The notes below the pieces were generated by a model. It was not told where the DNA came from. It worked only from the letters and a program-made list of their open reading frames with translations, and ran no database searches. The translations under genes were made by a program, and so were the position numbers. Positions 1 to 64,000 of a DNA stretch of 64,000 nucleotides are shown piece after piece; within the stretch, counting starts at the first letter, position 1; each line of letters starts with the position of its first letter. Where the stretch lies: assembly GCA_003327425.1 (NCBI GenBank), contig QOQW01000008.1, positions 62,001-126,000 on the forward strand, given 5' to 3'. This stretch comes from Candidatus Ozemibacter sibiricus (GTDB taxonomy: Bacteria > Muiribacteriota > Ozemobacteria > Ozemobacterales > Ozemobacteraceae).

Positions 1-260
1 CTGCCATCGGTTCCTTCCCCATCTCCGCCACCGGCCGCCGCATCGCCGGTGCCGCCAGGGTCGGGCGTCTGGTTCCCTTGTTTTTTGAGGTACCGGTCGG
101 CCAGCTGTTTGGCTTTCTGGATGTCCGCATCGTTGAGGGCGATCTGGAACCGGTCGCTCAGGGGGGCGGCTGCGACGGGGCGGAGGGTGACGACCAGGAC
201 GAGGGCGACGAAGGCGGCCCCGAGCCACAGGATGAACGGGCAGGAGATGGCGTTCTTCAT
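1..260 (-). CDS. Exported or membrane-anchored hypothetical protein (3' end outside window)
   Basis: The reading frame is open from the ATG at 260 to the window edge and has no stop, so the C-terminus is missing. The visible 86 residues begin MKNAISCPF and continue into a hydrophobic stretch (about residues 8-33) ending in ...PVAAAP, which looks like a signal peptide or N-terminal anchor. A charged segment with KAKQLADRYLKKQ follows, then a Gly/Asp-rich low-complexity tail. GAGGT lies about 5 bases before the ATG and supports this start. It is downstream of the STAS gene on the same strand, about 100 bases away, so co-transcription is possible. I do not recognise the family. Confidence 0.6.
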   Translation of the reverse strand, partial: MKNAISCPFILWLGAAFVALVLVVTLRPVAAAPLSDRFQIALNDADIQKAKQLADRYLKKQGNQTPDPGGTGDAAAGGGDGEGTDG

Positions 261-358
261 GGCGGACCTCGGTTGATCCTCATAGTGCCAGCCGTCAGAT
301 GATGCACCTGGCTGGGTGGTGGCAGGGGATGGACGACAGGCCAAGGGCGAACGGTGAA

Positions 359-709
359 TCAGGCGGACAGGGCGGAGACGGCTTCGGCTTCGGTCGGGTA
401 ATGCTGGCAGAGGTTGAGGACCCCGGTCATCTGCAGCGCCGTCTTGGTGAGTTTGGAGAGACCGGTCAGCGCGACCTTGCCGTCGTTGTAGTCGATGATC
501 TTGACCATCAGGTCGAGGAGCATCGACAGCCCGGTGGAGTTGATGACCGGGGTCCCGGTCAGGTTCAGGACATACCGGAGATGGCCGGCGGTCAGGGCCT
601 TCTCGCAGGTGTCGCGGAGCGCGACGCCGCCCGGCTCGTCGAGGTAGCCGGTGGTGCGCAGGATCAGGACAGGCCCTTGCTGGGCCGACTCGATTTTGAA
701 TTCAGCCAT
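359..709 (-). CDS. STAS-domain anti-anti-sigma factor-like protein
   Basis: A 116-residue single STAS domain, the usual length of SpoIIAA/RsbV-type proteins. These bind anti-sigma kinases and are switched off by phosphorylation of one Ser. The core loop reads VINSTGLSML, so Ser58 occupies the phosphorylation position, although the usual preceding Asp is Asn here. The partner kinase and phosphatase are not in the window. A consensus promoter ends only 6 bases before the ATG, so the mRNA is predicted to be leaderless. The family call is firm; which sigma factor or other partner it controls is unknown. Confidence 0.85.
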   Translation of the reverse strand: MAEFKIESAQQGPVLILRTTGYLDEPGGVALRDTCEKALTAGHLRYVLNLTGTPVINSTGLSMLLDLMVKIIDYNDGKVALTGLSKLTKTALQMTGVLNLCQHYPTEAEAVSALSA

Positions 710-715
710 GAGGCT

Positions 716-744
716 ATGATAGAAGGCACCCTGGTCGGTGTCAA
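716..744 (-). promoter_or_regulatory. Sigma70-type promoter of the STAS gene, predicted leaderless
   Basis: On the minus strand, -35 TTGACA (744-739), a 17-base spacer and -10 TATCAT (721-716). Only six bases (AGCCTC) separate the -10 from the ATG at 709, so transcription should begin at or next to the start codon. No ribosome binding site is present. Confidence 0.65.
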
Positions 745-781
745 GCCTGCCGTGTCGTCGGCGCTGGCTTCTGGTCGGCGC

Positions 782-811
782 TTGACCGCGACCAGCCGAA
801 TCTTCTATGAT
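782..811 (+). promoter_or_regulatory. Sigma70-type promoter of tpx
   Basis: -35 TTGACC (782-787), an 18-base spacer and -10 TATGAT (806-811). The predicted start is near 818, giving a 5' UTR of about 40 bases with AAAGGAG at 844-850 before the tpx ATG. It is back to back with the STAS promoter. Confidence 0.6.
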
Positions 812-857
812 GACCTCCGTCCGCGACTCAACTTCCTATCGCCAAAGGAGATTCCCC

Positions 858-1415
858 ATGACCCACCTGATGTGGATCGTCATTCCGCTCGTTCTCGCTG
901 CTCTCACCGCCCCGGCCGTCGCTCAGGTCACCTTCAAGGGCAACCCCCTGACCCTCGTCGGTCGCGAGGTGAAGGTCGGCGAGGCGGCACCTGATTTCAC
1001 CCTCCTGGCCAACGACCTCAGCGAGGTCAAGCTGGCCGATACCAAGGGCGTGCGCGTGTTCACCACGGTGCCTTCGCTCGATACGCCGGTCTGCGATCAG
1101 CAGGTGCGCCGGTTCAATCAAGAGGCGGCCCGCCTGAGCAACGTGTCCATCTACACCATCTCGGCCGATCTGCCTTTCGCCCAGGCGCGCTGGTGCGGCG
1201 GGGCCGGCATCGACAAGGTGAAGACCCTCTCCGATCACCGCACGATGGGGTTCGCCGAGGCCTACGGGCTGCACATCAAAGAACTGCGGTTGCTGGCTCG
1301 CGCCGTGTTCGTCGTCGATTCGGCCGGCAAGATCGTGTACAAGGAGATCGTCCCCGAGGTCACGGCGCTGCCGAATTTCGACGCGGCCCTCAAGGCGATC
1401 GCCGCCGCCAGATAA
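858..1415 (+). CDS. tpx: Thiol peroxidase (Tpx-type 2-Cys peroxiredoxin) with signal peptide
   Basis: Reduces hydrogen and alkyl peroxides through a peroxidatic and a resolving cysteine. The Tpx signatures are all present: TFKGNP, APDFTLLANDL, PSLDTPVCDQQ with peroxidatic Cys79, and SADLPFAQARWC with resolving Cys113, followed by LLARAVFVVD. Unusually for Tpx, about 22 hydrophobic residues ending APAVAQ precede the enzyme and read as a cleavable signal peptide, so it probably works outside the cytoplasm. I chose ATG 858 because AAAGGAG sits 7 bases upstream; the frame is open further 5' without a better start. A strong hairpin follows the gene. Confidence 0.92.
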   Translation: MTHLMWIVIPLVLAALTAPAVAQVTFKGNPLTLVGREVKVGEAAPDFTLLANDLSEVKLADTKGVRVFTTVPSLDTPVCDQQVRRFNQEAARLSNVSIYTISADLPFAQARWCGGAGIDKVKTLSDHRTMGFAEAYGLHIKELRLLARAVFVVDSAGKIVYKEIVPEVTALPNFDAALKAIAAAR

Positions 1416-1455
1416 CCTCTTTCCAGGGTTCCCTTTCCTCGCTTCGCGCTCGCCT

Positions 1456-1494
1456 CCATCTCCCAGGCTCCGGCCGTCGGCGCCTGGGAGATGG
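1456..1494 (+). terminator. Hairpin after tpx, probable terminator
   Basis: Perfect 13-bp inverted repeat (arms 1456-1468 and 1482-1494) with a 13-base loop, followed by a pyrimidine-rich CTTGCCTCTTTCC. It separates tpx from the nucleotidyltransferase gene. Confidence 0.55.
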
Positions 1495-1495
1495 C

Positions 1496-1524
1496 TTGCC
1501 TCTTTCCGATCCCCATGCTAGGGT
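1496..1524 (+). promoter_or_regulatory. Candidate promoter of the MntA/HepT-pseudopilin gene run
   Basis: -35 TTGCCT (1496-1501), a 17-base spacer and -10 TAGGGT (1519-1524), 24 bases before the ATG at 1548. The match is weaker than others in the window. It lies immediately behind the tpx hairpin. Confidence 0.4.
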
Positions 1525-1547
1525 TGGATAGAGGAGCTTGAGCACGT

Positions 1548-1901
1548 ATGGCGGCAACCAAGGGGACGCATCGGACCGCCCCCCGCCTCCCGCGGCGACC
1601 GCCCGATCGGCGGGATGTCTTGATCGAACGCTTGCGGCGGGCGCTTCCCGACCTCCAGCGCCGCTATCCGATCAAAACCCTCGGCCTATTCGGATCCTGG
1701 GCCCGAAACGACGCCGCGCCCGAGAGCGACGTCGATCTCCTGGTCGAATTGGCTCGACCGATCGGCCTGCAGTTCGTCACCCTGGCCGACGAACTCGAGA
1801 AAATCCTCCAGACGAGAGTCGATCTGGTGTCTCGGGGAGGGGTCAAGCCGCCTTACCTGAAAGAGATCCTGAAGGACCTCATCTATGTCGCGGCGGTCTG
1901 A
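1548..1901 (+). CDS. MntA-type minimal nucleotidyltransferase, antitoxin partner of HepT
   Basis: A 117-residue nucleotidyltransferase of the MNT type. It has the GSX10DXD motif: GS at residues 49-50, Asp61 and Asp63, and a further Asp near residue 92 in TRVDLV. In characterised MntA/HepT pairs this enzyme AMPylates a Tyr of the HEPN toxin and so neutralises it. The next gene is a HEPN protein whose start lies inside this gene (17-base overlap), the standard arrangement. GAGGAG about 11 bases upstream supports ATG 1548. The first ~20 residues are basic and not part of the domain. Confidence 0.85.
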   Translation: MAATKGTHRTAPRLPRRPPDRRDVLIERLRRALPDLQRRYPIKTLGLFGSWARNDAAPESDVDLLVELARPIGLQFVTLADELEKILQTRVDLVSRGGVKPPYLKEILKDLIYVAAV

Positions 1902-2229
1902 TGCGCTTCTGCTCAAGGATATGCTGGCGGCCCTGCAGAAGATTCGCCGCCACACCAAAGGAATGGATTATAAGGCCTTTCGGAAAGATGACAAGACGGT
2001 CGATGCGGTGTGTCGGAATTCCGAGATTCCAGGAGAAGCCGCCGGACGACTTTCGAGAGCCTTCCGCCTTCGACATGGGCAGATCGACTGGCCGGGGATC
2101 ATCGGCTGCCGCAACCGGATCATTCACGAATATTTCGGCGTCGATCGGGCCCTACGGTGGGCCATCATCCAGAACGATGTTCCGGCCATGCGAATCGCTT
2201 TGCGGAGGTCTTCGGTCGATGCCGAATAG
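1885..2229 (+). CDS. HepT-like HEPN toxin (DUF86 ribonuclease family)
   Basis: A 114-residue all-helical HEPN protein. It ends in the RX4HXY motif seen as RNRIIHEYFG: Arg76 and His81 would be the RNase residues and Tyr83 the residue AMPylated by MntA-type partners. Overlap with the upstream nucleotidyltransferase gene implies translational coupling and a toxin-antitoxin role. Its own 3' end overlaps the start of the first pseudopilin gene, which is unusual and may tie the pair to pilus gene expression or to a read-through transcript. Confidence 0.83.
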   Translation: MSRRSDALLLKDMLAALQKIRRHTKGMDYKAFRKDDKTVDAVCRNSEIPGEAAGRLSRAFRLRHGQIDWPGIIGCRNRIIHEYFGVDRALRWAIIQNDVPAMRIALRRSSVDAE

Positions 2230-2767
2230 AAACTATCGGCCGCCGTCTGGCTTCTCGATCGTCGAGACCCTGATGGTGCTGTTGATTCTGGGCATTCTGG
2301 CCACTGGCGGCTTCCCGCTGCTGATGGGGTACGCCCAGGAGGTCCACCTCGAGCAGCAAGCCCGGATGATCTACCAAGACCTCTGCCTGGTACGTGATAC
2401 CGCCATCGCCACGGGTATCAAGACGGGCCTCATCCTCCAACTGGGCCCTCTGGGAGTGCAGTACTACACCATGGTTGCCCCGATGGGCGTGAACATCCGT
2501 CCTGCCTTGATGGATGAGTGCGAGAATGGCGTCTGGCGGTGGCTGCCGGCCAGTCATTCCGTACAAGTCACCCTCAATGTCCCATCCACGTCCAATCCCA
2601 TGAGAGTGTTGTTCGATGGAGAGGGGCGGCTGGTCGAACCGGCCAGCCAGACAGTGCGACTGTTTGTGCGGTATTCCACCGGAACGCAGGTGCTGGATGA
2701 GCCAGGTCTGTGGATCATCGAGCTGTTGCCCGATACCACCTCGATTCGGATCTGGAGGGGCCCATGA
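2219..2767 (+). CDS. GspH/FimT-like minor prepilin
   Basis: A 182-residue type IV prepilin-like protein. After a short basic leader the sequence reads SG|FSIVETLMVLLILG, the prepilin peptidase site with Gly11, Phe at +1 and Glu at +5, followed by a hydrophobic helix. Length and C-terminal beta-rich sequence fit a GspH/FimT minor pseudopilin. ATG 2219 was chosen because GCGGAGG lies just upstream and the leader is then normal length. It overlaps the hepT end by 11 bases and the next gene by ATGA. Confidence 0.85.
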   Translation: MPNRNYRPPSGFSIVETLMVLLILGILATGGFPLLMGYAQEVHLEQQARMIYQDLCLVRDTAIATGIKTGLILQLGPLGVQYYTMVAPMGVNIRPALMDECENGVWRWLPASHSVQVTLNVPSTSNPMRVLFDGEGRLVEPASQTVRLFVRYSTGTQVLDEPGLWIIELLPDTTSIRIWRGP

Positions 2768-4644
2768 AGCGACGAGGCATGTTTCTGGTGGAATCCCTGG
2801 TGGCGCTAGGCATCCTGGCGGTGGTCGTCGGGTCGCTGTTGCAAGGAGTGACCAGCGGAGTGCAGGGCGCTCAACAGGGCCGGCAGCAGATGCAGGCTGG
2901 GGTGATCGCCGAAGCGGTCGCCGAGGAGATCCGGATGGTCTCGGCCAGCGGCACCTGGGGAACGCATGTCTGGGTACCGTTCGGCAGCGCTTCGGGGGCG
3001 GTGCGGCTGGTCGCCGATGGACGGTGGTACGAGCTGTCGGCTTCGACGGTGCCGGCTGCCCCCGATCCGACCAATTTCACGGTGACCTACCGGGCCGTCC
3101 CCCTTGGTCCGGCCAGTCTGGCCACGCACCTGGAGATCAAGTTCCCGCCGATCGCGACCCCGCCGGCTTCCTGCACCGCCACCGGCCTCATCGCTTCGGC
3201 TTCGGTGAGCCGATTGACCGCTCCCAATCTGGTCGATTGCGCCACTGATACGCTCTGGAACCCCGGGCCCATCAAACCGGGATCGTATGCCTTGACCTTC
3301 TGGCGGGAATTCTGGAGGCCCCCTCATGGCATCCATCCCGGGTATTGGGAGATCAGGCCTTTTTCGTTTTACAGATATTACTGCATCTATGCTAGCAGTA
3401 CGAACTGGCCATTCTGCTGGGAGCTGCAGTGCAGCAACGATCCGTCTGGCGGCTGGACCACCATCGATCGTCGGAGCGACGTCTACTGTGTCGCTGGCTG
3501 GAACAAGTTCCAGATCACCCCTCTTGATTCGCCCAACCGCCGCTATTTCCGCCTGGTCATTTCCGATTATGAAGGGGCCGGGTTGTCATTGGGTGAAGTC
3601 TATTTCCCTCGCAGCACCGACCCCGTGCCAGGGGAACCCCATGTCCCTCCTCCTCCCAATTTCGTGGCCTCGGCGAGCGTGCATCCCAGTTCGGCCAATC
3701 GATTGGTCGATGGGTCGACCGGCCATCCCTGGAACCCGCCTGGGCATATTCCTCCCGTCGGTGACCCCTACGTGCTCGATTTTGACATGGACCCTGAACA
3801 GGACATCCAGGTCGAGAAGTACCGGTTGTTCTGCGATAACACCTTCTTTCCCACCCAATGGACGCTCTACGGGAGTTTCGGATCGGATACTTTCACCCTG
3901 GATACGGGAGCGACCACGACCTGGCAGGCGAACAGTTGGGCCACTTTCACCTGCGATCTCGTTGCCACGATCAGTTCGATGCGTCTGGTGGTGGCCTCAT
4001 GGTCGGGTTCGGCCCTGAAGATCAACGAAATCGAGTTCATCCAGCCCCCGCCGCCACCCCCGCCGGCGACGTTCGTTCCCCCTGATACGCCGTTCAGACG
4101 CCTGGCGGCAGCCAACGTCGACGATGCCAATGCCGACCGGCTGGTCGACAACGTTCCCGACTCGTTCTGGAACACTGGACTGCTGCCCCCGCCGGTCGAT
4201 TCTCCTGAACGCTATGTGATCGACCTGACCGCCTCCTTCCCCTTCATTGCTCGGGAATACACCATGTTCTGTCAGGCCAAGAACACCCCTCGGGCATGGA
4301 CCTTGGATGGCAGAAGACCGAGTGGAAGCTGGTACCGACTGGATACCAGGAGCAACGAAACCTGGCCTGGGGAGGGATGGCGCTCGTTCACGTTCCCTGA
4401 CCCCCCGGCGACCGAGCCGGCCAGTTATGCGGCCTACCGGATGACCATCACAGCCTATAACGGGGACGGAGTCTCGATCGCCGAGTTCGATTTTCCCCAT
4501 AAATATGTGCTGGCCAGCGATACCAGGGTGTTCGCTCCGGGAACCCTCCTCCAGGTCGAAGTGCGGGTGCAGCCGCGGGGGACGACCGACCCGGCGGAAG
4601 GGGCCTGGCTGCGGTTCCTGGTGGGGCGGCGAGGGGCGGAATGA
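2764..4644 (+). CDS. Large minor prepilin with three tandem discoidin (F5/8C)-like domains
   Basis: The first residues, MKRRG|MFLVESLVALGIL, are a prepilin cleavage site with Glu at +5 and a hydrophobic helix, as in GspI/PilV-type minor pilins. The protein is 626 residues, several times the usual length. About residues 150-600 hold three repeats, each with a (V/A)ASAS-like or AAANV start, NRLVD.....WN, a W.L.G.....(F/Y).LD.(R/G) segment and an (R/K)(L/I)....G.....E(V/I/F).F end, separated by Pro-rich linkers. This pattern resembles F5/8 type C (discoidin) carbohydrate- or surface-binding domains; the assignment is from reading, not a search. Coupled by ATGA overlaps to both neighbours. Parts are noticeably less GC-rich than the surroundings. 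Confidence 0.75.
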   Translation: MKRRGMFLVESLVALGILAVVVGSLLQGVTSGVQGAQQGRQQMQAGVIAEAVAEEIRMVSASGTWGTHVWVPFGSASGAVRLVADGRWYELSASTVPAAPDPTNFTVTYRAVPLGPASLATHLEIKFPPIATPPASCTATGLIASASVSRLTAPNLVDCATDTLWNPGPIKPGSYALTFWREFWRPPHGIHPGYWEIRPFSFYRYYCIYASSTNWPFCWELQCSNDPSGGWTTIDRRSDVYCVAGWNKFQITPLDSPNRRYFRLVISDYEGAGLSLGEVYFPRSTDPVPGEPHVPPPPNFVASASVHPSSANRLVDGSTGHPWNPPGHIPPVGDPYVLDFDMDPEQDIQVEKYRLFCDNTFFPTQWTLYGSFGSDTFTLDTGATTTWQANSWATFTCDLVATISSMRLVVASWSGSALKINEIEFIQPPPPPPPATFVPPDTPFRRLAAANVDDANADRLVDNVPDSFWNTGLLPPPVDSPERYVIDLTASFPFIAREYTMFCQAKNTPRAWTLDGRRPSGSWYRLDTRSNETWPGEGWRSFTFPDPPATEPASYAAYRMTITAYNGDGVSIAEFDFPHKYVLASDTRVFAPGTLLQVEVRVQPRGTTDPAEGAWLRFLVGRRGAE

Positions 4645-5219
4645 GGCGCGGACGGACCGGCATGTCGCTCATCGAGATCCTGGTCGCCGGGATCGTCTTC
4701 CTGGTCATCTTCATGGGATTGGCGACCTCGCTGCAGAGCGTGGTGATGGTGAACCACCTGGCCACCGGCATCAATGACTGTCTCGATCGCTCCCGGCTCG
4801 GCCTGCGCCTCCTCAAGTATGGCGATGCGACCGTTCCCGCCCTGGCCGAGGCGGCGTCGGCCCGCCTCGATCCGGCCACCGGCCGGTTGCGTTTCGCCAG
4901 CACTCCGACCAGCGGGGAAGACCGTGAGGTGTATCTCGAGCAGGGTCGACTGCTGATGCGGGCCTTGCCGGTCGGCACCCCCCTCGTTCTGATGGGTGAC
5001 GAGCCCGCCGCTCGCTCAGGAGTCCGAGTGGTCCCTCCCCCCAATGGAGGGTGGGCCGCCGTGGCTACCAGCACCAATGGAGCGTGTCTGGTGCGTTTGA
5101 CCTTGCGGGTGTTCTACGATGCCAATCATGCGCCTGATCTGGCGACTCATGTCTGCGATGCCGACGAACCGGAAATGACCCTGACATCTTCGATCTTTTT
5201 GCGGAATTCCGACCGATGA
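4641..5219 (+). CDS. GspJ/PilW-like minor prepilin
   Basis: A 192-residue prepilin-like protein. The N-terminus RTG|MSLIEILVAGIVF gives a Gly at -1 and Glu at +5, followed by about 20 hydrophobic residues. The length and the position after the GspI-like gene suggest a GspJ/PilW-type minor subunit. The start overlaps the previous stop as ATGA, and the end overlaps the next start the same way, so the four prepilin genes are translated as a coupled block. Confidence 0.8.
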   Translation: MRRGRTGMSLIEILVAGIVFLVIFMGLATSLQSVVMVNHLATGINDCLDRSRLGLRLLKYGDATVPALAEAASARLDPATGRLRFASTPTSGEDREVYLEQGRLLMRALPVGTPLVLMGDEPAARSGVRVVPPPNGGWAAVATSTNGACLVRLTLRVFYDANHAPDLATHVCDADEPEMTLTSSIFLRNSDR

Positions 5220-5728
5220 ACCAGCGGCACGAATCCCTGATTGGAATATCCGATCCGAACCCACCTCCAGTGCCGATCCCGCGCCGGGGATCGATGACCG
5301 CCTACGCCTTGATCCTGGTGCTGTTGGCCGGCCTGTTCATCTCGCGGTTTTCGGTGACCAGCCTCAATATCGCGCTGGTGAATCGACTGCACCTGGCCGA
5401 TCAGCAAGCCCGTCAGGGGGCCGAGGCCGGGCTCGAGATCTGCCTGCGGTTGGCGACCAATTCTTTCTACATTTCCGGCCAGCCGCCGGCGAGCTTTACG
5501 GTGAGCCTGAATCCGGCTCCCCCCTATTCCAGCCACCTGGCGACGATGACTGTGGTGTATGAAGTCGCGACGAATGTCTTCGGCAACCTGCAAGGCAGTG
5601 CCACCGCCTTCGTGTACGACCGGTCGGGCGCTCTGGCGGCCTGCCGCACCGTCACCAACGAGATCGAGGTCGCCGCGTCGGCCGCCAGCCAGAATAAGCG
5701 ATTCAAGCAACTGTGGGAGCGCCATTGA
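5216..5728 (+). CDS. PilX/GspK-like minor pilin
   Basis: A 170-residue protein with a 25-residue polar leader, then PRRGSMTAYALILVLLAG, a hydrophobic helix typical of PilX/GspK-type subunits. As in those families, the +5 Glu is absent. The following sequence (ADQQARQGAEAGLEICLRLA) is helical and the rest beta-rich. Such subunits cap or prime the pilus tip together with GspH/I/J-like proteins, which are encoded directly upstream with ATGA overlap. Family assignment rests on position and N-terminal pattern. Confidence 0.7.
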   Translation: MNQRHESLIGISDPNPPPVPIPRRGSMTAYALILVLLAGLFISRFSVTSLNIALVNRLHLADQQARQGAEAGLEICLRLATNSFYISGQPPASFTVSLNPAPPYSSHLATMTVVYEVATNVFGNLQGSATAFVYDRSGALAACRTVTNEIEVAASAASQNKRFKQLWERH

Positions 5729-5730
5729 CC

Positions 5731-6564
5731 ATGCCTCTCTCTCACCCGCCCCCTACAGAGGGAACTGGGCTTGAACCCGTCCTCCACCTGTCCGGCGTGA
5801 CCAAAAGCTACGCCCGGGTGGTCGGCGAATCGCTGGCCCGGGGCCGGCGGCAGGTCCTGGCCGATGTCAGCCTGACCATCCGGCGGGGCGAGATCTACGG
5901 CTTCGTTGGCCTGAACGGGGCCGGCAAGACGACGACGATCAAGATCGCCCTCGGCCTGACCCACCCCGACGCCGGAACCGTTCGCCTGTTCGGAGAAGAC
6001 GTGTCGGCCGACCCCTGCGCCCGGGTGGGGTATGCTCCCGAGAAGCCGGGATTCGCTTCGTTCCTGACCGGGCTCGAGGTGCTGGAATACGCCGCTCGCC
6101 TGCTGGGGTGCCGACTGCCGGGCGCCCGCTTCCAGGAAGTGCTCGAGCGGGTCGGTCTCTGGGACGACCGCGGCAAGCAGGTGGCCAACTACTCGAAGGG
6201 CATGCAGCAGCGTCTGGCCCTAGCCGCTGCCATGCTGCACGATCCCGACCTCTACGTGCTCGATGAGCCGAGCAGCGGGCTCGATCCGCTCGGCCGCCGG
6301 CTGGTCAAGGAGATCCTGAAAGAGTTGCGTCGGGCCGGCCGCACCGTCTTCTTCAGCACCCACATCCTGGCCGACGTGCGCGAGATCTGCGACCGGATCG
6401 GGGTGATCCACCAGGGCCGGATGGTCTTCGAAGGCACCCTCGAGCAATTCAACCCGACCCAGGGCGATCTCGAGGAACGGTTCGTGGCCCTGATCGGGGC
6501 CGGCCTCGGCGTTGTGCCCAATGGTTCATCGCTCGATCTCGAAAGCCCTCAGGGCATTTCTTGA
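5731..6564 (+). CDS. ABC transporter ATP-binding protein (PilH-like by context)
   Basis: A 277-residue ABC ATPase with Walker A GLNGAGKTTT (about residues 60-69), signature YSKGMQQRLALAA, Walker B LYVLDEPSSGLDP and switch His in FFSTHIL. It belongs to the CcmA/NatA type that pairs with ABC-2 permeases, and such a permease is encoded at 7919. Between them lie a lipoprotein and the major pilin. In Myxococcus xanthus the pilG-pilH-pilI ABC transporter next to pilA is needed for pilus assembly, so I infer a PilH role. ATG 5731 follows GGGAG; an in-frame GTG at 5713 is an alternative. Confidence 0.88.
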   Translation: MPLSHPPPTEGTGLEPVLHLSGVTKSYARVVGESLARGRRQVLADVSLTIRRGEIYGFVGLNGAGKTTTIKIALGLTHPDAGTVRLFGEDVSADPCARVGYAPEKPGFASFLTGLEVLEYAARLLGCRLPGARFQEVLERVGLWDDRGKQVANYSKGMQQRLALAAAMLHDPDLYVLDEPSSGLDPLGRRLVKEILKELRRAGRTVFFSTHILADVREICDRIGVIHQGRMVFEGTLEQFNPTQGDLEERFVALIGAGLGVVPNGSSLDLESPQGIS

Positions 6565-6604
6565 ACCTGCCGATGGAAATCTGCGGCCTGCGTGGTTCGG
6601 AAAA

Positions 6605-6633
6605 TTGACGCCCTGGCCTGGCCATGGTAGGCT
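6605..6633 (+). promoter_or_regulatory. Candidate promoter of lipoprotein-pilin genes
   Basis: -35 TTGACG (6605-6610), 17-base spacer, -10 TAGGCT (6628-6633). It would give a 5' UTR of about 45 bases before ATG 6684. No -24/-12 sigma54 signature was seen here. Confidence 0.4.
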
Positions 6634-6683
6634 GGATCGTAGGTTATATCTGCTTTTTATTCTCTTCAGGAGGATTCCTCTCC

Positions 6684-7010
6684 ATGACACGAATCATCGC
6701 ACTCTTCGTCGTTGTTTCCCTGTGCTTCACCTTGATCGGGTGTACTGGCAGTCAGCCCCAGGGTCAGACCATGACCCCCGAAGAAAAGAAAGCCAAAGGG
6801 CTGACCCCCCTCGATGCCGATGGTCGCCCGATCAGCGAGTCTGCGGCCGCGCCAGCCCCTGCTCCCACCACCGAACCGGGGGGAGCGACTCCCACCGAAA
6901 CCATCACGGAAACCCCGTCTGACGCTTCCGCTGTCCCTGGTAATGCTCCGGCGGCTCCCCCAGCCGATGCTCCGACTCCTCCCGCCGCCCCAGCCCCCGG
7001 TGGTAACTGA
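6684..7010 (+). CDS. Small Pro/Ala-rich lipoprotein
   Basis: A 108-residue protein. The N-terminus is a signal peptide ending in a lipobox, TLIGC, so Cys19 or thereabouts should be lipidated. The mature part is a low-complexity Pro/Ala/Thr-rich chain with TPEEKKAKGLTP near its start and no recognisable fold. AGGAGGATTC upstream supports ATG 6684. It ends 40 bases before the major pilin gene and probably shares its transcript. Function unknown; an envelope-spanning or pilus-associated role is only inferred from position. Confidence 0.75.
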   Translation: MTRIIALFVVVSLCFTLIGCTGSQPQGQTMTPEEKKAKGLTPLDADGRPISESAAAPAPAPTTEPGGATPTETITETPSDASAVPGNAPAAPPADAPTPPAAPAPGGN

Positions 7011-7050
7011 CTCGACCGGTATTCACAATCCCCCTTTTTCAGGAGGTTTC

Positions 7051-7734
7051 ATGAACAGGAAAGGTTTTACCCTGATCGAACTGATGATCGTCGTGCTGGT
7101 CATCGGCATCCTGGCGGCCGTCGGCATCCCGAAATACCAGAACTTCGTCATCGAATCGCGAGCTCGCTCGTGCATGTCGCAACTCAAATCGATCGACCAG
7201 GCCGTGGCCGTCTGGGAGACCAAGAACGTGGCCATCGGCTTCAACGATTGCGCTGAGATCCTGTTCAATCCCCAGAGCGGGGTGATCACCACCACCACCT
7301 ATCGACGGTGGACGGGCGCGGCCTATGCCGCCAACCAGGTCAACCCCCAGGATGTTCTGCCCCTCCCGCAGGGCGTGGGTGGGTCTCAAGGCGATGCCAT
7401 CCTGGCCATCGTCAAGGATCCTCGCGTCATGGCCTGCCCAGAAGTGGTCAACAAATGGGGCGGCAATCAGAACATCGCCGTCAACTGGATGAACTCCTAT
7501 CGGTTCGTCAAGGTCCCGCCCGCCACCATCGCCGACAACTGGATGCGCGACTGGGTGCCGGCCCGCATCGGCCGCGCGGCCACCTGCTATGCCTTCGGCT
7601 ACAATGCCAACGACCTCCTCCTGGCGGCGGCCCCTTCAGGCACCCAGGGGCCCCCGGGCAACATCTACTACCCCGGCTGGGGCGATCCCAACCACCAGCG
7701 CGAGTTCCTGCACCTGCAGTGGAACGCCCGGTAA
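7051..7734 (+). CDS. pilA: Type IV major pilin (PilA-like)
   Basis: The N-terminus MNRKG|FTLIELMIVVLVIGIL is the canonical type IV pilin signal: a 5-residue leader, Phe at +1, Glu at +5 and a long hydrophobic helix continuing to IPKYQNF. At 227 residues it is longer than most pilins, with three or four Cys in the globular part. AGGAGG lies 4 bases before the ATG and a strong terminator hairpin follows the gene, as expected for an abundantly made subunit. It sits between the ATPase and permease genes of an ABC transporter. The other prepilin genes upstream lack this textbook short leader. Confidence 0.88.
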   Translation: MNRKGFTLIELMIVVLVIGILAAVGIPKYQNFVIESRARSCMSQLKSIDQAVAVWETKNVAIGFNDCAEILFNPQSGVITTTTYRRWTGAAYAANQVNPQDVLPLPQGVGGSQGDAILAIVKDPRVMACPEVVNKWGGNQNIAVNWMNSYRFVKVPPATIADNWMRDWVPARIGRAATCYAFGYNANDLLLAAAPSGTQGPPGNIYYPGWGDPNHQREFLHLQWNAR

Positions 7735-7764
7735 ACGAGCCCTCCGCCTAGACGTCGTTCAACG

Positions 7765-7808
7765 CACCCGGAGCGGCCCTTCCAAGGCCTCTCCGGGTGT
7801 GGTATTTT
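7765..7808 (+). terminator. Terminator after the major pilin
   Basis: Arms CACCCGGAG (7765-7773) and CTCCGGGTG (7791-7799) are perfectly complementary, with an inner GGCC/GGCC pair extending the stem. TGGTATTTT follows. It would let the pilin be transcribed to a higher level than the permease gene downstream. Confidence 0.7.
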
Positions 7809-7918
7809 CAGGCGGAAGGCAACATCAGGCTTCGTGGCCTTCTGGTTCCCGTTCAAGTCATCATCAGAGCAGGCGAGTGGAAACGACGATTGGTTCGAGG
7901 AAAAGAGGTGCATGGGCG

Positions 7919-8698
7919 GTGCATCAGTCGCTCGCCGCCATCGGCTGGATCGGTTGGTACGGCTTTCTCGAAGCGGTGCGCAGCCGGCTGCTGCTGGGCA
8001 CGATGTTCCTGGTGCTGCCGCTGATGGTCTCGACCTGGCTGCTCGACACCTATCGGGTGGGGTTGCAGGTCAAGGTCGTGAAAGATCTCGGCCTCAACCT
8101 CATGTCGGGCTTCGGCTTGCTGATCGTGCTGTTCGTCTCGCTCGATCAGATCATCCCCGATATCGAGCGGCGCACCATCGCCTTCGTGCTGACCCGCGTG
8201 GGCAACCGCCAGGTCTACATCCTGGGACGGTTTCTCGGCGTGGCCCTGACGCTGGCGTTCTTCCACACGGTGATGGCTGCCTTTCTGACGGCGATGCTGC
8301 GCTGGCACGACCAGGCTTGGTTCTGGGAAGTCCCGCTGGGCGCCTTCGTCATCTTCCTGAAACAGTGCGTGCTGGTGGCCGTGGTCCTGTTCCTGACCAC
8401 GTTCGCCACCCGTCTCGTGGTGATCAGCCTCAGCGTGCTGACCTACGTGCTGGGCCACACCCTCGATCTCTTCCGGCACCTCGCTGAACGGCGAGGGCTG
8501 GGCGTCGTGGCCGGGTATGTCGGCGAAGCCGTCGCCCTGCTGCTTCCCGATTTCTCGCTGTTCGAGCTGAAGATGGCGGTCGTGCACGAATTCCCGGTGC
8601 AGGGAACGGCCGTCGCCCTGCTGGCCCTCTACACCCTGTGCGTGTCCCTGTTCTATCTGGCGGCGGGCGGGGCCATCCTGGCCCGGCGCGATCTGTGA
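7919..8698 (+). CDS. ABC-2 type permease (PilI-like by context)
   Basis: A 259-residue integral membrane protein with about six hydrophobic segments, in the pattern of ABC-2 permeases (GldF/NosY type). DIERRTIAFVLTR early in the chain and a C-terminal ILARRDL are typical of that group. I chose the GTG at 7919 because GAGG lies about 10 bases upstream and the first membrane segment then follows directly; the frame is open further 5' through the terminator region. It should pair with the ATPase at 5731, and by analogy with PilI of Myxococcus may assist pilus assembly. Confidence 0.78.
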   Translation: MHQSLAAIGWIGWYGFLEAVRSRLLLGTMFLVLPLMVSTWLLDTYRVGLQVKVVKDLGLNLMSGFGLLIVLFVSLDQIIPDIERRTIAFVLTRVGNRQVYILGRFLGVALTLAFFHTVMAAFLTAMLRWHDQAWFWEVPLGAFVIFLKQCVLVAVVLFLTTFATRLVVISLSVLTYVLGHTLDLFRHLAERRGLGVVAGYVGEAVALLLPDFSLFELKMAVVHEFPVQGTAVALLALYTLCVSLFYLAAGGAILARRDL

Positions 8699-8747
8699 CG
8701 CTCGCGCCGGAAGGCCGAAGACGGCGAACCCGCCCCTGGGGGGAAGC

Positions 8748-9932
8748 ATGGCGACGGGCGAGATGAGCCGCTCCTGGTGGCGGGCGCGGCCAGCTTTCTG
8801 GCTGGCCCTGCTGTGGTGCCTGGCCTTCACCGTGCAATGGACGACCCGGGCCTGGCACTGGCAGGCCCTTTCCTTCGAAGCCGGTACCGAAGAGCTGACC
8901 GAGCTGGTCCTCGAAGCCGTCCCGATGCAGGTCCGTCGCCTGGGCGCCGATTTCCTGTGGCTGCGGGCCGACGAATACATGCACTTCGGGCCGTCGCGCC
9001 GCTACCGGGGAGCCTTCCTGGCGGGCACCTATGCCGGCAACACCGAGATCCTGCCCCTGCTCGAACTGGCCATCCGGCTCGACCCCACCCATTTCGAGGC
9101 CTATGCCATCCTGGCCCAGAACCTGGCCTTCCACCTCGACCGCTTCGTACCGGCGGTGCGCCTGCTGCAGCGGGGCATCCTGCACAACCAGCATCATCCC
9201 TTCATCCACGAGCTGTATGGCACCATCGCCTACTGCCTTGCCTTCGTCAAGAGCTACGATCCCACCCGCGAGAACAACCGGGTCGCCGCTTTGCGCTACC
9301 TCGACGAGGCCCTCGCCGCCTTCGCCCGGGCCGGGCTGCCCGCCTCGGCCGCCGGCGAGGTGCTCAACCCCATCAACTACCAGATCTGGCGGGCGCGGTT
9401 CCTCGTGGAACAAGGCCGACCCGACGCCGCCCTGCAGGCCTGGGTGGCGGCGGGGCAGCCGCTCGGGCCGGATGGCGGGCTGCTGGGCGAATATCTGGGT
9501 CGGGTGGCGCTGGGCCAGCCGGTGCCCGCCTTGCCCGAAGAGCTGCGACCTCACCTGAAAGACGGGGGCCCTCCCGTCGGTGCGACGGCCGACGCCTCAG
9601 CCTCGGCTCCTGATCGGGGCGGCGGGCCCGCCCATGCGCATTGTTCCCATGGCCCGGGCGAGCCCTGTCGGGCTGATAGAGCGCCAGATCTTTCCCTGAC
9701 GCCCAGGGCAGGGACGGAACCGACCGGGCCGGCGCGGCTTCCGAGCGAAGGTTCCCCCCGTCAGCCGGCGGGCGAACCTTGCAATCATGAAGATGGCTCC
9801 TGCCCGCATCAGAAGGCGCCTCCCCCCCTCTTCGACCGGAACCATCCCTGGCTGGCCACCTACCTGCAGATGCTCGTGCTGGGCGGGGGCGGTCTTCTGC
9901 TGCTCTGGCGCGGGCATTGGTCGCGCCGATGA
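8748..9932 (+). CDS. Membrane-anchored TPR-like protein with His/Cys-rich linker (possible PilG analogue)
   Basis: A 394-residue protein. An N-terminal membrane helix (about residues 15-32) is followed by a helical TPR-like region (LPLLELAIRLDPTHFEAYAI and similar, about residues 95-250). Then comes a low-complexity linker holding two His/Cys-rich patches (HAHCSHGPGEPC and CNHEDGSCPH), and a second hydrophobic segment near the C-terminus. It follows the ABC permease by 49 bases. In Myxococcus the third component of the pilus ABC system, PilG, is an anchored accessory protein, so this may be its counterpart; that is inference. The His/Cys patches could bind metal. Confidence 0.65.
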   Translation: MATGEMSRSWWRARPAFWLALLWCLAFTVQWTTRAWHWQALSFEAGTEELTELVLEAVPMQVRRLGADFLWLRADEYMHFGPSRRYRGAFLAGTYAGNTEILPLLELAIRLDPTHFEAYAILAQNLAFHLDRFVPAVRLLQRGILHNQHHPFIHELYGTIAYCLAFVKSYDPTRENNRVAALRYLDEALAAFARAGLPASAAGEVLNPINYQIWRARFLVEQGRPDAALQAWVAAGQPLGPDGGLLGEYLGRVALGQPVPALPEELRPHLKDGGPPVGATADASASAPDRGGGPAHAHCSHGPGEPCRADRAPDLSLTPRAGTEPTGPARLPSEGSPRQPAGEPCNHEDGSCPHQKAPPPLFDRNHPWLATYLQMLVLGGGGLLLLWRGHWSRR

Positions 9933-9957
9933 GCGAGACCCGATGCGTCTCGCCGCT
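9931..9957. terminator. Bidirectional hairpin between convergent genes
   Basis: GCGAGAC and GTCTCGC form a 7-bp stem with an extra GAG/CTC pair outside a one-base bulge. It lies in the 27-base gap between the convergent stop codons at 9932 and 9960, where it can serve both strands. No long T-run is present. Confidence 0.5.
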
Positions 9958-9959
9958 CA

Positions 9960-12182
9960 TTAGTTCGGCAGATTGAAGTTCTGCAAGAAGGTGGTGGTGT
10001 CAGGATAGACATCGACCAGGGACCAGGAGTGGACCCGGTTCGGGTCGGCGACATTTTCCTGATACCAGACCACCTTGGGATTGGACTGGTCAGCAGCTTC
10101 GGTATAAGCCGCCGAAGTCATGGTCGGACTTGGGGAGGCGGCGGTTCCAATCCAGACCAGATACTTCATGGTGGAAGTGGTTGGCTGGAGGTGTTCGAGG
10201 CGGAAGGTGCCCAGGGCGCTTTCGTTTCCGGTCCCGGCAACTCCGGTTTTGGTGCTTAGTAGATAGATGGGAAGAGCTCTGCCGTCGAGTTCCCAGTTTG
10301 AGACAGATTTATCAGTTGGGGTGCCATTGACCATGACGCTGATCGTTTTTTCAATCAGGCGGTAGGTGTAAACGCGCACGATCAAGTCATTGACCCCGTT
10401 CAGGGTGTTCTCATCGATATAACGGCCGGCGATGGCTCCGACTCCTGATTCTTTGCTCTGGATGAGTTCATAGGTGAGAGGAGAAGGCCGAAGCACCGTT
10501 GCTCCGTCTGATTCGGTGATGGAGAAGGTAACGGTCAGGGTTTGCCAGCCGAGTTTGCTGAAGGTCAACTCATAATTGCCAGGCAAGAGGTCGGCAAAAG
10601 AGAAGCGGCCATACATGTCAGTCGTTACCGCTTTTACCCCCTTCAAGGTGCAGTTGACATTTTCCAGCGGTGCTTTGGTGTAGGCATCGTAGATGGTGCC
10701 CGTTGCGAGGGGATGGCGGACATCGGTGGGGGCGACCAATCTTGGCGAAATGAAGAATTCCGGGCTGGAAGGGGATATCGTTCCATCGTTGAGAATCTGG
10801 ACGGTATAAGTGGCAGGAGAATAAGCCGTTGATTGGTTGCCTACCCGTACTTGGTAGGAGTCTGGAGTGAGATCTTGAAAGGCGAATTCGCCGGCAGATG
10901 TTGTTTCCATACTTCCTTTGAATTCACTTTGTCTGAAAATTTCTACCAGAATATTTGGCAGCGGTTCTTTGGTCGTATTGAGCTTTACGACACCTCGTAA
11001 GGTCGATTTCGGTCCAATGGCGATGTCTTTGATAAGTTCTTGGCCGGCGATCAGCGAAATAGTCGCAATCTCAGAGACAAAATTGGCTTTGCTGACGTGG
11101 AGTTGGTAAACGCCGGCGGCACTGGAAAACGAAAAACGGCCGTCGGAAAGAGTGGTGAATTCCGAAGAATTTCCAGAGTTCGAAGAAATCAGGCGGACAA
11201 GAGCGCCTTCTTGGGGTCTTCCGGTCAGATCGGAAATGACTCCCTGGACTTTTCCCGACGTTTTGGCGGCCGAAAGGTACAGGACCGGATCGGCGGGGGA
11301 AGTGATGCCAGACCTTAGAATCTGGATGACAAAGGTTGCAGGTTCATATTTGGTAGAATCTCTGGCCAACCCAATGGTATACATACCGGCTGACAAATCG
11401 GTGAAAAGGAATACCCCTTCGGGCGTGGTCACCGTTGATTGGACCAGGAAATTGTCTCGATAGGCTTCGACCGTGATGTTGGCGAGAGCTTCTTTGCTCG
11501 TATCCAATTTCACCGTTCCTGTCAAGGTGACTCGCGCGCCCAGGCGGATATCCAGAAACCGTTCCTCATTGGCGGCGAGCGAGATGATGCGTTGATCGCT
11601 GCCGTACCCGGATTTGGTGACGGTCATGGAATAGGTGCCGGGAGCCACCGTCACCGAGTATGTGCCATCCTGGGATGACGTGGTTTCCACGCTGGTTCCC
11701 GTCTGAGATTGTGGAACCAGACGAATCAAAGCTCCCTCTTGTACTTGATCTGTTTGGTTGGTGATGATTCCCCGGATCTTGGCCTGGGGAGTAGGCGATG
11801 AAGGGGTCAGGGGCGCGACCACAGCGGTAGTCCGGCCAGCTTCGATGGTGACCGCCTGGATCAGATTCACGAACCCGCTTTTGGAGATCCGAAGTTCATA
11901 GTTGCCGGGGGCGGCAGAAATGATGAACCTGCCATCGCTTCCAGTATTGGAAGAGCTGACCAGGTTGCTGTTGGAATACAGGGTGATGTTGGCTCCGTTG
12001 ATGGGAAGGGCGTTGGCATCGGTGACCAGGCCCGTGATCGTGCCGATGCTGGTGGGAAGGGCGGCGGTGGGGAGGCCAGGGAAGCTGCCGTCGGCACCGC
12101 TGCGGGAACCGGTGTTGCAGCCGATCAGCAAGGCCGCTGCCATCAGGACGAGACCGGTGGCCATCAACATCCGCTTGAGCAT
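9960..12182 (-). CDS. Lipoprotein with multiple carboxypeptidase-regulatory-like (CnaB-fold) domains
   Basis: A 740-residue exported lipoprotein with lipobox LLIGC near residue 22. The body consists of about five to six repeats of the type G.(I/V)(T/S)D..(G/A)....GA.(V/I).L..........T..DG.(Y/F)......PG.Y.(L/M).(V/I)(S/T)K.G(F/Y), the beta-sandwich pattern of CarboxypepD_reg/CnaB domains. Similar units begin near residues 48, 137, 220, 310, 395 and 500. GAGGAAATCCT precedes the ATG. It is the last gene of the pilus assembly strand run. The DNA is visibly less GC-rich than its neighbours, which may mean later acquisition or domain duplication. Likely a surface structural or adhesive protein; substrate unknown. 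Confidence 0.72.
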   Translation of the reverse strand: MLKRMLMATGLVLMAAALLIGCNTGSRSGADGSFPGLPTAALPTSIGTITGLVTDANALPINGANITLYSNSNLVSSSNTGSDGRFIISAAPGNYELRISKSGFVNLIQAVTIEAGRTTAVVAPLTPSSPTPQAKIRGIITNQTDQVQEGALIRLVPQSQTGTSVETTSSQDGTYSVTVAPGTYSMTVTKSGYGSDQRIISLAANEERFLDIRLGARVTLTGTVKLDTSKEALANITVEAYRDNFLVQSTVTTPEGVFLFTDLSAGMYTIGLARDSTKYEPATFVIQILRSGITSPADPVLYLSAAKTSGKVQGVISDLTGRPQEGALVRLISSNSGNSSEFTTLSDGRFSFSSAAGVYQLHVSKANFVSEIATISLIAGQELIKDIAIGPKSTLRGVVKLNTTKEPLPNILVEIFRQSEFKGSMETTSAGEFAFQDLTPDSYQVRVGNQSTAYSPATYTVQILNDGTISPSSPEFFISPRLVAPTDVRHPLATGTIYDAYTKAPLENVNCTLKGVKAVTTDMYGRFSFADLLPGNYELTFSKLGWQTLTVTFSITESDGATVLRPSPLTYELIQSKESGVGAIAGRYIDENTLNGVNDLIVRVYTYRLIEKTISVMVNGTPTDKSVSNWELDGRALPIYLLSTKTGVAGTGNESALGTFRLEHLQPTTSTMKYLVWIGTAASPSPTMTSAAYTEAADQSNPKVVWYQENVADPNRVHSWSLVDVYPDTTTFLQNFNLPN

Positions 12183-12201
12183 AGGATTTCCTCTTGCACC
12201 C

Positions 12202-12846
12202 TCAGTTTTCTTCGACCAGGACGGTCGTCGACAAGGTCACGTTGAACGAGGCCGAGAGCGCGTGGTCGTTGAGGTCGCGGCCTCGCAGGGTGACGTTGGC
12301 GACCACCGGGGAAATGTCATCGGTGTAACTGGCGGTGCCATTGGTCATGTACGAATGGACGGCTGGGTTCATCACTTCGATCGCGCAATACCCGGTGTAC
12401 TGGGAAATGATCGTCTGTCCCCCTCCCGAACTTGTGCTGGTGCTTGTTCCTGTGCCAGTCCCCGTCGAAGTGTCAGAGGCGGTGCCACCTCCCAGAGCGG
12501 CGGCCTGCAAGAACACGCTGAGCGCGCCGGCGTGGTCGAACCGGCCATTGGCCAGGGGCTGGCCGTTGGCCGCCAGGTAACGTATCTGGTAGTTCTCGAG
12601 GAAGGCCGAGACCCCGTTGGTGATACGGAAATAGACATTGACCGCGGGGAGCGTCACCGTGGTCGCCGAAGAAGATGACGAGGAACTCGAGGAACTCTCT
12701 TTCGGCTGGACGAATGCCGGCTGCACGCCGACCACGTGCAGGTCGGAGGTCGGCGAGAAGACCTGGCCCGGCGAGTTCTGGCAGCCCAGCAGCGTGGTGA
12801 ACAGCAGGCCGGCGACGAACAGGGTGGCGAGGCGACGGATACGCAT
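12202..12846 (-). CDS. Hypothetical lipoprotein in the pilus operon
   Basis: A 214-residue protein with signal peptide and lipobox TLLGC. After the Cys it has a poly-Ser run (10 Ser near residue 60), a beta-rich domain (VNVYFRITNGVSAFLENYQI) and a TGTGTGTSTSTSS linker before a second beta-rich part. I recognise no family. ATG 12846 was chosen because GAGGTGA lies about 6 bases upstream; an in-frame GTG at 12855 overlaps the secretin stop. Directly following the secretin gene, it could be a pilotin or an outer-membrane accessory factor, but nothing in the sequence proves this. Confidence 0.65.
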   Translation of the reverse strand: MRIRRLATLFVAGLLFTTLLGCQNSPGQVFSPTSDLHVVGVQPAFVQPKESSSSSSSSSSATTVTLPAVNVYFRITNGVSAFLENYQIRYLAANGQPLANGRFDHAGALSVFLQAAALGGGTASDTSTGTGTGTSTSTSSGGGQTIISQYTGYCAIEVMNPAVHSYMTNGTASYTDDISPVVANVTLRGRDLNDHALSASFNVTLSTTVLVEEN

Positions 12847-12851
12847 GGCTC

Positions 12852-13817
12852 TCACCTCATGGACAGATTCTGCGGGGCGTACGAACTCAGATCCTTGCCT
12901 CGTTCGCCCGCGATGATGTTGGGCGTGATGAAGACGACCAGCTCGGAGCGCTTGTTCGTCCGGGCGACCGCGTTGAACACCTTCTTGAAGACGGGAAGGC
13001 GGCCCAGCAGCGGCATCGTGTTGGTATCCTCCGACTTGCTCTCGGTGATCAGGCCGCCCAGGATCAAGGTCTCGCCGGTGCGGATGATCACGTCGGTGTT
13101 GGCGGTGCGGGTCTCCGTCCAGGGCACGCCCTCGACGAACGAGCGCAGGGCCGTGATGGTCGGGGTCACTCGCAGCCGGATCGTTCCGTCGTCATAGATG
13201 GTCGGGGTGACCGACAGGTTGATCGGCACCGGTTCGAACTTCACTTCCCGATTGGTGATGGTGGTGCCGTTGCTGACCGTGGTGTTGGTGGTGACGTAGG
13301 GCACCTTCTGGCCGACCTCGATCAGGGCGTTCTGGCCGTTCATGGCGGTCACCTTCGGGTTCGACAGCGAGCGGGCCCGGTTGTTCTTCTTGAGGCCGCG
13401 CAGCAGCAGGGTGAAATGCTCGTTGCTGAGCGTGCCGAAGCGCAGCACGCCGTTGCCGCCGGCCGGGGCCAGGGTCTGGTCGAACTGCCAGAGCGGCTCG
13501 GTGCGGCCGAGCTGGGTCATCAGCGCCGACCAGTCGATGCCCGTCGAGTTCTGGTCGTCGAGCGCCACGTCGAAGATGTGCGCTTCGATCAACACCTGCC
13601 GGGGCGGGACATCGAGGCTCTTGATGATCTGTTCGATCTTGAGCAGATTTTCGGGCGTCTCGCGGATGATCAGGGTCGTCTCGAGCGGGGCCGGGGAGAC
13701 GGCGCCCCCCGCAGAGGGCGCCGTCTGGCCGCACAGCATCGCCGGGACCAGCCCGAGCACGAGGACCATCAGGAGCGGGGAAGCCAGTCGTGTGCGCGTG
13801 GACATGACGTTGTTCAT
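12852..13817 (-). CDS. pilQ: Secretin channel domain protein (C-terminal part of PilQ)
   Basis: Holds the complete outer-membrane secretin domain. Signatures include PPRQVLIEAHIFDV, RSLSNPKVTAMNGQ, IRTGETLILGGLI and the closing PLLGRLPVFKKVF...ELVVFITP. Before it lies only the second half of a secretin N-domain (TLIIRETPENLLKIEQIIKS). A separate signal peptide (MSTRTRLASPLLMVLVLGLV...) starts the chain, so this part is exported on its own. The upstream gene encodes the STN, the first N-domain and the other half-domain. ATG 13817 is preceded by AAAGGTGAG; ATG 13844 is also possible. About 321 residues, roughly half the length of a normal PilQ. Confidence 0.85.
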   Translation of the reverse strand: MNNVMSTRTRLASPLLMVLVLGLVPAMLCGQTAPSAGGAVSPAPLETTLIIRETPENLLKIEQIIKSLDVPPRQVLIEAHIFDVALDDQNSTGIDWSALMTQLGRTEPLWQFDQTLAPAGGNGVLRFGTLSNEHFTLLLRGLKKNNRARSLSNPKVTAMNGQNALIEVGQKVPYVTTNTTVSNGTTITNREVKFEPVPINLSVTPTIYDDGTIRLRVTPTITALRSFVEGVPWTETRTANTDVIIRTGETLILGGLITESKSEDTNTMPLLGRLPVFKKVFNAVARTNKRSELVVFITPNIIAGERGKDLSSYAPQNLSMR

Positions 13818-13862
13818 CCCTGGACTCACCTTTCGTGTGTTCATCACTGGCTTGATCCTTTC

Positions 13863-16628
13863 CTACCTGGCTCCCGCCGACGCCGTGGAACCGCTCCCGG
13901 CGCCGGAGCCGCCGCCTCCGCCCCGAAGATCGACGCGGTTGACGTCCAGCATCTGCTTCTCGGGGTCGAACCGGGGCAGCACCATCTTGATGGCCTTCTC
14001 GAGCGTGGCCCGGTCGATGTATTTCACCTTGAAGATGCGTTCTTCCAGCCGACGGCTTTCCATCGGCAGATCGAAGACTTCCAGCAAGCGGGCGATCTCT
14101 TCGAGTTTGCCGCGCGGCGCCGTCACGATCAGCGAATTCGAGCGATCATCGACCTGCAGGTGCCACCGCCCGGTGCTTCCCGAAAAAGAACTGCCCGTTC
14201 GGAGTGAATCCGGGGCTGAGCCCCCAGGGGCGTTGGCCGTCGTGTCCCCGGTCAGCGGTCGGCCGGTGACCGGATCGAGCGCGGTCTGCCCGGGGGCGGC
14301 CGGCGTGGCCATGGTGGTCATGGCGCTGCTGCTGCGGCGGTGATCAGCTTCGAGCTGCTGGAGGTTCTGGCGGACGATCTCGACCAGGTCGCCCGCCGCG
14401 ACGTGCCGCACGAAGAAGACCCGCGTTTCCGAGGGCTCGTCGCCCTGGGGGAAGATCCAGATGATGCCGTCACGCAGCTCGTAGGCATAGTCGTTGTGGC
14501 GCAGGATGGTATCGAGGGCCGTCCCGACCGGGATGTCTTCGAAATTCACGGTGGTGCGTCCGGTGATCTGCCGGCGGCTGATGATGTTCAGATTGGCCTT
14601 GGTAGCCAGCAGCCGCACGATATCGGCGATCTCGACATCCCGGAAGTTGAGAGTGACCTTGATCGGCGAGATGGCGGCCAGTTCGCTCGTCGCCTTGGTC
14701 TGCCGCACCACCGCCTGTCGGGGTTCTTCTTCCGTTCGGATGGGGAGGCGGGGCAGATCGGCCGGCAGCAGGGAAGGGGCCTGCAGGCGGTAGGTGGTCT
14801 CGCCGGGGCGGACCCCCGGCGGGGCTGGCTCGACTACGCGCTTGACCAGCTCGGTCGAGCGCAGGAGCGGCCCGGTGTCTCTCGGTACGGTCGCCGGTTC
14901 GGCCGGGGCGGTGTCGGCCAGCGTCCTGGCCAGAGCGGTCACGGCCTGACGGGGCCGGTACGTCTGGTTCTGGCGTTCGACGATGATCTCTTCACGGTTG
15001 TTGTCAAGAACGCGACGTTCGACGACGACCTCCTCGCGAATCGGTCTGGCAGAACCGGCAGGCTGAGAGGGGCGAGCCGGCTCGACCGGGCCAGCCGACC
15101 CCAGGGGTGGCGGAGGCAGCGGGGTGTCGCGTTCGGGGAAGAGGCGGAGGCGGCCGGCCGCAGGCTTCGCCTCTGCCTCAAGGCTTTGGGGAGATGGCCG
15201 GCTGGTCCTGGGGGCGGGTGGCGTCGGGTCGTCGGTGCGAGCCGAAGCGGGCCCGGGGCGGGTGATCGTGCTGTGTTGGGGGGGCGCGGTCGTTGGCCGT
15301 GGCGCGGCGGTCGCGGGGGCGGCCGGGGTTGATGCCCGGGCCGAGGTGACAGCGGGCGGGGCGGCAGCCGGCGCCGGAGGCGCGGCGGACCGGCCGGTTT
15401 CGACCGGACCGGCGCGGCTGGGTTCCGCCTTGGCCGCGGGGCGGTCGATCACCACTTCCCGGCCGGTGCCGGGGGTGATGGCCACGATCGGGTGTTCCGC
15501 CGGAGCTGGCGTGGCAGCGGGGACAGGAGCGGGCCTGGCGGCCGGGGCTGGTTTGCTCGCGGCGGCCGCTTCGCTCGGCGCGGGAATCCCGGTGGGGACC
15601 GGGCGTGGGGCGTCGGGCGGCGGCGTGACCGCGGCCGGTCGGGCCGGCTCGGAGACCGGAGGAGGAGGCGGCGAGGCGGGCCGCGGCATGGCACGCCCCG
15701 GCTCGGGGCGCGGTGCCGCGGGCGGTGCCGCCGGGGCGCTGGCGCTGATCGCCGGGGCTGTCACCGGCTTGACCGGCTTGCGATCTGAAGAAGGACCCGG
15801 GGCCTCGTCCGGGTTTCCGGCGGCCGGCGAGAGAGAGGTCGCTGCCGCCGCGACCGGGGCAGGATCAGGCGGCTGCGGCGCGGTCGCCGTCGCGGGAACC
15901 GCGGCGGCTTCCCGCGCCAGGCTCCGCTTGAGGGCGGCGATGCCTTTCGCATAGGAGTCGCGGCGCTTGAACCGCTGACTGGCGGCCTCGGTGGTCGGCA
16001 GACCGACCGCTTCCTCGCCCGCCGAGGCGCCGGTCGCCGCCATCGCGGTCGGGGCGTCGCTCTCGGCGGTCGTTGGGATGACGGTGTCAGACGGGCCTTG
16101 GGCCGCCGCCGCCGGCTCTGGCCGAGTCGCCACCGGGGCGGGGGCAGCCGGCGGGCGAGCCGACCGGGCGGCGGTACCCTGGGCCGGGGAAGTCTCGGTG
16201 GGGGCCGGTTTCTGGTCGCGAGGGTGTGGGCGGGCTGCCGTCGGGGTCGACGCCGGGCGGGAGACCACCGGCGGTGTGCGGTCGAGGTCGGCGGTCGACC
16301 CATGGCGGGCGATCTCGTTCCGCCAGCGTTCGGCCTCGGCAAGCGCACCGCGGGCTTCGAGCAGACGCACCAGTTCGGCGCCGCGCCGGGCGATCAGGTC
16401 GTTCTGGGCCGCTTCCGAGCGATCCATGGCTTCTTTCTGGAGGGTGATGGATTTTTCCATCTCGCCATCCATCAAGTAGATCAGCGACAGGCGGTCGAAA
16501 ATCCGGCGGGAGAGAGGGGTGGTGGCCGCGACGGGGGCCGCCCAGGCGACCGTGGCCAGGGCCACGAAGGCCAGCCCCAGCATGGACCTCACGAAGGCAG
16601 AGGGGTGCGACTCAGCGGTTGATCTCAC
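13863..16628 (-). CDS. pilQ: Secretin N-terminal half (PilQ STN and N domains) with long Pro/Ala linker
   Basis: A 921-residue protein. A signal peptide (LGLAFVALATVAWAAPVAA) is followed by a helical, possibly coiled-coil segment (about 45-120), a Pro/Ala-rich low-complexity stretch of about 450 residues, and a C-terminal secretin module. That module has an STN domain (about 646-720, VTLNFRDVEIADIVRLLATK), a secretin N-domain (about 725-880, with DDRSNSLIVTAP) and the first half of another N-domain (RIFKVKYIDRATLEKAIK). It stops after a Gly/Ser-rich linker, and the channel domain is in the next gene. GTG 16628, with AAGGAGG 9 bases upstream, is preferred; ATG 16583 is an alternative. Confidence 0.8.
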   Translation of the reverse strand: MRSTAESHPSAFVRSMLGLAFVALATVAWAAPVAATTPLSRRIFDRLSLIYLMDGEMEKSITLQKEAMDRSEAAQNDLIARRGAELVRLLEARGALAEAERWRNEIARHGSTADLDRTPPVVSRPASTPTAARPHPRDQKPAPTETSPAQGTAARSARPPAAPAPVATRPEPAAAAQGPSDTVIPTTAESDAPTAMAATGASAGEEAVGLPTTEAASQRFKRRDSYAKGIAALKRSLAREAAAVPATATAPQPPDPAPVAAAATSLSPAAGNPDEAPGPSSDRKPVKPVTAPAISASAPAAPPAAPRPEPGRAMPRPASPPPPPVSEPARPAAVTPPPDAPRPVPTGIPAPSEAAAASKPAPAARPAPVPAATPAPAEHPIVAITPGTGREVVIDRPAAKAEPSRAGPVETGRSAAPPAPAAAPPAVTSARASTPAAPATAAPRPTTAPPQHSTITRPGPASARTDDPTPPAPRTSRPSPQSLEAEAKPAAGRLRLFPERDTPLPPPPLGSAGPVEPARPSQPAGSARPIREEVVVERRVLDNNREEIIVERQNQTYRPRQAVTALARTLADTAPAEPATVPRDTGPLLRSTELVKRVVEPAPPGVRPGETTYRLQAPSLLPADLPRLPIRTEEEPRQAVVRQTKATSELAAISPIKVTLNFRDVEIADIVRLLATKANLNIISRRQITGRTTVNFEDIPVGTALDTILRHNDYAYELRDGIIWIFPQGDEPSETRVFFVRHVAAGDLVEIVRQNLQQLEADHRRSSSAMTTMATPAAPGQTALDPVTGRPLTGDTTANAPGGSAPDSLRTGSSFSGSTGRWHLQVDDRSNSLIVTAPRGKLEEIARLLEVFDLPMESRRLEERIFKVKYIDRATLEKAIKMVLPRFDPEKQMLDVNRVDLRGGGGGSGAGSGSTASAGAR

Positions 16629-17154
16629 GGACGGTTTCCTCCTTCTCTCCCTTGAGGACGACGGTGGTGCGGGTGATCTGGCGGACCTCCCACCCGGCGA
16701 TGACATCGCCGACCCGAACGAACGTGTCATCGAGGATGGCGATGCGGTCTTTGTCAGACGTGATCAAGATGCCTTGCAGGGTCGGAACATACGCTCCTTG
16801 CGGCGTGCTCTTCTTGTCAGGCTCGACGATGACCGGCCCTGTCGCCGCCGGCTCGGGTGGCGGCTCGACCGGCGGGGCGATCAGGGGCTGGGGTTTTTTC
16901 CGGCCCGCGTCAGGATCATAGGGGCGGAAGATATCGCGGACGCGGTCCCAGGGGTCGGGACTGTCGGGGTTCATCTCGTCTTCGATGACCGCTTCGGAAC
17001 CTTCCCGCCCCGTTGGACCGGTCGCAGAGCCGGGCATGGCCTCGGCCAGGACGGCCGAACCGCCCGGCGCCGCGGTGGTCTGGCCGAAGACGACCCGCGA
17101 CAGCAGCAGCAGAACGAGGATGACGGTGAACAGGGCCAGATTGGTGCGGTCCAT
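16612..17154 (-). CDS. pilP: PilP-like pilus assembly protein
   Basis: A 180-residue protein between pilO and the secretin gene, the usual pilP position. An N-terminal membrane helix (LALFTVILVLLLLSRVVFG) has no lipobox Cys, unlike classical PilP. An acidic, Pro-rich linker follows, then a small beta domain (LQGILITSDKDRIAILDDTF...VRVGDVIAGWEV) that matches the PilP/GspC homology-region pattern. PilP links the inner-membrane PilMNO platform to the secretin. ATG 17154 has GGGGGA about 6 bases upstream; ATG 17160 overlaps the pilO stop. Confidence 0.78.
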   Translation of the reverse strand: MDRTNLALFTVILVLLLLSRVVFGQTTAAPGGSAVLAEAMPGSATGPTGREGSEAVIEDEMNPDSPDPWDRVRDIFRPYDPDAGRKKPQPLIAPPVEPPPEPAATGPVIVEPDKKSTPQGAYVPTLQGILITSDKDRIAILDDTFVRVGDVIAGWEVRQITRTTVVLKGEKEETVREINR

Positions 17155-17156
17155 GG

Positions 17157-17717
17157 TCATCCCCCGTAGACGAAGATCTTGACGATCAACGTGACGCCCA
17201 GCGGTTTGCCAGGGGCTGGCGTCGACAGGCGCAGGCCGGTGACCTCGATGAGGTTGGGCAGTTGTTCCAGCGTCGCGAGGTAGCGGCCGATGTGCCGAAA
17301 GGTGGTGAGAATCTCGAGGTGCACTTCCTGCTCTTCGTAGGTCACGGTGCCTTTGACCGGCGGATTGCTCAGTTCGACGTTGACGGTCTTGCGGGCCGGA
17401 GGCTTGGGGGTGACGGCCTCGAACCGCATCCCGGGCCCTTTCGTCGTCGTCAACTGTTCAAGGAGCGTGCCGGCCTCGCTGCGTCGCGGCAGCCGAGCCG
17501 CCAGCTCCTTCATCTGGCGGGCGGTTTCGGCCAGGTCTTTCTTCAAGCTGATCACCTGGTCCTGCACCCGCCGGGCGGTTTCGAGGTCGGCCTGCAGTTG
17601 CTGGTTGGCCTGGGTCTGGGCGAGAATGGCGGCCGTCCGCCCCGGATGCACCTGGGAATAGTCGTACCAGACCAGAGCGCAGACGATCAGGAGTCCGACG
17701 ATCAAATACCTGGTCAT
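17157..17717 (-). CDS. pilO: PilO, inner-membrane alignment protein of the type IV pilus
   Basis: A 186-residue bitopic protein. It has a membrane helix at residues 4-18, a coiled-coil segment (about 30-80, rich in Q/L/E heptads) and a ferredoxin-like C-terminal domain (EEQEVHLEILTTFRHIGRYL...LIEVTGLRL) typical of PilO/GspM. PilO heterodimerises with PilN; here PilN is fused to PilM in the gene just upstream (2-base gap). The end overlaps the pilP start region. Confidence 0.85.
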   Translation of the reverse strand: MTRYLIVGLLIVCALVWYDYSQVHPGRTAAILAQTQANQQLQADLETARRVQDQVISLKKDLAETARQMKELAARLPRRSEAGTLLEQLTTTKGPGMRFEAVTPKPPARKTVNVELSNPPVKGTVTYEEQEVHLEILTTFRHIGRYLATLEQLPNLIEVTGLRLSTPAPGKPLGVTLIVKIFVYGG

Positions 17718-17719
17718 GG

Positions 17720-19438
17720 TCAGTTCGCTCCCTGGACGACGCCGCAGGTGATGGTGAACAGGATCTGCCCGTTGCTTTCCCGCTTGCTTTCCCGTAGGAC
17801 GAGGTTGGAGATGGTGGGGGTGCCCTCGAGCTTCTTGAGGAAGGCAGAGAGCGCGGGGAAGGTCTGGCTGTACCCCTTGATCAGAATGATGTCGCCGCCG
17901 CGGGGAGGAGAGCCGACCGCGGCATCGAGGAAGGTGCGAGAGGAAAGTTCCATCAACCAGATCTCGGGAGGGAGGAGCGAATGCAGCAGCATCAGGAGCT
18001 TCGACCAGTAGATCTTGCGTTGGGTGATGTTGCGGATGAACGCGGTGCGGATGCGGACATCCTGCTGTTGCTTGGTGAGCTTGTCATTCTCGTCCTTGAT
18101 GGTGGCGACCTTGGCGAACTCGGCCGCCAGTCGCTGGTGCTCGACCTGCAGGCTGCTCAGGGTGGCCAGCGCCGGGCGGTAGACCAGGAACCAGTAGAGA
18201 ACCGGCACGATCGCCATGATGGCCAGCAGAATGCCGGGTAGAACGACCTGCTCGAGGAATTCCCGCTGCCGTCGGGCCGCCTCGGCGAGCAGCGGGGCCG
18301 TCAGATTCAAGATGTCGGGGCCGCTCTGCAAGCCGCTGAGCCCGGCCCCCATGGCGAGCGCCACCAGCGCGGTGCATTCGGCCGGCGGGTCGAGTTCGAC
18401 CGGCCCCTCCGGTTTGTACGGAATGCGCAGGAAGGGCTCCAGCTCTTTGACCTCGGGCACCATGATCCAGCCGCTCAGATGCTCGCGTAGCCCGCGGAGG
18501 TTGGCGCCGCCGCCGAAGATGTAGGCGCGCGCGACCTGCGCCTTCATCTGGCCCTTGAAATAGTCGAGCGACAGGCGCAGCTTCTGGGTCATGCGATCGA
18601 GGCCGCGCCGGATCAATTCGGACACCTGGACCTCGAGCGCCTCGGGCCCGTAGGAGGCCGCCTCCTCGGGAGTGAGGAGGCCGACGGTGGCCTTGTAGGC
18701 TTCGGCCATGTTGTGGTCGAGGGCCACATCCTGACCTTCGACCTTGTAGTCTTTGATGAGAGTCTGGCTCAGCTCTTCCCCGGCGAAGGGGAAGGTGCGG
18801 GCGAGGCGTAGGACCTGCTTGTCGCAGACGGTCACCTGGTTGCTGGTGGCGCCGAAGTTGATCATGGCCACCAGATAGGGCGGCTCCTCCTCCGCGAATT
18901 CCTGGTAGTGGTTGGCCAGCAGCACTTCGCGAGCGGCGATGGCGAAGGGAAAGGCCCCGATCAGTCGCAACCCGGCCTGCTGGAAGAGATTGGCCGTCTC
19001 TTGCAGATGGGACAGCGGGAACGTCACGGTCATGATCTGGAAGAGATTCGACATCTCGCCACGGGTTTCGCCCACCACCGCGTACACGAAGCCCAGGTGC
19101 GCCGCATCTTCAGGATTGGACAGCCCGGCCTTGAACTCGTTGTGCATGACCATGTCCAGGTTTTCCCGGCTCATGGCGGGCTTTTCCACGAATTTGACCT
19201 GATACTCCCGATCGCTGGTGACCAGGGCCGCGTCGGTGGTTCTGGCCTTCCACAGGTTGGCCAGTTCGGTCAGGGCGGCCAGGACCAGCGGCGGGGTGGC
19301 GGTGGCCCCCTCGCCATACCGGATCACCTGAAGGCCCAGGCAGACCGTTTTCTCCCCCTGGCGCTCCAGGAGGACCGCCTTGAGGGAGGTCGAACCGATG
19401 TCGACGCCGATGATCCGTTTGGGGGTTTCGGTGGCCAT
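17720..19438 (-). CDS. PilM-PilN fusion protein
   Basis: A 572-residue protein joining two components that are normally separate. Residues 1 to about 370 are the actin-like ATPase PilM, with phosphate loop VDIGSTSLKAVLL, FEKPAMSRENL-like middle and IFGGGANLRGL near the end. A membrane helix at about 395-415 (ILLAIMAIVPVLYWFLVY), a coiled coil and a C-terminal PilN domain with ELSSRTFLDA...GYSQTFPALSAFLKKLE follow. PilM normally binds the short cytoplasmic tail of PilN, so fusion fixes a 1:1 stoichiometry. GTG/ATG choice is clear: ATG 19438 starts just before the PilM core. Precedes pilO. Confidence 0.85.
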   Translation of the reverse strand: MATETPKRIIGVDIGSTSLKAVLLERQGEKTVCLGLQVIRYGEGATATPPLVLAALTELANLWKARTTDAALVTSDREYQVKFVEKPAMSRENLDMVMHNEFKAGLSNPEDAAHLGFVYAVVGETRGEMSNLFQIMTVTFPLSHLQETANLFQQAGLRLIGAFPFAIAAREVLLANHYQEFAEEEPPYLVAMINFGATSNQVTVCDKQVLRLARTFPFAGEELSQTLIKDYKVEGQDVALDHNMAEAYKATVGLLTPEEAASYGPEALEVQVSELIRRGLDRMTQKLRLSLDYFKGQMKAQVARAYIFGGGANLRGLREHLSGWIMVPEVKELEPFLRIPYKPEGPVELDPPAECTALVALAMGAGLSGLQSGPDILNLTAPLLAEAARRQREFLEQVVLPGILLAIMAIVPVLYWFLVYRPALATLSSLQVEHQRLAAEFAKVATIKDENDKLTKQQQDVRIRTAFIRNITQRKIYWSKLLMLLHSLLPPEIWLMELSSRTFLDAAVGSPPRGGDIILIKGYSQTFPALSAFLKKLEGTPTISNLVLRESKRESNGQILFTITCGVVQGAN

Positions 19439-19453
19439 GCGGCAAGGGGGCGA

Positions 19454-20788
19454 TCAGTCCGCGAAGCGGGGCCGGCGGGTCGGGTTCCGCTCGAGGAGCG
19501 CGCGGATCTTCTGTTGCCTGGCCCGCATCAGACGCGCGAAATCTTCGGTGGAGCGGGGAAGCGGCTCATCGGCGACGAGGTCGGCGACCGTCGACGGGGG
19601 AACAGGGTCGGCCGGCGGCGGGGCCGTCGTCACCGCTTCTTCGGCCGGGGCGGCCGTCGGGGCGGGGGCGGGCGGGACCGGCCCGATCAGCCGCAGGGCC
19701 GCATTGAGGGTGCCGATGATCTCGTAGCGGGTCACCGCTTCGTCGGGCGCGAGGCGCCCGGTCGGATACCCCATGCGCAGGCCGATGGCGGCCAGCCGGC
19801 GCGCTGCGCGTCCGGTCGGCGAATCGGGCCGCACGTCGGTGTAGGGGAATTCCTCGAGCGGCGGGGGTTCCACGAAGGCGTCGACCAGAGCCGCGGTCAG
19901 CCGTGCCAACTGGCCCCGGGTGGTGCTGCGGACGGCGGGGCCTTCCCCGACCACCTGCTGGACCGCGGCCAGTGGCGCGGGGCGGTCGGCGCGGGTCAGG
20001 ATCCCGCTGACCAGACCGGCGGTGTCGGCCAGCCCCATCGGACGATCGCCGTCGAGCCGGGGGCCCAGACGGGTGAAGGAGAAGGCGCCGGCGGCCTCGA
20101 GACGCCGGATGGGTTCGGTGAGCCAGCTCTCGGTCGACAGATCGAGGAAGGCGGGGCCACGCTCCGCCTGGTCGCGATCGGCCGCCAGACGGTTGGCCAT
20201 CACCTGCTCGTGCAACCGCACCAGCAGGTAGAGGCAGTCGCGGTTGGTCAGGGGGCGGCGCACGCGCAACCGGCCGTCTTCGTAGCCGCGGATGACCTCG
20301 TGCTTGAGCAGCCAGGCCAGGGCAGGCCGGTAGGCCCGCCGCGGCGTGTAGTCGGAAAACCGGCGGCGGCCCGCCGCAGGCGATGGCGGCGCCAGGATCC
20401 CTTCGTTCCAGAAATGGATGACCATGCGGAAGACGGTCTCGAACGCCTCGCGCCGCAGGACGATGGCCTGGTTGGGCTGGCGGGGCAGGATGCCGGCCTG
20501 GACCAGGTCGGCGAGGCGCCCGGCGATGGGCGATCCGGCCTGTTGCAGGATCTTCTGCACGGCCAGTCGGAAATTCTGGCTGGTGATCTCCTCCTTCCAC
20601 CCGGTGGCCGTGAACGCCGCGGGGGGGAGGAGGCCGAGGTCATACCCCTGCCGGATCTCGGGCGGCATCTGGGCCAGCGTCAGCGTCTGGCTGACGGCGG
20701 CCACCAGGGTCCGTCCGTCGATGGTCAGGGCCACCAGCAGAAGACCGGCCAGCGCGCCGGCCAGGAACTGCTTCTTCCCAGCATTCAT
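19454..20788 (-). CDS. SLH-domain exported protein within the pilus operon
   Basis: A 444-residue protein with an N-terminal signal or anchor helix (FLAGALAGLLLVALTI). Three or four S-layer-homology-like units can be read: LVQAGILPRQPNQAIVLRRE, WLLKHEVIRGYEDGRL...PLTNRDCLYLLVRL and the clearest, DVRPDSPTGRAARRLAAIGL then GYPTGRLAPDEAVTRYEIIG. SLH domains bind cell-wall polymers, and in some diderms they tie outer-membrane proteins to the wall. Lying between pilC and pilM, the protein may anchor the pilus channel to peptidoglycan; this is inference. The Pro/Ala-rich C-terminus ends in basic residues. Confidence 0.72.
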   Translation of the reverse strand: MNAGKKQFLAGALAGLLLVALTIDGRTLVAAVSQTLTLAQMPPEIRQGYDLGLLPPAAFTATGWKEEITSQNFRLAVQKILQQAGSPIAGRLADLVQAGILPRQPNQAIVLRREAFETVFRMVIHFWNEGILAPPSPAAGRRRFSDYTPRRAYRPALAWLLKHEVIRGYEDGRLRVRRPLTNRDCLYLLVRLHEQVMANRLAADRDQAERGPAFLDLSTESWLTEPIRRLEAAGAFSFTRLGPRLDGDRPMGLADTAGLVSGILTRADRPAPLAAVQQVVGEGPAVRSTTRGQLARLTAALVDAFVEPPPLEEFPYTDVRPDSPTGRAARRLAAIGLRMGYPTGRLAPDEAVTRYEIIGTLNAALRLIGPVPPAPAPTAAPAEEAVTTAPPPADPVPPSTVADLVADEPLPRSTEDFARLMRARQQKIRALLERNPTRRPRFAD

Positions 20789-20880
20789 GGCGATTCTCCC
20801 CGAATAGGCCTGAAAGGTCAGTCGATTCTTTCGTCAGGTTGCGGGGAATTGTTTAGCGAAAGAGAACCGTCGTCGCCGTG

Positions 20881-20895
20881 CCGGCGGCTCGCCGG
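20881..20895 (-). other. Hairpin directly after pilC
   Basis: CCGGCG and CGCCGG with a 3-base loop, starting at the base after the pilC stop. It lies in the 107-base gap before the SLH gene, the largest internal gap of the pilus operon. It lacks an adjacent T-run, so it may be a processing or attenuation site rather than a full terminator. Confidence 0.35.
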
Positions 20896-22110
20896 TCACT
20901 TCATCAGCTGGGTGATGTTGAACAGGGGCAGGAACATCGACAGCGCGATGGTGAGGACGATGACGCCCATGATGACGGTGAGGATCGGTTCGATGGCGGT
21001 CAGGATGGCGCTGATCGTCTCCTGCACCTCGGCGTCGAAATAGTCGCCGACCTTCTGCAGCATCAGGTCGATCTTGCCGGTGGTCTCGCCGACATGGATC
21101 ATCAAGGCGACCATGCTGGGGAAGAGGTGCTTGTTCAGATGCATGGGGCCGGTGAAGCTGCCGCCGCGTTCGACGCTGCTGTGGATCTGGTTGATCACAT
21201 CGCGGACGTAATCGTTGGGAATGGTGTCGCCGGCGATGCGCAGGGCGCGCAGGGCCGGCACGCCGCCTTTGATCAGGGCCCCGAGGGTGTGGGCGAAGCG
21301 TCCGACGTAGATCTTGCGGAACAGGGTGCCGAAGAGGGGCAGATGCAGCTCGATCCAGGACCAGATCCGCCAGCCGATCCGGGTGCGCAGGAAGAGCCAG
21401 AAGGCGACGATGGCGGTGAAGATCAGGCCGAGCAGCTGCGGCCACTGGTACCGCATGAAGTCGGAGACGGCCATGACCATCTTGGTGGGGAGGGGGAGCT
21501 TGTCTTCCTTGCCCTGGAAGAGTTGCATGAAGGTCGGGAAGACATAGGTCAGCAGGCCGATGACGACGCCGACCGCCACCACGCTGATGAGCGCCGGCAG
21601 GACGAGGGCGCTGCGGACGCGGCTCTTGGTCTTTTCCTGGTTCTCGGTATAGGCGGCGTAGCGCAGCAGGATCTGGTCCAGCATGCCGCCTTCCTCGCCG
21701 GCTTTGACCAGGCTGGTGAATAAGGGGGTGAAGATCTCGGGGTGGGCCTTGAGCGCTTCGGAGAAGGACTTGCCGCTGGCGATCTGGGCATTGATGTCGG
21801 TGAGGACCTGCTTGAGGGTGTAGTTGTCGGCCTGATCGGCCAGGGAAGCGAGGCTGGCGCGCAGGGAGCAGCCGGCATCGATCAGGGTGGCGAGGTTGAC
21901 GTAGAAGAACTTCAGCTCGTAGGCCGAGACCCACCGGAAGAACTTCATCAGATCGAGGGTGAACGACCCCTTGTCTTTCGGCTGGATCGAGGTGACCGAG
22001 ATGCCGACGGCGCTGAGCCGGTTGACCACCTCGGCGGGGGTCTCGCCGTTCTCTTCGCCGGTGACGAACTTGCCGGTGCCGTCGATGCCGTTGTAGGTGA
22101 AGATCGGCAC
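20896..22110 (-). CDS. pilC: PilC, type IV pilus inner-membrane platform protein
   Basis: A 404-residue protein with two repeated GspF domains. Each has a cytoplasmic helical bundle ending in a membrane helix. The first contains FFYVNLATLIDAGCSLRASL and GKSFSEALKAH, the second FAHTLGALIKGGVPALRALR and ERGGSFTGPM. Membrane segments lie near residues 170-190, 220-240 and 375-400. PilC anchors the assembly ATPase PilB, encoded just upstream with a 4-base gap. Length is as expected for the family. Confidence 0.93.
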   Translation of the reverse strand: MPIFTYNGIDGTGKFVTGEENGETPAEVVNRLSAVGISVTSIQPKDKGSFTLDLMKFFRWVSAYELKFFYVNLATLIDAGCSLRASLASLADQADNYTLKQVLTDINAQIASGKSFSEALKAHPEIFTPLFTSLVKAGEEGGMLDQILLRYAAYTENQEKTKSRVRSALVLPALISVVAVGVVIGLLTYVFPTFMQLFQGKEDKLPLPTKMVMAVSDFMRYQWPQLLGLIFTAIVAFWLFLRTRIGWRIWSWIELHLPLFGTLFRKIYVGRFAHTLGALIKGGVPALRALRIAGDTIPNDYVRDVINQIHSSVERGGSFTGPMHLNKHLFPSMVALMIHVGETTGKIDLMLQKVGDYFDAEVQETISAILTAIEPILTVIMGVIVLTIALSMFLPLFNITQLMK

Positions 22111-22114
22111 GGGG

Positions 22115-23827
22115 TCAGATCTCCTCGTTCTTGGTGACGCGCAGGATCTCTTCGACGGTGGTGATACCGCGCGCCGCCTTGTAGATGCCGCACTTGCGCA
22201 GGGGGATCATGCCGCGGGCGATGGCCGCCTTGCGGATCTCGGCGGCGGGGGTCTTGGCGGTGACCATGCGCCGGATGGTGTCATCGAGGGTCATCATCTC
22301 GTGGATGGCGGTGCGGCCTTTGTAGCCGCTGTTGCTGCACTGGACGCACCCTTTGCCCTGAGAGAAGGAGAGCTGCTCGGTGATGCCGAGCTGCTCCATC
22401 TGGAGGTCGGCGAGTTCTTCGGCGGAAGGGGTGTGGGGGCCCTTGCACTTGACGCAGATGCGCCGGACGAGGCGCTGGGCGAGCGCGGCCAGCAGGGTCG
22501 AGGCGATCAGGTAGGGTTCGACTTCGAGGTCGATGAGCCGGCCGATGGTCGACGGGGCGTCGTTGGTGTGGAGGGTCGAGAGCACGAGGTGGCCGGTCAT
22601 GGCGGCTTCGACCGCGATCTGGGCGGTCTCGCGGTCGCGGATTTCCCCGACCATGATGACGTTGGGGTCCTGGCGCATCAGGGCGCGCAGGGTGTGCGCG
22701 AAGGTGAGCCCGATATCGGGCTTGATCTGCACCTGGTTGACGCCGCGGATCTGCATTTCGACCGGGTCTTCGGCGGTGCTGATGTTGATCTTGGGGGAGA
22801 GGATGTAGTTGATGGCGGCGTAGAGGGTCGAAGTCTTGCCGCTGCCGGTGGGCCCGTTGAGCAGGATGATGCCGTTGGGCTGCCGGACGGCGGTCTCGAA
22901 GCGGGCCAGCAGGTCATCTTCGAACCCGACGTCGCGCAGGGAGAGGTTGAGCGCGCTCTTGTCGAGGATGCGGATGACGATCTTCTCGCCCCAGACCACG
23001 GGCAGGGCGCTGACGCGCAGGTCGACGTTCTTGTCGGTGATCTTGGCGCGGATGCGGCCGTCCTGGGGCAGGCGCTTCTCCGAGATGTCCATTTCGGCCA
23101 TGATCTTGACGCGGGAGATGATCTCGGCCTGGTTGGCTTTGGGCACACGGACCAGTTCGGAGAGGACGCCGTCGACGCGGATGCGGATGCGCAGATGATC
23201 TTCTTCGGGCTCGAGGTGGATGTCGGACGCCTTCTCGTGGATCGCCTGGCGGATCAGGTGGCTGACGAAGTTGACGACGGCCGCTTCGTCGTTGGCCATC
23301 AGGTCGAAGGCGGTGGCCTCGGTCGGCATCAGCGTGTTGAGCATCTCGGCGGCGGCGTCGTTGCGCTGCTTGATGGTCCTGAGGGCCTGGCTGACATCCT
23401 CGGCGCCGAAATAGCGACGGATGGCGCTGATGATGTGCGATTCGGGGGCGATCGCCTCTTCGACCTCGAGATTGGTCTGGTAGCGGATCTCGTCGACGAT
23501 GAAGGCGTCGAGCGGATCGGCCATGGCCACGGTCAGGCTGCGCCCCTTCTTGGCCACGGGCAGCAGCGTGTGGCTGCGCACGATGGTCTCGGGAATGAGC
23601 TTGAGGATCTCGGGCGGAATGTTGACTTCATCCATCTGGATGTAGGGAATCCCGAGCTGGCTGGCCAGCGCTTCGGCGATCTGCTCGTCGGTGCAGAACT
23701 TGAGGTCGGTCAGCACCTTGCCCAGCCGCTTGCCCATCTCCTTCTGCCGGGCGAGGGCTTCCTTGAGCTGGTCGGGGGTGATCAGGCCGGAGTCGACCAG
23801 GGCGTCGCCGAGACGTTTGCGGATCAT
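22115..23827 (-). CDS. pilB: PilB, type IV pilus assembly ATPase
   Basis: A 570-residue hexameric ATPase that powers pilus extension. The N-terminal MshEN/T2SSE_N region covers about residues 1-150. The catalytic core has Walker A GPTGSGKTSTLYAA (about 323-336), the Asp box DPVEMQIRGVNQVQ, Walker B-like RQDPNVIMVGEIRD and the His box HTNDAPS. A zinc-binding tetracysteine, CVKCKG (about 455) and CVQCSNSG (about 497), marks it as PilB/GspE rather than PilT. No pilT is in the window. It follows the TPR gene by 13 bases. Confidence 0.94.
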   Translation of the reverse strand: MIRKRLGDALVDSGLITPDQLKEALARQKEMGKRLGKVLTDLKFCTDEQIAEALASQLGIPYIQMDEVNIPPEILKLIPETIVRSHTLLPVAKKGRSLTVAMADPLDAFIVDEIRYQTNLEVEEAIAPESHIISAIRRYFGAEDVSQALRTIKQRNDAAAEMLNTLMPTEATAFDLMANDEAAVVNFVSHLIRQAIHEKASDIHLEPEEDHLRIRIRVDGVLSELVRVPKANQAEIISRVKIMAEMDISEKRLPQDGRIRAKITDKNVDLRVSALPVVWGEKIVIRILDKSALNLSLRDVGFEDDLLARFETAVRQPNGIILLNGPTGSGKTSTLYAAINYILSPKINISTAEDPVEMQIRGVNQVQIKPDIGLTFAHTLRALMRQDPNVIMVGEIRDRETAQIAVEAAMTGHLVLSTLHTNDAPSTIGRLIDLEVEPYLIASTLLAALAQRLVRRICVKCKGPHTPSAEELADLQMEQLGITEQLSFSQGKGCVQCSNSGYKGRTAIHEMMTLDDTIRRMVTAKTPAAEIRKAAIARGMIPLRKCGIYKAARGITTVEEILRVTKNEEI

Positions 23828-23840
23828 GGTCGGGGCGCGA

Positions 23841-24635
23841 TCACGGAGTGGTCATCCCGGCGGGGCCGGCCGGGGCGTCGTCGTCCCAGTGCCAGTAGTA
23901 GTGCCGGGCCTGGTGGAAGTTCGGATTGATCTTGAGGGCGGTGCGGAACTCGGCCATCGCTTTCTCTTTCAGCCCCTTGCGGCGATAGGCCATGCCGAGC
24001 TTGAAATGGAGGTCGGCAAAACCAGTAGGATGGGAGCGGAGGAAGGACTCCATCTGACGGATCGACTCGTCGAGCAGGGCCGGATCGTCGAACAGGGTCT
24101 CGCATTCATAGGGGAAGGGATTCTGCGAGCGCTGCGGCAGCGGCGGCAGGGCGATGATCTTCTTGAGGAGGGCGATGGCTTCGGCCAGGCGGCCTTCCTG
24201 TTCGTTGACCTGGGCCAGTACATACAGGGCGTCGCGGAACCGCTCGTTGCGAGCGAGGGCCTCGTTCAGACAGGCGCGGGCCTCGGCCAGGCGACCGGCC
24301 TCGAAATGGATCTTCCCCAGCCAGAAATGGGAATCGGGCCATTCCGGCTTCTGGGCGACCGCGTTCTCGAAGGCGGCGCGGGCGAGATCGAGCTGGCCGA
24401 GCAGGTCGTGGCAGCGGCCGATGGCCAGTTGCAGGGAGGTGTCGCGCGGCTCGAGCTGGCCGGCCTTGATGAAGGCGTCCAGGGCGTCCTGGTACTGGCC
24501 TTTCTTGAAATAGGCATGGCCGAGATCGCGATAGTACTTGGGCTGGTCGGGGCTGGCGGCGATGAGGATCTGGCAGCGCTCGATGACCTCATCGACCAGC
24601 TCCGGGCTGAAATAGGAGATGAATTCTTCGGGCAC
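23841..24635 (-). CDS. TPR protein, first gene of the pilus assembly operon
   Basis: A 264-residue protein built almost entirely of tetratricopeptide repeats (e.g. PKYYRDLGHAYFKKGQYQDA, DSHFWLGKIHFEAGRLAEAR, DLHFKLGMAYRRKGLKEKAM). No signal peptide or lipobox is seen, so it is probably cytoplasmic, unlike the PilF/PilW pilotins. The GTG at 24635 follows GGGGAGGGGAACC and lies 22 bases after a predicted transcription start; longer in-frame starts would sit upstream of that promoter. Likely a scaffold or regulator for PilB, judged by position only. Confidence 0.8.
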   Translation of the reverse strand: MPEEFISYFSPELVDEVIERCQILIAASPDQPKYYRDLGHAYFKKGQYQDALDAFIKAGQLEPRDTSLQLAIGRCHDLLGQLDLARAAFENAVAQKPEWPDSHFWLGKIHFEAGRLAEARACLNEALARNERFRDALYVLAQVNEQEGRLAEAIALLKKIIALPPLPQRSQNPFPYECETLFDDPALLDESIRQMESFLRSHPTGFADLHFKLGMAYRRKGLKEKAMAEFRTALKINPNFHQARHYYWHWDDDAPAGPAGMTTP

Positions 24636-24663
24636 GGTTCCCCTCCCCACTGATCTGACGCCC

Positions 24664-24692
24664 ATTCTAGGGAAGGGGGCGCCCCCTGTCAA
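24664..24692 (-). promoter_or_regulatory. Consensus promoter of the pilus assembly operon with palindromic spacer
   Basis: On the minus strand, -35 TTGACA (24692-24687), a 17-base spacer and -10 TAGAAT (24669-24664). The spacer contains the 12-base perfect palindrome GGGGGCGCCCCC (24675-24686), positioned where a regulator could act. The predicted start is near 24657. Confidence 0.7.
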
Positions 24693-24777
24693 CCCTGGCC
24701 TGGCCGTCCCAGGAAGGTTCGTGTCGCGCTTCGGCGCCGCCCTTGATCGGGTGATGGCGGCGCGGGGCGTTCGGCTT

Positions 24778-25857
24778 TCAGGGGCTGACGCGGATGCGGT
24801 CGGAGATGCGCTCGATCAGCTTGACGTCGAAGAGCTTGCGGCCATGGCGCTCGATCTTGGCCAGATCGTAGATCGACTTGAACGGACGATGCTCGAGGAT
24901 GGCGCGGGCTCGCTTCTCGCCGATGCCCGGCAGGTCTTTCAACTGGTCGAGGGTCGCGGTGTTGAGATCGATGGCCAGAGTGGGCCCGGCGGGGCGGTCG
25001 CGGGCCGCGGTGCTGGTGGTGGCGGCGGTGGCGGCGGTGGCGGGTGGCCCGGCGCGGGTCGGAAGGATATCTTGCGTCTGGACAGGGGGGGCGAAGGGGG
25101 CACCGGAGGCAGGGCCGGCGGCAGCGGTCTGGCTGATGAGGGGAGCGGTGATCTGCCCGGCCGCCTGGAGGGCGCCCAGCCAGTAATCGATGGTCTGCTG
25201 GACCGCGGCGGTGAGCTGTCGTTCGACGATCGGTCGGACGTCGAAGAACCGGTTGCCCCGGCGATAGGCGGTACCGATGGCGGCGTAGTGCGCATGGGCG
25301 GCGCGGGCGATCGGCGCGAGACGGGCCACGGGGTCCGTCACCGGGTCGGGGCGGATCTCCCCGATGGGAATCCTCGACAACTGCCCCTGGACCTCTTTTT
25401 CGAAGGCGCTGTGATACTCGCTCTCATAGGCGTCTTCGGCGGCGCCGGCCGTATGCAGGGGTTGGTTGAAGTCGGCGATGTAATGCGACAGGAGCCCCAT
25501 GGTATAGGCGGCCTCTTCGTCGCGCCCTTCGCGCAGGCGGGCGATCAGATCGTTCCAGAGACCCTTGACCCGGCTCTCGGCATCCTGGGTCAGACCGCCC
25601 GGGTGGTAGACGTGGCTGGTGAAGTCCTTGATCACAGTGTCGGGATCGGTCGCCCCCTGCAGCATGCGGTCTTTATGCGGGGAAAAGCGAGAGAACAGGG
25701 TGGGCGGCAAGCGGTTGAGCGCGTCGGAACAGATTTTGCGGTGGGTATGGAACGACCATCCGGCGGCCGGCGAGAGCGGCAGGCAACTGAAGACGATCAG
25801 GAGCATCACCACCCCCGGTCGCTGCATGGCGGGGAAACGGTGCAGCGTGCGCATCAT
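24778..25857 (-). CDS. Exported zinc phospholipase C-like protein with C-terminal ComEA-type HhH domain
   Basis: A 359-residue exported protein. After a signal peptide the mature chain would begin at Trp in AGWSFHTHRK, the N-terminal Trp being a zinc ligand in the PLC/P1-nuclease family. Further ligands follow in the order of Bacillus cereus PLC: Asp in GATDPD, His in TSHVYHP, the HYIADFNQPLH cluster (HxxxD then His six later) and HSAFE (HxxxE, Glu as in PLC rather than Asp as in P1 nuclease). After a Pro/Ala linker, residues about 290-355 form a ComEA-like double helix-hairpin-helix (DLNTATLDQLKDLPGIGEKR). ATG 25857 has GGAGG 5 bases upstream. Confidence 0.8.
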   Translation of the reverse strand: MMRTLHRFPAMQRPGVVMLLIVFSCLPLSPAAGWSFHTHRKICSDALNRLPPTLFSRFSPHKDRMLQGATDPDTVIKDFTSHVYHPGGLTQDAESRVKGLWNDLIARLREGRDEEAAYTMGLLSHYIADFNQPLHTAGAAEDAYESEYHSAFEKEVQGQLSRIPIGEIRPDPVTDPVARLAPIARAAHAHYAAIGTAYRRGNRFFDVRPIVERQLTAAVQQTIDYWLGALQAAGQITAPLISQTAAAGPASGAPFAPPVQTQDILPTRAGPPATAATAATTSTAARDRPAGPTLAIDLNTATLDQLKDLPGIGEKRARAILEHRPFKSIYDLAKIERHGRKLFDVKLIERISDRIRVSP

Positions 25858-25882
25858 GACGGCCTCCGTGCGAGATGGCGCC

Positions 25883-25911
25883 ATGGTACTCCGGCACGGC
25901 CCGCCGGGCAA
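25883..25911 (-). promoter_or_regulatory. Candidate promoter of the phospholipase-like gene
   Basis: On the minus strand, -35 TTGCCC (25911-25906), 17-base spacer, -10 TACCAT (25888-25883), with a predicted start about 19 bases before ATG 25857. Confidence 0.45.
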
Positions 25912-26007
25912 GATGGGCTCGCGCGTATTTGGCCAACGCGAGCCTGCCCTCGCCATGGTCAGCCCGTTCGCATCGACCCGGCGACGCGAAACGCGGTCGA
26001 CCTGTCA

Positions 26008-26141
26008 GTCGAAGGTGTGGCCTTCGACCGGCTGCACACGGGGTCCAGGGGCCTGCGGCCCCTGGCGGTGCCTTCTGGGATGAAGGAGCATTTGCCGTTG
26101 GGCAGCCCTCGACCAGGAGGGGCGCTGGCCTGGTCGAGGGC
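26008..26141. repeat. Cluster of perfect hairpins, REP-like intergenic element (copy 1)
   Basis: The 410-base gap between 25857 and 26268 holds no convincing gene. It carries consecutive inverted repeats: GTCGAAGG/CCTTCGAC (26008-26028), CCAGGGGCC/GGCCCCTGG with a 3-base loop (26045-26065), CCTTC/GAAGG (26071-26086) and a 12-bp pair GCCCTCGACCAG/CTGGTCGAGGGC (26105-26141). The middle two recur with the same spacing at 57429-57467, so they look like a dispersed repeat family. Confidence 0.6.
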
Positions 26142-26208
26142 GCCCCGGCTCGGCCCTGGCCGCCCCCAGAACGGGCGGCTCTCGGCCACATCATGGGATG
26201 GGGCCGGC

Positions 26209-26237
26209 TTGAGTGGTGGGCAGGTCAGGAGTAGAAT
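26209..26237 (+). promoter_or_regulatory. Sigma70-type promoter of the 26268-polX genes
   Basis: -35 TTGAGT (26209-26214), 17-base spacer, -10 TAGAAT (26232-26237). The predicted start near 26244 gives a short leader to ATG 26268. Confidence 0.6.
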
Positions 26238-26267
26238 GTGCGCATCCGATCCAAGGATGGCGCCCGC

Positions 26268-26918
26268 ATGAGTCCTGCTGCTGATCCCGCTGCTCCTGTC
26301 GCTGGTCCCTCTCCTGCAGGGAATCCGGCGGAGGCCGGCCGCCGCGCCGCAGCCGTCGGCGCGCCCCCGCCCGGACCTGATCCGGTGGCGGCGGGCGTCG
26401 ACACCGTGCCGCCGCCCCCTCCGCCCACGCTCGACGAAGATCTCGCCGCCCTCGAAGCGATGGACTGGTTCCAGGCCAGCCTGGTGCGGATCCGAAAAGG
26501 GGCGCACCCCGACCCGGCCATCGAAGCCCTGCTGGCCCGGCGGTTCAACCTGCCTCGGCATCGGTTCCTGGGGCCTTGGCCGATCCGCTACCTGTCGACC
26601 TTCGCCTGGATCTTCACCTGTTGTACGGCGGCCTGGCTCGTGCTCTGGGCCCTCGGCACCGCCCTGGGCTTCACCGAAGGGGTCTGGCTGGCGTCGGGGT
26701 TGATGACGACCGCCATGGCGGCGCTGTTCGGGCTCGCCCTGTCGCAGCCCATCGTCTTCGTCGACGAGCGAGCCCTGGAAGAGGCGGGGAAGGCCGAGCT
26801 GGCCCGGCTGCGCAGCCTGGCCGGCCTGGCCCGCGAGGCCGGCGCCACCGGGGGGAGCGGCCCCGCCCCCACTCCGGCTGCTGGTGCCGCCGGCGAGACG
26901 AAGCGATCGGCCGGCTGA
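26268..26918 (+). CDS. Hypothetical membrane protein upstream of polX
   Basis: A 216-residue protein. About 60 residues of Pro/Ala-rich sequence are followed by a helical acidic segment (LDEDLAALEAMDWFQASLVR). Two membrane helices follow (STFAWIFTCCTAAWLVLWAL and WLASGLMTTAMAALFGLALS), then a helical tail and a Gly/Pro-rich end. I recognise no family. ATG 26268 fits the promoter; the only ribosome-site candidate is a weak AAGGATGG. It ends 3 bases before polX and is probably co-transcribed with it. Confidence 0.6.
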   Translation: MSPAADPAAPVAGPSPAGNPAEAGRRAAAVGAPPPGPDPVAAGVDTVPPPPPPTLDEDLAALEAMDWFQASLVRIRKGAHPDPAIEALLARRFNLPRHRFLGPWPIRYLSTFAWIFTCCTAAWLVLWALGTALGFTEGVWLASGLMTTAMAALFGLALSQPIVFVDERALEEAGKAELARLRSLAGLAREAGATGGSGPAPTPAAGAAGETKRSAG

Positions 26919-26921
26919 GTC

Positions 26922-28661
26922 ATGGACGAGCGCGCCCGCCTGGCCGAACTGCTGCAGGAACTGGCCACCCTGCTGGAATTGTCCGGCGAGAATCCATTCA
27001 AGATCCGCGCCATCCAGAACGCTGCTCGGGTCCTGGAGACCAGCGCCCTGTCGCTCGATGCCTTGGCGGCGTCGCCTCCCAAAGGCTTCGGCAAAGGGCT
27101 GCTCGACAAGGTGGCCGAATTCCGTCAGAGCGGTCGGCTAACCGAACTGGAGCGGCGGCGCGCCGCCTTCCCGCCGGGCGTGCTCGATCTGCTGCGCGTA
27201 CCTGGGCTGGGGCCGAAGAAAGTCAAGCTGCTCTATGAAGAGCTGCACATCGCCAGTCTGGATGATCTGGAACAGGCCTGCCGTCAAGGGCGCCTGCTCG
27301 AGTTGAAAGGGTTCGGCGAGAAGAGCCAGGCCAACCTCCTGCAGGGCCTCGCCTTCCTGCGCCAGTTCCAGGGCCAGTTCCGCTATGCCGAGGCGGAAGA
27401 GCACGCGCGCCGGCTGGTCGCCTTCCTGCGGGCGCGCGTGGGGCCCGATCTCCCGCTGGAGATCGCCGGCAGCCTGCGTCGCCGCAAGGAGATCGTGCGG
27501 GATGTCGATCTGCTGGCCGCCAGCGACGGCCCGGCCGCGGTGATGGCGGCCTTCCTGGCCTGGCCCGATCGCGCCCGGGTGCTGGCCGAGGGCGAGACAA
27601 AATCTTCGATCCTGCTCGAGAACGGACTGCAGGTCGACCTGCGCGTGGTGCCGCCCGAATCGTTCGGACCGGCCCTCTGCTACTTCACCGGCTCGAAGGA
27701 GCACAACACCCGCCTGCGCGCGCTCGCGCTCGAGCAGGGGTACAAGTTGAACGAGTACGGCCTGTACCAGGGCGAACGGTCGGCGCCCATGGCCACCGAA
27801 GAGGAAGTCTACGCCGCCCTGGGCCTCCCCTGGATCGCCCCCGAACTGCGCGAAGGGCTCGATGAGCTCGAATGGGCCCGGGCCAACGCCCTGCCCGTCC
27901 TGGTCGGCGAGGACGATCTGCGCGGGGCGATCCATGCCCATTCGACCTTTTCCGACGGGCGCGCCACCGTCGACGAGATGGCCACGGCGGCCCAGCGGCT
28001 GGGGTGGCGCTGGTTGGGGCTGTCCGATCATTCGCGGTCGGCCCACTACGCTCACGGGCTCGAGATCGACCGGGTCAAGGAGCAGTGGGCCGTCATCGAC
28101 GAGGTGAACGCTCGTCGGCCGGGCCTTCGGGTGTTGAAGGGCATCGAGTCCGACATCCTGCCCGAAGGCGGGCTCGACTATCCCGACGAGGTGCTCGACG
28201 GGTTCGAGTTCGTGATCGCTTCGGTCCATTCGCAGTTGTCGATGCCGGCCGAGGCCATGACCCGACGGGTGCTGGCCGCCCTCGAGAATCCGCATGTCGC
28301 CGTCCTGGGGCATCCCACTGGCCGGCTCCTGCTGGAGCGCGAGGGGATCGGCCTCGATCTCGAGGCGGTGCTGGCGGCCTGTGTGCGGCTCGGTATCGCG
28401 GTCGAGATCAACGCCAATCCCCACCGGCTCGATCTCGACTGGCGCAAGATCAGAGCCTGGCGCGACTCCGGGCTGAAGTTCATCATCGGACCCGATGCCC
28501 ACGCCCCCGAGGGGCTGGCCCATGTCCGCTACGGCGTCGGCATCGCCCGCAAAGGCGGTCTGACCCGCGAGCATCTGCTGAACTGCCTCGACGCCGAGGC
28601 GGCCCTGGCCGCCCTGCAGGCCCGCCGCCGCGCGGGTCACGGCCGCCACGCCCGGCGATGA
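26922..28661 (+). CDS. polX: PolX-type DNA polymerase/3'-5' exonuclease with PHP domain
   Basis: A 579-residue repair polymerase, the standard length of bacterial PolX. It has an N-terminal helix-hairpin-helix region (RVPGLGPKKVKLLYEEL), then the nucleotidyltransferase palm with GSLRRRKEIVRDVDLL (about residues 182-197) supplying two catalytic Asp, and QVDLRVV supplying the third. The C-terminal PHP phosphoesterase domain runs from HAHSTFSDG (about 339) through SDHSRSAHYAHG, HPTGRLL and GPDAHAPE, carrying the metal-binding His/Asp residues. PolX fills gaps in base excision repair; the nth glycosylase gene follows. Confidence 0.93.
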   Translation: MDERARLAELLQELATLLELSGENPFKIRAIQNAARVLETSALSLDALAASPPKGFGKGLLDKVAEFRQSGRLTELERRRAAFPPGVLDLLRVPGLGPKKVKLLYEELHIASLDDLEQACRQGRLLELKGFGEKSQANLLQGLAFLRQFQGQFRYAEAEEHARRLVAFLRARVGPDLPLEIAGSLRRRKEIVRDVDLLAASDGPAAVMAAFLAWPDRARVLAEGETKSSILLENGLQVDLRVVPPESFGPALCYFTGSKEHNTRLRALALEQGYKLNEYGLYQGERSAPMATEEEVYAALGLPWIAPELREGLDELEWARANALPVLVGEDDLRGAIHAHSTFSDGRATVDEMATAAQRLGWRWLGLSDHSRSAHYAHGLEIDRVKEQWAVIDEVNARRPGLRVLKGIESDILPEGGLDYPDEVLDGFEFVIASVHSQLSMPAEAMTRRVLAALENPHVAVLGHPTGRLLLEREGIGLDLEAVLAACVRLGIAVEINANPHRLDLDWRKIRAWRDSGLKFIIGPDAHAPEGLAHVRYGVGIARKGGLTREHLLNCLDAEAALAALQARRRAGHGRHARR

Positions 28662-28755
28662 GCAGCGGTACGTCGGTGCCGCGCCGACCTTCCCTCTATC
28701 CGCCCTGGCAGGCGGCGCCCGCTGGCCGGGGCGAACCGCCCAGAAAGGAGTTCCC

Positions 28756-29529
28756 ATGGCCATGACCAGGCAACGTTCCGCGCGGCCGTCGCCGGCGCGG
28801 CGATCGCCACGCTCGATGTCACCGGCGCCGGAGGCGGCGAAGGCCTCCCCTGTTCGCGCGCCGGCTCGCCCTGATTCTTCCGCTCCCGACGAGGCCTGTC
28901 CAGGCCGGGCCGTCCTGCCCGAGATGCTGGCCATCCTCAAACGCACCTATCCCGGCGCCACCTGCGCCCTGCATTTCGACAATCCTTTGCAGTTGCTGGT
29001 GGCCACCATCCTGTCGGCGCAATGCACCGACCAGCGGGTCAACCAGGTGACGCGCGCGCTGTTCAAAAAGTACAAGACGGCGGCCGACTATGCCGCCGCC
29101 GATCCCGCCGTCTTCGCCCAGGAGATCCGCTCGACCGGCTTCTTCCAGAACAAGACGAAGAGCATCCTCGCCTGCTGCCGGCAACTGGTCGAGCGGCATG
29201 GCGGGCAGGTCCCCGCCGATCTCGACGCCCTGGTCGCCCTGCCCGGGGTCGGGCGCAAGACCGCCAATGTCGTGCTGGGCACCGCCTTCGGCATCGCGGC
29301 CGGCATCGTGGTCGATACGCACGTGACGCGTCTGGCCAAGCGGCTGGGCCTGTCGCGCGAGACGGCGCCCGAGAAGATCGAAGCCGATCTGATGGCCCTG
29401 GTGCCCCGCGACGACTGGATCATCTTCTCGCACCTGCTGATCCTGCACGGCCGGGCCCGCTGCACCGCCCGGTCGCCCGACTGCGCCGGCTGCGAACTCG
29501 GCGCCCTCTGCCCCCGCCTGCTGGGGTGA
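28756..29529 (+). CDS. nth: Endonuclease III (DNA glycosylase/AP lyase)
   Basis: A 257-residue enzyme that removes oxidised pyrimidines and nicks abasic sites. It has LLVATILSAQCTDQRVNQV, the helix-hairpin-helix LPGVGRKTANVVLG with the catalytic Lys, and the catalytic Asp in VVDTHVTRLAKRL. The C-terminal iron-sulfur motif is CX6CX2CX5C (residues about 236-252). About 50 basic, Pro/Ala-rich residues extend the N-terminus beyond the usual start. ATG 28756 is supported by AAAGGAG 6 bases upstream. It lies 94 bases after polX on the same strand, forming a base-excision repair pair. Confidence 0.93.
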   Translation: MAMTRQRSARPSPARRSPRSMSPAPEAAKASPVRAPARPDSSAPDEACPGRAVLPEMLAILKRTYPGATCALHFDNPLQLLVATILSAQCTDQRVNQVTRALFKKYKTAADYAAADPAVFAQEIRSTGFFQNKTKSILACCRQLVERHGGQVPADLDALVALPGVGRKTANVVLGTAFGIAAGIVVDTHVTRLAKRLGLSRETAPEKIEADLMALVPRDDWIIFSHLLILHGRARCTARSPDCAGCELGALCPRLLG

Positions 29530-29584
29530 ACGGCCCGCCGCCCCTCTGGTCGCGTGGTGGCGGCGGCAGAACCGAGGACCTCGG

Positions 29585-31024
29585 TCAGGGCCGGGTCTGG
29601 CTGGCCGGTTTGCGCGCCACCGCGATCAGGGAAAGCCCGGGCCAGGGCAGGAACCGATCGATCCGACGGAAGAGCCAGACCAGATGTTCGTAGACCTTCA
29701 TTGGCAGGCGATCCAGCGTGGACGCCCGCCAGACCTTGCCGTAGAGCCACCACCCGACCACCCCGGGACGGTTGAAGTCGTCGAGACGTTCGAGCCGGAA
29801 TCCGGCTTCTTCCAGTCTGGCGGTGATCTCGGTTCTGGTATAGCGTCGGCGGTGCGGCACCGCCTCGTCGAGACTGCCGAACAGATGCGGCCCCTGCGGA
29901 ACCAGCAGGATCAGCGAACCGCCGGGCGCCAGGATCTCGAACAATCGCGCCAGAGCCGGACGGTCGTCGTCCAGACGTTCCAGGCCGCGCAGGCAGACGA
30001 TGGTATCAGGGGCCGGCACGAAAAGCTCGGCGGGGGGCGGCGCGGCGAGGTCGAATCGCAGCACCTTGACCCGGCCGTCATGGCCGAAGCGTGACTGCAG
30101 CGTGGCGAGATAGTGCTCTTCGGTGTCGGTGGCGAAGTAGGCCTCGCGAGGGAGGAAGCGGCTGGTCAGGTTGCCGATGCCGGCGCCGATCTCCAGGACG
30201 CGGGCGGCCAGGAACGGCCGGATGAGCTCGGCCAGCCAGGCGCTGAAGCGTGGCGCGAGCCGGACCTGGTGGAGGACATCGCCATGGGGTTCCCGATAGC
30301 AATCGTCGATGAGCCAGTATTTGAGCATGTAGAACAAGGCCCAGCAGCCATCTTTCCAGGTGATCTTCTTGCCTTCGTCGTAGGTGCGGCCGCGGTAGGA
30401 GATCGGCACCTCGAAGATCCGCAGGTTGCGCTTGGCCACTTTCGCGGTGATCTCCGGTTCCAGGCCGAACCCCGACGAACGCAGGGGAATGCTCTTCAGG
30501 ATGGGCGCCCGGAACACCTTGTAGCAGGTCTCCATGTCGGTCAGATGGAGGTTGGTCAGCATGTTGGACAGGCTGGTCAGCCCCCAGTTCATGATGGAAT
30601 GCCAGAAGGGCAGGATGCGGCGATACTCGGCCCCGAGATAGCGGGAGCCGAAGACGACGTCGGCATGGCCGTCGACGATGGGCTGGAGAAGCCGGGGATA
30701 GTCGTTGGGATCGTATTCGAGGTCGGCGTCCTGGAAGAGGATGAGGTCGCCGTCGGCGTGCTCGATGCCGGTGCGGATCGCTCCGGTCTTGCCCTGATTC
30801 CGTTGGTGGTAGATGGGAACGATCTGGGGATGGCGGGCCGCCAGCTCGGCCAGGATGTCGCGGGTGCCGTCGGTGGAACCGTCATCGACGATCACGATCT
30901 GGATGGCGGCGATGCCGGGCTTGCCCTCCTGGCGCAAGACCTGTTCGACGACGGTGGCCAGGGTGAACCGCTCATTGTAGACCGGGATGACGACCGACAA
31001 TCGAAAGGACGGCGTTGGCGCCAT
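29585..31024 (-). CDS. Glycosyltransferase family 2 fused to a SAM-dependent methyltransferase
   Basis: A 479-residue two-domain protein. Residues 1 to about 235 are a GT2 (DPM1/polyprenyl-phosphate type) glycosyltransferase: SVVIPVYNERFTL, VDDGSTDGT, GKTGAIRTGI, ILFQDADLEYDP and SGFGLEPEITAKV. From about 265 a class I methyltransferase follows, with the SAM loop RVLEIGAGIGNLTSRFL, then FDLAAPPP and LFEILAPGGSLILLVP. ATG 31024 has GAAGGAG 5 bases upstream; ATG 31042 is further out. It probably works on lipid-linked sugars for surface polysaccharide or glycoprotein; the acceptor is not shown. It is convergent with nth. Confidence 0.87.
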   Translation of the reverse strand: MAPTPSFRLSVVIPVYNERFTLATVVEQVLRQEGKPGIAAIQIVIVDDGSTDGTRDILAELAARHPQIVPIYHQRNQGKTGAIRTGIEHADGDLILFQDADLEYDPNDYPRLLQPIVDGHADVVFGSRYLGAEYRRILPFWHSIMNWGLTSLSNMLTNLHLTDMETCYKVFRAPILKSIPLRSSGFGLEPEITAKVAKRNLRIFEVPISYRGRTYDEGKKITWKDGCWALFYMLKYWLIDDCYREPHGDVLHQVRLAPRFSAWLAELIRPFLAARVLEIGAGIGNLTSRFLPREAYFATDTEEHYLATLQSRFGHDGRVKVLRFDLAAPPPAELFVPAPDTIVCLRGLERLDDDRPALARLFEILAPGGSLILLVPQGPHLFGSLDEAVPHRRRYTRTEITARLEEAGFRLERLDDFNRPGVVGWWLYGKVWRASTLDRLPMKVYEHLVWLFRRIDRFLPWPGLSLIAVARKPASQTRP

Positions 31025-31055
31025 GATGACTCCTTCTGGCATGGGGTCCGCGGGG

Positions 31056-31085
31056 ATGCTAGCCGAGGGGCGAGGGTGGTGTCAA
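31056..31085 (-). promoter_or_regulatory. Consensus promoter of the GT2-methyltransferase gene
   Basis: On the minus strand, -35 TTGACA (31085-31080), 18-base spacer, -10 TAGCAT (31061-31056). The predicted start lies about 25 bases before ATG 31024. Confidence 0.65.
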
Positions 31086-31161
31086 ACCGTCGGGTCGACG
31101 ACCGGGCGCGACTGGCGCTACCCTTCATGTGGAACATGTTGGGCGATCGAAGGGAACGGGC

Positions 31162-31608
31162 ATGAGGCGGACAGCACGCCAGGGGCGGTGGCGGCGCCCT
31201 CTGCCGGGCGTCGACGAGCGGGTGCGGACGGCGGCGCGGGTCCGTCAGGATGAGGGCCGGGCCGCGCCGCGGCCCATCGTGTGCGCCGCTTGCCGGCATC
31301 CGGTCACCAGCACGGCCGAGCGCTGCGAGATGGCCGGCCACCACCGGCATGTGTTCACCAACCCGGCCGGCTTCGTGTTCGAGATCGGGTGCTTCCGGCA
31401 GGCCCCGGGCTGCCGGGCCCTCGGCCAGCCGACCACCGAGTACACGTGGTTTCCGGGGTGGGCCTGGCAGATCGCCGTCTGTCGCGGGTGCGGCGAGCAT
31501 CTGGGCTGGGCCTATTCCACTGGCACCTTTGCTCGGTTCCATGGTCTGATTCTCGAGCGCCTCCACGAACTTGCCGATGCTTCCGACCCTGCCAACCCTG
31601 CCGGCTGA
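31162..31608 (+). CDS. CULT-domain (cereblon C-terminal-like) zinc protein
   Basis: A 148-residue protein that is essentially one CULT domain, the fold that in human cereblon binds thalidomide and cyclic-imide degrons. Two CxxC zinc knuckles are present (CAAC at about 41 and CRGC at about 107). Between them are the family signatures VFTNPAGFVFEIGCF, EYTWFPGWAWQIAVC and then HLGWAYS...FHGLILERL. The Trp residues in TWFPGWAW and LGWAY are the ones that form the ligand-binding aromatic cage. Bacterial single-domain members are known but their role is unclear. ATG 31162 follows AAGGGA; a GTG at 31129 is possible. Confidence 0.87.
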   Translation: MRRTARQGRWRRPLPGVDERVRTAARVRQDEGRAAPRPIVCAACRHPVTSTAERCEMAGHHRHVFTNPAGFVFEIGCFRQAPGCRALGQPTTEYTWFPGWAWQIAVCRGCGEHLGWAYSTGTFARFHGLILERLHELADASDPANPAG

Positions 31609-31665
31609 GCCAGGCGGCCGGCTCCGCTCCCTTCGGAGTTCGGCCACAGCAGCCGTGGCCAGCGG

Positions 31666-31695
31666 TTGCGTTTCTGCGACCTTTCTTCCTACAAT
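31666..31695 (+). promoter_or_regulatory. Promoter of the YkgJ-type gene
   Basis: -35 TTGCGT (31666-31671), 18-base spacer, -10 TACAAT (31690-31695). The predicted start near 31702 gives a 40-base leader. Confidence 0.5.
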
Positions 31696-31741
31696 GGGCA
31701 ACAGATCCAGGCTGTCCTTCGAACGAAGGGAAAGATCCGAG

Positions 31742-32281
31742 ATGAGCGAAGAACGAGCTGACGACCGGCTGTCCCGCTTCGATGCGGCGACCGAGCCCTT
31801 CCCGTGTCAGGAAGGCTGCACCGGGTGCTGCCGTGGGGTGTTATCCCTTTCGTTGCCTGAGTTGCAACGCATCGAGACCTTCCTTGGCGGCGTGCCCGAG
31901 CCCGTCGCCAGCGTGGGTTGTCCCTTCCGGCGGTCAGGGGGCTGTGCGGTCTATGCCGTGCGCCCCTTCATGTGCCGGCTGTTCGGATTCCGCTATGTGC
32001 ATCCGGGGCTGCGAGGACAATCGTTCTGCCCGCGCGACGAACGGTGGCGGCCCGGCGATCGCGAAGCCGAGATGTTCGCGGCCTATCGGTCCTTCTGCCA
32101 CCAAGAGGGGTTCGTTCTGCTCGGGCGTACCGACGATCCTGTCGAGGGCGCACGGGCCGGCGCCGACAATCGGGCCATGCTGGAGGCCTTCCCCGAGCTG
32201 GCGCGCTGGAAGGCGTTCCTCACCGGGGTGATCCCGGCTCGCCGGGGAGACCGCCTGCCGGTCGACCACCCCGCTGGGTGA
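31742..32281 (+). CDS. YkgJ-family cysteine cluster protein
   Basis: A 179-residue protein of the YkgJ/zinc- and iron-chelating (CxxCxxCC) family. The N-terminal cluster FPCQEGCTGCCRG and the second pair in VGCPFRRSGGCAVYAVRPFMCRLFG are the family hallmark and should bind a metal ion or iron-sulfur centre. The biochemical role of the family is poorly defined. ATG 31742 follows AAGGGAAAGATCCGAG and suits the promoter. The next gene starts 61 bases downstream on the same strand. Confidence 0.85.
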   Translation: MSEERADDRLSRFDAATEPFPCQEGCTGCCRGVLSLSLPELQRIETFLGGVPEPVASVGCPFRRSGGCAVYAVRPFMCRLFGFRYVHPGLRGQSFCPRDERWRPGDREAEMFAAYRSFCHQEGFVLLGRTDDPVEGARAGADNRAMLEAFPELARWKAFLTGVIPARRGDRLPVDHPAG

Positions 32282-32342
32282 AGGAAGGCGGGCCAGTGTC
32301 GGTTCAGACAGGCGAACGCAAGCAAAAAAAAGGAGAGTGTCC

Positions 32343-33440
32343 ATGGTTCACCGAACAAGGGGGTGGCTGACGGTGATGGGGGTGATCGGGCTGTGGGCGT
32401 TGGCGGGCGGGGCGGGGCTGGCGGCCGGTCCACGGGAGGCCGCACCAGCCGCCAGGGAGCAGGAAAAGACAGCGATTCCCGAAATCTGGGTGAAGAGCTT
32501 CGCCGATGCCCCCGAAGCCGAACGGCTCATCGCCACGGCCCGCTCCGTCCCGGTCGGCCGTCGAGTGCCTCTCATCTCGCGCTATTTCCTGGGCCGGGCC
32601 TATCATCCCGAGACCAGGACGCGGGTCCGGCAGCAGCATGCCAAACCGAAGACCAAGGTCGAGGCCACCAACGAGCACCCCCTGCCGGTGAAGGTGCTGC
32701 CGACCAGTCTGCAGTACCTCGATTGCATGACCTATGTCGAGCACGTTCTGGCCCTGGCGGCCGCCGACCGGCCCGACTACGTCAACGCGTTCCTGCCCTG
32801 TCTGGTCGATGTGATGTACGATGCGGGCGGCGGCCCCCTGCTGAACCACCTGCGCAACCATTTCACCTCGCATTGGGCCGACGTCAACGAACGCAAGGGG
32901 TATCTGGTCAATATCGCCCGGGGCCACCCCGCCGCCGCCAGGCGGGTCGTGCTGCTGAACCGGGTCGGAGCCAATCGCACCTTCTACATCGAAGACCGGT
33001 TCATGATCGCGCGCGAACCGCAGGTGATCCACTATTTCCCGACCGAGGCGGTGCTGGCGCGGCGGGTGCCGTTCCGGTCCGGCGATGTGGTGGCGCTGGT
33101 CTGCGACAAGGAAGGCCTCGATGTCCTGCACATGGGCTTCGCCATCGAACATGGCCGGCAGTGGCTGCTGCGACATGCCTCGTCGAAACTGAACCGCATC
33201 GTCGAAGAAGATCTGGCCGGGTATCTGAAAGGGCGCCCCGAGGTGATCGGGGTGATGGTGCTGCGGCCGCGGCTCGCCGCTCCGCCGCCGCCTCGCTATC
33301 GATTCCGGTCGAAGGCGGGGGCAGAACCCGTCGGGGCAAACCGCCAAACGGTGACGCAGACGCCGCGATCGGCACGTGCCGTGGCGGGGAAACCGAAGCG
33401 CTCGGTTGCTGCTCCGGCCGCCCGGCGACCGCGCCGATGA
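32343..33440 (+). CDS. Exported DUF1460 (NlpC/P60-like) hydrolase
   Basis: A 365-residue protein with a signal peptide (VMGVIGLWALAGGAGLAAG). The core matches DUF1460, predicted papain-fold amidases acting on cell-wall peptides: YLDCMTYVEHVLAL holds the nucleophile Cys (about residue 127), and VLHMGFAIEHGRQWLLRHAS holds the His. FTSHWADVNERKGYLVNIAR is the conserved middle. The basic, Pro/Ala-rich C-terminus is outside the domain. ATG 32343 follows AAAAAAAGGAGA. DUF1460 proteins are usually lipoproteins or exported amidase-like enzymes; the substrate here is inferred. Confidence 0.82.
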   Translation: MVHRTRGWLTVMGVIGLWALAGGAGLAAGPREAAPAAREQEKTAIPEIWVKSFADAPEAERLIATARSVPVGRRVPLISRYFLGRAYHPETRTRVRQQHAKPKTKVEATNEHPLPVKVLPTSLQYLDCMTYVEHVLALAAADRPDYVNAFLPCLVDVMYDAGGGPLLNHLRNHFTSHWADVNERKGYLVNIARGHPAAARRVVLLNRVGANRTFYIEDRFMIAREPQVIHYFPTEAVLARRVPFRSGDVVALVCDKEGLDVLHMGFAIEHGRQWLLRHASSKLNRIVEEDLAGYLKGRPEVIGVMVLRPRLAAPPPPRYRFRSKAGAEPVGANRQTVTQTPRSARAVAGKPKRSVAAPAARRPRR

Positions 33441-33554
33441 TGCCGGTGGTCGGGGGGGCGTTGCTTCTCGCTCGGCGGGGGTCCCTGCCGTCGTCGTCGT
33501 TCCTCGGGGGCCAGGCGAAGGACGCCTCGCCAACGGGAAAAGACGATCCGGCGG

Positions 33555-33584
33555 TTCCGTCGGCCACCGTTGGTGTCGTATCAT
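33555..33584 (+). promoter_or_regulatory. Weak candidate promoter of the ankyrin gene
   Basis: -10 TATCAT (33579-33584) is good, but the -35 TTCCGT (33555-33560) at 18 bases is poor. It lies 35 bases before ATG 33619. Confidence 0.3.
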
Positions 33585-33618
33585 GGCACCATTCCATCAT
33601 GAAAGGTGCCCAGGCCTG

Positions 33619-34587
33619 ATGAAGCGTTTGCTCCTCGTGTCATTCCTGGCGTTCATGCTGCAGCTGGGAACCGCCATCTGGGCCGCTCCCCCCGCTCCTG
33701 GCGGCCAGGCTTCTCTTCCCGACCCTGCAGCGGCCAAGTGGTCTCCCGACCACATCGCCCGCCTGATCGATGCCCTGGTGGCCATCCCGCGCGGGCCCGA
33801 CCGGGCGCGCGAGAAATGGCTGAGCGACCAGCTCGGTCTGAAGGGGGACGAGAAAGGGCGACAGTATCCGTTCGGCGAGTTCGTCCACATGGGCGAACCG
33901 CTCAACGAGGGGTTTCCCGACTTGACCGTCCATCTGGCGGCGGGGTTCGGACCGCCCGCCTTGCTGGCCGGCCTGCTCGAGCGAGGGTTCTCGGCTCTCG
34001 GGCCCGGCCGCTGGTGGGAATCGCCGCTCCATTGGGCCGCCCTGCGCGGCCGCACCGACGCGGCGCGTCTGTTGCTGCAGCGCGGTGCCCGGATCAACGC
34101 CCGCGACAGCTGGGACCGCACGCCCCTGCACGGCGCGGCCCGCGGCGGGCATGCCGACACCATCGAAGCGCTGCTGGCGGCCGGAGCCGATCCGCGCTTG
34201 GTCGATCGCGAAGGCCAGAGCCCCCTCCACCTGGCCGCGCGCCGCGGGGCCTGCGAGGCGATCCGGCGCCTGCTGGCCACCCGCATGGATGTCGAGGTGC
34301 GGACCGGGGCCTGGCTGACCCCTTTGCATCTGGCCGCCATGGAAGGACACGCCGAGGCGGTTCGTCTCTTGCTGCAGGCCCGGGCCAACCCCAACGCCAG
34401 CGATCAGGAGGGGCGCACCCCGCTCCATCTGGCGGTCCGGCTCGATCGCCTCGATGCCGTCGAGGTGTTGCTGTCCTACGGCGCCGATACCTTCCGCAAA
34501 GATCACCAGGGCGTCGATCCCTACCAGGTGGCCGAAAAGACAGGTAGCGTGCCCATGCAGCGCCTGCTCATCGACCGCCGCCGATAG
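33619..34587 (+). CDS. Exported ankyrin-repeat protein
   Basis: A 322-residue protein with a signal peptide (MKRLLLVSFLAFMLQLGTAIWAA). Residues about 105-315 hold six ankyrin repeats, for example SPLHWAALRGRTDAARLLLQ, TPLHGAARGGHADTIEALLA, SPLHLAARRGACEAIRRLLA and TPLHLAVRLDRLDAVEVLLS. The repeats form a protein-binding scaffold, here outside the cytoplasm. The partner is unknown. ATG 33619 was chosen for the signal peptide; AAAGG lies about 12 bases upstream, and the upstream ORF extension lies in the intergenic region. Confidence 0.87.
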   Translation: MKRLLLVSFLAFMLQLGTAIWAAPPAPGGQASLPDPAAAKWSPDHIARLIDALVAIPRGPDRAREKWLSDQLGLKGDEKGRQYPFGEFVHMGEPLNEGFPDLTVHLAAGFGPPALLAGLLERGFSALGPGRWWESPLHWAALRGRTDAARLLLQRGARINARDSWDRTPLHGAARGGHADTIEALLAAGADPRLVDREGQSPLHLAARRGACEAIRRLLATRMDVEVRTGAWLTPLHLAAMEGHAEAVRLLLQARANPNASDQEGRTPLHLAVRLDRLDAVEVLLSYGADTFRKDHQGVDPYQVAEKTGSVPMQRLLIDRRR

Positions 34588-34678
34588 CGCGCGCGATCGG
34601 TCGCTGGCGCCAAGGGGCGCGACTGGGGCAACCGCGAAGCGGCGGAACGGATGAACCGGCCTCGCGGTGGCCCTGGGT

Positions 34679-35098
34679 TCACCGATCGATGGCAGGCAAC
34701 CAGCCGCCCTGACGCAGGTACTCTTCAGCCCGGCGGCAGAAGTCCTCGAGCTGCGGCCAGAGCGATGCGAAATCTTCGGACGTCCAGACTGAGGAGGCGT
34801 CGTCATCGGCGTCGTGCCGATCCTTCATCAGGCGAGCGACCAACCGACCATCGGCGCTGGGGAAGAGACCGGGCTTGACGAAAGCCAGATTGAAGAACCG
34901 CTGGGCGCCTTCATGGCTGCGGGGCTCGCGATCGACCGAGATCAATAGCGCCCGCACCGTGTAGAACACCCGGAAATAGGCGCGCGACACGGCTTCGGCG
35001 ACCATCCCGTGCTCGGCCAGCAGACGGGCGGCAGCGGCGGCCTGGGCAGCCCGCTGCCATTCCTCGGCGATGTTCAAGCGCTTGTTCTCATCGGTCAC
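34679..35098 (-). CDS. HEPN-domain protein paired with a nucleotidyltransferase
   Basis: A 139-residue helical HEPN-type protein. The N-terminal part (AAAARLLAEHGMVAEAVSRAYFRVFYTVRALL) and the later DRHDADDD plus WTSEDF match the HEPN family that accompanies MNT nucleotidyltransferases. The Rx4H RNase motif of HepT is not evident, so catalytic activity is doubtful. Translation probably starts at the GTG at 35098, overlapping the nucleotidyltransferase stop as GTGA. It is the last gene of the strand run that begins with prkA. Confidence 0.75.
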   Translation of the reverse strand: MTDENKRLNIAEEWQRAAQAAAAARLLAEHGMVAEAVSRAYFRVFYTVRALLISVDREPRSHEGAQRFFNLAFVKPGLFPSADGRLVARLMKDRHDADDDASSVWTSEDFASLWPQLEDFCRRAEEYLRQGGWLPAIDR

Positions 35099-35421
35099 AG
35101 GGGGATTCCTTCGCGTTCGATGTCGAGGGCGAGACGACGTTCGCGGCGTTTCAGCCGCTCGAACTCCTCGGCGTCGAGAATGAGCGTGGACAGCGGGGTG
35201 ACCCGTTCGACCTCGATGCGGACGATGATCTCGATGATCTTCTGTCGCAGCGTGCGATCGAGGCCGGGGACGATGATGGCCACATCGGTGTCGGAGTCGG
35301 GCGTCTCTTCATTCCGCGCTTTGCTGCCGAACAGAATGAGCCGGGGCCGCCGCGGGGCCAGCAGGGCCTCGAGCTCGGCCCGGATCAGGTCGAGGCTGGT
35401 CCGTTCTTCTGGCGTCAGCAT
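35095..35421 (-). CDS. MNT-type nucleotidyltransferase
   Basis: A 108-residue nucleotidyltransferase with LILFGSKARNEETPDSDTDV, i.e. GSX10DXD, and an additional acidic position in the C-terminal half. It is overlapped by the HEPN gene downstream, making this the second NTase/HEPN module in the window and unlike the first in sequence. The start is 28 bases after the end of the second PrkA-like gene, so it may be read from the kinase operon. A toxin-antitoxin or nucleotide-modification role is inferred from the family. Confidence 0.82.
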   Translation of the reverse strand: MLTPEERTSLDLIRAELEALLAPRRPRLILFGSKARNEETPDSDTDVAIIVPGLDRTLRQKIIEIIVRIEVERVTPLSTLILDAEEFERLKRRERRLALDIEREGIPL

Positions 35422-35448
35422 GAATGAGGACGGCCTCGCGTCACCCGG

Positions 35449-37737
35449 TCACTTGAACTTGCGGTGCAGGTCGTTGTCGATGACGTAGAGCACGACGACC
35501 TTGGCGCAGTCGGTCGTATAGTGGTACTTGGCGGCCAGGGTCTCGAACAGGTACTTCACCCGTTCCCGGATCTTGGTGTCGTATTTGTCGAAGTCGGGCG
35601 TCTCGTATTCCTTGATGGCGCAGCGGAAATTGCTGTTGCCCACGTAGGGATCGAGGACATTCTCGCGGGCCGTCTTGGTGAACTGTGCGTACATCTCGAG
35701 GAACTGGCGCGTCTCTTCGATCTTCTTGCCTTCCACCTTGATCTCGCGGGCCAGGGTGACCGAGGCGTATTCGGCGATCGTTTCGTCGCGGAACTTGCTG
35801 CGCTGGTAGTTCGAGGCGCTGTAGCCCATCAGGTGGGTCTCGACGATGTCGAGGAAATCGCTGGTGACCTGGAACTCTTCGTAGTTCAGGTAGGGGTTCT
35901 TGAAGGTGTCGCCCACGTTGTGGGTGATGGCCACGAGGTAGTTGAGGATGGTGCGACGGATCTCCTCGTCGTTGAACGAATACATCGAATCTTTGACCTC
36001 TTTCAGCACCTCGTAGTCGTAGAGGTCGGTGAGGTGCTTGAGGAAGTCGCGCGGGATCTTCGAGCTGAGATGGCGATGCTCGTCCATGAAGAACTCGTAC
36101 AGATGGCGCATGGTGATCGGCCGCTTCTTCGCATACCGGGTGTAGAACTCGTTGAAGATGTGCAGCGATTCGCGACCGGAGAAGCCGTCATGACCGTCTT
36201 TCTCGGATTCGGCCAGGACGGCCTTGCGCACTTCGGCCTTCAGCGAGGCGCGATCCTCTTTGGTGAGCCATTCGGGGATGACTCCCGTGTAGAGGTCCAT
36301 TTTCAACAGGTAGAAATCGGGGTCGCAGACCTTGGTGTAGGCCCGGTCGTCTTCGATCCAGTCTTCGATGGCTTGCGACCTGCCCTTGATGCGGCTGCTG
36401 ATGATGGTCTTGGCGAAATTCTCGAGCACGTGCGGCATGAAGCGCAGCTTGATCTGCTCGCCGAACGTGTTCGTGTAGATCTTGATCTCGGTGTTGTAGT
36501 CGAGCACGTAGGGCACGAGGATCTCGTGCAGGCGGTCCTTCATCGAGGTGTCGAGTTCGTTCGAGTCCTGGCCGCTCTGCTTGGCCACGTTCTCGAAGTC
36601 ATCGGGGTTCATCAGCACGATGAACAGGGAGCGGATGCGCTCTTCGATGTCCTGCACCTTGTGGACTTCGTCGGAGATGATGCCGTGCAGGTCGAGGAAC
36701 CGCTGGATGTTGCGGGCCTTCAGGTCCATCAGGGCGCGGACCCCGACGTTGGTGTTGGCATAGCTCGAATGGACGTACTTGACCTTGTTGCTGTCCTGGA
36801 AGAACTCGTTGAGGAAGCTCTGGATCTTCTCGTTGGTGCGGACGTGCGATTTCTCGACCTCATCGCCGGAGTTGAAGACCGAGATGCCGATGCCCTGCTT
36901 GCGATTGAACAGGTATCGCCGGGCATAGATCATGGCGAAGATCTCGCGAATGGAAAACCGCTCGGTGAGCGCATCGAAGATGCTGTTGCAGACGGTGCAG
37001 GGTTCGTTCTTGAGCACCCACTGGTACTGCTTGTGCTTGAACAAGCGCTTGCGCAGTCCGTCGTCGACGACGAGTTCGCGCAGCAGCTCGGCCCGATACT
37101 GGCGCGGCACGAGCAGGAACGGATTGTCGTGGTTGGGGCAGGGCACTTCGAAGAAGTTGACCCCTTCCGGGTGCAGATGCTGGCCGTCCTTGGCTTCCTT
37201 GCCGAAGGCGTCGAGGAAGGACTTGCCGTCGATGTCGTCGAGCCGGCGCGGCCCGACCTCCCAGCCTTCTTCGTAGGGGATGCGCCAGACGACCTCGTAC
37301 ATCAGGCCATCGTCGTGCCGGACGTACTTCTCGAATTTGTCCAGGAGGTTGTTGAGGAAGGTGCTCTTGCCGCTGCCGGCCGGCCCCTTGAAGACGTAGA
37401 TCTTGTTCGGGGCCGAGCTGAGCCGGAACGATTTGGCCAGGTTGACCAGGCGATTGGAGAACAGACGATCGGCGAAGAACGGCTTCTCGGTGTCGTTGAT
37501 GAACAATTCGTCGAGGTTGTACTTCAGGAAGCCGATCGACTCGGTGTCGCCCGGGTATTCATCGATCACTTCGCTGATGTAGAAGTGGATCATGTCGTGG
37601 AAGAGCTGGAAGATGTTGCGGAAGATGCGTTCGCCCTGGGTCTTGATCTGGTCGAGGAATTCGTCGAACCGGATCGGCTTGTGGCTGCGTTCCGACGTCA
37701 GGGTCTGGATCAGGTTGGCCAGCAGATGGTTGGTCAT
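35449..37737 (-). CDS. Second PrkA-like AAA/serine kinase family protein
   Basis: A 762-residue protein of the PrkA family. It has an AAA-type ATPase core with Walker A FKGPAGSGKSTFLNNL (about residues 117-132), a CPNHDNPF and CTVCNS region that may bind zinc, FSIREIFAMIYARRYLFN, and a C-terminal half with a PrkA kinase-like section. It is longer than, and diverged from, the PrkA encoded at 40780. The start overlaps the SpoVR stop as ATGA, so it belongs to the same operon. A second PrkA-type protein here suggests a heteromeric or dual-input complex; its target is unknown. Confidence 0.8.
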   Translation of the reverse strand: MTNHLLANLIQTLTSERSHKPIRFDEFLDQIKTQGERIFRNIFQLFHDMIHFYISEVIDEYPGDTESIGFLKYNLDELFINDTEKPFFADRLFSNRLVNLAKSFRLSSAPNKIYVFKGPAGSGKSTFLNNLLDKFEKYVRHDDGLMYEVVWRIPYEEGWEVGPRRLDDIDGKSFLDAFGKEAKDGQHLHPEGVNFFEVPCPNHDNPFLLVPRQYRAELLRELVVDDGLRKRLFKHKQYQWVLKNEPCTVCNSIFDALTERFSIREIFAMIYARRYLFNRKQGIGISVFNSGDEVEKSHVRTNEKIQSFLNEFFQDSNKVKYVHSSYANTNVGVRALMDLKARNIQRFLDLHGIISDEVHKVQDIEERIRSLFIVLMNPDDFENVAKQSGQDSNELDTSMKDRLHEILVPYVLDYNTEIKIYTNTFGEQIKLRFMPHVLENFAKTIISSRIKGRSQAIEDWIEDDRAYTKVCDPDFYLLKMDLYTGVIPEWLTKEDRASLKAEVRKAVLAESEKDGHDGFSGRESLHIFNEFYTRYAKKRPITMRHLYEFFMDEHRHLSSKIPRDFLKHLTDLYDYEVLKEVKDSMYSFNDEEIRRTILNYLVAITHNVGDTFKNPYLNYEEFQVTSDFLDIVETHLMGYSASNYQRSKFRDETIAEYASVTLAREIKVEGKKIEETRQFLEMYAQFTKTARENVLDPYVGNSNFRCAIKEYETPDFDKYDTKIRERVKYLFETLAAKYHYTTDCAKVVVLYVIDNDLHRKFK

Positions 37738-39410
37738 GACGGCAGTCCCTCCGCCGGGCCCATGACCTCACGGCTCAGCTTGCGCTCCTGCATGGTGTAG
37801 CGCACCTTCTGCCATTTCAGTTTCACCTTCTCGGCTTCTTGGAAGTACTTTTCGAGGTCTTCCCGGTTCATGTCCTCGAACGAGCTGCTGTCGATCTCGT
37901 GGGTTTCGAGGATGACCTTGTTGCCCCAGAGGAACTCGATGCCCAGCATGGTGTTGGCGATGTATTCCCGTACCAGCTCCTTTCCTTCGAAGGCGTGGAT
38001 CAGGTAGAGCGTGCCGGTATTCTGGGTGATCTCGTGGTCGACGATGATGTGGGGCGGATGGTAGAGGGCGTCGAGCATCTTCTTCTTGTAGTCTTCGGCT
38101 TTGCGGCTCTTGATGTAGTATTCCCAGGCGGTCCGCGTCTTGTTGATCCGTTTGCCGACGACGAAGAGGTTGAACTCGTTGACGAAGTCCTGGTCGATGA
38201 ACTGGTTGATAGCCGTGGCGTCGGAATGGTAGGTGCGGACGTCGAAGATGAACTGGCGACCCTGGCCGGTCCTGGCGTCGTAGGCGCGCCGGGCTTCGAG
38301 GTCGCGGATGCGCTCGAACTCGTATGACAGCATGCCGCGATCGGCCTTGGCCTCGAGGTATTTGAACAGCCGCAGGCCGACGGCGTAGGGGTTGAGGCCG
38401 ACGCGCGACAGGGAGACCACCCCGGCGTTGACCTTGCTGAATTCGATCTCATGGGTGCGCAGCCGGGGATCGGCCAGGAACAGCTTCTCATGCCAGTAGC
38501 TGGCCCAGCCCTCGTTGAGGATCTTGGTGCGGATCTGCGGCTGGAAGTAGAGGGAGGTCTCGCGCACGATCTGGATGATGTGCTTCATCCAGTCGTGCTC
38601 TGGCTTGTTCAGCTTGGGCGAGTGCATCATCACGTATTCCATGATGTCGCCCGGCCGCCGCTGGCGGTTCTTGTTCCGGCGCTCGAACTTGAGGGCGAAA
38701 TCGACGTACTTCTGGTCGACGTAGGCCAGGAACAGCAGGCGGGCCGCCTCGGGATCATGCCTGGCGGCGAACTCGTTGTAGCGGTTCAGTTCTTCGATGT
38801 AGCGGAAGGTGGTCACCTTCAGCACCTCTTGGAGGTATTCGTCGAAGAAGTAGGCGAACTTGGCTTCGGCGATGGTCTGGGACGGGGTCTCGAGCGGTCG
38901 CGCCAGATCGCCCGCATAGTCGACCAGATTGTCCATGCCGCGCGCGAACTCGATGACGTAATCGACCCACCGGCCCTTCTCGTAGCGCAGCTCTTTGATG
39001 ACGTTGGCATGGGCCAGCGCTCGCCCGCAGAAATCGTCATGCCAGGTCTTGCTGAAGAAGACGTTGTTCTGGAAGAAGTCGATGTGGGCGATGACGTGAT
39101 AGAAGATCATCACGTTCAGCCAGTCGGGGTTGTTGTCGTTGTAGAACGACAGGGGCGGCCGGGTGTTGACCACCGTCTCGTAGGGGTTGTGCGGGTAGAG
39201 GTCGTACTTCCCCTTGTCCTGCAGGACATAGACGTCATGCACCCAGTAGTCGTACAAGGTGGGGATCATGGCCTTGGGACTGAGCTTGATCATGTCCTCG
39301 TTGGTCGTGACGTATTCGAGGGTCTCGTCACTGAACCGCAGGCCGTGATCGCGCGCGATGCGCTTGCACTCCTCCATGGTCTTCTTGAGTTCGGCCGAGA
39401 TCAGTTCCAT
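37734..39410 (-). CDS. spoVR: SpoVR/YcgB family protein
   Basis: A 558-residue protein with SpoVR hallmarks: YPHNPYETVVNTRPPLSFYN-like N-terminal motifs, HVIAHIDFFQNNVFF, HSPKLNKPEHDWMKHIIQIV, LNEGWASYWHEKLF and GLNPYAVGLRLFKYLE. In Bacillus SpoVR affects spore cortex formation; in other bacteria it accompanies PrkA and YeaH and the trio acts in stress or nutrient-linked signalling, as here. GGGAG precedes ATG 39410. No other sporulation gene is seen in the window. The neighbours on both sides are the expected partners. Confidence 0.92.
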   Translation of the reverse strand: MELISAELKKTMEECKRIARDHGLRFSDETLEYVTTNEDMIKLSPKAMIPTLYDYWVHDVYVLQDKGKYDLYPHNPYETVVNTRPPLSFYNDNNPDWLNVMIFYHVIAHIDFFQNNVFFSKTWHDDFCGRALAHANVIKELRYEKGRWVDYVIEFARGMDNLVDYAGDLARPLETPSQTIAEAKFAYFFDEYLQEVLKVTTFRYIEELNRYNEFAARHDPEAARLLFLAYVDQKYVDFALKFERRNKNRQRRPGDIMEYVMMHSPKLNKPEHDWMKHIIQIVRETSLYFQPQIRTKILNEGWASYWHEKLFLADPRLRTHEIEFSKVNAGVVSLSRVGLNPYAVGLRLFKYLEAKADRGMLSYEFERIRDLEARRAYDARTGQGRQFIFDVRTYHSDATAINQFIDQDFVNEFNLFVVGKRINKTRTAWEYYIKSRKAEDYKKKMLDALYHPPHIIVDHEITQNTGTLYLIHAFEGKELVREYIANTMLGIEFLWGNKVILETHEIDSSSFEDMNREDLEKYFQEAEKVKLKWQKVRYTMQERKLSREVMGPAEGLPS

Positions 39411-39423
39411 GGCGACTCCCTGC

Positions 39424-40770
39424 TCATTCCACGAGCTGACGGATGCTCTTGATGAGGTCGTCCTGGTTGCGCGAGGTCTCGCTCAGGGCGGTCATCTTGA
39501 TCAGATGGGGCGCTTTCTTCAGCAGACCCGACTTGTCGAGGTATTTCTCGATGTAGGTGTTGTTCGAGCCTGGCGAGCGGCTCACCACCGTGATGCCCAT
39601 GCGGTTGACGTAGGTCAGCATCTTCTCGATCTCGGGCAGGGCTTCCTTGCCTTCGCTGTCCCAGTCGTCGCCGTCGGTGCCCTGGAAGATGTAGATGTTG
39701 TAGTCTTTGGCGAGGTCTTCGGTCTCGACGATCTTGTTGACCAGCTTGTAGGCCGAGGCGATGTTGGTGCCGCCGCCGTTGTTGAGCCGGTAGTAGCTGA
39801 CGAAGTTGTCGACTTCGCGGGCCTCGGTGTCGTGCAGGATGAACCGCTTCTCGACCCGTTCCTGGTACTGGTACAGGAGCCAGGAATAGATCAGCACGTG
39901 CTGGGACAGCACCACCTCGGTGGGGTCGCCATACATCGAGCCTGAATAGTCGCGGATGAAGAAGACCAGCGCCTGCGACTCGTATTCCTTCTCGGGAGAG
40001 ACGATGCGGTAGACGAGATCGACCGGCGAGACGACGACCCGGTCGAAGGTCACGTCATCGGGGTCGAAGGTGCCCAGCAGCAGATTGGTCTTCAGGATGT
40101 TCTTCAGGCTGCGCTTCTTGTCGAGGAATTGGCCGAACTTGCGGTTGATGTCGGTCAGCTCGTAGGTATAGCGGAACAGGGCGGCCTTCTTGCCCTTCTG
40201 CTGGATGTTGGGCAGGTTGAACTTCTCGGTCAGGGCCTTGCCGATCTCGAAGGCGCGGGAATCATCGAGCTCGTGGCTCTCGCCCCCGTCCTGGTCGCCG
40301 GCGCCCTGGCCGCCACCCTGCTGCTCCTCCTTGATCGGCGATTCGCCGATGACCTCGCCTTCCTCGCCCTCGCCGCTGCCGCCTTCGTCGCCGCCCTGGC
40401 CGGGCATCTTAGGCCGGTTGTCGTGGTAGAACTTCTCTTCGGTGACGGTGGGCACGATGACGGCCTTCTTCCCCCCGTGGCTGGCGATCTTGCCCAGGAT
40501 GACCTTCTTGGGGAAGCCATCGCGCTCGCGCTGCTTGTCGCGTTCGAGCAGCTCGTCGAGGGTCTGCAGGTGGACGGTCGGGACCACCGCGTTGGGGAAG
40601 AACGGCTCGTCGGTGTACTCGTAGAGGCCTTTGCCGCTCTCGATGGCCTGGATCTGGGCGACGGTGCCGCGCAGGTCGCGTTCCAGGCTCCGGCGTTGCT
40701 CGGGCGTCAGATCATCCCGCCGCAGCTGGTCGTCCAGGGCGGCGAGCGGTCGGTGCATGCGCTCGTCCAT
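39424..40770 (-). CDS. YeaH/YhbH-like DUF444 protein with VWA domain
   Basis: A 448-residue DUF444 protein. The N-terminal third is charged, with an acidic Gly/Glu linker at about residues 120-165. The C-terminal half is a von Willebrand A-like domain with the MIDAS motif FFIRDYSGSMYG (about residue 270) and NGGGTNIASAY, closing with TVVSRSPGSNN. YeaH works with the PrkA kinase in enterobacteria; here it sits between prkA and spoVR, the conserved order. Spacing to prkA is 9 bases and to spoVR 13 bases. Confidence 0.9.
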   Translation of the reverse strand: MDERMHRPLAALDDQLRRDDLTPEQRRSLERDLRGTVAQIQAIESGKGLYEYTDEPFFPNAVVPTVHLQTLDELLERDKQRERDGFPKKVILGKIASHGGKKAVIVPTVTEEKFYHDNRPKMPGQGGDEGGSGEGEEGEVIGESPIKEEQQGGGQGAGDQDGGESHELDDSRAFEIGKALTEKFNLPNIQQKGKKAALFRYTYELTDINRKFGQFLDKKRSLKNILKTNLLLGTFDPDDVTFDRVVVSPVDLVYRIVSPEKEYESQALVFFIRDYSGSMYGDPTEVVLSQHVLIYSWLLYQYQERVEKRFILHDTEAREVDNFVSYYRLNNGGGTNIASAYKLVNKIVETEDLAKDYNIYIFQGTDGDDWDSEGKEALPEIEKMLTYVNRMGITVVSRSPGSNNTYIEKYLDKSGLLKKAPHLIKMTALSETSRNQDDLIKSIRQLVE

Positions 40771-40779
40771 GGCGGGCGC

Positions 40780-42828
40780 CTACTTGTTGCTGTCGGGCTT
40801 GCAGTAGAACTCCAGGGTCTTGCGGGCGCAGGTCTTGCAATAGTGGAGCTTGTCGATCATCACGGTGAACAGGCGATCGAACAGCTTCTTGTTCTCTTCG
40901 TTGGTCGGGTTGGCCAGCGCTCCCGCCAACGAGCCCGCCCCGGAGATATCGGTGTTGAGCCGGAACTCGGTGACCGCCTTCTTCAGCTTCTCGTTATCCA
41001 TGAAGCAGTAGTTGGGATCCTGGGTGACGCGGCGGGCGTAGATGGCCCGGATCTGGGCGCGATGCTGATCCTTCATTTCCTTGGTGGTCAGGCCGAGCCG
41101 TTGCTCGACGCCGTTGATGAAGGTCTCGTCGATCTTCAGCGGTTTCTCCTGCCCGCCTTCGCGGATGCGCACGACTTTGTCGGGGCCGCTGTCGTCGCTG
41201 CTGACCACGACCATGTTGACATAGTTCATGACCTCCTTGCGGATGGCCTCGGGGTCGTTCATGTAGGCATTGAAGATCTCGGTCTTGACCTTCTCTTTGT
41301 ACAGGCCCTCGGCGATCTCGAGGACCTTCAGGCACCACTCCTGCTCCTTCTTGTCGGTGATGCTGTCGTAGATCTCGCGGCGGACGCTGTCGAAGGCGTT
41401 GCCGGCGAACATGCACTCCTCTTCGTGCGTCTCGTTCAGGCTGAGCAGGTGCTGGATGGCGCGGCCGAGGCCGCGCTGGCCGATGCCGGAATGGCCGAAG
41501 CGTTCGTTGATCTTCGGGCGCTTGCTCAATTCCTCGATGATCTCGGCCAGCGTCTTGATGCTCTTCTCGCCGGCCACCTCGCCGGCGCTCAACTGCAGCA
41601 TCTCGCGGGGATTGAGCCGCTCGTCGCTGGGCAGGCGGGTGAGGACGACGGCGGTCGACAGGGCGTAGTTGAGGTTGGGGTCTTCATGGAGCGTCTTGCC
41701 CTGCAGCGTGGTCTTGGTGTTCGAGCCGATCGAGATGCGGGTCAGGTGCTCCTGCAGCTTGTAGTTCGTGTTGTGGGGAACGTAGAAGATCTTGCAGCGG
41801 TCGTAGATCGGGGCCTGTTCCTTGTTGTCGACGAACTTCTGGTACTCGACGATGTTGCTGGTGGCGATGATCAGGGTGTCCATCGGCCATTTGAACGCGT
41901 TCAGCTCGATCTCGCGGTTCTGGATGACACCCAGGTAGATCTGCACCAGGTCGGTCTTGTTCTTGAACAATTCGTCGCTGAAGTGGATGCCGCCGCCAGC
42001 GACGCGGGCCAGGACGCCGCGGCGCAGATCGTACCGGTAGGGATGGTTGCTGTCGGAGAGATACAGCAGCCGCTGGACCGATTCCTCGCCCACCAGGTCG
42101 GCGCCGGAGCTGGTGATCTTGTCCTTCGCCTGGTACTTGCCGGTGATGGTGCCCAGTTCTCCGCTCAGGGGCACCGGCACGACCTCGATGAAGTCATTGA
42201 CCACTTTCTCGTAGTCGCCGTTGGTGAATTCAAGAAGGTCGTTCTTGATGTATTCGGTGCAGGCGCCGAGCGGTCGGTAGTTCGTCCAGAAGGCATCGAG
42301 CTGCTGGTCGGTGAACCCCTGGCCGGCCAGGAAACGGCGGTTCTCTTCGACCGTCGGGTAGAGGTTCATGGCCAGGATGACCGGGTCTTCATAGGTCTGG
42401 GACTCGATCACGTGCAGTTTGCCGTATTTCTCTCTCAGCGCGCCCAGACCTTTGAAGCGGAAGGTGTACTTGCGGTTGCGGTCTTGCGACAGGAACTGGC
42501 GGTAGAGGTCCATGACCTTGTCGACGAAGAAGGTCTTGCCGTTGCCCGGCTCGCCGACCAGCACGAAGGCCATCTCGCGCGAGGAACCGCCTTCGGCGGC
42601 GTCTTTGACGTAGGAGACGAAGCTGTTGATCAGCTCGAACATGCCGATGACCGGCCGCCGGCATTCGCGGAAGATCTTGAAGTCGTAGACGGTCTTGCCA
42701 TTGACCATCACCTTCTCGACCTTGGCGGGGTCTTCCAGGATCATGCGCGACACGGCCTGGAAGACGTTCTCGAACCGGTGCTTGCCTTCTTTCAGTTCCT
42801 GCAGATAGGACTTCAACGTCATGCTCAT
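40780..42828 (-). CDS. prkA: PrkA family AAA serine protein kinase
   Basis: A 682-residue protein close to the standard PrkA/YeaG length. The N-terminal AAA domain has GMFELINSFVSYVKDAAEG and Walker A VGEPGNGKTFFVDKV (about residues 92-106). YLSDSNHPYRYDLRRGVLAR, RGGIHFSDELFKNK-like and NIVEYQKFVDNKEQAPIYDR are conserved PrkA segments, and the C-terminal PrkA domain carries IRAIYARRVTQDPNYCFM. PrkA kinases respond to nutrient and stress states. It is the first gene of the four-gene prkA-yeaH-spoVR-prkA2 operon, preceded by a promoter overlapped by an inverted repeat and a structured leader of about 180 bases. Confidence 0.92.
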   Translation of the reverse strand: MSMTLKSYLQELKEGKHRFENVFQAVSRMILEDPAKVEKVMVNGKTVYDFKIFRECRRPVIGMFELINSFVSYVKDAAEGGSSREMAFVLVGEPGNGKTFFVDKVMDLYRQFLSQDRNRKYTFRFKGLGALREKYGKLHVIESQTYEDPVILAMNLYPTVEENRRFLAGQGFTDQQLDAFWTNYRPLGACTEYIKNDLLEFTNGDYEKVVNDFIEVVPVPLSGELGTITGKYQAKDKITSSGADLVGEESVQRLLYLSDSNHPYRYDLRRGVLARVAGGGIHFSDELFKNKTDLVQIYLGVIQNREIELNAFKWPMDTLIIATSNIVEYQKFVDNKEQAPIYDRCKIFYVPHNTNYKLQEHLTRISIGSNTKTTLQGKTLHEDPNLNYALSTAVVLTRLPSDERLNPREMLQLSAGEVAGEKSIKTLAEIIEELSKRPKINERFGHSGIGQRGLGRAIQHLLSLNETHEEECMFAGNAFDSVRREIYDSITDKKEQEWCLKVLEIAEGLYKEKVKTEIFNAYMNDPEAIRKEVMNYVNMVVVSSDDSGPDKVVRIREGGQEKPLKIDETFINGVEQRLGLTTKEMKDQHRAQIRAIYARRVTQDPNYCFMDNEKLKKAVTEFRLNTDISGAGSLAGALANPTNEENKKLFDRLFTVMIDKLHYCKTCARKTLEFYCKPDSNK

Positions 42829-42897
42829 CTTCGTTCCCTCGCGAGTGCCTCACGGAATTTCTGACCGGCCGGCCCCGCGTGCGGGGCGGCGGTGGGG

Positions 42898-42915
42898 GCG
42901 GCCGGGCCCGGCCGC
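42898..42915. other. Long palindrome in the prkA leader
   Basis: An 18-base perfect palindrome (GCGGCCGGG and its complement), with a second GC-rich inverted repeat (CCCCGC/GCGGGG) close by at about 42873-42886. Both fall in the predicted prkA 5' UTR and would make it strongly structured. Confidence 0.4.
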
Positions 42916-42998
42916 GACCAGTACAGGGAGGCCACGGCAGGCCGCTGTCGCCCTGCCGGGCGGACCTCGTGGTCGAACCGCTCGATCCGGATCCTGGA

Positions 42999-43041
42999 CA
43001 TGTTCGGGAAACATGATAACCCACCCGGGGGCGGGGCACAA
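42999..43041 (-). promoter_or_regulatory. Promoter of the prkA operon with overlapping operator-like repeat
   Basis: On the minus strand, -35 TTGTGC (43041-43036), 17-base spacer, -10 TATCAT (43018-43013). The inverted repeat CATGTT/AACATG with a 5-base centre (42999-43015) covers the end of the -10 and the predicted start (~43006), a classic repressor position. Confidence 0.55.
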
Positions 43042-43054
43042 GACCGGGCGGGAA

Positions 43055-43969
43055 TCACGTCGGATGCTGGGCGGGCGCTGGCCTGACCGGGCGGCCCTGC
43101 CCATCGAGGATCTCTTCCAGGTCTTCGAACCCTTTGCCCAGGACCCGCCGAGCATCGGTGACAATGATGAAGGCGTGGGGATCGATCTGGTAGACGAGCT
43201 CTTCGAGCAGAGGCACCTCGCCTCGGCGCACAGCCACCAGCAACACTTCGATGCCCTGGTTGGTGTAGGCGCCGCGACCGTGGAGGTAGGTCACGCCGCG
43301 GTGGAGTTCCTCGATGATGCCCCAGGCGAGTGTCTCCCCTTCCCGGGAAATGATGAGGACCTGACGGTAGACCGACGAGCCTTCCATGAAGTGGTCGAGG
43401 GTCTGGCTGACGATGAAGGCTTTGATCATCGCATAGAGAGCCAGGTTGGGGCCATAGACGAGGGCGGCGACGCCGAGGACCACGATGTCGCCCCACAGGA
43501 AGGTGGTGCCGACGGGCACCTGACGAAATTTTTGCAGGAGCTGGGCGAGGATGTCGGTGCCGCCGAGGGTGGCCCCGGCCCGGAAGATGAACGACAGGCC
43601 GATTCCGGTCAGCAGGCCGCCGTAGATGGCCGCCAGCATCGGATCATCGGCCAGGCGCGGCGCGCGGAAGACGGAAGTGCACAGATCGAGGAAGAGCCCC
43701 TGCACGACGATGGCGATGATCGTCTTGGTGCTGGCGAGCAGCCCTAGCAGGCGCGCCTGCAGGCCGATCAGCAGGACGTTGCAGGCGATCGTGAACAGGC
43801 CGATGGGGAGGCCGGCGTGGTGGTAGAGCACGGTGCCCAGCCCGGTCAGGCCGCTGGGTACGATCTTGTTGGGAATGAGGAAGCAGGCTTGCGAGAAGGT
43901 GGCGAAGGCCAGGCCGATGACCAGCGAGAGGATGGTCTGCGAAGTGATGGCGTGACGGTTCTTGGACAT
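43055..43969 (-). CDS. YitT family membrane protein (DUF161 + DUF2179)
   Basis: A 304-residue protein with about five or six membrane helices. It opens with ILSLVIGLAFATFSQACFLIPNKIVPSGLTGLG, the DUF161 signature, with a later FIFRAGATLGGTDILAQLL. The C-terminal cytoplasmic DUF2179 part (about 215-290) reads GVTYLHGRGAYTNQGIEVLL and DPHAFIIVTDARRVLGKGF. The family is widespread and of unproven transport function. AAAGG precedes ATG 43969. The C-terminal DUF2179 resembles small-ligand-sensing domains. Confidence 0.9.
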   Translation of the reverse strand: MSKNRHAITSQTILSLVIGLAFATFSQACFLIPNKIVPSGLTGLGTVLYHHAGLPIGLFTIACNVLLIGLQARLLGLLASTKTIIAIVVQGLFLDLCTSVFRAPRLADDPMLAAIYGGLLTGIGLSFIFRAGATLGGTDILAQLLQKFRQVPVGTTFLWGDIVVLGVAALVYGPNLALYAMIKAFIVSQTLDHFMEGSSVYRQVLIISREGETLAWGIIEELHRGVTYLHGRGAYTNQGIEVLLVAVRRGEVPLLEELVYQIDPHAFIIVTDARRVLGKGFEDLEEILDGQGRPVRPAPAQHPT

Positions 43970-44038
43970 GGGAGCTGCCTTTCGAGAATGGGAGGCGTTG
44001 GATGGGCGAAACGAGGCGGAACCGCTCCGGCCGCAGGC

Positions 44039-44836
44039 TCAGAACAAACCGCGTCGCTTCAGCCAGTCGAGGCTGGCCTGGATGGCGACCTGGCCTCGCA
44101 TCTCCAGCCCGATCGGGCCGAAGAACCCGAGGGTGTTCAATTGGCCCATGATCTTCTCGTGCGGAATCACCCCGGCGCCGAGCGGGCGTTCCTGGTCCCA
44201 GGTGCCGTCGTTGTCATTGAGATGGACGTGCCCCAGGCGCAGGCCGATGTGGGGAAGCCATTCTTCGGGCGGAATCTTGCCCCAGATCAGGGCGTGCCCG
44301 ACGTCGAAGCAGATCCGCAGGTTGGGGGAATTGATGCGGTCGACCACCTTGATCAGCGGATCGGGGGTCGGCTCCCACATGTTCTCGAGCAGGAAGGTGA
44401 ACTCGGTGTTCTGGGCGATCAGTTCGCTGAAATAGCGGACGGTGCGGTTGAGCCAGGGTTCGAAATACTGCGGCCCCCGAATGAGCGGGTTGAAGCCGCT
44501 GTGGAAGACGATCCGCCCCACGCCGAGGGCGCCGGCCAGGGTCAGGGCTTCTTCATGCTGCTTGCGGCAGAGTTCGACCATGTCGGTGTCGAGGCTGCCG
44601 GGCACCAGATCGAGGAAGGGGGCGTGCAGGGCCATCGGCACCTTGGCGGTGGCGGCTTCCCGCCAGAGATGCCACAGTTCGAAGATCCGTTCCCGGGAGG
44701 AACCGGGTTCGGTGGGTTGGGCGAAATCGGTGATCTCGACGCCGACTTCGTGCTGCTCCACCACCTGGGAGACCCAATCGAGATCCTGAGCGGTGGCCGA
44801 GATGAAGAGCGGCCGCCGGGGCAGAATCGCGTCCAT
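44039..44836 (-). CDS. TIM-barrel sugar-phosphate isomerase/epimerase family protein (AP endonuclease 2 fold)
   Basis: A 265-residue xylose isomerase-like TIM barrel. Candidate metal ligands fall in EITDF, HAPF, IVFHSGF, LLENMWE, CFDVGHA, GHVHLNDND and GLEMRG, the spacing seen in IolE/AP-endonuclease-2 type epimerases and isomerases. The substrate cannot be told from sequence. ATG 44836 fits a promoter and AAAGGA upstream; the longer frame back to 44893 runs through the promoter and is rejected. Confidence 0.82.
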   Translation of the reverse strand: MDAILPRRPLFISATAQDLDWVSQVVEQHEVGVEITDFAQPTEPGSSRERIFELWHLWREAATAKVPMALHAPFLDLVPGSLDTDMVELCRKQHEEALTLAGALGVGRIVFHSGFNPLIRGPQYFEPWLNRTVRYFSELIAQNTEFTFLLENMWEPTPDPLIKVVDRINSPNLRICFDVGHALIWGKIPPEEWLPHIGLRLGHVHLNDNDGTWDQERPLGAGVIPHEKIMGQLNTLGFFGPIGLEMRGQVAIQASLDWLKRRGLF

Positions 44837-44864
44837 CGCGTCAACGTCCTTTCGGTTTTGGGAA

Positions 44865-44893
44865 ATGGTAGGGTGGAACGGCCGGTCTGTCAA
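44865..44893 (-). promoter_or_regulatory. Consensus promoter of the TIM-barrel gene
   Basis: On the minus strand, -35 TTGACA (44893-44888), 17-base spacer, -10 TACCAT (44870-44865), with a predicted leader of about 22 bases. Confidence 0.65.
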
Positions 44894-44930
44894 CGCCTGG
44901 TCGCAGTGGCGCGCTGGTGGGGCGGCCGTG

Positions 44931-45599
44931 TCAGGGGGTCGAGCGCAGTTCCAGCCCGCCGGCGCTGGGGGTGCGCAGGACGAAGGTACGCAACCGTCGC
45001 CGGTTGTTGGGGATGTCGCGGGTCAGGGACGCATTCGCGTAGACGGGGTAGCCGGGGTCGGTGACCAGGTTGAGGATGACCTGATGGGGATCGGAAGCGA
45101 TGTTCCGCGGGTACCAGAAGGCCAGGCGATCGAGGGCGAGGCGGTTAGGAGCGATGACGGCGCCGGGGGTCGAGAACCCGTCGTGTCGCACGCGGTAGGT
45201 GAAGGTGATTCGCGTCTCGCCGGGTTCGATGTTGTAGAACCAGAAGTAGGGCGGCACATAGCGGAAGGCGAGATCGCGCTGGGAGCTGGTGATGGTCATC
45301 TGCTTGAAATTGCCGTGGCAACGCATCACCACAGGGTCGGAGGCGGTGGTCACGAGCCAGGCGTCGGCGATGATCGCCGCCTCGTAGGCGGCCGGGTCGA
45401 ACTCGGCGTACATGTTGACCAGGGCGAGGTCGTAGAGCGCTTCGCTGGCCAGCGGCACGGTCGCCACCGGCGGGATGCCGGGCAGGGCGCGCACGGGGTG
45501 GCCCGAAGGGCCGCCCGGCAATGGTTCGGCCGCCGCCCCGAAACTGGCGGCCACCGCCACCATCAAGATGATCGCCAGGCTTGTCCGAATGTGGGTCAT
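44931..45599 (-). CDS. Exported hypothetical protein, last gene of the radical SAM unit
   Basis: A 222-residue protein with a signal peptide (SLAIILMVAVAASFGAAAEP). The mature part is beta-rich (FRYVPPYFWFYNIEPGETRI) with a single Cys (MRCHGNF), and ends in a region with RRLRTFVLRTPSAGGLEL. I recognise no family. The start overlaps the EamA stop as ATGA, so the two genes are translationally coupled. If the upstream genes make a modified peptide, this may be its envelope partner; that is speculative. Confidence 0.65.
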   Translation of the reverse strand: MTHIRTSLAIILMVAVAASFGAAAEPLPGGPSGHPVRALPGIPPVATVPLASEALYDLALVNMYAEFDPAAYEAAIIADAWLVTTASDPVVMRCHGNFKQMTITSSQRDLAFRYVPPYFWFYNIEPGETRITFTYRVRHDGFSTPGAVIAPNRLALDRLAFWYPRNIASDPHQVILNLVTDPGYPVYANASLTRDIPNNRRRLRTFVLRTPSAGGLELRSTP

Positions 45600-46531
45600 G
45601 GGGTGTCCTCCTTCGTGGTCGGGCCGGCGCTATCGGGCGGTCCGGGGGTGCGGTCGAACGCGATGCCGAACATGACCAGGACGGTCCCGGCCAGGGCGGC
45701 GGGGACCGGCTGCTCGCCCAGGAACGCCCAGGCCAGGCCGATCGCGACCGGCGGCTTGCAGAAGAACAGGAGGCTGGTGCGGCCGGCGGGCAGGGCGGCC
45801 AGGGCCTTGAAGAAGGTGATGTAGCCGAGTCCCGACACCACCACCCCCAGCACCAGCAGGCGAGGCCAGAGATCGGCCGGGGGGCGCACCGGAAGATCGA
45901 GCCAGAGCAAGATGGGCAGATAGGTGGCGACGCCGAGGGTGAAGCTGAGCACTGTCACGCGCAGGCTGCCCAAGCGTTGCACGATGCCCTTCGACAGCAC
46001 GGTGTAGAGGGCGAAGCCGGTCAAGCCGACCAGCCCCATGGCGATGCCGAAGGGGGTGTCGGCTCCGGGCGTGGGACGGGCGGCCACCAGGGTCACCCCA
46101 GCGAACCCGATCAGCAGAGCGACCAGTCGACGCCAGCCCATCGGCTCGCCGAGCAGCAGCCAGGCGAACAGGTTGGTCGCCAGCGGGTTGGCGGCGATCA
46201 GGATGGCGGCGGTCGAGGCCTTGGCGAATTTGATGCAGACGGCATGCGCCCCCATCGCCACGATGATGTTCAGGCCGCCCAGGCCCCACAGGCGGAGCAG
46301 GTCGCCCAGGGACAGGCGCGCCGGCTCGCGCCGCGGCGCCGCCAGCCAGGCCGGGACCAGACAGGCCACGCCGAGCAGGAACCGCCAGAAGGTCATGACC
46401 GCCGGTTCGAGCCGGTGCCGGATCGGGTTGGCCACCACCTCGATGGCGCTGAACGCCACCACGGTGAAGGCCAGCAGGAACGGCAACCGCCCGCGGGCCC
46501 ACCAGGCTCGCCAGCCGACCGGTTCCTGCAT
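45596..46531 (-). CDS. EamA/DMT-family transporter
   Basis: A 311-residue protein with ten predicted membrane helices in two five-helix EamA repeats. Signatures are ANPIRHRLEPAVMTFWRFLLG in the first and YTVLSKGIVQRLGS...ALAALPAGRTSLLFFCKPPVAIGLAW in the second, the latter the usual C-terminal half motif. Members export or import small metabolites and amino acids. It follows the radical SAM gene by 37 bases and is coupled to the next gene, so it could export the product of that unit. Confidence 0.87.
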   Translation of the reverse strand: MQEPVGWRAWWARGRLPFLLAFTVVAFSAIEVVANPIRHRLEPAVMTFWRFLLGVACLVPAWLAAPRREPARLSLGDLLRLWGLGGLNIIVAMGAHAVCIKFAKASTAAILIAANPLATNLFAWLLLGEPMGWRRLVALLIGFAGVTLVAARPTPGADTPFGIAMGLVGLTGFALYTVLSKGIVQRLGSLRVTVLSFTLGVATYLPILLWLDLPVRPPADLWPRLLVLGVVVSGLGYITFFKALAALPAGRTSLLFFCKPPVAIGLAWAFLGEQPVPAALAGTVLVMFGIAFDRTPGPPDSAGPTTKEDTP

Positions 46532-46568
46532 GATGGCTGCTCCTGATCGGCCGGGGGAAGGGCTTCCC

Positions 46569-48068
46569 CTACCCGGCCGTCGTCGTCGTTTCGGCCACGC
46601 GCGTGGCCAGTCCGGGCGCGGCCGTCGTGCGTGGCGAATGGGCCCCGCACGAATCGGTGCCGGACAGTTCCCTGTCTTCGGGATAGAAGCCGAATTTCTT
46701 GAGGATCTTCAGCTTGGGCAGGACATTGTTGGCCAGATCCATGTGGAAGAACCCCGGGAAGATGTCGGGGTGCTCCTGGATGAACTCGTAGATCGGCCGG
46801 TGGGTCGGGGCTACCTGGAAATGCGACAGGTGGCTGATCTCGTGCCCGGTGATCATGTACTCGGGGAACAGGCTGGGACTGAAATCGAGGGGGTAGCGCT
46901 CGCGGTTCTCGCGGAACAGCTCGGTCTGGGGCAGCAGGCAGAGCAGGGAAGGCAGGATACGCGCGCCCATCTTGCGCAGCATCACCATCTGGAAGACGGT
47001 CTGGTGGAAGTCCTCCATCGTCTCGAAGGGGAATCCCCAGACGTAGAAGGCGTCGACCCGCGGAAAGATCTGCACGGCCTCGCCTACCCGGGCGATCGCC
47101 TGTTCGGCGGTGAACCCCTTCTTGACGAGCTGCAGCACCCGGTCGGAGCCGCTTTCGATGCCGAATCGCAGCTCGACGCAGCCGGCCGCCGCCATCGTCT
47201 CCATCATCTCGCGGTCGGTCAGATCGACCCGGCCGAACGCCTTCCACAGGACGGGCAGCCCGGTCTCGCGCAGCTTCTGGCAGAAGGCCATGACCTTGGG
47301 CTTGTTGCAGACGAAGAACTCGTCCTGGAACAGGAACATCTTGACGCCGGCCTGTTCATGCAGATGGCGCATCTCGGCGATGATGTGGTCGACCGAGCGG
47401 AAGGTGGAATCGTGGTCCCAGACCGGGGCGACCGAGCAGAACGTGCAGGGGTAGGGGCAGCCGCGCGTCGACATCAGTCCATACCCTTGATAGCGGGGCA
47501 GATCGACCTTGTGGAAGGCGGGCAGAGGCAGGGCGTCGAGATTCCGGATCCGTTCGCGGCGGGGGGTGCGCACCACCTGCCCGTCGGGGCCGCGCACGAC
47601 CAGGCCGGCCACCTGGCGCAGGTCGGCGCCCGCCTGCCAGGCGGCGAGCAGCTCGGGGCCGGTGCGTTCCCCTTCGCCGACCGCGATGGCATCGACCCAG
47701 GGGAACCGGGTCATGATCTGCTCCTCGACCGCTTTGGCGCCGACCCCGCCCAGCACCAGGAAGCGGTCGGGGTAGCGCTGCTTGACCTCCTTCATCGCCA
47801 GCAGCGCGAAGGGCAGCAGGTTGGCCATCACCGAGAAGCCGATGACCGGCGCGGGATCATGCAGGAATTCGACGATCCGGTCGGGCAGGAACGGCTCGTC
47901 GAACGTGTTGAGCTGGTAGTCGCGGAAATCGACGACGTAGCCGGCGTCTTCGAGCGCCCTGGTCAGGTACAGGCAGCCGAGGGGGACGTGCAGCTCGCGG
48001 TCGATGCCCTCGAGATACCTGACGTAGAGCAGGTTCAGGTTGAGCAGGGTGAGGTCGGCGGCGGGCAT
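46569..48068 (-). CDS. B12-binding-domain radical SAM protein
   Basis: A 499-residue class B-like radical SAM enzyme. Residues 1 to about 145 form a Rossmann-like cobalamin-binding domain (VPLGCLYLTRALEDAGYVVD, LVLGGVGAKAVEE, VDAIAVGEGE). The radical SAM core has CX3CX2C at Cys204, Cys208 and Cys211 (STRGCPYPCTFC), then FLFQDEFFVCNK and ELRFGIESGSDRVLQLVKKG. Such enzymes methylate or rearrange unreactive carbons in lipids, cofactors or peptides. The gene is 3 bases after a protein with a peptide-leader-like domain, suggesting that protein as substrate. Confidence 0.9.
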   Translation of the reverse strand: MPAADLTLLNLNLLYVRYLEGIDRELHVPLGCLYLTRALEDAGYVVDFRDYQLNTFDEPFLPDRIVEFLHDPAPVIGFSVMANLLPFALLAMKEVKQRYPDRFLVLGGVGAKAVEEQIMTRFPWVDAIAVGEGERTGPELLAAWQAGADLRQVAGLVVRGPDGQVVRTPRRERIRNLDALPLPAFHKVDLPRYQGYGLMSTRGCPYPCTFCSVAPVWDHDSTFRSVDHIIAEMRHLHEQAGVKMFLFQDEFFVCNKPKVMAFCQKLRETGLPVLWKAFGRVDLTDREMMETMAAAGCVELRFGIESGSDRVLQLVKKGFTAEQAIARVGEAVQIFPRVDAFYVWGFPFETMEDFHQTVFQMVMLRKMGARILPSLLCLLPQTELFRENRERYPLDFSPSLFPEYMITGHEISHLSHFQVAPTHRPIYEFIQEHPDIFPGFFHMDLANNVLPKLKILKKFGFYPEDRELSGTDSCGAHSPRTTAAPGLATRVAETTTTAG

Positions 48069-48071
48069 CGT

Positions 48072-49148
48072 TCAGTCCTCGCGGCGCCGCGGGACATCGG
48101 GCCGGGAGCCGCGGGTGGGCTGGAAGGAGTCGAACAGACGCTGCAAGGGTTCCCGGGGCGGGGCGCCGAGCTGCTTGAACCGGATCGCCAGGGCCCGGTC
48201 GCCGAGATCGATCTCATACAAGGCCCCGTCGCCGGCGACCTCGGCGCACAGCGCGCGGATGGCCTTGCCCAGAGGCAGGCCGGCCACCGAGCGGGCGACC
48301 GGTCGGTTGACATCGAGGCCAGGGCAGGGCTGCACGGTGATGCCGATGCCGGTCTCGTTGCGCAGGGCGTTGATGGCGGCTTCGAAGCTGAGGCCGGCCG
48401 AGTTGGTGTGGACGATCAGCTCATGTAGGGTCTCCGTGGTGAGGGGCGTCGTGGCGACCGGGGTGGCCGGCGCCTCGGTCGAAGCGGGCGGTGGGGCGGG
48501 CGGCGGGGAGGAAGGCGGCAGATCGGGCCGGATGCCTCGGGTGATGCGGATCTCATCGGGCAGATCAGGCCGGATGCCGCGGGTCATGAGATCTTCGTCC
48601 GGCAGATCGGGCCGCGCCCCGCCAGGGGGCATGGCATGCGGGGAATCGGGGCGCCCCCCCTCGGCGGTGGGGCCGGCGTCAGGATCAACGGCGAGGGGGC
48701 CGGCTTCCTGCGGCGAAAGATCTTGGATCGTCTGCATTCCGTCGGGCGGTGGTTCGGCCCGTCCGGCGACCGGTGCGAACGTCAGTTGGGTGACCAGGGC
48801 CACCAGCGCGGCGGCCGAGCCGCCGGCCAGCAGCCGGCGTTGCGGTTCGGGCACCGGGGTGAGCCGCGCCATTTCGCGCAACTGCCCGGCCGGCACCAGC
48901 TCCAGCATGTCGCGCTCGGCCGGATCGAGGGCGAGCCCGATGGCATCGGCCAGCCCGGCCCGTTCGGTCACCAGCCGTTCGAGGAAGGCGGGGTCGACCG
49001 CCGCCTTCATCATCAACGCCTCCAGGCCGCGCGGAATGCCGGCCCCCGTCGTGCGGGCGCCGGCCGGGCGGCCGCCGACGATGGTATGTCCCTGCGCGCG
49101 CGGGCTGTCGGCCGTCGCCATTCTGATCTTCCGGTCTTGTTCGCTCAT
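48072..49148 (-). CDS. NHLP-leader-like protein with Tat-like segment, RPDLP repeats and STN-like domain
   Basis: A 358-residue protein with four parts. Residues about 41-95 (DPAFLERLVTERAGLADAIG, LDPAERDMLELVPAGQLREM) resemble the leader domain of NHLP/Franean1_4349-type RiPP precursors. An Arg-Arg-Leu-Leu followed by 20 hydrophobic residues (104-127) looks like a Tat signal or anchor. Residues 165-211 have GRPDSP, ARPDLP and two exact-length 14-residue repeats ending GIRPDLP, and the tail has SRPDVP at 348-353. Residues about 236-325 resemble an STN/secretin-N short domain. The radical SAM gene follows after 3 bases. Family likeness is by eye; alternatives are an anti-sigma or TonB-type regulator. 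Confidence 0.6.
   Translation of the reverse strand: MSEQDRKIRMATADSPRAQGHTIVGGRPAGARTTGAGIPRGLEALMMKAAVDPAFLERLVTERAGLADAIGLALDPAERDMLELVPAGQLREMARLTPVPEPQRRLLAGGSAAALVALVTQLTFAPVAGRAEPPPDGMQTIQDLSPQEAGPLAVDPDAGPTAEGGRPDSPHAMPPGGARPDLPDEDLMTRGIRPDLPDEIRITRGIRPDLPPSSPPPAPPPASTEAPATPVATTPLTTETLHELIVHTNSAGLSFEAAINALRNETGIGITVQPCPGLDVNRPVARSVAGLPLGKAIRALCAEVAGDGALYEIDLGDRALAIRFKQLGAPPREPLQRLFDSFQPTRGSRPDVPRRRED
48516..48614 (-). repeat. 42-bp in-gene tandem repeat encoding RPDLP units
   Basis: Two 14-residue units (RPDLPDEDLMTRGI and RPDLPDEIRITRGI) are followed by a third RPDLP. The DNA units are 42 bp and nearly identical, so the copy number could vary between strains. Confidence 0.65.
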
Positions 49149-49174
49149 CTCTCACCTCCACGTCGTTCCGCTCC

Positions 49175-49208
49175 ATTGTAGCGAAAAACCCTTCGTTCCA
49201 CCAAGGGT
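49175..49208 (-). promoter_or_regulatory. Promoter of the NHLP-like/radical SAM unit with inverted repeat
   Basis: On the minus strand, -35 TTGGTG (49204-49199), 18-base spacer, -10 TACAAT (49180-49175). ACCCTT/AAGGGT arms (49188-49193, 49203-49208) overlap the spacer and -35. The -35 is weak, so an activator or repressor is plausible. Confidence 0.45.
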
Positions 49209-49315
49209 CCTCGCCCGCCCGGCTTCAAGGCCGACTCCAACCCGCCCGGAGTCGTGGCCTGTCGGGCGGTATTCGGCAGTTCCGGGCCGCCCAGGCCGAG
49301 TACACGGGCGGGGGC

Positions 49316-49330
49316 GGTCCCTCAGGGACC
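49316..49330 (-). terminator. Hairpin after the cyclase pair
   Basis: GGTCCC and GGGACC with a 3-base loop, 14 bases past the stop of the second cyclase gene. No clear T-run; a weak terminator or 3' end stabiliser. Confidence 0.35.
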
Positions 49331-49343
49331 TGGTCGAACAGGG

Positions 49344-52337
49344 TCAGGCCGAGGCTCCCCGGCCGATCTCATAGGCGTCAGGGGGCTGGCCCGGGGCGGT
49401 CGGCAGCGGGACGATGGTCCAGCCCTCGCCCAGCCGAGACGCCGTGAGGGGACAGACGACCAGTTTGGTATGGACGGTCCGTTTGGTCACCTTTTCCATG
49501 GCGGCGGCCCGGTTGACGGTGGGCCCGGTCACCGTGAACTCGCGGCGGCCGTCGGCGCCCCCCACCAGGCCCATCAACAGCTCGCCGGTGGCGATGCCGA
49601 CTCCGCAGGAGATGGTGAACAGGCCTCGGCGCTGGCGATCGCGATTGAACCGGCCCAGCGCCTTGAGCATATCCAGCCCCGCCTGGGCGGCTCGCCGCTC
49701 GGGGGTGTCACGGCCGTGCATGGGCAGGAAGACGGCGAAGATGGCGTCGCCGATGAACTTCTCGATGGTGCCGGCATGCTTCTCGATCGCCACCTCCATC
49801 GCGGTGAGGTAGGCGTTCAGCATGTCGACGACCGCTTCTGGCGGGTGTTCTTCGGCCAGGGCCGTGAACCCGCGGATGTCGGCCATGATGACCGTGCCGG
49901 TCGCCCGGGTGGCCCGCGCGGTCTGGCCGCCTTCCACCGCTTCCAGAGCGAGATCCGACAGGAAACGCCGCAGGAATTCCTTTTCCCGCACGCCATCGGC
50001 CATCCGATTGAAGCTGGAGCAGAGCTGACCGAGTTCATCATCGCTCGTCACCGGCAGCCGCACGTCATACTGGCCGCCGGCCATCGTGGCCACGCCCTCC
50101 TGCAGGGCGCGGACCGGCCGCAGGAAGATGCGCTGGAAGAACAGGATGGCCAGTCCGGCGATCAGCAACGGGTAGAGGCCGGCCAGGACCGCTGCCACCG
50201 CGATGGGGTCGGCGGGATCATCTTCGGGTTGGCGCCGCAGGGCCACGGCGACGAAGTCGGTCCCCTTGAGCGGGCGAGCGATGGCCAGGAGCCGACCGCG
50301 GGGCCGGTGGCCCCCAACCGCCGCCGGGAGGGCCGGTTTGGGCAGGATGAGCCGCTGCACTCCCTGCTCCCGGAAGGCTTGCCGGAGCAGGACCGTGGCC
50401 AGCGGAAAGACGTCGGCCCACTCGGGGATGTGCGGTGAACTCCGGGCGGCCAGGGTGTTCATCAAGATCAGGCGCGGGAACGGGCCGCGATCCAGGTGCC
50501 GCTCGGACGCCCGGGCGATGAAATTGCGGAACTGGATCTCCTCGCGCCGGAAGATGAGCAGGAAGAGCCGATGGGGCTGGCGGTCGGCATCCCGTGTGAC
50601 CTCGAGCATGGCCCAGGCCACTTCGTGCAGCATCCGGAAGGGGAGCAGCCGGCCGGTCTGCACCACCATGCGCAGCATGCTGTCTTTTCCCACCATGGCT
50701 TCGAGGAATTCATAAAGGACGCCGCCCCGGACTTCTTCGATGTTGACGTCTTTCCGGGGCGGGCCGGGCTCGGCCAGGACGAAGCCGAAATGCTCGCCGA
50801 CCTTGTGCAGGAGAGCGGTCACCAGCGGGGTCATCTTGGCGGTCGGGTGTGATGATGCCGAGGCGACCACCCCTTTCGGGGGACCGATCTTCGTGGCGAA
50901 AGAGGCTGGAGGGCGAGGCTCTCCTGGTCGCAGGATGAGTTCGCCCGAGAAGGTCAGGACTTCGGGATGGCCACGCGCCACCAGATACACGGTGCCGGCT
51001 CCCTGGATGCCTAGATCGAGAACGGCAGAGGCGATGGCGGCGCGCGACGGGAGGACGGGGGCGCGCCAGTCCGGCCGTCGGAGGAAGCGGCGAGCGGCGG
51101 CCACGGCGGCCTGGAGCTGCTGATTGAGGGATTGTTCCATGGCCTCCAGCTCGGCTTCGGCCTGACGGAACAGGGTCAGTTCCTGGAGATTGGCCTCGAG
51201 TCGGGAGCGGGTCCAGGCGATCCAGAGCATGCCGAGGCTTGGAAGGAAGGTGGCGAGCAGCACGAGAGTGAGGAATTTGCGGGTGATGCTGGCGGTCCAG
51301 CGCCAGGGCTGGAACCAGCCGATCCATCCCAGGACGAGCAGTCCGCCGACCCAGGCCCCGGTCAGGCCGAGCATCCAGGGCGTTCTGGCCAGCCGGACCG
51401 GCGGGGGGAAGCGGCGGAGGTGCACCATCACCCACCCGGGGATGTCGGACAGGTGGACGAACGCGAGGCCGGCGGTGTCGGTGACGAACACGCCCTGGTC
51501 CTGGTCGGGCAGGATCTGGCGCATCTGGTCGGGACTGATCGCCGACCCGCGCAGCCACGGGTAGGGACCGCGGACGGGCCCGATCCGCACCGGCAGACTA
51601 CGGGCCAGGCCGCTCGACCGCAGGGCGCGAACCAGGCACCGGCGCGAGGTGAGCTGGTGTTGCGGGATGAAGACGGCGACCCGGGCTTGCACTTCAGGAA
51701 GGGTGTTGGGGGGGCGCCAACGATACGGATACAGGGCTTCGCGCATCGACTGGTTCAGGCGGCGGGGCGGCACCAGGGCGAAGAACAGCGCCCCGCGCCG
51801 ACCATGCATGGTGACTTCGGCGAAGTTGGCGAAATTGTAGGGAGCGCTCATGAGGCTGGCATTCCCCAGCATCTCCCGCAGACGAATCTCATGATCTTCA
51901 GCGTATTTCCAAAAGTTGGTCTCGCGGTGATACTGATGCCCCATGGTCTTGTGGAGGATGTCGAGTTCGACGGGCTGGAAATGCCGATGCCGGATCAGCC
52001 GGCCTTCGCCGTCCCCGTCCCATAGGGCGAAAGCGACCTCGTTCCCGTAGGCGCGCCGGAGTTCCCGTTCGAAGCGCCGGAAGCCCTGGCGCGTTCCGCC
52101 CAGAAGGTGGCCGAGGTTGGCGTAGAGGAACTCCTCGGCCAGGAAGACGGGATCGGCGCGGCCGCGCAGCACGGGCAGCAGCTGGCGCAGCTCCGCTTCC
52201 CGCGAAGCGCGCAAGGTCTCGGCCTGGGTTCGTTCCAGGCGATCGAGGAAGAGCCATTGGCCGGCCAGCAGCAGCGCGAGGCCGAGCACGCCGAACGGCG
52301 CCAACGCCGACGGCGGGGGCGAGCGGCGTTCAGGCAT
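49344..52337 (-). CDS. Membrane class III adenylate cyclase, catalytic-metal subunit
   Basis: A 997-residue receptor cyclase. The N-terminal helix (about 12-30), two central helices, a fourth near residue 690-715, two extracytoplasmic sensor regions and a HAMP (PVRALQEGVATMAGG...DDELGQLCSSFNRM) match its neighbour. The cyclase domain (from about 815) has both metal ligands: Asp820 in MADIRGFT and Asp864 in EKFIGD, with adenine-selecting Lys860 and Thr935. Asn942 is present, but the transition-state Arg is Ala946 (VNRAAAME instead of VNLAARLE). It should need a partner giving the Arg. ATG 52337 has GGAGG 7 bases upstream and overlaps the upstream gene by 8 bases. Confidence 0.87.
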   Translation of the reverse strand: MPERRSPPPSALAPFGVLGLALLLAGQWLFLDRLERTQAETLRASREAELRQLLPVLRGRADPVFLAEEFLYANLGHLLGGTRQGFRRFERELRRAYGNEVAFALWDGDGEGRLIRHRHFQPVELDILHKTMGHQYHRETNFWKYAEDHEIRLREMLGNASLMSAPYNFANFAEVTMHGRRGALFFALVPPRRLNQSMREALYPYRWRPPNTLPEVQARVAVFIPQHQLTSRRCLVRALRSSGLARSLPVRIGPVRGPYPWLRGSAISPDQMRQILPDQDQGVFVTDTAGLAFVHLSDIPGWVMVHLRRFPPPVRLARTPWMLGLTGAWVGGLLVLGWIGWFQPWRWTASITRKFLTLVLLATFLPSLGMLWIAWTRSRLEANLQELTLFRQAEAELEAMEQSLNQQLQAAVAAARRFLRRPDWRAPVLPSRAAIASAVLDLGIQGAGTVYLVARGHPEVLTFSGELILRPGEPRPPASFATKIGPPKGVVASASSHPTAKMTPLVTALLHKVGEHFGFVLAEPGPPRKDVNIEEVRGGVLYEFLEAMVGKDSMLRMVVQTGRLLPFRMLHEVAWAMLEVTRDADRQPHRLFLLIFRREEIQFRNFIARASERHLDRGPFPRLILMNTLAARSSPHIPEWADVFPLATVLLRQAFREQGVQRLILPKPALPAAVGGHRPRGRLLAIARPLKGTDFVAVALRRQPEDDPADPIAVAAVLAGLYPLLIAGLAILFFQRIFLRPVRALQEGVATMAGGQYDVRLPVTSDDELGQLCSSFNRMADGVREKEFLRRFLSDLALEAVEGGQTARATRATGTVIMADIRGFTALAEEHPPEAVVDMLNAYLTAMEVAIEKHAGTIEKFIGDAIFAVFLPMHGRDTPERRAAQAGLDMLKALGRFNRDRQRRGLFTISCGVGIATGELLMGLVGGADGRREFTVTGPTVNRAAAMEKVTKRTVHTKLVVCPLTASRLGEGWTIVPLPTAPGQPPDAYEIGRGASA

Positions 52338-55179
52338 CGAGCGCCTCCACGCCGAAGATGGTGAGGGCACCCACCCGGCCGCGCACGGTGGTGATCGTGG
52401 TCGGCAGCAGACGGACCCCGGGCAGGGGACGGATGAGCACCGCGGCGGTGGCCAGGATGGTCGGCCGGCCGGGGCGTCCGGCCTCCTTCTCCAGGCGGGC
52501 GGCCAGGTTGACGGTGTCGCCGATGACGGTGAAATCGAGGCGTTTGCGCAGGGAGCCGATGTGCCCGGCGATGACCGGGCCGGCGGCGATGCCGGTGCCA
52601 TGGCGGAAGATCGGCAGCCCTGCCCGGGTTCGCTCTTGCATCCAGGTGTGCAGGCTGGCCTGCAGGGTCAGCGCGGCTCTCACCGCTCGCTCCTCGGGCG
52701 CCGCCAGCCCGGGGGCGGGAAAGAACACCGCCATGGTCGCATCGCCCAGGAACTTGTCGATCTCGCCGCCCCACGCGCGGGTGGCGGCCTCGCAGCGCGC
52801 GAGGAAGCCGCTGCGCACGGCCATGGCTTCGTCGGCGGGCAGGGCCGCCTCCAGGCGCGCGAATTCCCGCAAACCCGAGAAGCTGACGGCCACCTGCCGG
52901 CGCTCGGTCATGACCTGCGGGGCTTCTTGCGCCTGGGCGATCAACTCCCGGTTCAGCAGGGGCAGCATCCGGGATTTCTGGCGCAACTCCTCCACCAGCC
53001 GGTTGAATCCCTTCGCCAGCGCGCCCAGCTCATCGTCGGCCTGGGGAATGGCCACCACGTCGTAATGGCCGCGTTCCAGCTCATCCATGGCGCTGGCCAG
53101 CGCCAGGACGGGGGCCAGCAGCAGCGATTCCAGAATGCCCGCGAGGCACATGGCCACGCCCAGCGTCATCACGCCGAACAACGCCAGGAAACGCCAGGAA
53201 TGGGCGAAGATGCCCTCGCCCCCATCGTCGGGCACGATGACGGCGCCGACGGTGGACAGCCCGGCCAGCGGCCGCCCCCGGGCGAGATAGGACCGCCCGC
53301 GCATGGTGAGTCGCATGGTGATCAGTTCCTGGTTGAACTGCACGAGATCGAGGAGCTCCTTCAGGCGAGGATGCCGCGGCTCGCGACGAAGGCCGGCCGG
53401 AGCGAGGGTCCGCAGGAAGATTCTTTCAGGATGGGGCTGCCGGGCCAGCCAGTCCTGGAAGAACCAGGCGCAGAACCGTGGGAAATCGAACGTGACCAGC
53501 AGGAAGTCGCGGGGTTCGCCGGTCGCCGTCTTGCGCACCGAGCTGTACAGGAAGAACTGGTCGCCGCCGAACTGGGTGAGTCGCAAGCGGGCGTTGGGCA
53601 GGAAATCGATCATGTCGCGCCCGCTCAGGAAAGATTCGATTACCGGCACCGACATCTTCTGCAGGTCGGCGATCTGGAAATGCGCGGCTTCCAGGAGCCG
53701 CTTGATGAAGTAGTGGAGGGCGCTTCGGGTGCCGACATCGGCATACGGGCGAGCTGTCAGCGTCGACAGGATCCGCCATCGCTGGCGGGCGTAGGTCGCA
53801 TCTTTGCAGCCGAAGGGTTGCAGCGGTCGGAGCAGGTCGAGCACATCCTGCAGGTCGTTGATCCGGCCATAGGCGGGCGAGGCGGTCACCGCGCGCAGGA
53901 GGTTCTGGACATGAGGAATGCCGCTGGCCACAGCCTGCTCGGCCGACAGGAGCTGGTTCTCCAGTTCCTGCTGCACCTCGGCTTCCCGGTGCTGCGCCGA
54001 TTTCACCAGGAAATCGAGGCCCCAGATGCTCAGGAACAGCAGCGGGAAGCCGGTCAAGGCCATGGTCCCCAGGCGGAAGCGGGTCGCCAGCCGCAGGGAA
54101 GGCGCCAGCAGACCGCCTCCCATCGCCAGCAGGGCCAGAGCGGCGAGGGTGACCAGCCCGATCGTGAGGCCGCGGATGAGCCGAACGGCGCGAGCGGCCT
54201 GCCGCGCGGCCGGAGAGGTCTGGCGGACGGCAGCGACGAGCACCAGGTCGGGGTCTTGCGACCAGAACCGGGCCAGGAAGGTGAAGCCGCCGTGCGACAG
54301 GAAGCCCTGGCCGTTCTCGAGCCGCTGGAACAACCCGTGCATGAGCCCCGGATTGAGCAAGCCGTCAGGCTGGGCCACGCCGTCGCCATAGCCGTTCTGC
54401 CGCGACTGCCAGTAGCCGCCGACCTTGGTATCGGCGGTGGTGAGGCGGGCGACCGCCCGCTTCAGCTCCCACCCGAAGCTGGCCCGGCCGGTGGGAACGA
54501 GGAGCAGGAACCCGCCCAGGCGGGGCGCCGCGCGCCGCCCTGGTCGCCGGTTGCGGGGCGACCGCAGCACCCGGCCGGCCATCAGCATGGCTTCCCCTTT
54601 GAAGAGCACCGGCACCGGCTGCCGGAAGCCGGCGCGCAGGGATTCGATCGATGCCAGGGTTCCCATGGTGAACCTGATCTGATGGGCGGCCAGCCTGGCT
54701 TCGGCGGGGGTGGCCCCGCCCCCGGGCGCGAGCGTACGGTAGACCGCCTGCCAGGCCGTTCGTTCCGGCACCGGCGGCCCGCCGGCCGGTTGCACCAGGC
54801 GGCCGGCGCGATCGAACCAGTAGAGACGGCTCGCGGCGGGAAACCGCCGGAAAAAGGCGGCCGACAGCACGCGGACGCGCGTGGGGGTCACCGCGCGGTT
54901 CCCCAGAGCGGTGGCGGCCTGCGCGGCGAAGGCATCGAGCGCGGCGCCGACGAGCGAGGGCAGGTCGAGCTGCCGGTCGAGGCGGGCCATCACCGCCCGG
55001 GCCCGATCCCGGTCGGCCAGGTCGAGGACGCGCGCCTGTTCGGTTTCGAACTGGACGAGCAGCTGCTCGATCAGCCACGCGGGCAGGACGATGCCGAACA
55101 GGAAGAACAACAGCAGCCAGAACGGGCTCGGGGTGGTGCCGGCGGCGGCCGGAGCCGTGGTAGGAGGCATGGCAGGCAT
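52330..55179 (-). CDS. Membrane class III adenylate cyclase, Arg-donating subunit
   Basis: A 949-residue receptor cyclase of the same layout as the downstream gene. It has a first membrane helix at about 20-42, a large extracytoplasmic region, two helices at about 340-395, a second sensor region, a helix near 680-705 and a HAMP (DDELGALAKGFNRLVEEL). In the cyclase domain the first metal Asp is replaced by Gly769 (FSGLREFA versus FADIRGFT). Asp813, Lys809, Thr884, Asn891 and Arg895 (VNLAARLE) are intact. Alone it should be poorly active. The start ATG 55179 faces a divergent gene 42 bases away. Confidence 0.87.
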   Translation of the reverse strand: MPAMPPTTAPAAAGTTPSPFWLLLFFLFGIVLPAWLIEQLLVQFETEQARVLDLADRDRARAVMARLDRQLDLPSLVGAALDAFAAQAATALGNRAVTPTRVRVLSAAFFRRFPAASRLYWFDRAGRLVQPAGGPPVPERTAWQAVYRTLAPGGGATPAEARLAAHQIRFTMGTLASIESLRAGFRQPVPVLFKGEAMLMAGRVLRSPRNRRPGRRAAPRLGGFLLLVPTGRASFGWELKRAVARLTTADTKVGGYWQSRQNGYGDGVAQPDGLLNPGLMHGLFQRLENGQGFLSHGGFTFLARFWSQDPDLVLVAAVRQTSPAARQAARAVRLIRGLTIGLVTLAALALLAMGGGLLAPSLRLATRFRLGTMALTGFPLLFLSIWGLDFLVKSAQHREAEVQQELENQLLSAEQAVASGIPHVQNLLRAVTASPAYGRINDLQDVLDLLRPLQPFGCKDATYARQRWRILSTLTARPYADVGTRSALHYFIKRLLEAAHFQIADLQKMSVPVIESFLSGRDMIDFLPNARLRLTQFGGDQFFLYSSVRKTATGEPRDFLLVTFDFPRFCAWFFQDWLARQPHPERIFLRTLAPAGLRREPRHPRLKELLDLVQFNQELITMRLTMRGRSYLARGRPLAGLSTVGAVIVPDDGGEGIFAHSWRFLALFGVMTLGVAMCLAGILESLLLAPVLALASAMDELERGHYDVVAIPQADDELGALAKGFNRLVEELRQKSRMLPLLNRELIAQAQEAPQVMTERRQVAVSFSGLREFARLEAALPADEAMAVRSGFLARCEAATRAWGGEIDKFLGDATMAVFFPAPGLAAPEERAVRAALTLQASLHTWMQERTRAGLPIFRHGTGIAAGPVIAGHIGSLRKRLDFTVIGDTVNLAARLEKEAGRPGRPTILATAAVLIRPLPGVRLLPTTITTVRGRVGALTIFGVEALDA

Positions 55180-55221
55180 GGTAACATACCTTCCTAGACA
55201 TTCTCTTCAGAAGGAAGTTCG

Positions 55222-56271
55222 GTGGAGCTTCTCCATTCCCCTCCTCCCTCCTCGGCGGGCCGGCCGGCTTCCGGCCGGTCGCTGCTGGTGCGGGTCGCCG
55301 TGTGGGCGTTCCTGGCGCTGGTCGTGGCGATCACGATCACCGCTCTGATCGCCGATGTCGATCGGGTCGGCGCCCTGCTCTTCTCGATCTCGCCGGGATG
55401 GCTGGCCGCCATCGTGGGCGCGGTCTGCGTCAACTATGCCCTGCGGTTCCTGAAATGGGCCTGGTTCCTGCGCCGGCTGGGTTTGACGGTGACCTGGCGC
55501 GACAGCCTGTGGATCTTCTTCTCGGCCTTCACCATGGTGCTGAGCCCAGGCAAACTGGGGGAGCTGCTCAAGTCGTTCCTGCTGCGCCAGCGGTACGGGT
55601 TCCCGGTGGCCCGCACCGCACCCATCGTGCTGGCCGAGCGCCTGACCGACCTGTTAGGTCTGGTGGTGCTGGGCCTTCTGGGCAGCAGCCGTCTGGCCCT
55701 GGGGGCCGGCGGGTTGGTGGTGGTGGGCGGGCTGCTGGGGCTCGGGGTGGTGCTGATCACTCGCCCCGAATTCTGGCGCTGGCTCGATCGGTCGGTGGTC
55801 GGCCGGTTCGACCGCCTGGCGCGGTTCCGTCCATCGTTGCGGGCGCTCGAAGCCAGTTCGCAGCATCTGCTGTCGCTGCCGGCGCTGGTCCTGATGGTGC
55901 CGCTCAGCGCGCTGTCGTGGGCAGGGGAAGGGGTGGCTCTCTACTGCATCTTCCGGGCGCTCCGGGTCGACACCCCTGAGCTGCTCGGCCTGTCGGTCTT
56001 CGCCCATGCCGTCAGCTCGGTGGCGGGGGCCTTGTCCTTCCTGCCCGGCGGGCTGGGGGTGGCGGAAGGAACGCTGGGCGGCGTGTTCATCTACGCCGGC
56101 ATCGGCCGCGAGGCGGCCATCTCGGCGACCCTGCTGATCCGGGCGGTCACGCTCTGGTTCGCGGTGTTCCTCGGCACCGCGGTCTACCTGCTCGGGCGGC
56201 GGGCCGACGAGTCCCTCGAAGGCATGGTGACGCAGACGCGACCCGAGCCCGAGCCCCGGCCCGCGACCTGA
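55222..56271 (+). CDS. LPG synthase TM-region/UPF0104 family membrane protein
   Basis: A 349-residue protein with about eight membrane helices. It is of the MprF-flippase/AglD-like family (UPF0104, lysylphosphatidylglycerol synthase TM region). Signatures are LRFLKWAWFLRRLGL, MVLSPGKLGELLKSFLLRQR and LPGGLGVAEGTLGG. Members flip or stabilise lipid-linked intermediates in the membrane. GTG 55222 has GAAGGAAG 5 bases upstream. Divergent from the cyclase pair with only a 42-base gap; convergent with the phasin-like genes. Confidence 0.85.
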   Translation: MELLHSPPPSSAGRPASGRSLLVRVAVWAFLALVVAITITALIADVDRVGALLFSISPGWLAAIVGAVCVNYALRFLKWAWFLRRLGLTVTWRDSLWIFFSAFTMVLSPGKLGELLKSFLLRQRYGFPVARTAPIVLAERLTDLLGLVVLGLLGSSRLALGAGGLVVVGGLLGLGVVLITRPEFWRWLDRSVVGRFDRLARFRPSLRALEASSQHLLSLPALVLMVPLSALSWAGEGVALYCIFRALRVDTPELLGLSVFAHAVSSVAGALSFLPGGLGVAEGTLGGVFIYAGIGREAAISATLLIRAVTLWFAVFLGTAVYLLGRRADESLEGMVTQTRPEPEPRPAT

Positions 56272-56283
56272 ACCGGACGACGA

Positions 56284-56313
56284 ACCGGCCCGTCGCGGGC
56301 GCGGCGGGCCGGT
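56284..56313. terminator. Hairpin between convergent genes
   Basis: Arms ACCGGCCCG and CGGGCCGGT (9 bp, perfect) with a 12-base loop, in the gap between the flippase-like gene and the phasin-like genes. It could terminate both strands. Confidence 0.5.
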
Positions 56314-56334
56314 CGAGGCGGGCGCGGGAAGGGC

Positions 56335-56634
56335 TTACTGCCCTTGTTCTTTGGCCTTGGGAGCGGTCTGCTCGGCGGCCTGCCGGATCATCGCCTCGAG
56401 GCGGGTGAGGACGACGCGGCTGTTCTTCTGGTACTCGTCATAGGCCTTGTTCAGCATCTCGATGCCTTGCTGGTTGGCCTGGTTGACGGCGTCTTTCTGC
56501 CATTCCGCCATTTTGAGCAGTTGCTCGTTCATGGTCATATAGAAGCGGAGGGTCTGCTCCATGCCCTCGCGGGTCAGGCGCATCATCTCTTCGCGGTCGA
56601 ACAGGTTGGGGGTGGTGGCGTGCCGGGTGGTCAT
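56335..56634 (-). CDS. Small phasin-like helical protein, paralogue 2
   Basis: A 99-residue, all-helical protein clearly paralogous to the next gene. Both share LFDR(E/D)E, REGM(E), LR(F)......(N)(E)(Q/N)LLKM.EWQ and NKAYDE(Y/H)QKNSR. The amphipathic helical pattern resembles phasins, which coat polyhydroxyalkanoate granules, or other granule-coating proteins, but no granule synthesis gene is near. The C-terminus is Lys/Ala/Gln-rich. The 13-base gap to the upstream gene suggests one mRNA. The phasin label is by likeness only. Confidence 0.6.
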   Translation of the reverse strand: MTTRHATTPNLFDREEMMRLTREGMEQTLRFYMTMNEQLLKMAEWQKDAVNQANQQGIEMLNKAYDEYQKNSRVVLTRLEAMIRQAAEQTAPKAKEQGQ

Positions 56635-56647
56635 GGACGGCTCCTGG

Positions 56648-56938
56648 TCAGTTCTCGGCGCCCGCGGCTTTCGGGGCCGGGGCCACTTTGTCGATCATCT
56701 CGCGCACGACGGTCTCGAGGCGGCTCATGATGATCCGGCTGTTCTTCTGGTGCTCGTCGTAGGCCTTGTTGATGGTCTCGATGGCCCGCTTGTTGTGCTC
56801 GGTCAGGTTCTGCATCTGCCATTCGCCCATCTTGAGCAGGTTCTCGTTGATGGTCAGGAAGAAGCGCAGGGAGTTTTCCATGCCTTCGCGGCTCAGGCGG
56901 AACAATTCATCGCGGTCGAACAACTGGGTGATGGTCAT
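56648..56938 (-). CDS. Small phasin-like helical protein, paralogue 1
   Basis: A 96-residue helical protein, first of a tandem duplicated pair. ATG 56938 was chosen because AAGGAGA lies 7 bases upstream; the frame extends 13 residues further without a better start. Shared paralogue motifs are LFDRDELFRLSREGMEN, NENLLKMGEWQ and NKAYDEHQKNSRI. A textbook promoter lies about 320 bases upstream, leaving a long leader. Function unknown beyond phasin-like appearance. Confidence 0.6.
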   Translation of the reverse strand: MTITQLFDRDELFRLSREGMENSLRFFLTINENLLKMGEWQMQNLTEHNKRAIETINKAYDEHQKNSRIIMSRLETVVREMIDKVAPAPKAAGAEN

Positions 56939-57027
56939 GGGTGGTCTCCTTCTTGAAGTTTGGTGATGTTGCTTCACTCGAAGATCAGGGCCGGGCCGAT
57001 GGGTCCGGCGGGTTCCGGGAGGGAGGG

Positions 57028-57219
57028 TCAGGGCGGACTGATCAGGGGACGGAGCGAGCGGCCGCCCACATCTGGCTTTTGCGGCGCACTAACCTCGTCG
57101 CTGGCGCTGGGAATAGTCCCGATGTGCTTCGATTCGGAAGTTTCGCCGGAAGCCAGGCGGCCGGCAGGACGAACCTGGGTAGTGCAACGCAGACCGGAGA
57201 TCCAGCGGGGGTCGATCAC
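57028..57219 (-). CDS. Possible 63-residue leader ORF
   Basis: A GTG start at 57219 has AAAGGAG 6 bases upstream, just 30 bases after a predicted transcription start, and the frame runs 63 codons (MIDPRWISGL...). No homology is recognised. Codon use is not diagnostic. If real, it could be a small protein or leader peptide of the phasin-like operon; if not, this is simply a 5' UTR of about 310 bases. Confidence 0.3.
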   Translation of the reverse strand: MIDPRWISGLRCTTQVRPAGRLASGETSESKHIGTIPSASDEVSAPQKPDVGGRSLRPLISPP

Positions 57220-57257
57220 GTTCGGCTCCTTTCATGTGGTTGCGTTCAGCTATGCCA

Positions 57258-57286
57258 AGCATATCCCAATCATCGGTCGTTGTCAA
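57258..57286 (-). promoter_or_regulatory. Consensus promoter of the phasin-like genes
   Basis: On the minus strand, -35 TTGACA (57286-57281), 17-base spacer, -10 TATGCT (57263-57258), within an unusually AT-rich stretch (about 57240-57340) containing runs of A and T upstream of the -35, an UP-element-like context. Predicted start near 57251. Confidence 0.7.
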
Positions 57287-57428
57287 GTAAAAATTTTGCA
57301 TTGCACAAAAAATATTGCCAAAAATGTGTCTAGGTCTTTCCTGATGCGCAAAAGCGCTGCGGTTGAAACGCGGCGTCGACCGGCCGCCGCCGAAACTCGC
57401 CCGGATCCGGCCTGGCGTCATCAGGGGT

Positions 57429-57467
57429 CCAGGGGCCGGTGGCCCCTGGCGCGGTCTTCCGGGGAAG
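57429..57467. repeat. REP-like hairpin element (copy 2)
   Basis: CCAGGGGCC/GGCCCCTGG with a 3-base loop (57429-57449), then CTTCC/GGAAG (57456-57467). Same two hairpins in the same order as at 26045-26086, with GGGTCC before and GCG after the first hairpin in both. The whole 57287-57683 stretch otherwise shows no credible gene. Confidence 0.6.
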
Positions 57468-57683
57468 AAGCGCGCCAATCGCTCGGGCGAGCTGGTCATG
57501 CGAGGCGTTGGTCCTGGCCGCCAGCGTTGCCGGCCGGCGGTCGGGCGCAGGTTGTTCCGCCTGGCTCGTCAGGCCTGAGGGGTTGTGACCTCGAGCGATC
57601 GGAGACGGGGAGGCCGACGACCTCGCTGTCTCGAGCCGGCGCCAGGCCGTGGCGTGAGAATGGCGGCTGGCGGGCAGGCGGGG

Positions 57684-57735
57684 TTGCCCGAGGGCGGGGT
57701 TTCGGGGTATAAACGGGCCGGCCGTGCGGCCCGTT
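57684..57735 (+). promoter_or_regulatory. larB promoter with operator-like inverted repeat
   Basis: -35 TTGCCC (57684-57689), 18-base spacer, -10 TATAAA (57708-57713). An 8-bp perfect inverted repeat, AACGGGCC/GGCCCGTT (57712-57735), spans the predicted start, five bases before the larB ATG. No separate ribosome site is seen, so the repeat may also act on translation. Confidence 0.5.
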
Positions 57736-57740
57736 CATCG

Positions 57741-58544
57741 ATGAAGAAGACCATTTCACCTCTGTGTCGCCTGTTCCGGGAGTTCCAGGCCGGGCGGGTG
57801 TCGGCGCGCCGGTTCGAGGCGGCCCTGCGGGGCGTCGAAGCCGGCGAGCTGCCGGTGCCCGAGGCGGTGCTCGACCCAGTGCGGGAGCGGCGGACCGGCT
57901 TCCCCGAAGCCATCTATGGGGCCGGGAAAACGCCCGCCCAGGTGGTGCGCATCTTCCAGGCCCTCCTCGACCGCACGGGGAAGGCCCTGGCGACGCGCTG
58001 CTCGCCGGCGGCGCTGCGGGCCCTGCGGCGGGCGGTGCCCGACCTGCAGGTGCACGAGGGCGCAGGCCTGGCGTGGAAGATCGCGGCCGACCAGGCCCGA
58101 CCGGGCGGCGAGCGGGGCCGCGGCGCCTCTCGTTCCGCCGAAGGGCTGGTCGCGGTGCTGGCGGCGGGCACCTCCGATCTGCCGGTCGCCGAAGAGGCCG
58201 CCCTCACGCTCGAATTCGCCGGCTGTCGTGTCGAACGCTTCTACGATATCGGGGTGGCCGGCATCCATCGTCTGTTCGGGCGCCTGGCCGCGATCCGGCG
58301 GGCCGCCGTGCTGATCGTGGTGGCCGGCATGGAGGGCGCCCTGCCCAGCGTGGTCGGCGGTCTGGTCGCCGCCCCGGTCATCGCCGTGCCCACCTCGGTG
58401 GGCTACGGCGCCAGCTTCCAGGGCCTGGCCGCCCTGCTCGGCATGCTCAACGCCTGCTCGGCCGGCCTCACCGTGGTCAACATCGACAACGGGTTCGGAG
58501 CGGCCGTGGCCGCCATTCGCATCCTCCGAGGAAAGACCCCATGA
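57741..58544 (+). CDS. larB: LarB, pyridinium-3,5-biscarboxylic acid mononucleotide synthase
   Basis: A 267-residue protein that carboxylates and hydrolyses NaAD in the first step of nickel-pincer cofactor synthesis. AIR carboxylase-like signatures are present: FPEAIYGAGKT, LVAVLAAGTSDLPVAEEAA, FYDIGVAGIHRLF, VVAGMEGALPSVVGGLV and VPTSVGYGASF...LNACSAGLTVVNIDNGFGA. ATG 57741 follows the operator-like repeat. The last codons overlap larC as ATGA. The third enzyme, LarE, and the lactate racemase LarA are not in the window. Confidence 0.93.
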   Translation: MKKTISPLCRLFREFQAGRVSARRFEAALRGVEAGELPVPEAVLDPVRERRTGFPEAIYGAGKTPAQVVRIFQALLDRTGKALATRCSPAALRALRRAVPDLQVHEGAGLAWKIAADQARPGGERGRGASRSAEGLVAVLAAGTSDLPVAEEAALTLEFAGCRVERFYDIGVAGIHRLFGRLAAIRRAAVLIVVAGMEGALPSVVGGLVAAPVIAVPTSVGYGASFQGLAALLGMLNACSAGLTVVNIDNGFGAAVAAIRILRGKTP

Positions 58545-60208
58545 CCACCCTCTACTGGGACTGCTTCGCCGGCATCGCCGGCAACATGGCGGTCGGCTCC
58601 CTGCTCGATGTCGGAGCCGACCCCGGGCGCCTGCGCGCCGCCCTGGCCTCTCTCCCCTTCCCGGAAGGCCCGTTGGAATTGATCATCCAAGAGACGCTGA
58701 AGGGCGGATTCCGGGCTACCTATTTCAATACGGTCGATGACCATCCGCCGGAGTCCATTTCTGGCCAAGCATCGGACCATGGACCTCGCCACGACCATGG
58801 CCGCTCGTCTGGGCATGTCCACGCGCATGACCACGATCATGATCGTGAGCACAATCATGATCACAATCATGATCACAATCATGGTCGCGATCATGAGCGC
58901 GATCATGACCACCATCATGATCACAGAGGTGACCACGATCATGATCACGACCTCGACCATGATCATGAGCTTGGTTCCCACAATGAACGGGTGGCCGAGC
59001 ACGGGCGCGACCGGTCGCGTGGCCGTGGTCAGAGGCAGGCGTTGCCACGTCGTTCCCGGCGTGCGGCGGCTTCCCCTGCCGGCCACTCCTCGCACGCCCA
59101 TCACGGTCGGGGGTTGTCCGAGATCCGCGCCTTGCTGGCGGCGGCCGACCTGCGCCCTGCCGCCCGCACCGCCGCCCTGGCGTGCTTCCAGGCATTGGCC
59201 GAGGCCGAAGCTCGGGTGCATGGCACCACCGTCGAGAAGATCCATTTCCATGAGGTGGGGGCGCGCGACAGCATCGCCGATATCGTGGGCGCGGCCGTCT
59301 GCCTCGATGATCTGGGGGTCACGTCGGTCTTCGTCTCGCCCATCCATCTCGGCACCGGCTTCATCACCTGCGATCATGGGCGCCTGCCGGTGCCGGCCCC
59401 GGCCACCGCGCTGCTGCTGCAGGGCTATCCCGTCTTCGCCGATCCGGCCATCGTCGGCGAATTGACCACGCCGACCGGCGCCGCTCTGATTCGGGGCCTT
59501 GCCGCCCAGCCCGGTCTGCCCGCCGGCTTCACCTATCAGCGGGTCGGCCATGGGTGCGGGCGCCGTCAGTTCGCTCTACCCAACCTGCTGCGCGCCTTCC
59601 TGGGCGACGCGGCCCGTGCCGGGCGGCAGCTCGAGACCGTGACCCTGCTCGAGACCAATCTCGACAATGTCACCGGCGAGCTGCTTGGACATGTGCTCGA
59701 GCAGGCGATGGCGGCCGGCGCCCTCGATGTCGCGCTGACTCCGGTGCTGATGAAGAAGGGTCGGCCGGGTCACCGCCTGACCGTGATGTGCGCGCCGTCG
59801 CGGGCCGCGGCCCTCGAAGACCTGCTCTTCCGCGAGCTGCCCACCCTCGGCATCCGTCGGCAGATGGTGACTCGCGCGGTGCTGGCCCGCGAGTCGGCCA
59901 CCATCGAGACGTCGCACGGGTCCCTGCCGGGCAAGCGCATCCGCGAGATCGATGGGAAGCTCCGCGCTGTCGTCGAGTTCGACGCTCGTCGTGCTGCCGC
60001 CGCCCGCACCGGCCTTTCCCTGCGCACCTTCGACGAAGCGCTGCAGATCGTCCCCGTCGATGCGGCGGCGGCACCCGCCCCGGGGGGGCCTTCGGCGAAG
60101 CCCCGCCGCACCCCAGGCACGTCCCGGACCAGGAGCGCCAGTCGGCGGCGCGTCCCCTCCTGCCGGCGCCCTGGCCGCTCGGCGCGCCCGGCCACCGCGA
60201 AGCCTTGA
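58541..60208 (+). CDS. larC: LarC, nickel insertion protein with long His-rich insert
   Basis: A 555-residue protein that inserts nickel into the pincer cofactor. It starts with DCFAGIAGNMAVGSLLDVG and continues GGFRATYFN. About residues 80-150 form a His/Asp-rich insert with dozens of His (HDHDHDREHNHDH type), likely a nickel store. The core resumes with VEKIHFHEVGARDSIADIVG, HLGTGFITCDHGRLPVPAPA and ELTTPTGAAL. The second half has ETNLDNVTGE and VLMKKGRPGHRLTV. Unlike Lactobacillus larC1/larC2 it is a single frame, needing no programmed frameshift. The basic C-terminal tail is low complexity. Confidence 0.93.
   Translation: MTTLYWDCFAGIAGNMAVGSLLDVGADPGRLRAALASLPFPEGPLELIIQETLKGGFRATYFNTVDDHPPESISGQASDHGPRHDHGRSSGHVHAHDHDHDREHNHDHNHDHNHGRDHERDHDHHHDHRGDHDHDHDLDHDHELGSHNERVAEHGRDRSRGRGQRQALPRRSRRAAASPAGHSSHAHHGRGLSEIRALLAAADLRPAARTAALACFQALAEAEARVHGTTVEKIHFHEVGARDSIADIVGAAVCLDDLGVTSVFVSPIHLGTGFITCDHGRLPVPAPATALLLQGYPVFADPAIVGELTTPTGAALIRGLAAQPGLPAGFTYQRVGHGCGRRQFALPNLLRAFLGDAARAGRQLETVTLLETNLDNVTGELLGHVLEQAMAAGALDVALTPVLMKKGRPGHRLTVMCAPSRAAALEDLLFRELPTLGIRRQMVTRAVLARESATIETSHGSLPGKRIREIDGKLRAVVEFDARRAAAARTGLSLRTFDEALQIVPVDAAAAPAPGGPSAKPRRTPGTSRTRSASRRRVPSCRRPGRSARPATAKP
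58805..58970 (+). repeat. Imperfect hexamer repeats coding for the LarC His-rich insert
   Basis: Repeated GATCAT/CATGATCAC-type hexamers encode alternating Asp/Asn/Glu-His. This short-period repeat is prone to length change and is also quasi-palindromic. Confidence 0.7.
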
Positions 60209-60312
60209 GGGCGGTCTGTCCTTCTGCCGCCGGGTCGCCCGGCCTGCCCCTCGTCTGTCCCGGTGCCTCGCGTGCGTTCTGCCCCTTGCGGCAGAGCGTG
60301 GGGTGAGATTTC

Positions 60313-60361
60313 CGGCAGGAACTGCCGATACATTGTTGTGCACCGACCCGTGTGCTATGAT
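60313..60361 (+). promoter_or_regulatory. murD-ftsW-murG promoter
   Basis: -35 TTGTTG (60333-60338), 17-base spacer, -10 TATGAT (60356-60361) with an extended TGC just before it. A hairpin CGGCAG/CTGCCG (60313-60327) lies upstream and may end larC transcription. Leader to ATG 60397 is about 30 bases. Confidence 0.6.
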
Positions 60362-60396
60362 GTGCCCCGAACTTTTCCTGGAAGAGGCATTCGGCC

Positions 60397-61779
60397 ATGA
60401 ATCTCGCTGGTCGTCCTGTCACTGTCATCGGCGCCGCGAAAAGCGGTCTGGCCGCCGCTCGCGGCTTGCTGGGGCTGGGGGCTCGGGTGTTCATCTCCGA
60501 TCTGCAGCCTCTCGAACGGCTCCAGAAGACCCTCTGCGAAGCCGGGCTCGGTCCCGAGACCGGCGTGACCTGCGAGGGGGGAGGGCACACCGAGCGGGCC
60601 CTCGACGCTGATTTCCTCGTCCTGAGCCCGGGCGTGCCCACCACCATTCCCATCCTGCGGAAAGCGCAGGAGCGGGGCATTCCGATCCATTCGGAAATCG
60701 AGATCGCCTATCGCCTGTCGCAGGGTCGGCGGTTGGTGGTGACCGGCAGCAACGGCAAGACGACGACCACCACCTTGCTGGCGAAATTCTGCGAACGGGC
60801 CTTTCCCCGCGTCTTCCTCGGGGGCAACATCGGCATTCCGATGATGGAATTCGCCGCCCAGACCCGCCCTGACGATGTGCAGGTGCTCGAGGTGAGCAGT
60901 TTCCAGCTCGAGACCGTCTCGTCGTTCACGCCCGACATCGCGGTCATCACCAATTTCTACGAGAATCATCTCGACCGGTATCCCGATTACGAAGCCTATT
61001 GCCAGGCCAAGGAACGGATCGCCATGAACATGGGGCCATCGCACTGGCTGGTGCTCAATGCCGACCAGCCGCGCATGACCGCGCTGGCCGGGCAGGTGCG
61101 GTGCCGGGTTGCCTGGTTCGGCTGGCAGCTCGGGGAGCGCCGCCCCGGCGTCACCTGCGAAGACGGGCGCTTCTTCTGGGTGAACGAGGCGGGGGCGCGC
61201 GAACCGCTGTTTCCCGATGCCTCGATCAAACTGATCGGTCGGCACAACCGGGAAAACGTGATGGCCGCGACGGCCGCCGCCCGTCTGGCCGGGGTGCCGG
61301 TCGCCGCCCTCGAACCCGTCCTGCGCGAGTTCGGAGGCGTGGAGCACCGTCTGGAATGGGTGCGGGAGCTGGATGGCATCACCTTCATCAACGATTCGAA
61401 AGGCACCAACTGCGCCGCCTCGATCATCGCCATGAACGCCTGCCGCCCGCCGATGATCCTCATTGCGGGCGGTCGCGACAAAGGGACCGACTTATCGGCA
61501 TGGGTGACCGCGGTTCGCACCCGCACGAAAGGAGTGGTGCTCTACGGCGAGGCCCGCGAGCGGTTCCGCTCCGCCCTCGAGGGGCTGGCCCCGCTCATGC
61601 TGGCCTCCTCGTTCGCCGAAGCGGTCGAACTGGCCCATCAATGGGCGGTCGCCGGCGATACGGTGCTGCTGTCGCCGGCTTGCAGCAGCTATGACCTGTT
61701 TCCCAATTTCGAGGTGCGCGGAACGGTCTTCAAGGAGCTGGTCGCCAAGCTGACGCCCAAGGGGGCTTCTCGCTCATGA
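60397..61779 (+). CDS. murD: UDP-N-acetylmuramoylalanine--D-glutamate ligase
   Basis: A 460-residue Mur ligase of standard length, adding D-Glu to UDP-MurNAc-L-Ala. It has VTVIGAAKSGLAAA, SPGVPTTIP, the ATP loop TGSNGKTTTTTLL, GNIGIP, EVSSFQLETV, NFYENHLDRY, HNRENVMAA, VEHRLEWV and FINDSKGTNCAA. GGAAGAGG precedes the ATG. It is the first gene of a dcw-type run and overlaps ftsW as ATGA. mraY and murF are not seen upstream, so this organism has broken the cluster here. Confidence 0.96.
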   Translation: MNLAGRPVTVIGAAKSGLAAARGLLGLGARVFISDLQPLERLQKTLCEAGLGPETGVTCEGGGHTERALDADFLVLSPGVPTTIPILRKAQERGIPIHSEIEIAYRLSQGRRLVVTGSNGKTTTTTLLAKFCERAFPRVFLGGNIGIPMMEFAAQTRPDDVQVLEVSSFQLETVSSFTPDIAVITNFYENHLDRYPDYEAYCQAKERIAMNMGPSHWLVLNADQPRMTALAGQVRCRVAWFGWQLGERRPGVTCEDGRFFWVNEAGAREPLFPDASIKLIGRHNRENVMAATAAARLAGVPVAALEPVLREFGGVEHRLEWVRELDGITFINDSKGTNCAASIIAMNACRPPMILIAGGRDKGTDLSAWVTAVRTRTKGVVLYGEARERFRSALEGLAPLMLASSFAEAVELAHQWAVAGDTVLLSPACSSYDLFPNFEVRGTVFKELVAKLTPKGASRS

Positions 61780-62957
61780 AACCGCAGCATTTCGATCACT
61801 TCCTGTTCCTTCTGGTGATCGCCCTGATGGGGATCGGCCTGACCATGGTCTACTCGGCCAGTTCGATCACGTCGCTGACCGAGATGGATGACGGGTCGTT
61901 CTACTTCAAGCGGCAGTTGATGTGGGTCTGTCTGGGCCTGCTGGCGCTGCTCGGCTTCGCCCATCTCGACTACCGCCGGCTCGAGCCGTTGGCCGTGCCC
62001 TTGCTGATCACCGCCATCATTCTGCTGGTCGTGGTGCTGATCCCTGGCGTGGCGCGCGAGATCGGCGGGGCACGCCGCTGGATCAGGGTGGGCGGGATCG
62101 GCTTCCAGCCCTCCGAGTTCGCCAAGCTCTGTTTCGTCATCTACCTGGCCCATTCCATTTCGACCCGCCAGGATCGCATCCGGAGCCTGTCGCAGGGCGT
62201 CCTGCCCGATCTGCTGATCATGGGCCTGATCTTCGTGCTCATCCTGAAGGAACCCAACCTGTCGACCGCCGCCATCGTGGCGGCCACCTACGTGGTCCTG
62301 CTCTATCTGGGCAATGGGTCGCTGGTGCACCTGGCCGGCATGGGCCTGGCAGGAGTCACGCTGGTGGTGGCGCTCATCTTCCAGGAGTCCTATCGGTTGC
62401 GACGCTTCCTTGCCTTCTGGGATCCCTGGGGGGCGGCCCGCACCTCGGGCTATCACATCATCCAATCGCTGATCGCCATCGGATCGGGCGGGCTATGGGG
62501 TCTCGGGTTGGGGCAGAGCCGGCAGAAGTTCCATATCCTGCCCGAGCGACATACCGATTTCATCTTCGCCATCATCTGCGAAGAGGTCGGCCTGATCGGC
62601 GGGCTGCTAGTCATCGGGCTGTTCCTGCTGGTCATCTATCGGGGATACTACATCGCCAACCGGGCTCCCGACCTGTTCGGATTCCTGCTGGCCGCCGGCA
62701 TCACCAGCCTGATCGCGTTCCAGGCGTTGATCAATCTCGGCGTGGTGCTGTGCGTCCTGCCCACGACCGGGGTGACGCTCCCCTTCGTCAGCTACGGCGG
62801 GTCGAGCCTGCTGTTCATGGCGGCGGGGGTCGGCATTCTGCTCAGTGTCTCGCGCTATGGCGCCGGCCATCATGCCTTCGAAGACAGCCGGCAGAAGCCG
62901 TTCTCGAGCCGGTTCCTGGCGTTCGGGCGGCGGTTGCTGGCCCGGTCGCGGCCGTGA
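61776..62957 (+). CDS. ftsW: FtsW, division-specific SEDS lipid II polymerase
   Basis: A 393-residue SEDS protein with about ten membrane helices. Signatures are MGIGLTMVYSASS, KRQLMWVCLGL, GGARRWIRVGGIGFQPSEF, LGLGQSRQKFHILPERHTDFIFAIICEE and NLGVVLCVLPTTGVTLPFVSYGGSSL. Placement between murD and murG marks it as FtsW rather than RodA. The conserved Asp of the transglycosylase loop lies in HTDFIFA. ATGA overlap with murD. Confidence 0.95.
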   Translation: MKPQHFDHFLFLLVIALMGIGLTMVYSASSITSLTEMDDGSFYFKRQLMWVCLGLLALLGFAHLDYRRLEPLAVPLLITAIILLVVVLIPGVAREIGGARRWIRVGGIGFQPSEFAKLCFVIYLAHSISTRQDRIRSLSQGVLPDLLIMGLIFVLILKEPNLSTAAIVAATYVVLLYLGNGSLVHLAGMGLAGVTLVVALIFQESYRLRRFLAFWDPWGAARTSGYHIIQSLIAIGSGGLWGLGLGQSRQKFHILPERHTDFIFAIICEEVGLIGGLLVIGLFLLVIYRGYYIANRAPDLFGFLLAAGITSLIAFQALINLGVVLCVLPTTGVTLPFVSYGGSSLLFMAAGVGILLSVSRYGAGHHAFEDSRQKPFSSRFLAFGRRLLARSRP

Positions 62958-62961
62958 TGGC

Positions 62962-64000
62962 GTGAAGAAGGTTCTGCTGGCCGGCGGTGGCACGGGGGGG
63001 CACATCTACCCCGCCCTCGCCATTCGCGAGATCCTGCGCGAGCACCTGCCGGGCGCGGTCGAAACCGCCTATATGGGTCAGCCCGACGGCATGGAGGCGG
63101 CGATCGTGCGTCGCGAGGCCGACCTGCCGTTCCTGCCGGTGCGGGCGCAGGGGCTGCCCCGCACCCTGTCGACGCGGTGGCTGACCTTCCCCTGGCGCAA
63201 TGCCCAGGGCCTCTGGGACGCGGTAACCCACACCCGGGCCTACCGGCCGGATCTGGTCATCGCCACCGGCGGCTTCGTTGCGTTTCCGGCGTTGCTGGCC
63301 GCCCGGCTGCTGGGCATCCCCTACGCGATCCATGAGCAGAATGCGGCCATCGGGGTCACCAACCGGTTGTTCGCCGGAGCGGCCGCCCGGGTGCTGCTGA
63401 CCTATCGGGAAGCTTACGCGGGCGAGCCTCCCCGGGTCGTGGTGACGGGCAACCCCGTCCGTCGGGCGTTTCTCGTGCCGGCCGCCGGCCCTGGGCGGTT
63501 CCGCCGCGCGCCTGGGGAGTTCTGGGTGCTCATCGTCGGCGGCTCGCGCGGGGCGCGCAGCCTCAACGAGGCGGCCGTCGGTCTGCCGGCCGCCTGGTGG
63601 CAGGCCCATCCCACGATTCGCCTCCTGCACATCACGGGGGAACGAGATTACGCCGACATCGAACAACGCGTGAGCCGACCCGATCGCCATCAGGTGCTGC
63701 CCTACCTGCATGAAATGAGGGAAGCCTTCGATCTGGCCGATCTGGTCGTGTCGAGAGCCGGCGCGACCATCCTGGCCGAACTGGCGGTCTGCGGCAAGCC
63801 GGCCATTCTGGTGCCCTACCCGCATGCCACCGACAACCATCAAGAGAAGAATGCACGCACCCTGGCCGAGCGAGGGGCGGCCCGGCTGGTCCTCGACCGC
63901 GAGCTGAGTCCCGACCTGTTGGGCGCGGCGATCGTCGAGGCGATGACCTCTGGCGACCTGCCCGCCATGGGGCGGGCCATGGCCGCGTCGCGTCCGCCGG
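62962..64000 (+). CDS. murG: MurG lipid II synthase (3' end outside window)
   Basis: A GT28 glycosyltransferase that adds GlcNAc to lipid I. From the GTG at 62962 the frame is open to the window edge (346 residues). It reads VLLAGGGTGGHIYPALAI, IATGGFVAFPALLAA, IHEQNAAIGVTNRL, VVTGNPVRRAF, IVGGSRGARSLNE and SRAGATILAELAVCGKPAIL then PHATDNHQEKNA, all MurG hallmarks. The expected full length is about 360, so only a few residues are missing. No strong ribosome site precedes the GTG; it is 4 bases past ftsW. Confidence 0.94.
   Translation, partial: MKKVLLAGGGTGGHIYPALAIREILREHLPGAVETAYMGQPDGMEAAIVRREADLPFLPVRAQGLPRTLSTRWLTFPWRNAQGLWDAVTHTRAYRPDLVIATGGFVAFPALLAARLLGIPYAIHEQNAAIGVTNRLFAGAAARVLLTYREAYAGEPPRVVVTGNPVRRAFLVPAAGPGRFRRAPGEFWVLIVGGSRGARSLNEAAVGLPAAWWQAHPTIRLLHITGERDYADIEQRVSRPDRHQVLPYLHEMREAFDLADLVVSRAGATILAELAVCGKPAILVPYPHATDNHQEKNARTLAERGAARLVLDRELSPDLLGAAIVEAMTSGDLPAMGRAMAASRPP

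Follow-up and report, generated by a model that had tools for sequence, protein, structure and literature searches.

The DNA analysed here, a 64,000-nucleotide window of the Candidatus Ozemibacter sibiricus genome (contig QOQW01000008.1, positions 62,001 to 126,000), contains a run of four genes in which a B12-type radical SAM enzyme follows a protein, here called P1, with a RiPP-like leader. The initial annotation read the run as a candidate peptide-modification system with an EamA exporter and a secreted partner. The locus raises the question of which of these genes belong together, and what the enzyme may act on.

Layout of the locus

The four genes are close or overlapping and lie on the minus strand, as first described: P1 and the radical SAM gene are separated by 3 bp, the radical SAM gene and EamA by 37 bp, and EamA overlaps the secreted-protein gene by 4 bp (Table 1). 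The last gene falls slightly beyond the span that the initial annotation had given. The single promoter that had been assigned to the run was not recovered, as a search for a sigma-70-like site upstream of P1 found none; Rfam elements were likewise absent from the window. By name, the relatives closest to the window are Candidatus Ozemobacteraceae / Riflebacteria.

Table 1. Coordinates of genes, domains and motifs at the locus, in window positions.
Feature	Position	Strand	Basis
P1, leader-bearing exported protein, proposed radical SAM substrate	48072-49148	-	ORF, 358 aa; homologues in 11/39 phylum genomes
B12-type radical SAM enzyme, proposed modifying enzyme	46569-48068	-	ORF, 499 aa; Pfam, fold match, genomes identical to those of the leader protein
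EamA	45596-46531	-	ORF, 311 aa
Secreted protein	44931-45599	-	ORF, 222 aa
TIVGGRP N-terminal motif, P1 residues 22-28	49065..49085	-	74/109 leader proteins have TIVGGRP
Os1348/NHLP-type helical leader domain, P1 residues ~38-98	48855..49037	-	NF038399, 6lk7 profile match, model helices
Hydrophobic export segment, P1 residues 110-125, then conserved GRA-E/D	48774..48821	-	alignment; helix 112-124 in model; signal/lipobox/Tat equivalents in relatives
GGRPDSP, P1 residues 164-170	48639..48659	-	pattern scan
GARPDLP, P1 residues 177-183	48600..48620	-	pattern scan
GIRPDLP, P1 residues 191-197	48558..48578	-	pattern scan
GIRPDLP, P1 residues 205-211	48516..48536	-	pattern scan
STN/secretin-N0-like cargo domain (plausible), P1 residues 236-327	48168..48443	-	model and VIA-align
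C-terminal GSRPDVP, P1 residues 347-353	48090..48110	-	pattern scan; C-terminal copy kept in Riflebacteria family
CX3CX2C (CPYPCTFC), enzyme residues 204-211	47436..47459	-	pattern; three cysteines invariant across enzyme family
C-terminal SCGAHSP tail, enzyme residues 473-479	46632..46652	-	alignment and pattern

The radical SAM enzyme and its sister clade

The second gene encodes a cobalamin-dependent radical SAM enzyme, in agreement with its first description. The protein scores above the Pfam cut-offs for B12-binding and Radical_SAM, carries the CX3CX2C motif and matches solved folds of such enzymes. Its top NCBIfam match is ApyD (NF050148, E 1.3e-52), at 179.1 bits and thus short of the cut-off of 750, and further sub-threshold matches are to the BchE and HpnJ families. 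The structure model (pLDDT 83) is closest to the solved fold of MgmA (9ccb, E 3.9e-21, 22% identity over the aligned part), followed by OxsB, CysS, TsrM and TokK.

Genome contigs were scanned with the enzyme alignment, and the best 80 of 238 loci were taken, comprising 73 loci of the leader-linked clade and 7 of a sister clade, which are split in the tree by a 100/100 branch. The clade is marked by its C-terminal tail, of which C474-G-A-H-S478 is invariant in 26 aligned enzymes; the SCGAHS pattern is present in 68 of the 73 clade enzymes and in none of the seven sister-clade enzymes among these best 80 of 238 loci. The pattern misses five clade enzymes. In L120 the tail is visible by eye, the L122 and L125 proteins are broken or truncated, and no tail is present in L109 or L110. 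The tail is not placed in the model because pLDDT drops below 50 from residue 467 onward. The seven sister-clade loci also have no leader proteins nearby. At six of them, the product of the upstream gene is an exported protein with RTPSAVAG[VI]RG at its C-terminus. The G-[V/I]-R that these proteins have in common with the motif described below is short, and it is consistent with this group of enzymes acting there.

Domain architecture of P1 and its relatives

P1 carries an N-terminal NHLP-type leader, as the initial annotation had suggested. In an HMM search, residues 41-94 match NCBIfam NF038399 (Os1348 family, NHLP clan) with E 1.6e-4 and 21.7 bits, under the curated cut-off of 40, and the structure model shows confident helices in the leader domain (pLDDT ~90). 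Among 109 aligned leader proteins, 107 match NF038399 (best E 2.2e-12), 48 match the Franean1_4349 family (Frankia_peptide, Pfam), 19 the nitrile hydratase alpha chain (NHase_alpha) and three the classical NHLP model TIGR03793. The leader profile also matches the solved Os1348 structure 6lk7 (E 2.9e-7). This profile-level homology supports membership of the leader domain in the Os1348/Franean1_4349/NHLP clan.

Nearly all of the 109 proteins have a hydrophobic segment behind the leader. An RRxF-like motif precedes this segment in 37 of them by a loose pattern, six match TIGR01409, and a lipobox-like cysteine follows it in 52, again by a loose pattern. P1 does contain the Tat-like RRLL reported at first, but the RR is missing from most of its near relatives in the alignment; clear RRxFL Tat-type signals occur in distant relatives. 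P1 of the window has no lipobox cysteine, and its GG (residues 108-109) is not kept among the aligned relatives.

Behind the hydrophobic segment, the P1 model shows proline-rich stretches of low confidence, which are therefore probably disordered. They are accompanied by a domain with pLDDT ~85, for which an STN-like fold had been suggested. Aligned with VIA-align, this domain resembles EscC 3gr5 (Z 8.6, rmsd 2.5, 81 aligned), PupA 2a02 (Z 7.7, rmsd 3.2, 79 aligned) and the N0 domain of PilQ (Z 7.2, rmsd 2.8, 78 aligned). An STN/N0-like fold, as in secretins and TonB-dependent receptors, is thus plausible for the modelled cargo, but a Pfam search of the domain gave no match, and phage tail hubs fit it equally well or better (9h4p, Z 10.2, rmsd 2.5, 84 aligned). 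The cargo differs across the family: type II secretion pseudopilin G was found in five leader proteins, PHB depolymerase in three and BiPBP_C in two, and other members carry an acyl carrier protein, TonB_C/AgmX or carboxypeptidase-regulatory domains, the STN/N0-like domain being that of the window family. Small members occur as well, such as the 173-175 aa proteins at L077. The proposed substrates are thus entire proteins, exported or lipoprotein-like, in which the cargo can be exchanged; a small excised peptide is improbable, and an ordinary small-peptide RiPP is not supported.

Conservation and linkage of the gene pair

Of the 39 phylum genomes searched, 11 encode a P1 homologue; these 11, and no others, also encode the enzyme. 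In all ten related phylum loci (10/10), one of which comes from another family and is titled Muiribacteriota, the enzyme gene directly follows P1; locus L031 has an extra, solitary P1-like copy. Identity to the window among these phylum relatives is 56-94% for the enzymes and 27-77% for the P1 proteins. Within the same loci, EamA adjoins the pair only in L021 and L022, and the secreted protein only in L022 and L023. Since each accompanies the pair in just two close relatives, neither is a core part, and their assignment to the system as exporter and partner was not upheld by conservation.

The pair extends far beyond the phylum. Leader and enzyme profiles, searched independently against 381 genomes, identified the same 13 and neither was found in the remaining 368; two of the 13 lie outside the phylum, and the two genes are adjacent in both. 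Among the best 80 of 238 loci, the phyla represented include Planctomycetota, Myxococcota, Armatimonadota, Spirochaetota, Verrucomicrobiota, Chloroflexota, Lentisphaerota, Kiritimatiellota, Elusimicrobiota, Zixibacteria, Coatesbacteria, Thermodesulfobacteriota and others, so that the enzyme and leader unit spans more than a dozen bacterial phyla. Nearly all named records of the loci are metagenome-assembled or uncultured. Plasmid-borne copies were not found at E 1e-60.

In this sample of 80, upstream sequence of 700 bp or more is available for 72 enzyme loci, and 61 of these encode a leader protein no further than 3 kb upstream, in some cases as a tandem array of up to five; the leader profile was built on enzyme-linked loci, which biases this count toward linked copies and the 381-genome comparison less. 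One to six leader proteins lie near the enzyme at 66 of the 73 clade loci. Contig ends interrupt four of the other seven (L079, L093, L104, L120), and three are real exceptions, L082, L116 and the truncated L125, which have no leader nearby despite upstream DNA. In 19 genomes reached through the loci, leader genes mostly adjoin the enzyme and a few lie elsewhere. Clustering of the neighbours at 64 loci revealed no third conserved gene, such as a protease, exporter or second enzyme, and returned only common families, e.g., protein kinases and response regulators. The initial annotation had named two observations that would count against it, a match of the leader-like region to an unrelated family and loss of the gene pair as neighbours in relatives; neither occurred.

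The GxxPD motif

The repeats first noticed in P1 stand out statistically, with five G-x-R-P-D-x-P copies, whereas 20,000 shuffled sequences contain 0.0038 on average and never more than one. Across the leader proteins, G[IVASM]xPD occurs 169 times against 3.75 expected and at most 10 in shuffles. The density of a slightly wider pattern is 11.7 per 1000 aa in leader proteins vs 0.115 in neighbouring ORFs. Median distances are 11 residues from the cysteine or the end of the hydrophobic segment to the first copy, and 16 residues from the last copy to the C-terminus. In leave-one-out comparisons, conservation reaches 97-100% for Gly, 86-91% for Asp, 83-85% for Pro4, 83% for Pro7 and 65% for Arg; Gly is the most constant position, although conservation does not fix the reactive atom. 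In one family member (G028, locus L030) the STN-like domain is lost, whereas three GIR(P/S)D copies are retained together with the leader and the hydrophobic segment, and therefore the motif, not the cargo, is the conserved feature. The motif is not universal, because 9 of the 66 leader-bearing loci, including some with pseudopilin- and PHB-depolymerase-type cargo, have no strict copy. These patterns support the view that the RPD repeats are conserved elements of varying copy number, as would be expected of modification sites. A search of the host genome for other GxRPDxP proteins gave two extra DNA pattern matches, which were rejected for their unconvincing coding frames.

Proposed mechanism and alternative explanations

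Three parts of the model are established from sequence: the linkage of the genes, the order of the domains and the enrichment of the motif. The order runs from an Os1348/NHLP-type leader through a Tat/Sec export segment, often with a lipobox, to linkers and variable cargo bearing G[IVAS]xPD(xP). The reading that we favour, and hold to be probable, is that the pair is a two-component system for leader-guided modification of cell-envelope proteins, in which the enzyme acts on the G-[I/V/A/S]-x-P-D motifs. The enzyme, whose cofactors are at hand in the cytoplasm, would dock there on the leader domain, and each motif would then be modified, possibly by cross-linking or another radical reaction, and most likely by C-methylation. 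The last is favoured by analogy because the nearest characterised enzymes acting on peptides or proteins, ApyD and MgmA, methylate carbon. The substrate would next be exported through Tat or Sec and cleaved by signal peptidase I or II after the hydrophobic segment. As this cleavage falls behind the hydrophobic segment, the leader would be lost together with the signal, and the product would be a modified periplasmic or surface protein. The modified motifs may give envelope proteins that are otherwise unrelated a shared mark or anchor.

The conservation of TIVGGRP in 74 of the 109 leader proteins and the nine loci (9/66) that have enzyme and leader without a strict motif are what would be seen if the modified site lay elsewhere, whether within the leader domain, in TIVGGRP or near the signal cleavage site, with GxxPD acting as a binding or sorting signal for an unrelated envelope partner. 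However, the neighbourhoods contain no third conserved gene able to read such a signal, the GxxPD motif is almost confined to leader proteins, and about one third of these lack TIVGGRP, and we regard this explanation as unlikely. The relationships of the enzyme also bring a small-molecule or lipid substrate into consideration, since B12-radical SAM relatives include enzymes of this kind (BchE and HpnJ below threshold, CysS and OxsB by fold); P1 would then be a carrier, scaffold or regulator that binds through its leader domain, and the acyl carrier protein among the cargo would be in keeping with this. Yet strict one-to-one co-occurrence with a RiPP-type leader fits a peptide substrate, as do the short repeated motifs and the tandem leader paralogues whose tails differ, and the probability that we give to this explanation is low.

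We give hardly any credence to a four-gene RiPP cluster with excised RPDLP cores, an EamA exporter and a secreted protein partner. The genes do lie side by side, almost overlapping, in the window and in a few close relatives, but neither EamA (L021/L022) nor the secreted protein (L022/L023) is found with the pair elsewhere, and the leader proteins bear export signals of their own.

Leader-guided modification of the GxxPD motifs thus remains our preferred reading. It may extend to a broad tagging class, in which an NHLP-type leader before a Tat/Sec signal recruits a B12-radical SAM enzyme and G-[I/V]-R-P-D is a general envelope mark rather than a natural product; we consider the case for this extension evenly balanced. 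If the preferred reading is right, leader-guided radical SAM chemistry would no longer be limited to small secreted peptides but would include entire envelope proteins that are exported, in more than a dozen mostly uncultured phyla. New B12-radical SAM chemistry could also be explored with a defined pair of enzyme and substrate whose target motifs are short and repeated, and the question would arise of what role a common modified motif has on unrelated envelope proteins.

Comparison with known systems

We found no description of GIRPD, TIVGGRP or SCGAHSP in such a context, or of a matching concept, in the open-licence PMC literature. The pair has a leader domain and an adjacent modifying enzyme, the features by which RiPP systems are recognized, and appears to represent a variant form of leader-guided RiPP-type modification that is apparently undescribed. 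There is a reasonable likelihood that it forms a new class of envelope-protein tagging.

RiPP-lipoprotein hybrids (DAG-RiPPs) and chryseobasins are alike in that secreted proteins or lipoproteins with varied cargo are modified at a short conserved motif and matured by signal peptidase. In those systems, an MNIO reads a C-terminal motif without a leader (PMC12636315), whereas here a leader domain precedes the signal and the modification is proposed from sequence. Lipoprotein-type RiPPs have been expected mainly from leader-independent pathways (PMC12636315), and the arrangement described here, if it works as proposed, runs counter to the view that leader-dependent modification is not combined with N-terminal signal peptides.

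ApyD is a B12-radical SAM tyrosine C-beta methylase that acts on a peptide; it is described as having an RRE and as acting together with an MNIO, a P450 and a methyltransferase (PMC10635010), partners that are not seen with the window enzyme. The closest solved fold, that of MgmA (PDB 9ccb), belongs to a glutamine C-methylase of methyl-coenzyme M reductase, and thus to an enzyme whose substrate is a protein and not a small peptide. MgmA is dedicated to one enzyme complex and is not known to have a leader-bearing substrate.

Precursors of the NHLP, Os1348 and Franean1_4349 types resemble P1 and its relatives in the helical domain at their N-terminus, which is related to nitrile hydratase alpha and precedes a variable region (PMC2887384; Os1348, PMC7726476), and in the occurrence of tandem paralogues beside a modifying enzyme. 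NHLP precursors have a leader ending in Gly-Gly, short cores and a clustered ABC exporter (Haft et al. 2010, PMC2887384). In contrast to these classical NHLP proteins (TIGR03793), the leader proteins described here have no conserved GG, long cargo tails and no conserved exporter nearby. They combine the leader with a Tat/Sec signal, often a lipobox, and large GxxPD-bearing cargo, and their sole conserved partner is the B12-radical SAM enzyme.

Leader proteins and their loci

The motif TIVGGRP, or a close variant, lies N-terminal to the leader domain in 74 of the 109 leader proteins, and in tandem arrays copies with and without it are often mixed. Next to the Riflebacteria pair of leader protein and B12-type radical SAM enzyme, loci L026 and L058 encode a second leader protein, in which a pseudopilin-like domain replaces the STN-like cargo and MGIRPTEQ immediately follows the hydrophobic segment. 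At each of two Myxococcota-type loci (L112 and L113), 5-6 leader proteins are encoded on either side of or close to the enzyme, and long Asp-Thr repeats come after their GxxPD. P1, the proposed substrate in the window, is preceded by two related genes of the HAMP/adenylate-cyclase type, and L021 and L022, both close relatives, retain this duo at the same place.

Positions of features in the window and in related loci
Feature	Locus	Positions	Strand
TIVGGRP copy	window	49065-49085	
HAMP/adenylate-cyclase type genes	window	49344-55179	same as P1
Second leader protein	L026	7390-8256	opposite to pair
Second leader protein	L058	7495-8412	opposite to pair
Sister-clade example	L127	5245-5886	
Sister-clade example	L130	2918-3496	

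Sister clade of the enzyme

Sister-clade enzymes (L126-L132) lack the C-terminal SCGAHS tail. Upstream, these loci encode a TPR-CHAT protein and, in six of the seven, an exported protein of ~190 aa with the invariant C-terminal end RTPSAVAG[VI]RG; genes for an NAD-epimerase and for a second radical SAM protein lie downstream. The sister-clade loci look like a related, leader-independent system.

Follow-up and report, generated by a model that had tools for sequence, protein, structure and literature searches.

A two-gene receptor in Candidatus Ozemibacter sibiricus predicted to form a heterodimeric adenylyl cyclase with one live and one dead site

Introduction

In class III cyclases, as exemplified by CyaC and the mammalian membrane adenylyl cyclases (tmACs), each active site draws its metal-binding Asp residues from one chain, and Lys, Asp or Thr, Asn and Arg from the other. 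The mammalian enzymes (ADCY1-9) are arranged TM-C1-TM-C2 in a single chain with 6+6 transmembrane (TM) helices; one half provides the metal Asp pair and the other provides Lys, the adenine residue, Asn and Arg, giving one live and one dead site. Soluble guanylyl cyclase alpha/beta (sGC) and the chytrid rhodopsin-cyclases NeoR/RGC divide their active-site residues between separate genes and are obligate heterodimers. The bacterial enzymes Rv1625c/Cya of M. tuberculosis, Arthrospira CyaC, Anabaena CyaB1 and P. aeruginosa CyaB share the class III fold, but are homodimers with all residues on each chain; the domains studied here have their nearest solved relatives among bacterial cyclases of this kind.

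A 2022 review describes the single-protein, mammalian-like C1-C2 form as unknown in bacteria, and a 2025 paper describes bacterial class III adenylyl cyclases as typically monomers that need to dimerise (PMC12505454). The known class III heterodimers, namely tmAC, sGC and the chytrid rhodopsin cyclases, are eukaryotic. In the open-access literature, to which our search was confined, no description was found of bacterial heterodimeric class III cyclases, or of cyclases from Riflebacteria or Spirochaetes.

The window analysed here is a stretch of 64,000 nucleotides from Candidatus Ozemibacter sibiricus (contig QOQW01000008.1, positions 62,001 to 126,000). Two overlapping genes within it, encoding chains A and B, very probably specify a membrane-bound class III adenylyl cyclase that is a receptor dedicated to working as a heterodimer and converts ATP into cAMP, one of its sites being live and the other dead, as in the mammalian enzymes. 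Unlike these, the bacterial pair has 4+4 TM helices, HAMP linkers and extracytoplasmic sensor segments; it bears Thr as the adenine residue (class IIIb-like) where tmACs have Asp (class IIIa); and it is encoded by two genes in the order C2-C1, a single polypeptide being found only in 32 paralogous fused open reading frames (ORFs). It differs from sGC and NeoR/RGC in that those are eukaryotic and GTP-specific, with different sensors. The best match to tmAC C1 has an E-value of only about 1e-4, the best solved relatives being bacterial enzymes; judged by sequence, the pair lies nearer to the bacterial cyclases, and its likeness to tmACs is to be read as convergent and not orthologous.

Results and discussion

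Organisation of the gene pair

Both ORFs, their positions and every residue named in the initial annotation were re-read singly and agreed with it, as did the 8-base overlap between the genes. The features, all on the minus strand, are as follows.

52330..55179, minus: chain A, upstream gene, C2-type half, 949 aa; four TM helices, two extracytoplasmic segments, HAMP, class III cyclase without metal Asp-1
53131..55125, minus: predicted TM helices of A, four in all (residues 19-37, 340-358, 370-388, 665-683), and two intervening segments (hydropathy)
52978..53124, minus: HAMP domain of A (Pfam)
52342..52977, minus: cyclase domain of A, about residues 735-946 (Pfam and alignment)
52873..52875, minus: A Gly769 (codon GGT), in place of metal Asp-1
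52495..52509, minus: A Asn891 and Arg895, transition-state residues, retained
52330..52337, minus: A/B gene overlap, ATGCCTGA, B start and A stop
49344..52337, minus: chain B, downstream gene, C1-type half, 997 aa; four TM helices, HAMP, cyclase domain with both metal Asp, without Arg
49986..50135, minus: HAMP domain of B (Pfam)
49398..49985, minus: cyclase domain of B, about residues 785-980 (Pfam and alignment)
49878..49880, minus: B Asp820, metal Asp-1, retained
49746..49748, minus: B Asp864, metal Asp-2, retained
49500..49502, minus: B Ala946 (codon GCC), in place of the transition-state Arg

Each chain shows four hydrophobic segments, as is usual for the halves of this family, in the order TM helix, extracytoplasmic segment 1, two TM helices, segment 2, TM helix, HAMP, cyclase; this is the layout of a HAMP-linked membrane receptor, in which a TM helix is followed by HAMP and then by the output domain. 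HAMP and Guanylate_cyc (PF00211) both score above the Pfam cut-off in A and in B, the latter at 60.9 bits for B and 33.1 bits for A (curated cut-off 21.9). AlphaFold2 single-chain models, built from shallow alignments, were poor (pLDDT 44 for A and 41 for B). Equal synthesis of the two chains, proposed earlier from the overlap, is plausible.

Adjoining B on the same strand (45596-49148) lie genes for a 358-aa protein, a B12-binding radical SAM protein and an EamA transporter, in an order conserved in two congeneric genomes. The 358-aa protein gives a weak match, below cut-off, to the Os1348-type NHLP clan (RiPP precursor-like), and the region is possibly a RiPP cluster.

Active-site residues are divided between A and B

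The residue register is backed by phmmer, which aligns both chains with bacterial class III enzymes of solved structure: B matches the Anabaena and Arthrospira cyclases with E-values of 1e-19 to 1e-17, and A matches OaPAC with 2e-17. Besides the residues listed above, A has D813, K809 and T884, and B has K860, T935 and N942, so that the Lys and Thr previously assigned to both chains are indeed present. The full set (two metal Asp, Lys with Asp or Thr, Asn, and Arg) is attained only across A and B, and in neither chain singly.

In the proposed mechanism the two Asp that bind metal would come from B, and A would provide Lys and Thr to bind adenine, Asn to bind ribose and Arg to bind phosphate. 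Of the two sites in an A/B dimer, one would then be complete and specific for ATP and the other dead, as is the case in mammalian C1/C2; an A/A dimer would miss metal Asp-1 twice, and a B/B dimer would miss Arg twice. Because each chain has its own predicted extracytoplasmic sensor and HAMP domain, a single enzyme would read two inputs. We infer a physical A/B dimer without useful homodimer activity, with cAMP as its product, one dead site and two-input sensing.

Lys together with Thr is the signature of class IIIb adenylyl cyclases, and residues of the GTP-selective type found in soluble guanylyl cyclase are absent from A, which has K809 and T884 at these positions. A heterodimer that makes cGMP, cCMP or cUMP instead is very unlikely, given that Lys and Thr occupy the adenine-recognition positions in all 92 C2 halves of the family described below. 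At least 12 proteins that bind cNMP are encoded in the genome and could read the signal; they do not discriminate between the candidate nucleotides.

The window pair belongs to a clade of eight orthologous and paralogous pairs, in all of which the C2 member has Gly at Asp-1 and the C1 member lacks Arg, having A, F, Q or H there. These shared losses rule out sequencing error. B and three other clade members (the paralogue L035, with L166 and L181) retain Asn, both Asp and Lys, L035 having Ala at the Thr position. On these residues the window clade would represent an early stage, with Arg lost in 8/8 and Asn still present in B and the three others.

The near-completeness of B bears on how strictly the two chains depend on each other. 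In tmACs the Arg enhances the rate, and its loss slows catalysis without abolishing it. It was originally proposed that only the A/B heterodimer is competent. The complementary partition, seen in 17 pairs of this genome and 92 of the family, some of them fused, upholds the heterodimer, but "only" must be weakened to "by far the best", because B misses Arg alone; a B/B homodimer may be weakly active. It might be supposed on the same grounds that B, with both Asp, Lys, Thr and Asn, and with similar sets in L035 (Thr apart), L166 and L181, acts chiefly as a low-activity homodimer, A being a pseudo-cyclase that regulates B by tuning or sequestering it. This we regard as unlikely: A holds Lys, Thr, Asn and Arg, which a pseudo-cyclase does not need and which are found in 92/92 of its class, and most C1 relatives additionally lack Asn and often Lys.

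The loss of one catalytic residue from each chain would also fit two decaying pseudo-cyclases with no catalytic role. Such decay is scarcely credible in view of the open frames, the co-diversification of the halves, the strictly complementary losses in 92 pairs, and the low dN/dS of the cyclase domains; in comparison with the congeneric orthologue this ratio is about 0.12 in B and 0.19 in A, which indicates purifying selection.

Complementary pairs in two whole genomes

In the organism's own Riflebacteria genome (5.7 Mb in 58 contigs) PF00211 matched 53 times; four of these matches (C45, C42, C17:81251 and C55:124664) were set aside as missing the whole catalytic motif set and being probable wrong-strand reading frames. 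Seventeen pairs (34 domains) were found, ten as adjacent same-strand genes and seven fused in single ORFs of 2,151-2,424 aa. In 17/17 the C1-type half lacks Asn, Arg or both while retaining the two metal Asp, and the C2-type half has lost Asp-1 (replaced by G, S, T, H, E or Q) and retains Lys, Thr, Asn and Arg; in some C2-type halves Asp-2 is also replaced by Glu.

Paired domains are incomplete in 34/34 cases in this genome, and lone cyclases complete in 14/16; in G017, which represents another genus, the figures are 36/36 and 23/24, the lone count including one copy that was missed by the profile and scored as complete. The Fisher p-values, 1e-10 and 1e-15 respectively, are only indicative, because the domains share ancestry. 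Together the censuses give 70/70 incomplete paired domains and 37/40 complete lone cyclases. Chance is ruled out as the origin of the pattern by the complementary losses throughout the 34 paired domains of the own genome, set against its 14 complete lone cyclases out of 16. In neither of these fully searched genomes did a half of the split type occur without its partner.

The two incomplete lone cyclases of the own genome are a dead domain at C29:88420 and a divergent 196-aa protein at C23:55852. A 786-aa ORF at G000:C29:87523-89883 (L037) carries a lone domain, GEKTRH, in which both Asp, Asn and Arg are replaced, and is a candidate pseudo-cyclase. The divergent 196-aa cyclase-like ORF, with non-standard residues, occurs in two genomes (G000:C23:55852-56286 and G007:C14, L324).

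Pairs across the Riflebacteria

The sample of relatives comprised about 80 same-family loci picked from C2-like matches and 80 named loci; since the former were chosen in this way, the two whole-genome censuses are the unbiased tests. Together with the own genome, the sample amounts to 92 Riflebacteria pairs, among which 32 are fused. In 92/92 the sole complete site is formed by the C1 metals with the C2 Lys, Thr, Asn and Arg, a partition that is partly definitional, because Asp, Asn and Arg served to sort the halves. Lys and Thr, which were not sorting criteria, are both present in 92/92 C2 halves, Thr being the adenine residue in each; among C1 halves Lys is found in 31/92 and Thr in 48/92. 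Eleven of the 92 C1 halves have Arg at the relevant position, every one of them without Asn, and the three C2 halves that retain Asp-1 have Glu in place of Asp-2.

The 32 fused pairs are single ORFs in the order TM-C1-TM-C2, and the two fused proteins examined each contain two HAMP and two cyclase domains. Misassembly as the origin of these ORFs is ruled out by their number, their presence in many genomes and their distribution in two fusion-state clades. Tandem arrays of fused C1-C2 genes occur at L178:1700-18860, L026:2014-15478, L294 and L298, with three genes consecutive in G003, which suggests ongoing duplication of whole fused receptors.

Lone homologues with all residues, whose existence had been named beforehand as a point against the heterodimer, do occur. 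Cyclases without a partner gene (for example L187, L210, L216 and L221) resemble the pairs in length, TM positions and C-terminal cyclase domain; unlike them, they have all six catalytic residues and are probable homodimers. As these 4-TM proteins form a separate lineage, likely in the homodimeric ancestral state, they do no harm to the heterodimer reading. In several genomes, at five loci (L035:8817, L188:1430, L198:11391, L208:13049 and L217:11982), pairs have beside them on the opposite strand a lone cyclase that is complete and about 700-780 aa long; four of the five were in the tree, and those four cluster.

Co-diversification and origin of the two halves

Trees were built after removal of the six active-site columns. 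In a 289-row tree the Riflebacteria C2 halves all form one group and the C1 halves nearly so, 14 complete cyclases being nested in the clade of the C1 ancestor. A 105-row mixture-model tree gave C1 as one group and C2 as one group, the support for the Riflebacteria C1 group being weak (21%). The two halves have co-diversified: the partner distance matrices give a Mantel r of 0.81 over 88 pairs, with 0/2000 permutations as high, and r is 0.76 inside the own genome, again with no permutation as high. The C2-first gene order of the window lies near the base of the C2 group, C1-first pairs make up the main clade, and the fused state requires three changes on the tree.

Outside the family, in the same phylum or beyond, the best match of each checked genome was a complete cyclase, except in three Spirochaetes genomes. 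In these, two cyclase genes lie side by side and lack the long membrane half (ORFs of about 390-610 aa), one partner being DDKT(G/R/S)E-like and the other HDKTNR.

L119, 7413-10846: Spirochaetes pair
L282, minus: Spirochaetes pair, domains at 4086 and 5698
L283, minus: Spirochaetes pair, domains at 4481 and 5947

In the tree the Spirochaetes halves cluster together, joined by a complete cyclase of Spirochaetes. Common descent with the Riflebacteria halves is rejected by AU tests (p 0.0002 for C2, 0.004 for C1). The complementary split therefore arose at least twice in bacteria.

Conclusions

The comparative evidence from pairs, censuses, trees and co-diversification lends good support to the heterodimer predicted earlier for A and B, as far as sequences can indicate. 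Natural bacterial heterodimers, natural fusions and intact single-gene relatives are found together in one family, and the mammalian design with one live and one dead site would have arisen more than once. The pairs would offer ready-made orthogonal cyclases with separate sensors for work on signal integration. It is probable that this one bacterial family has re-run the evolution of the mammalian adenylyl cyclases, from a 4-TM homodimer through complementary duplicates to dozens of heterodimers and on to tmAC-like fusions, with the stages coexisting in living genomes; the Spirochaetes would independently have reached the two-gene stage, and the window pair, whose C1 half lacks only Arg, would be an early one.
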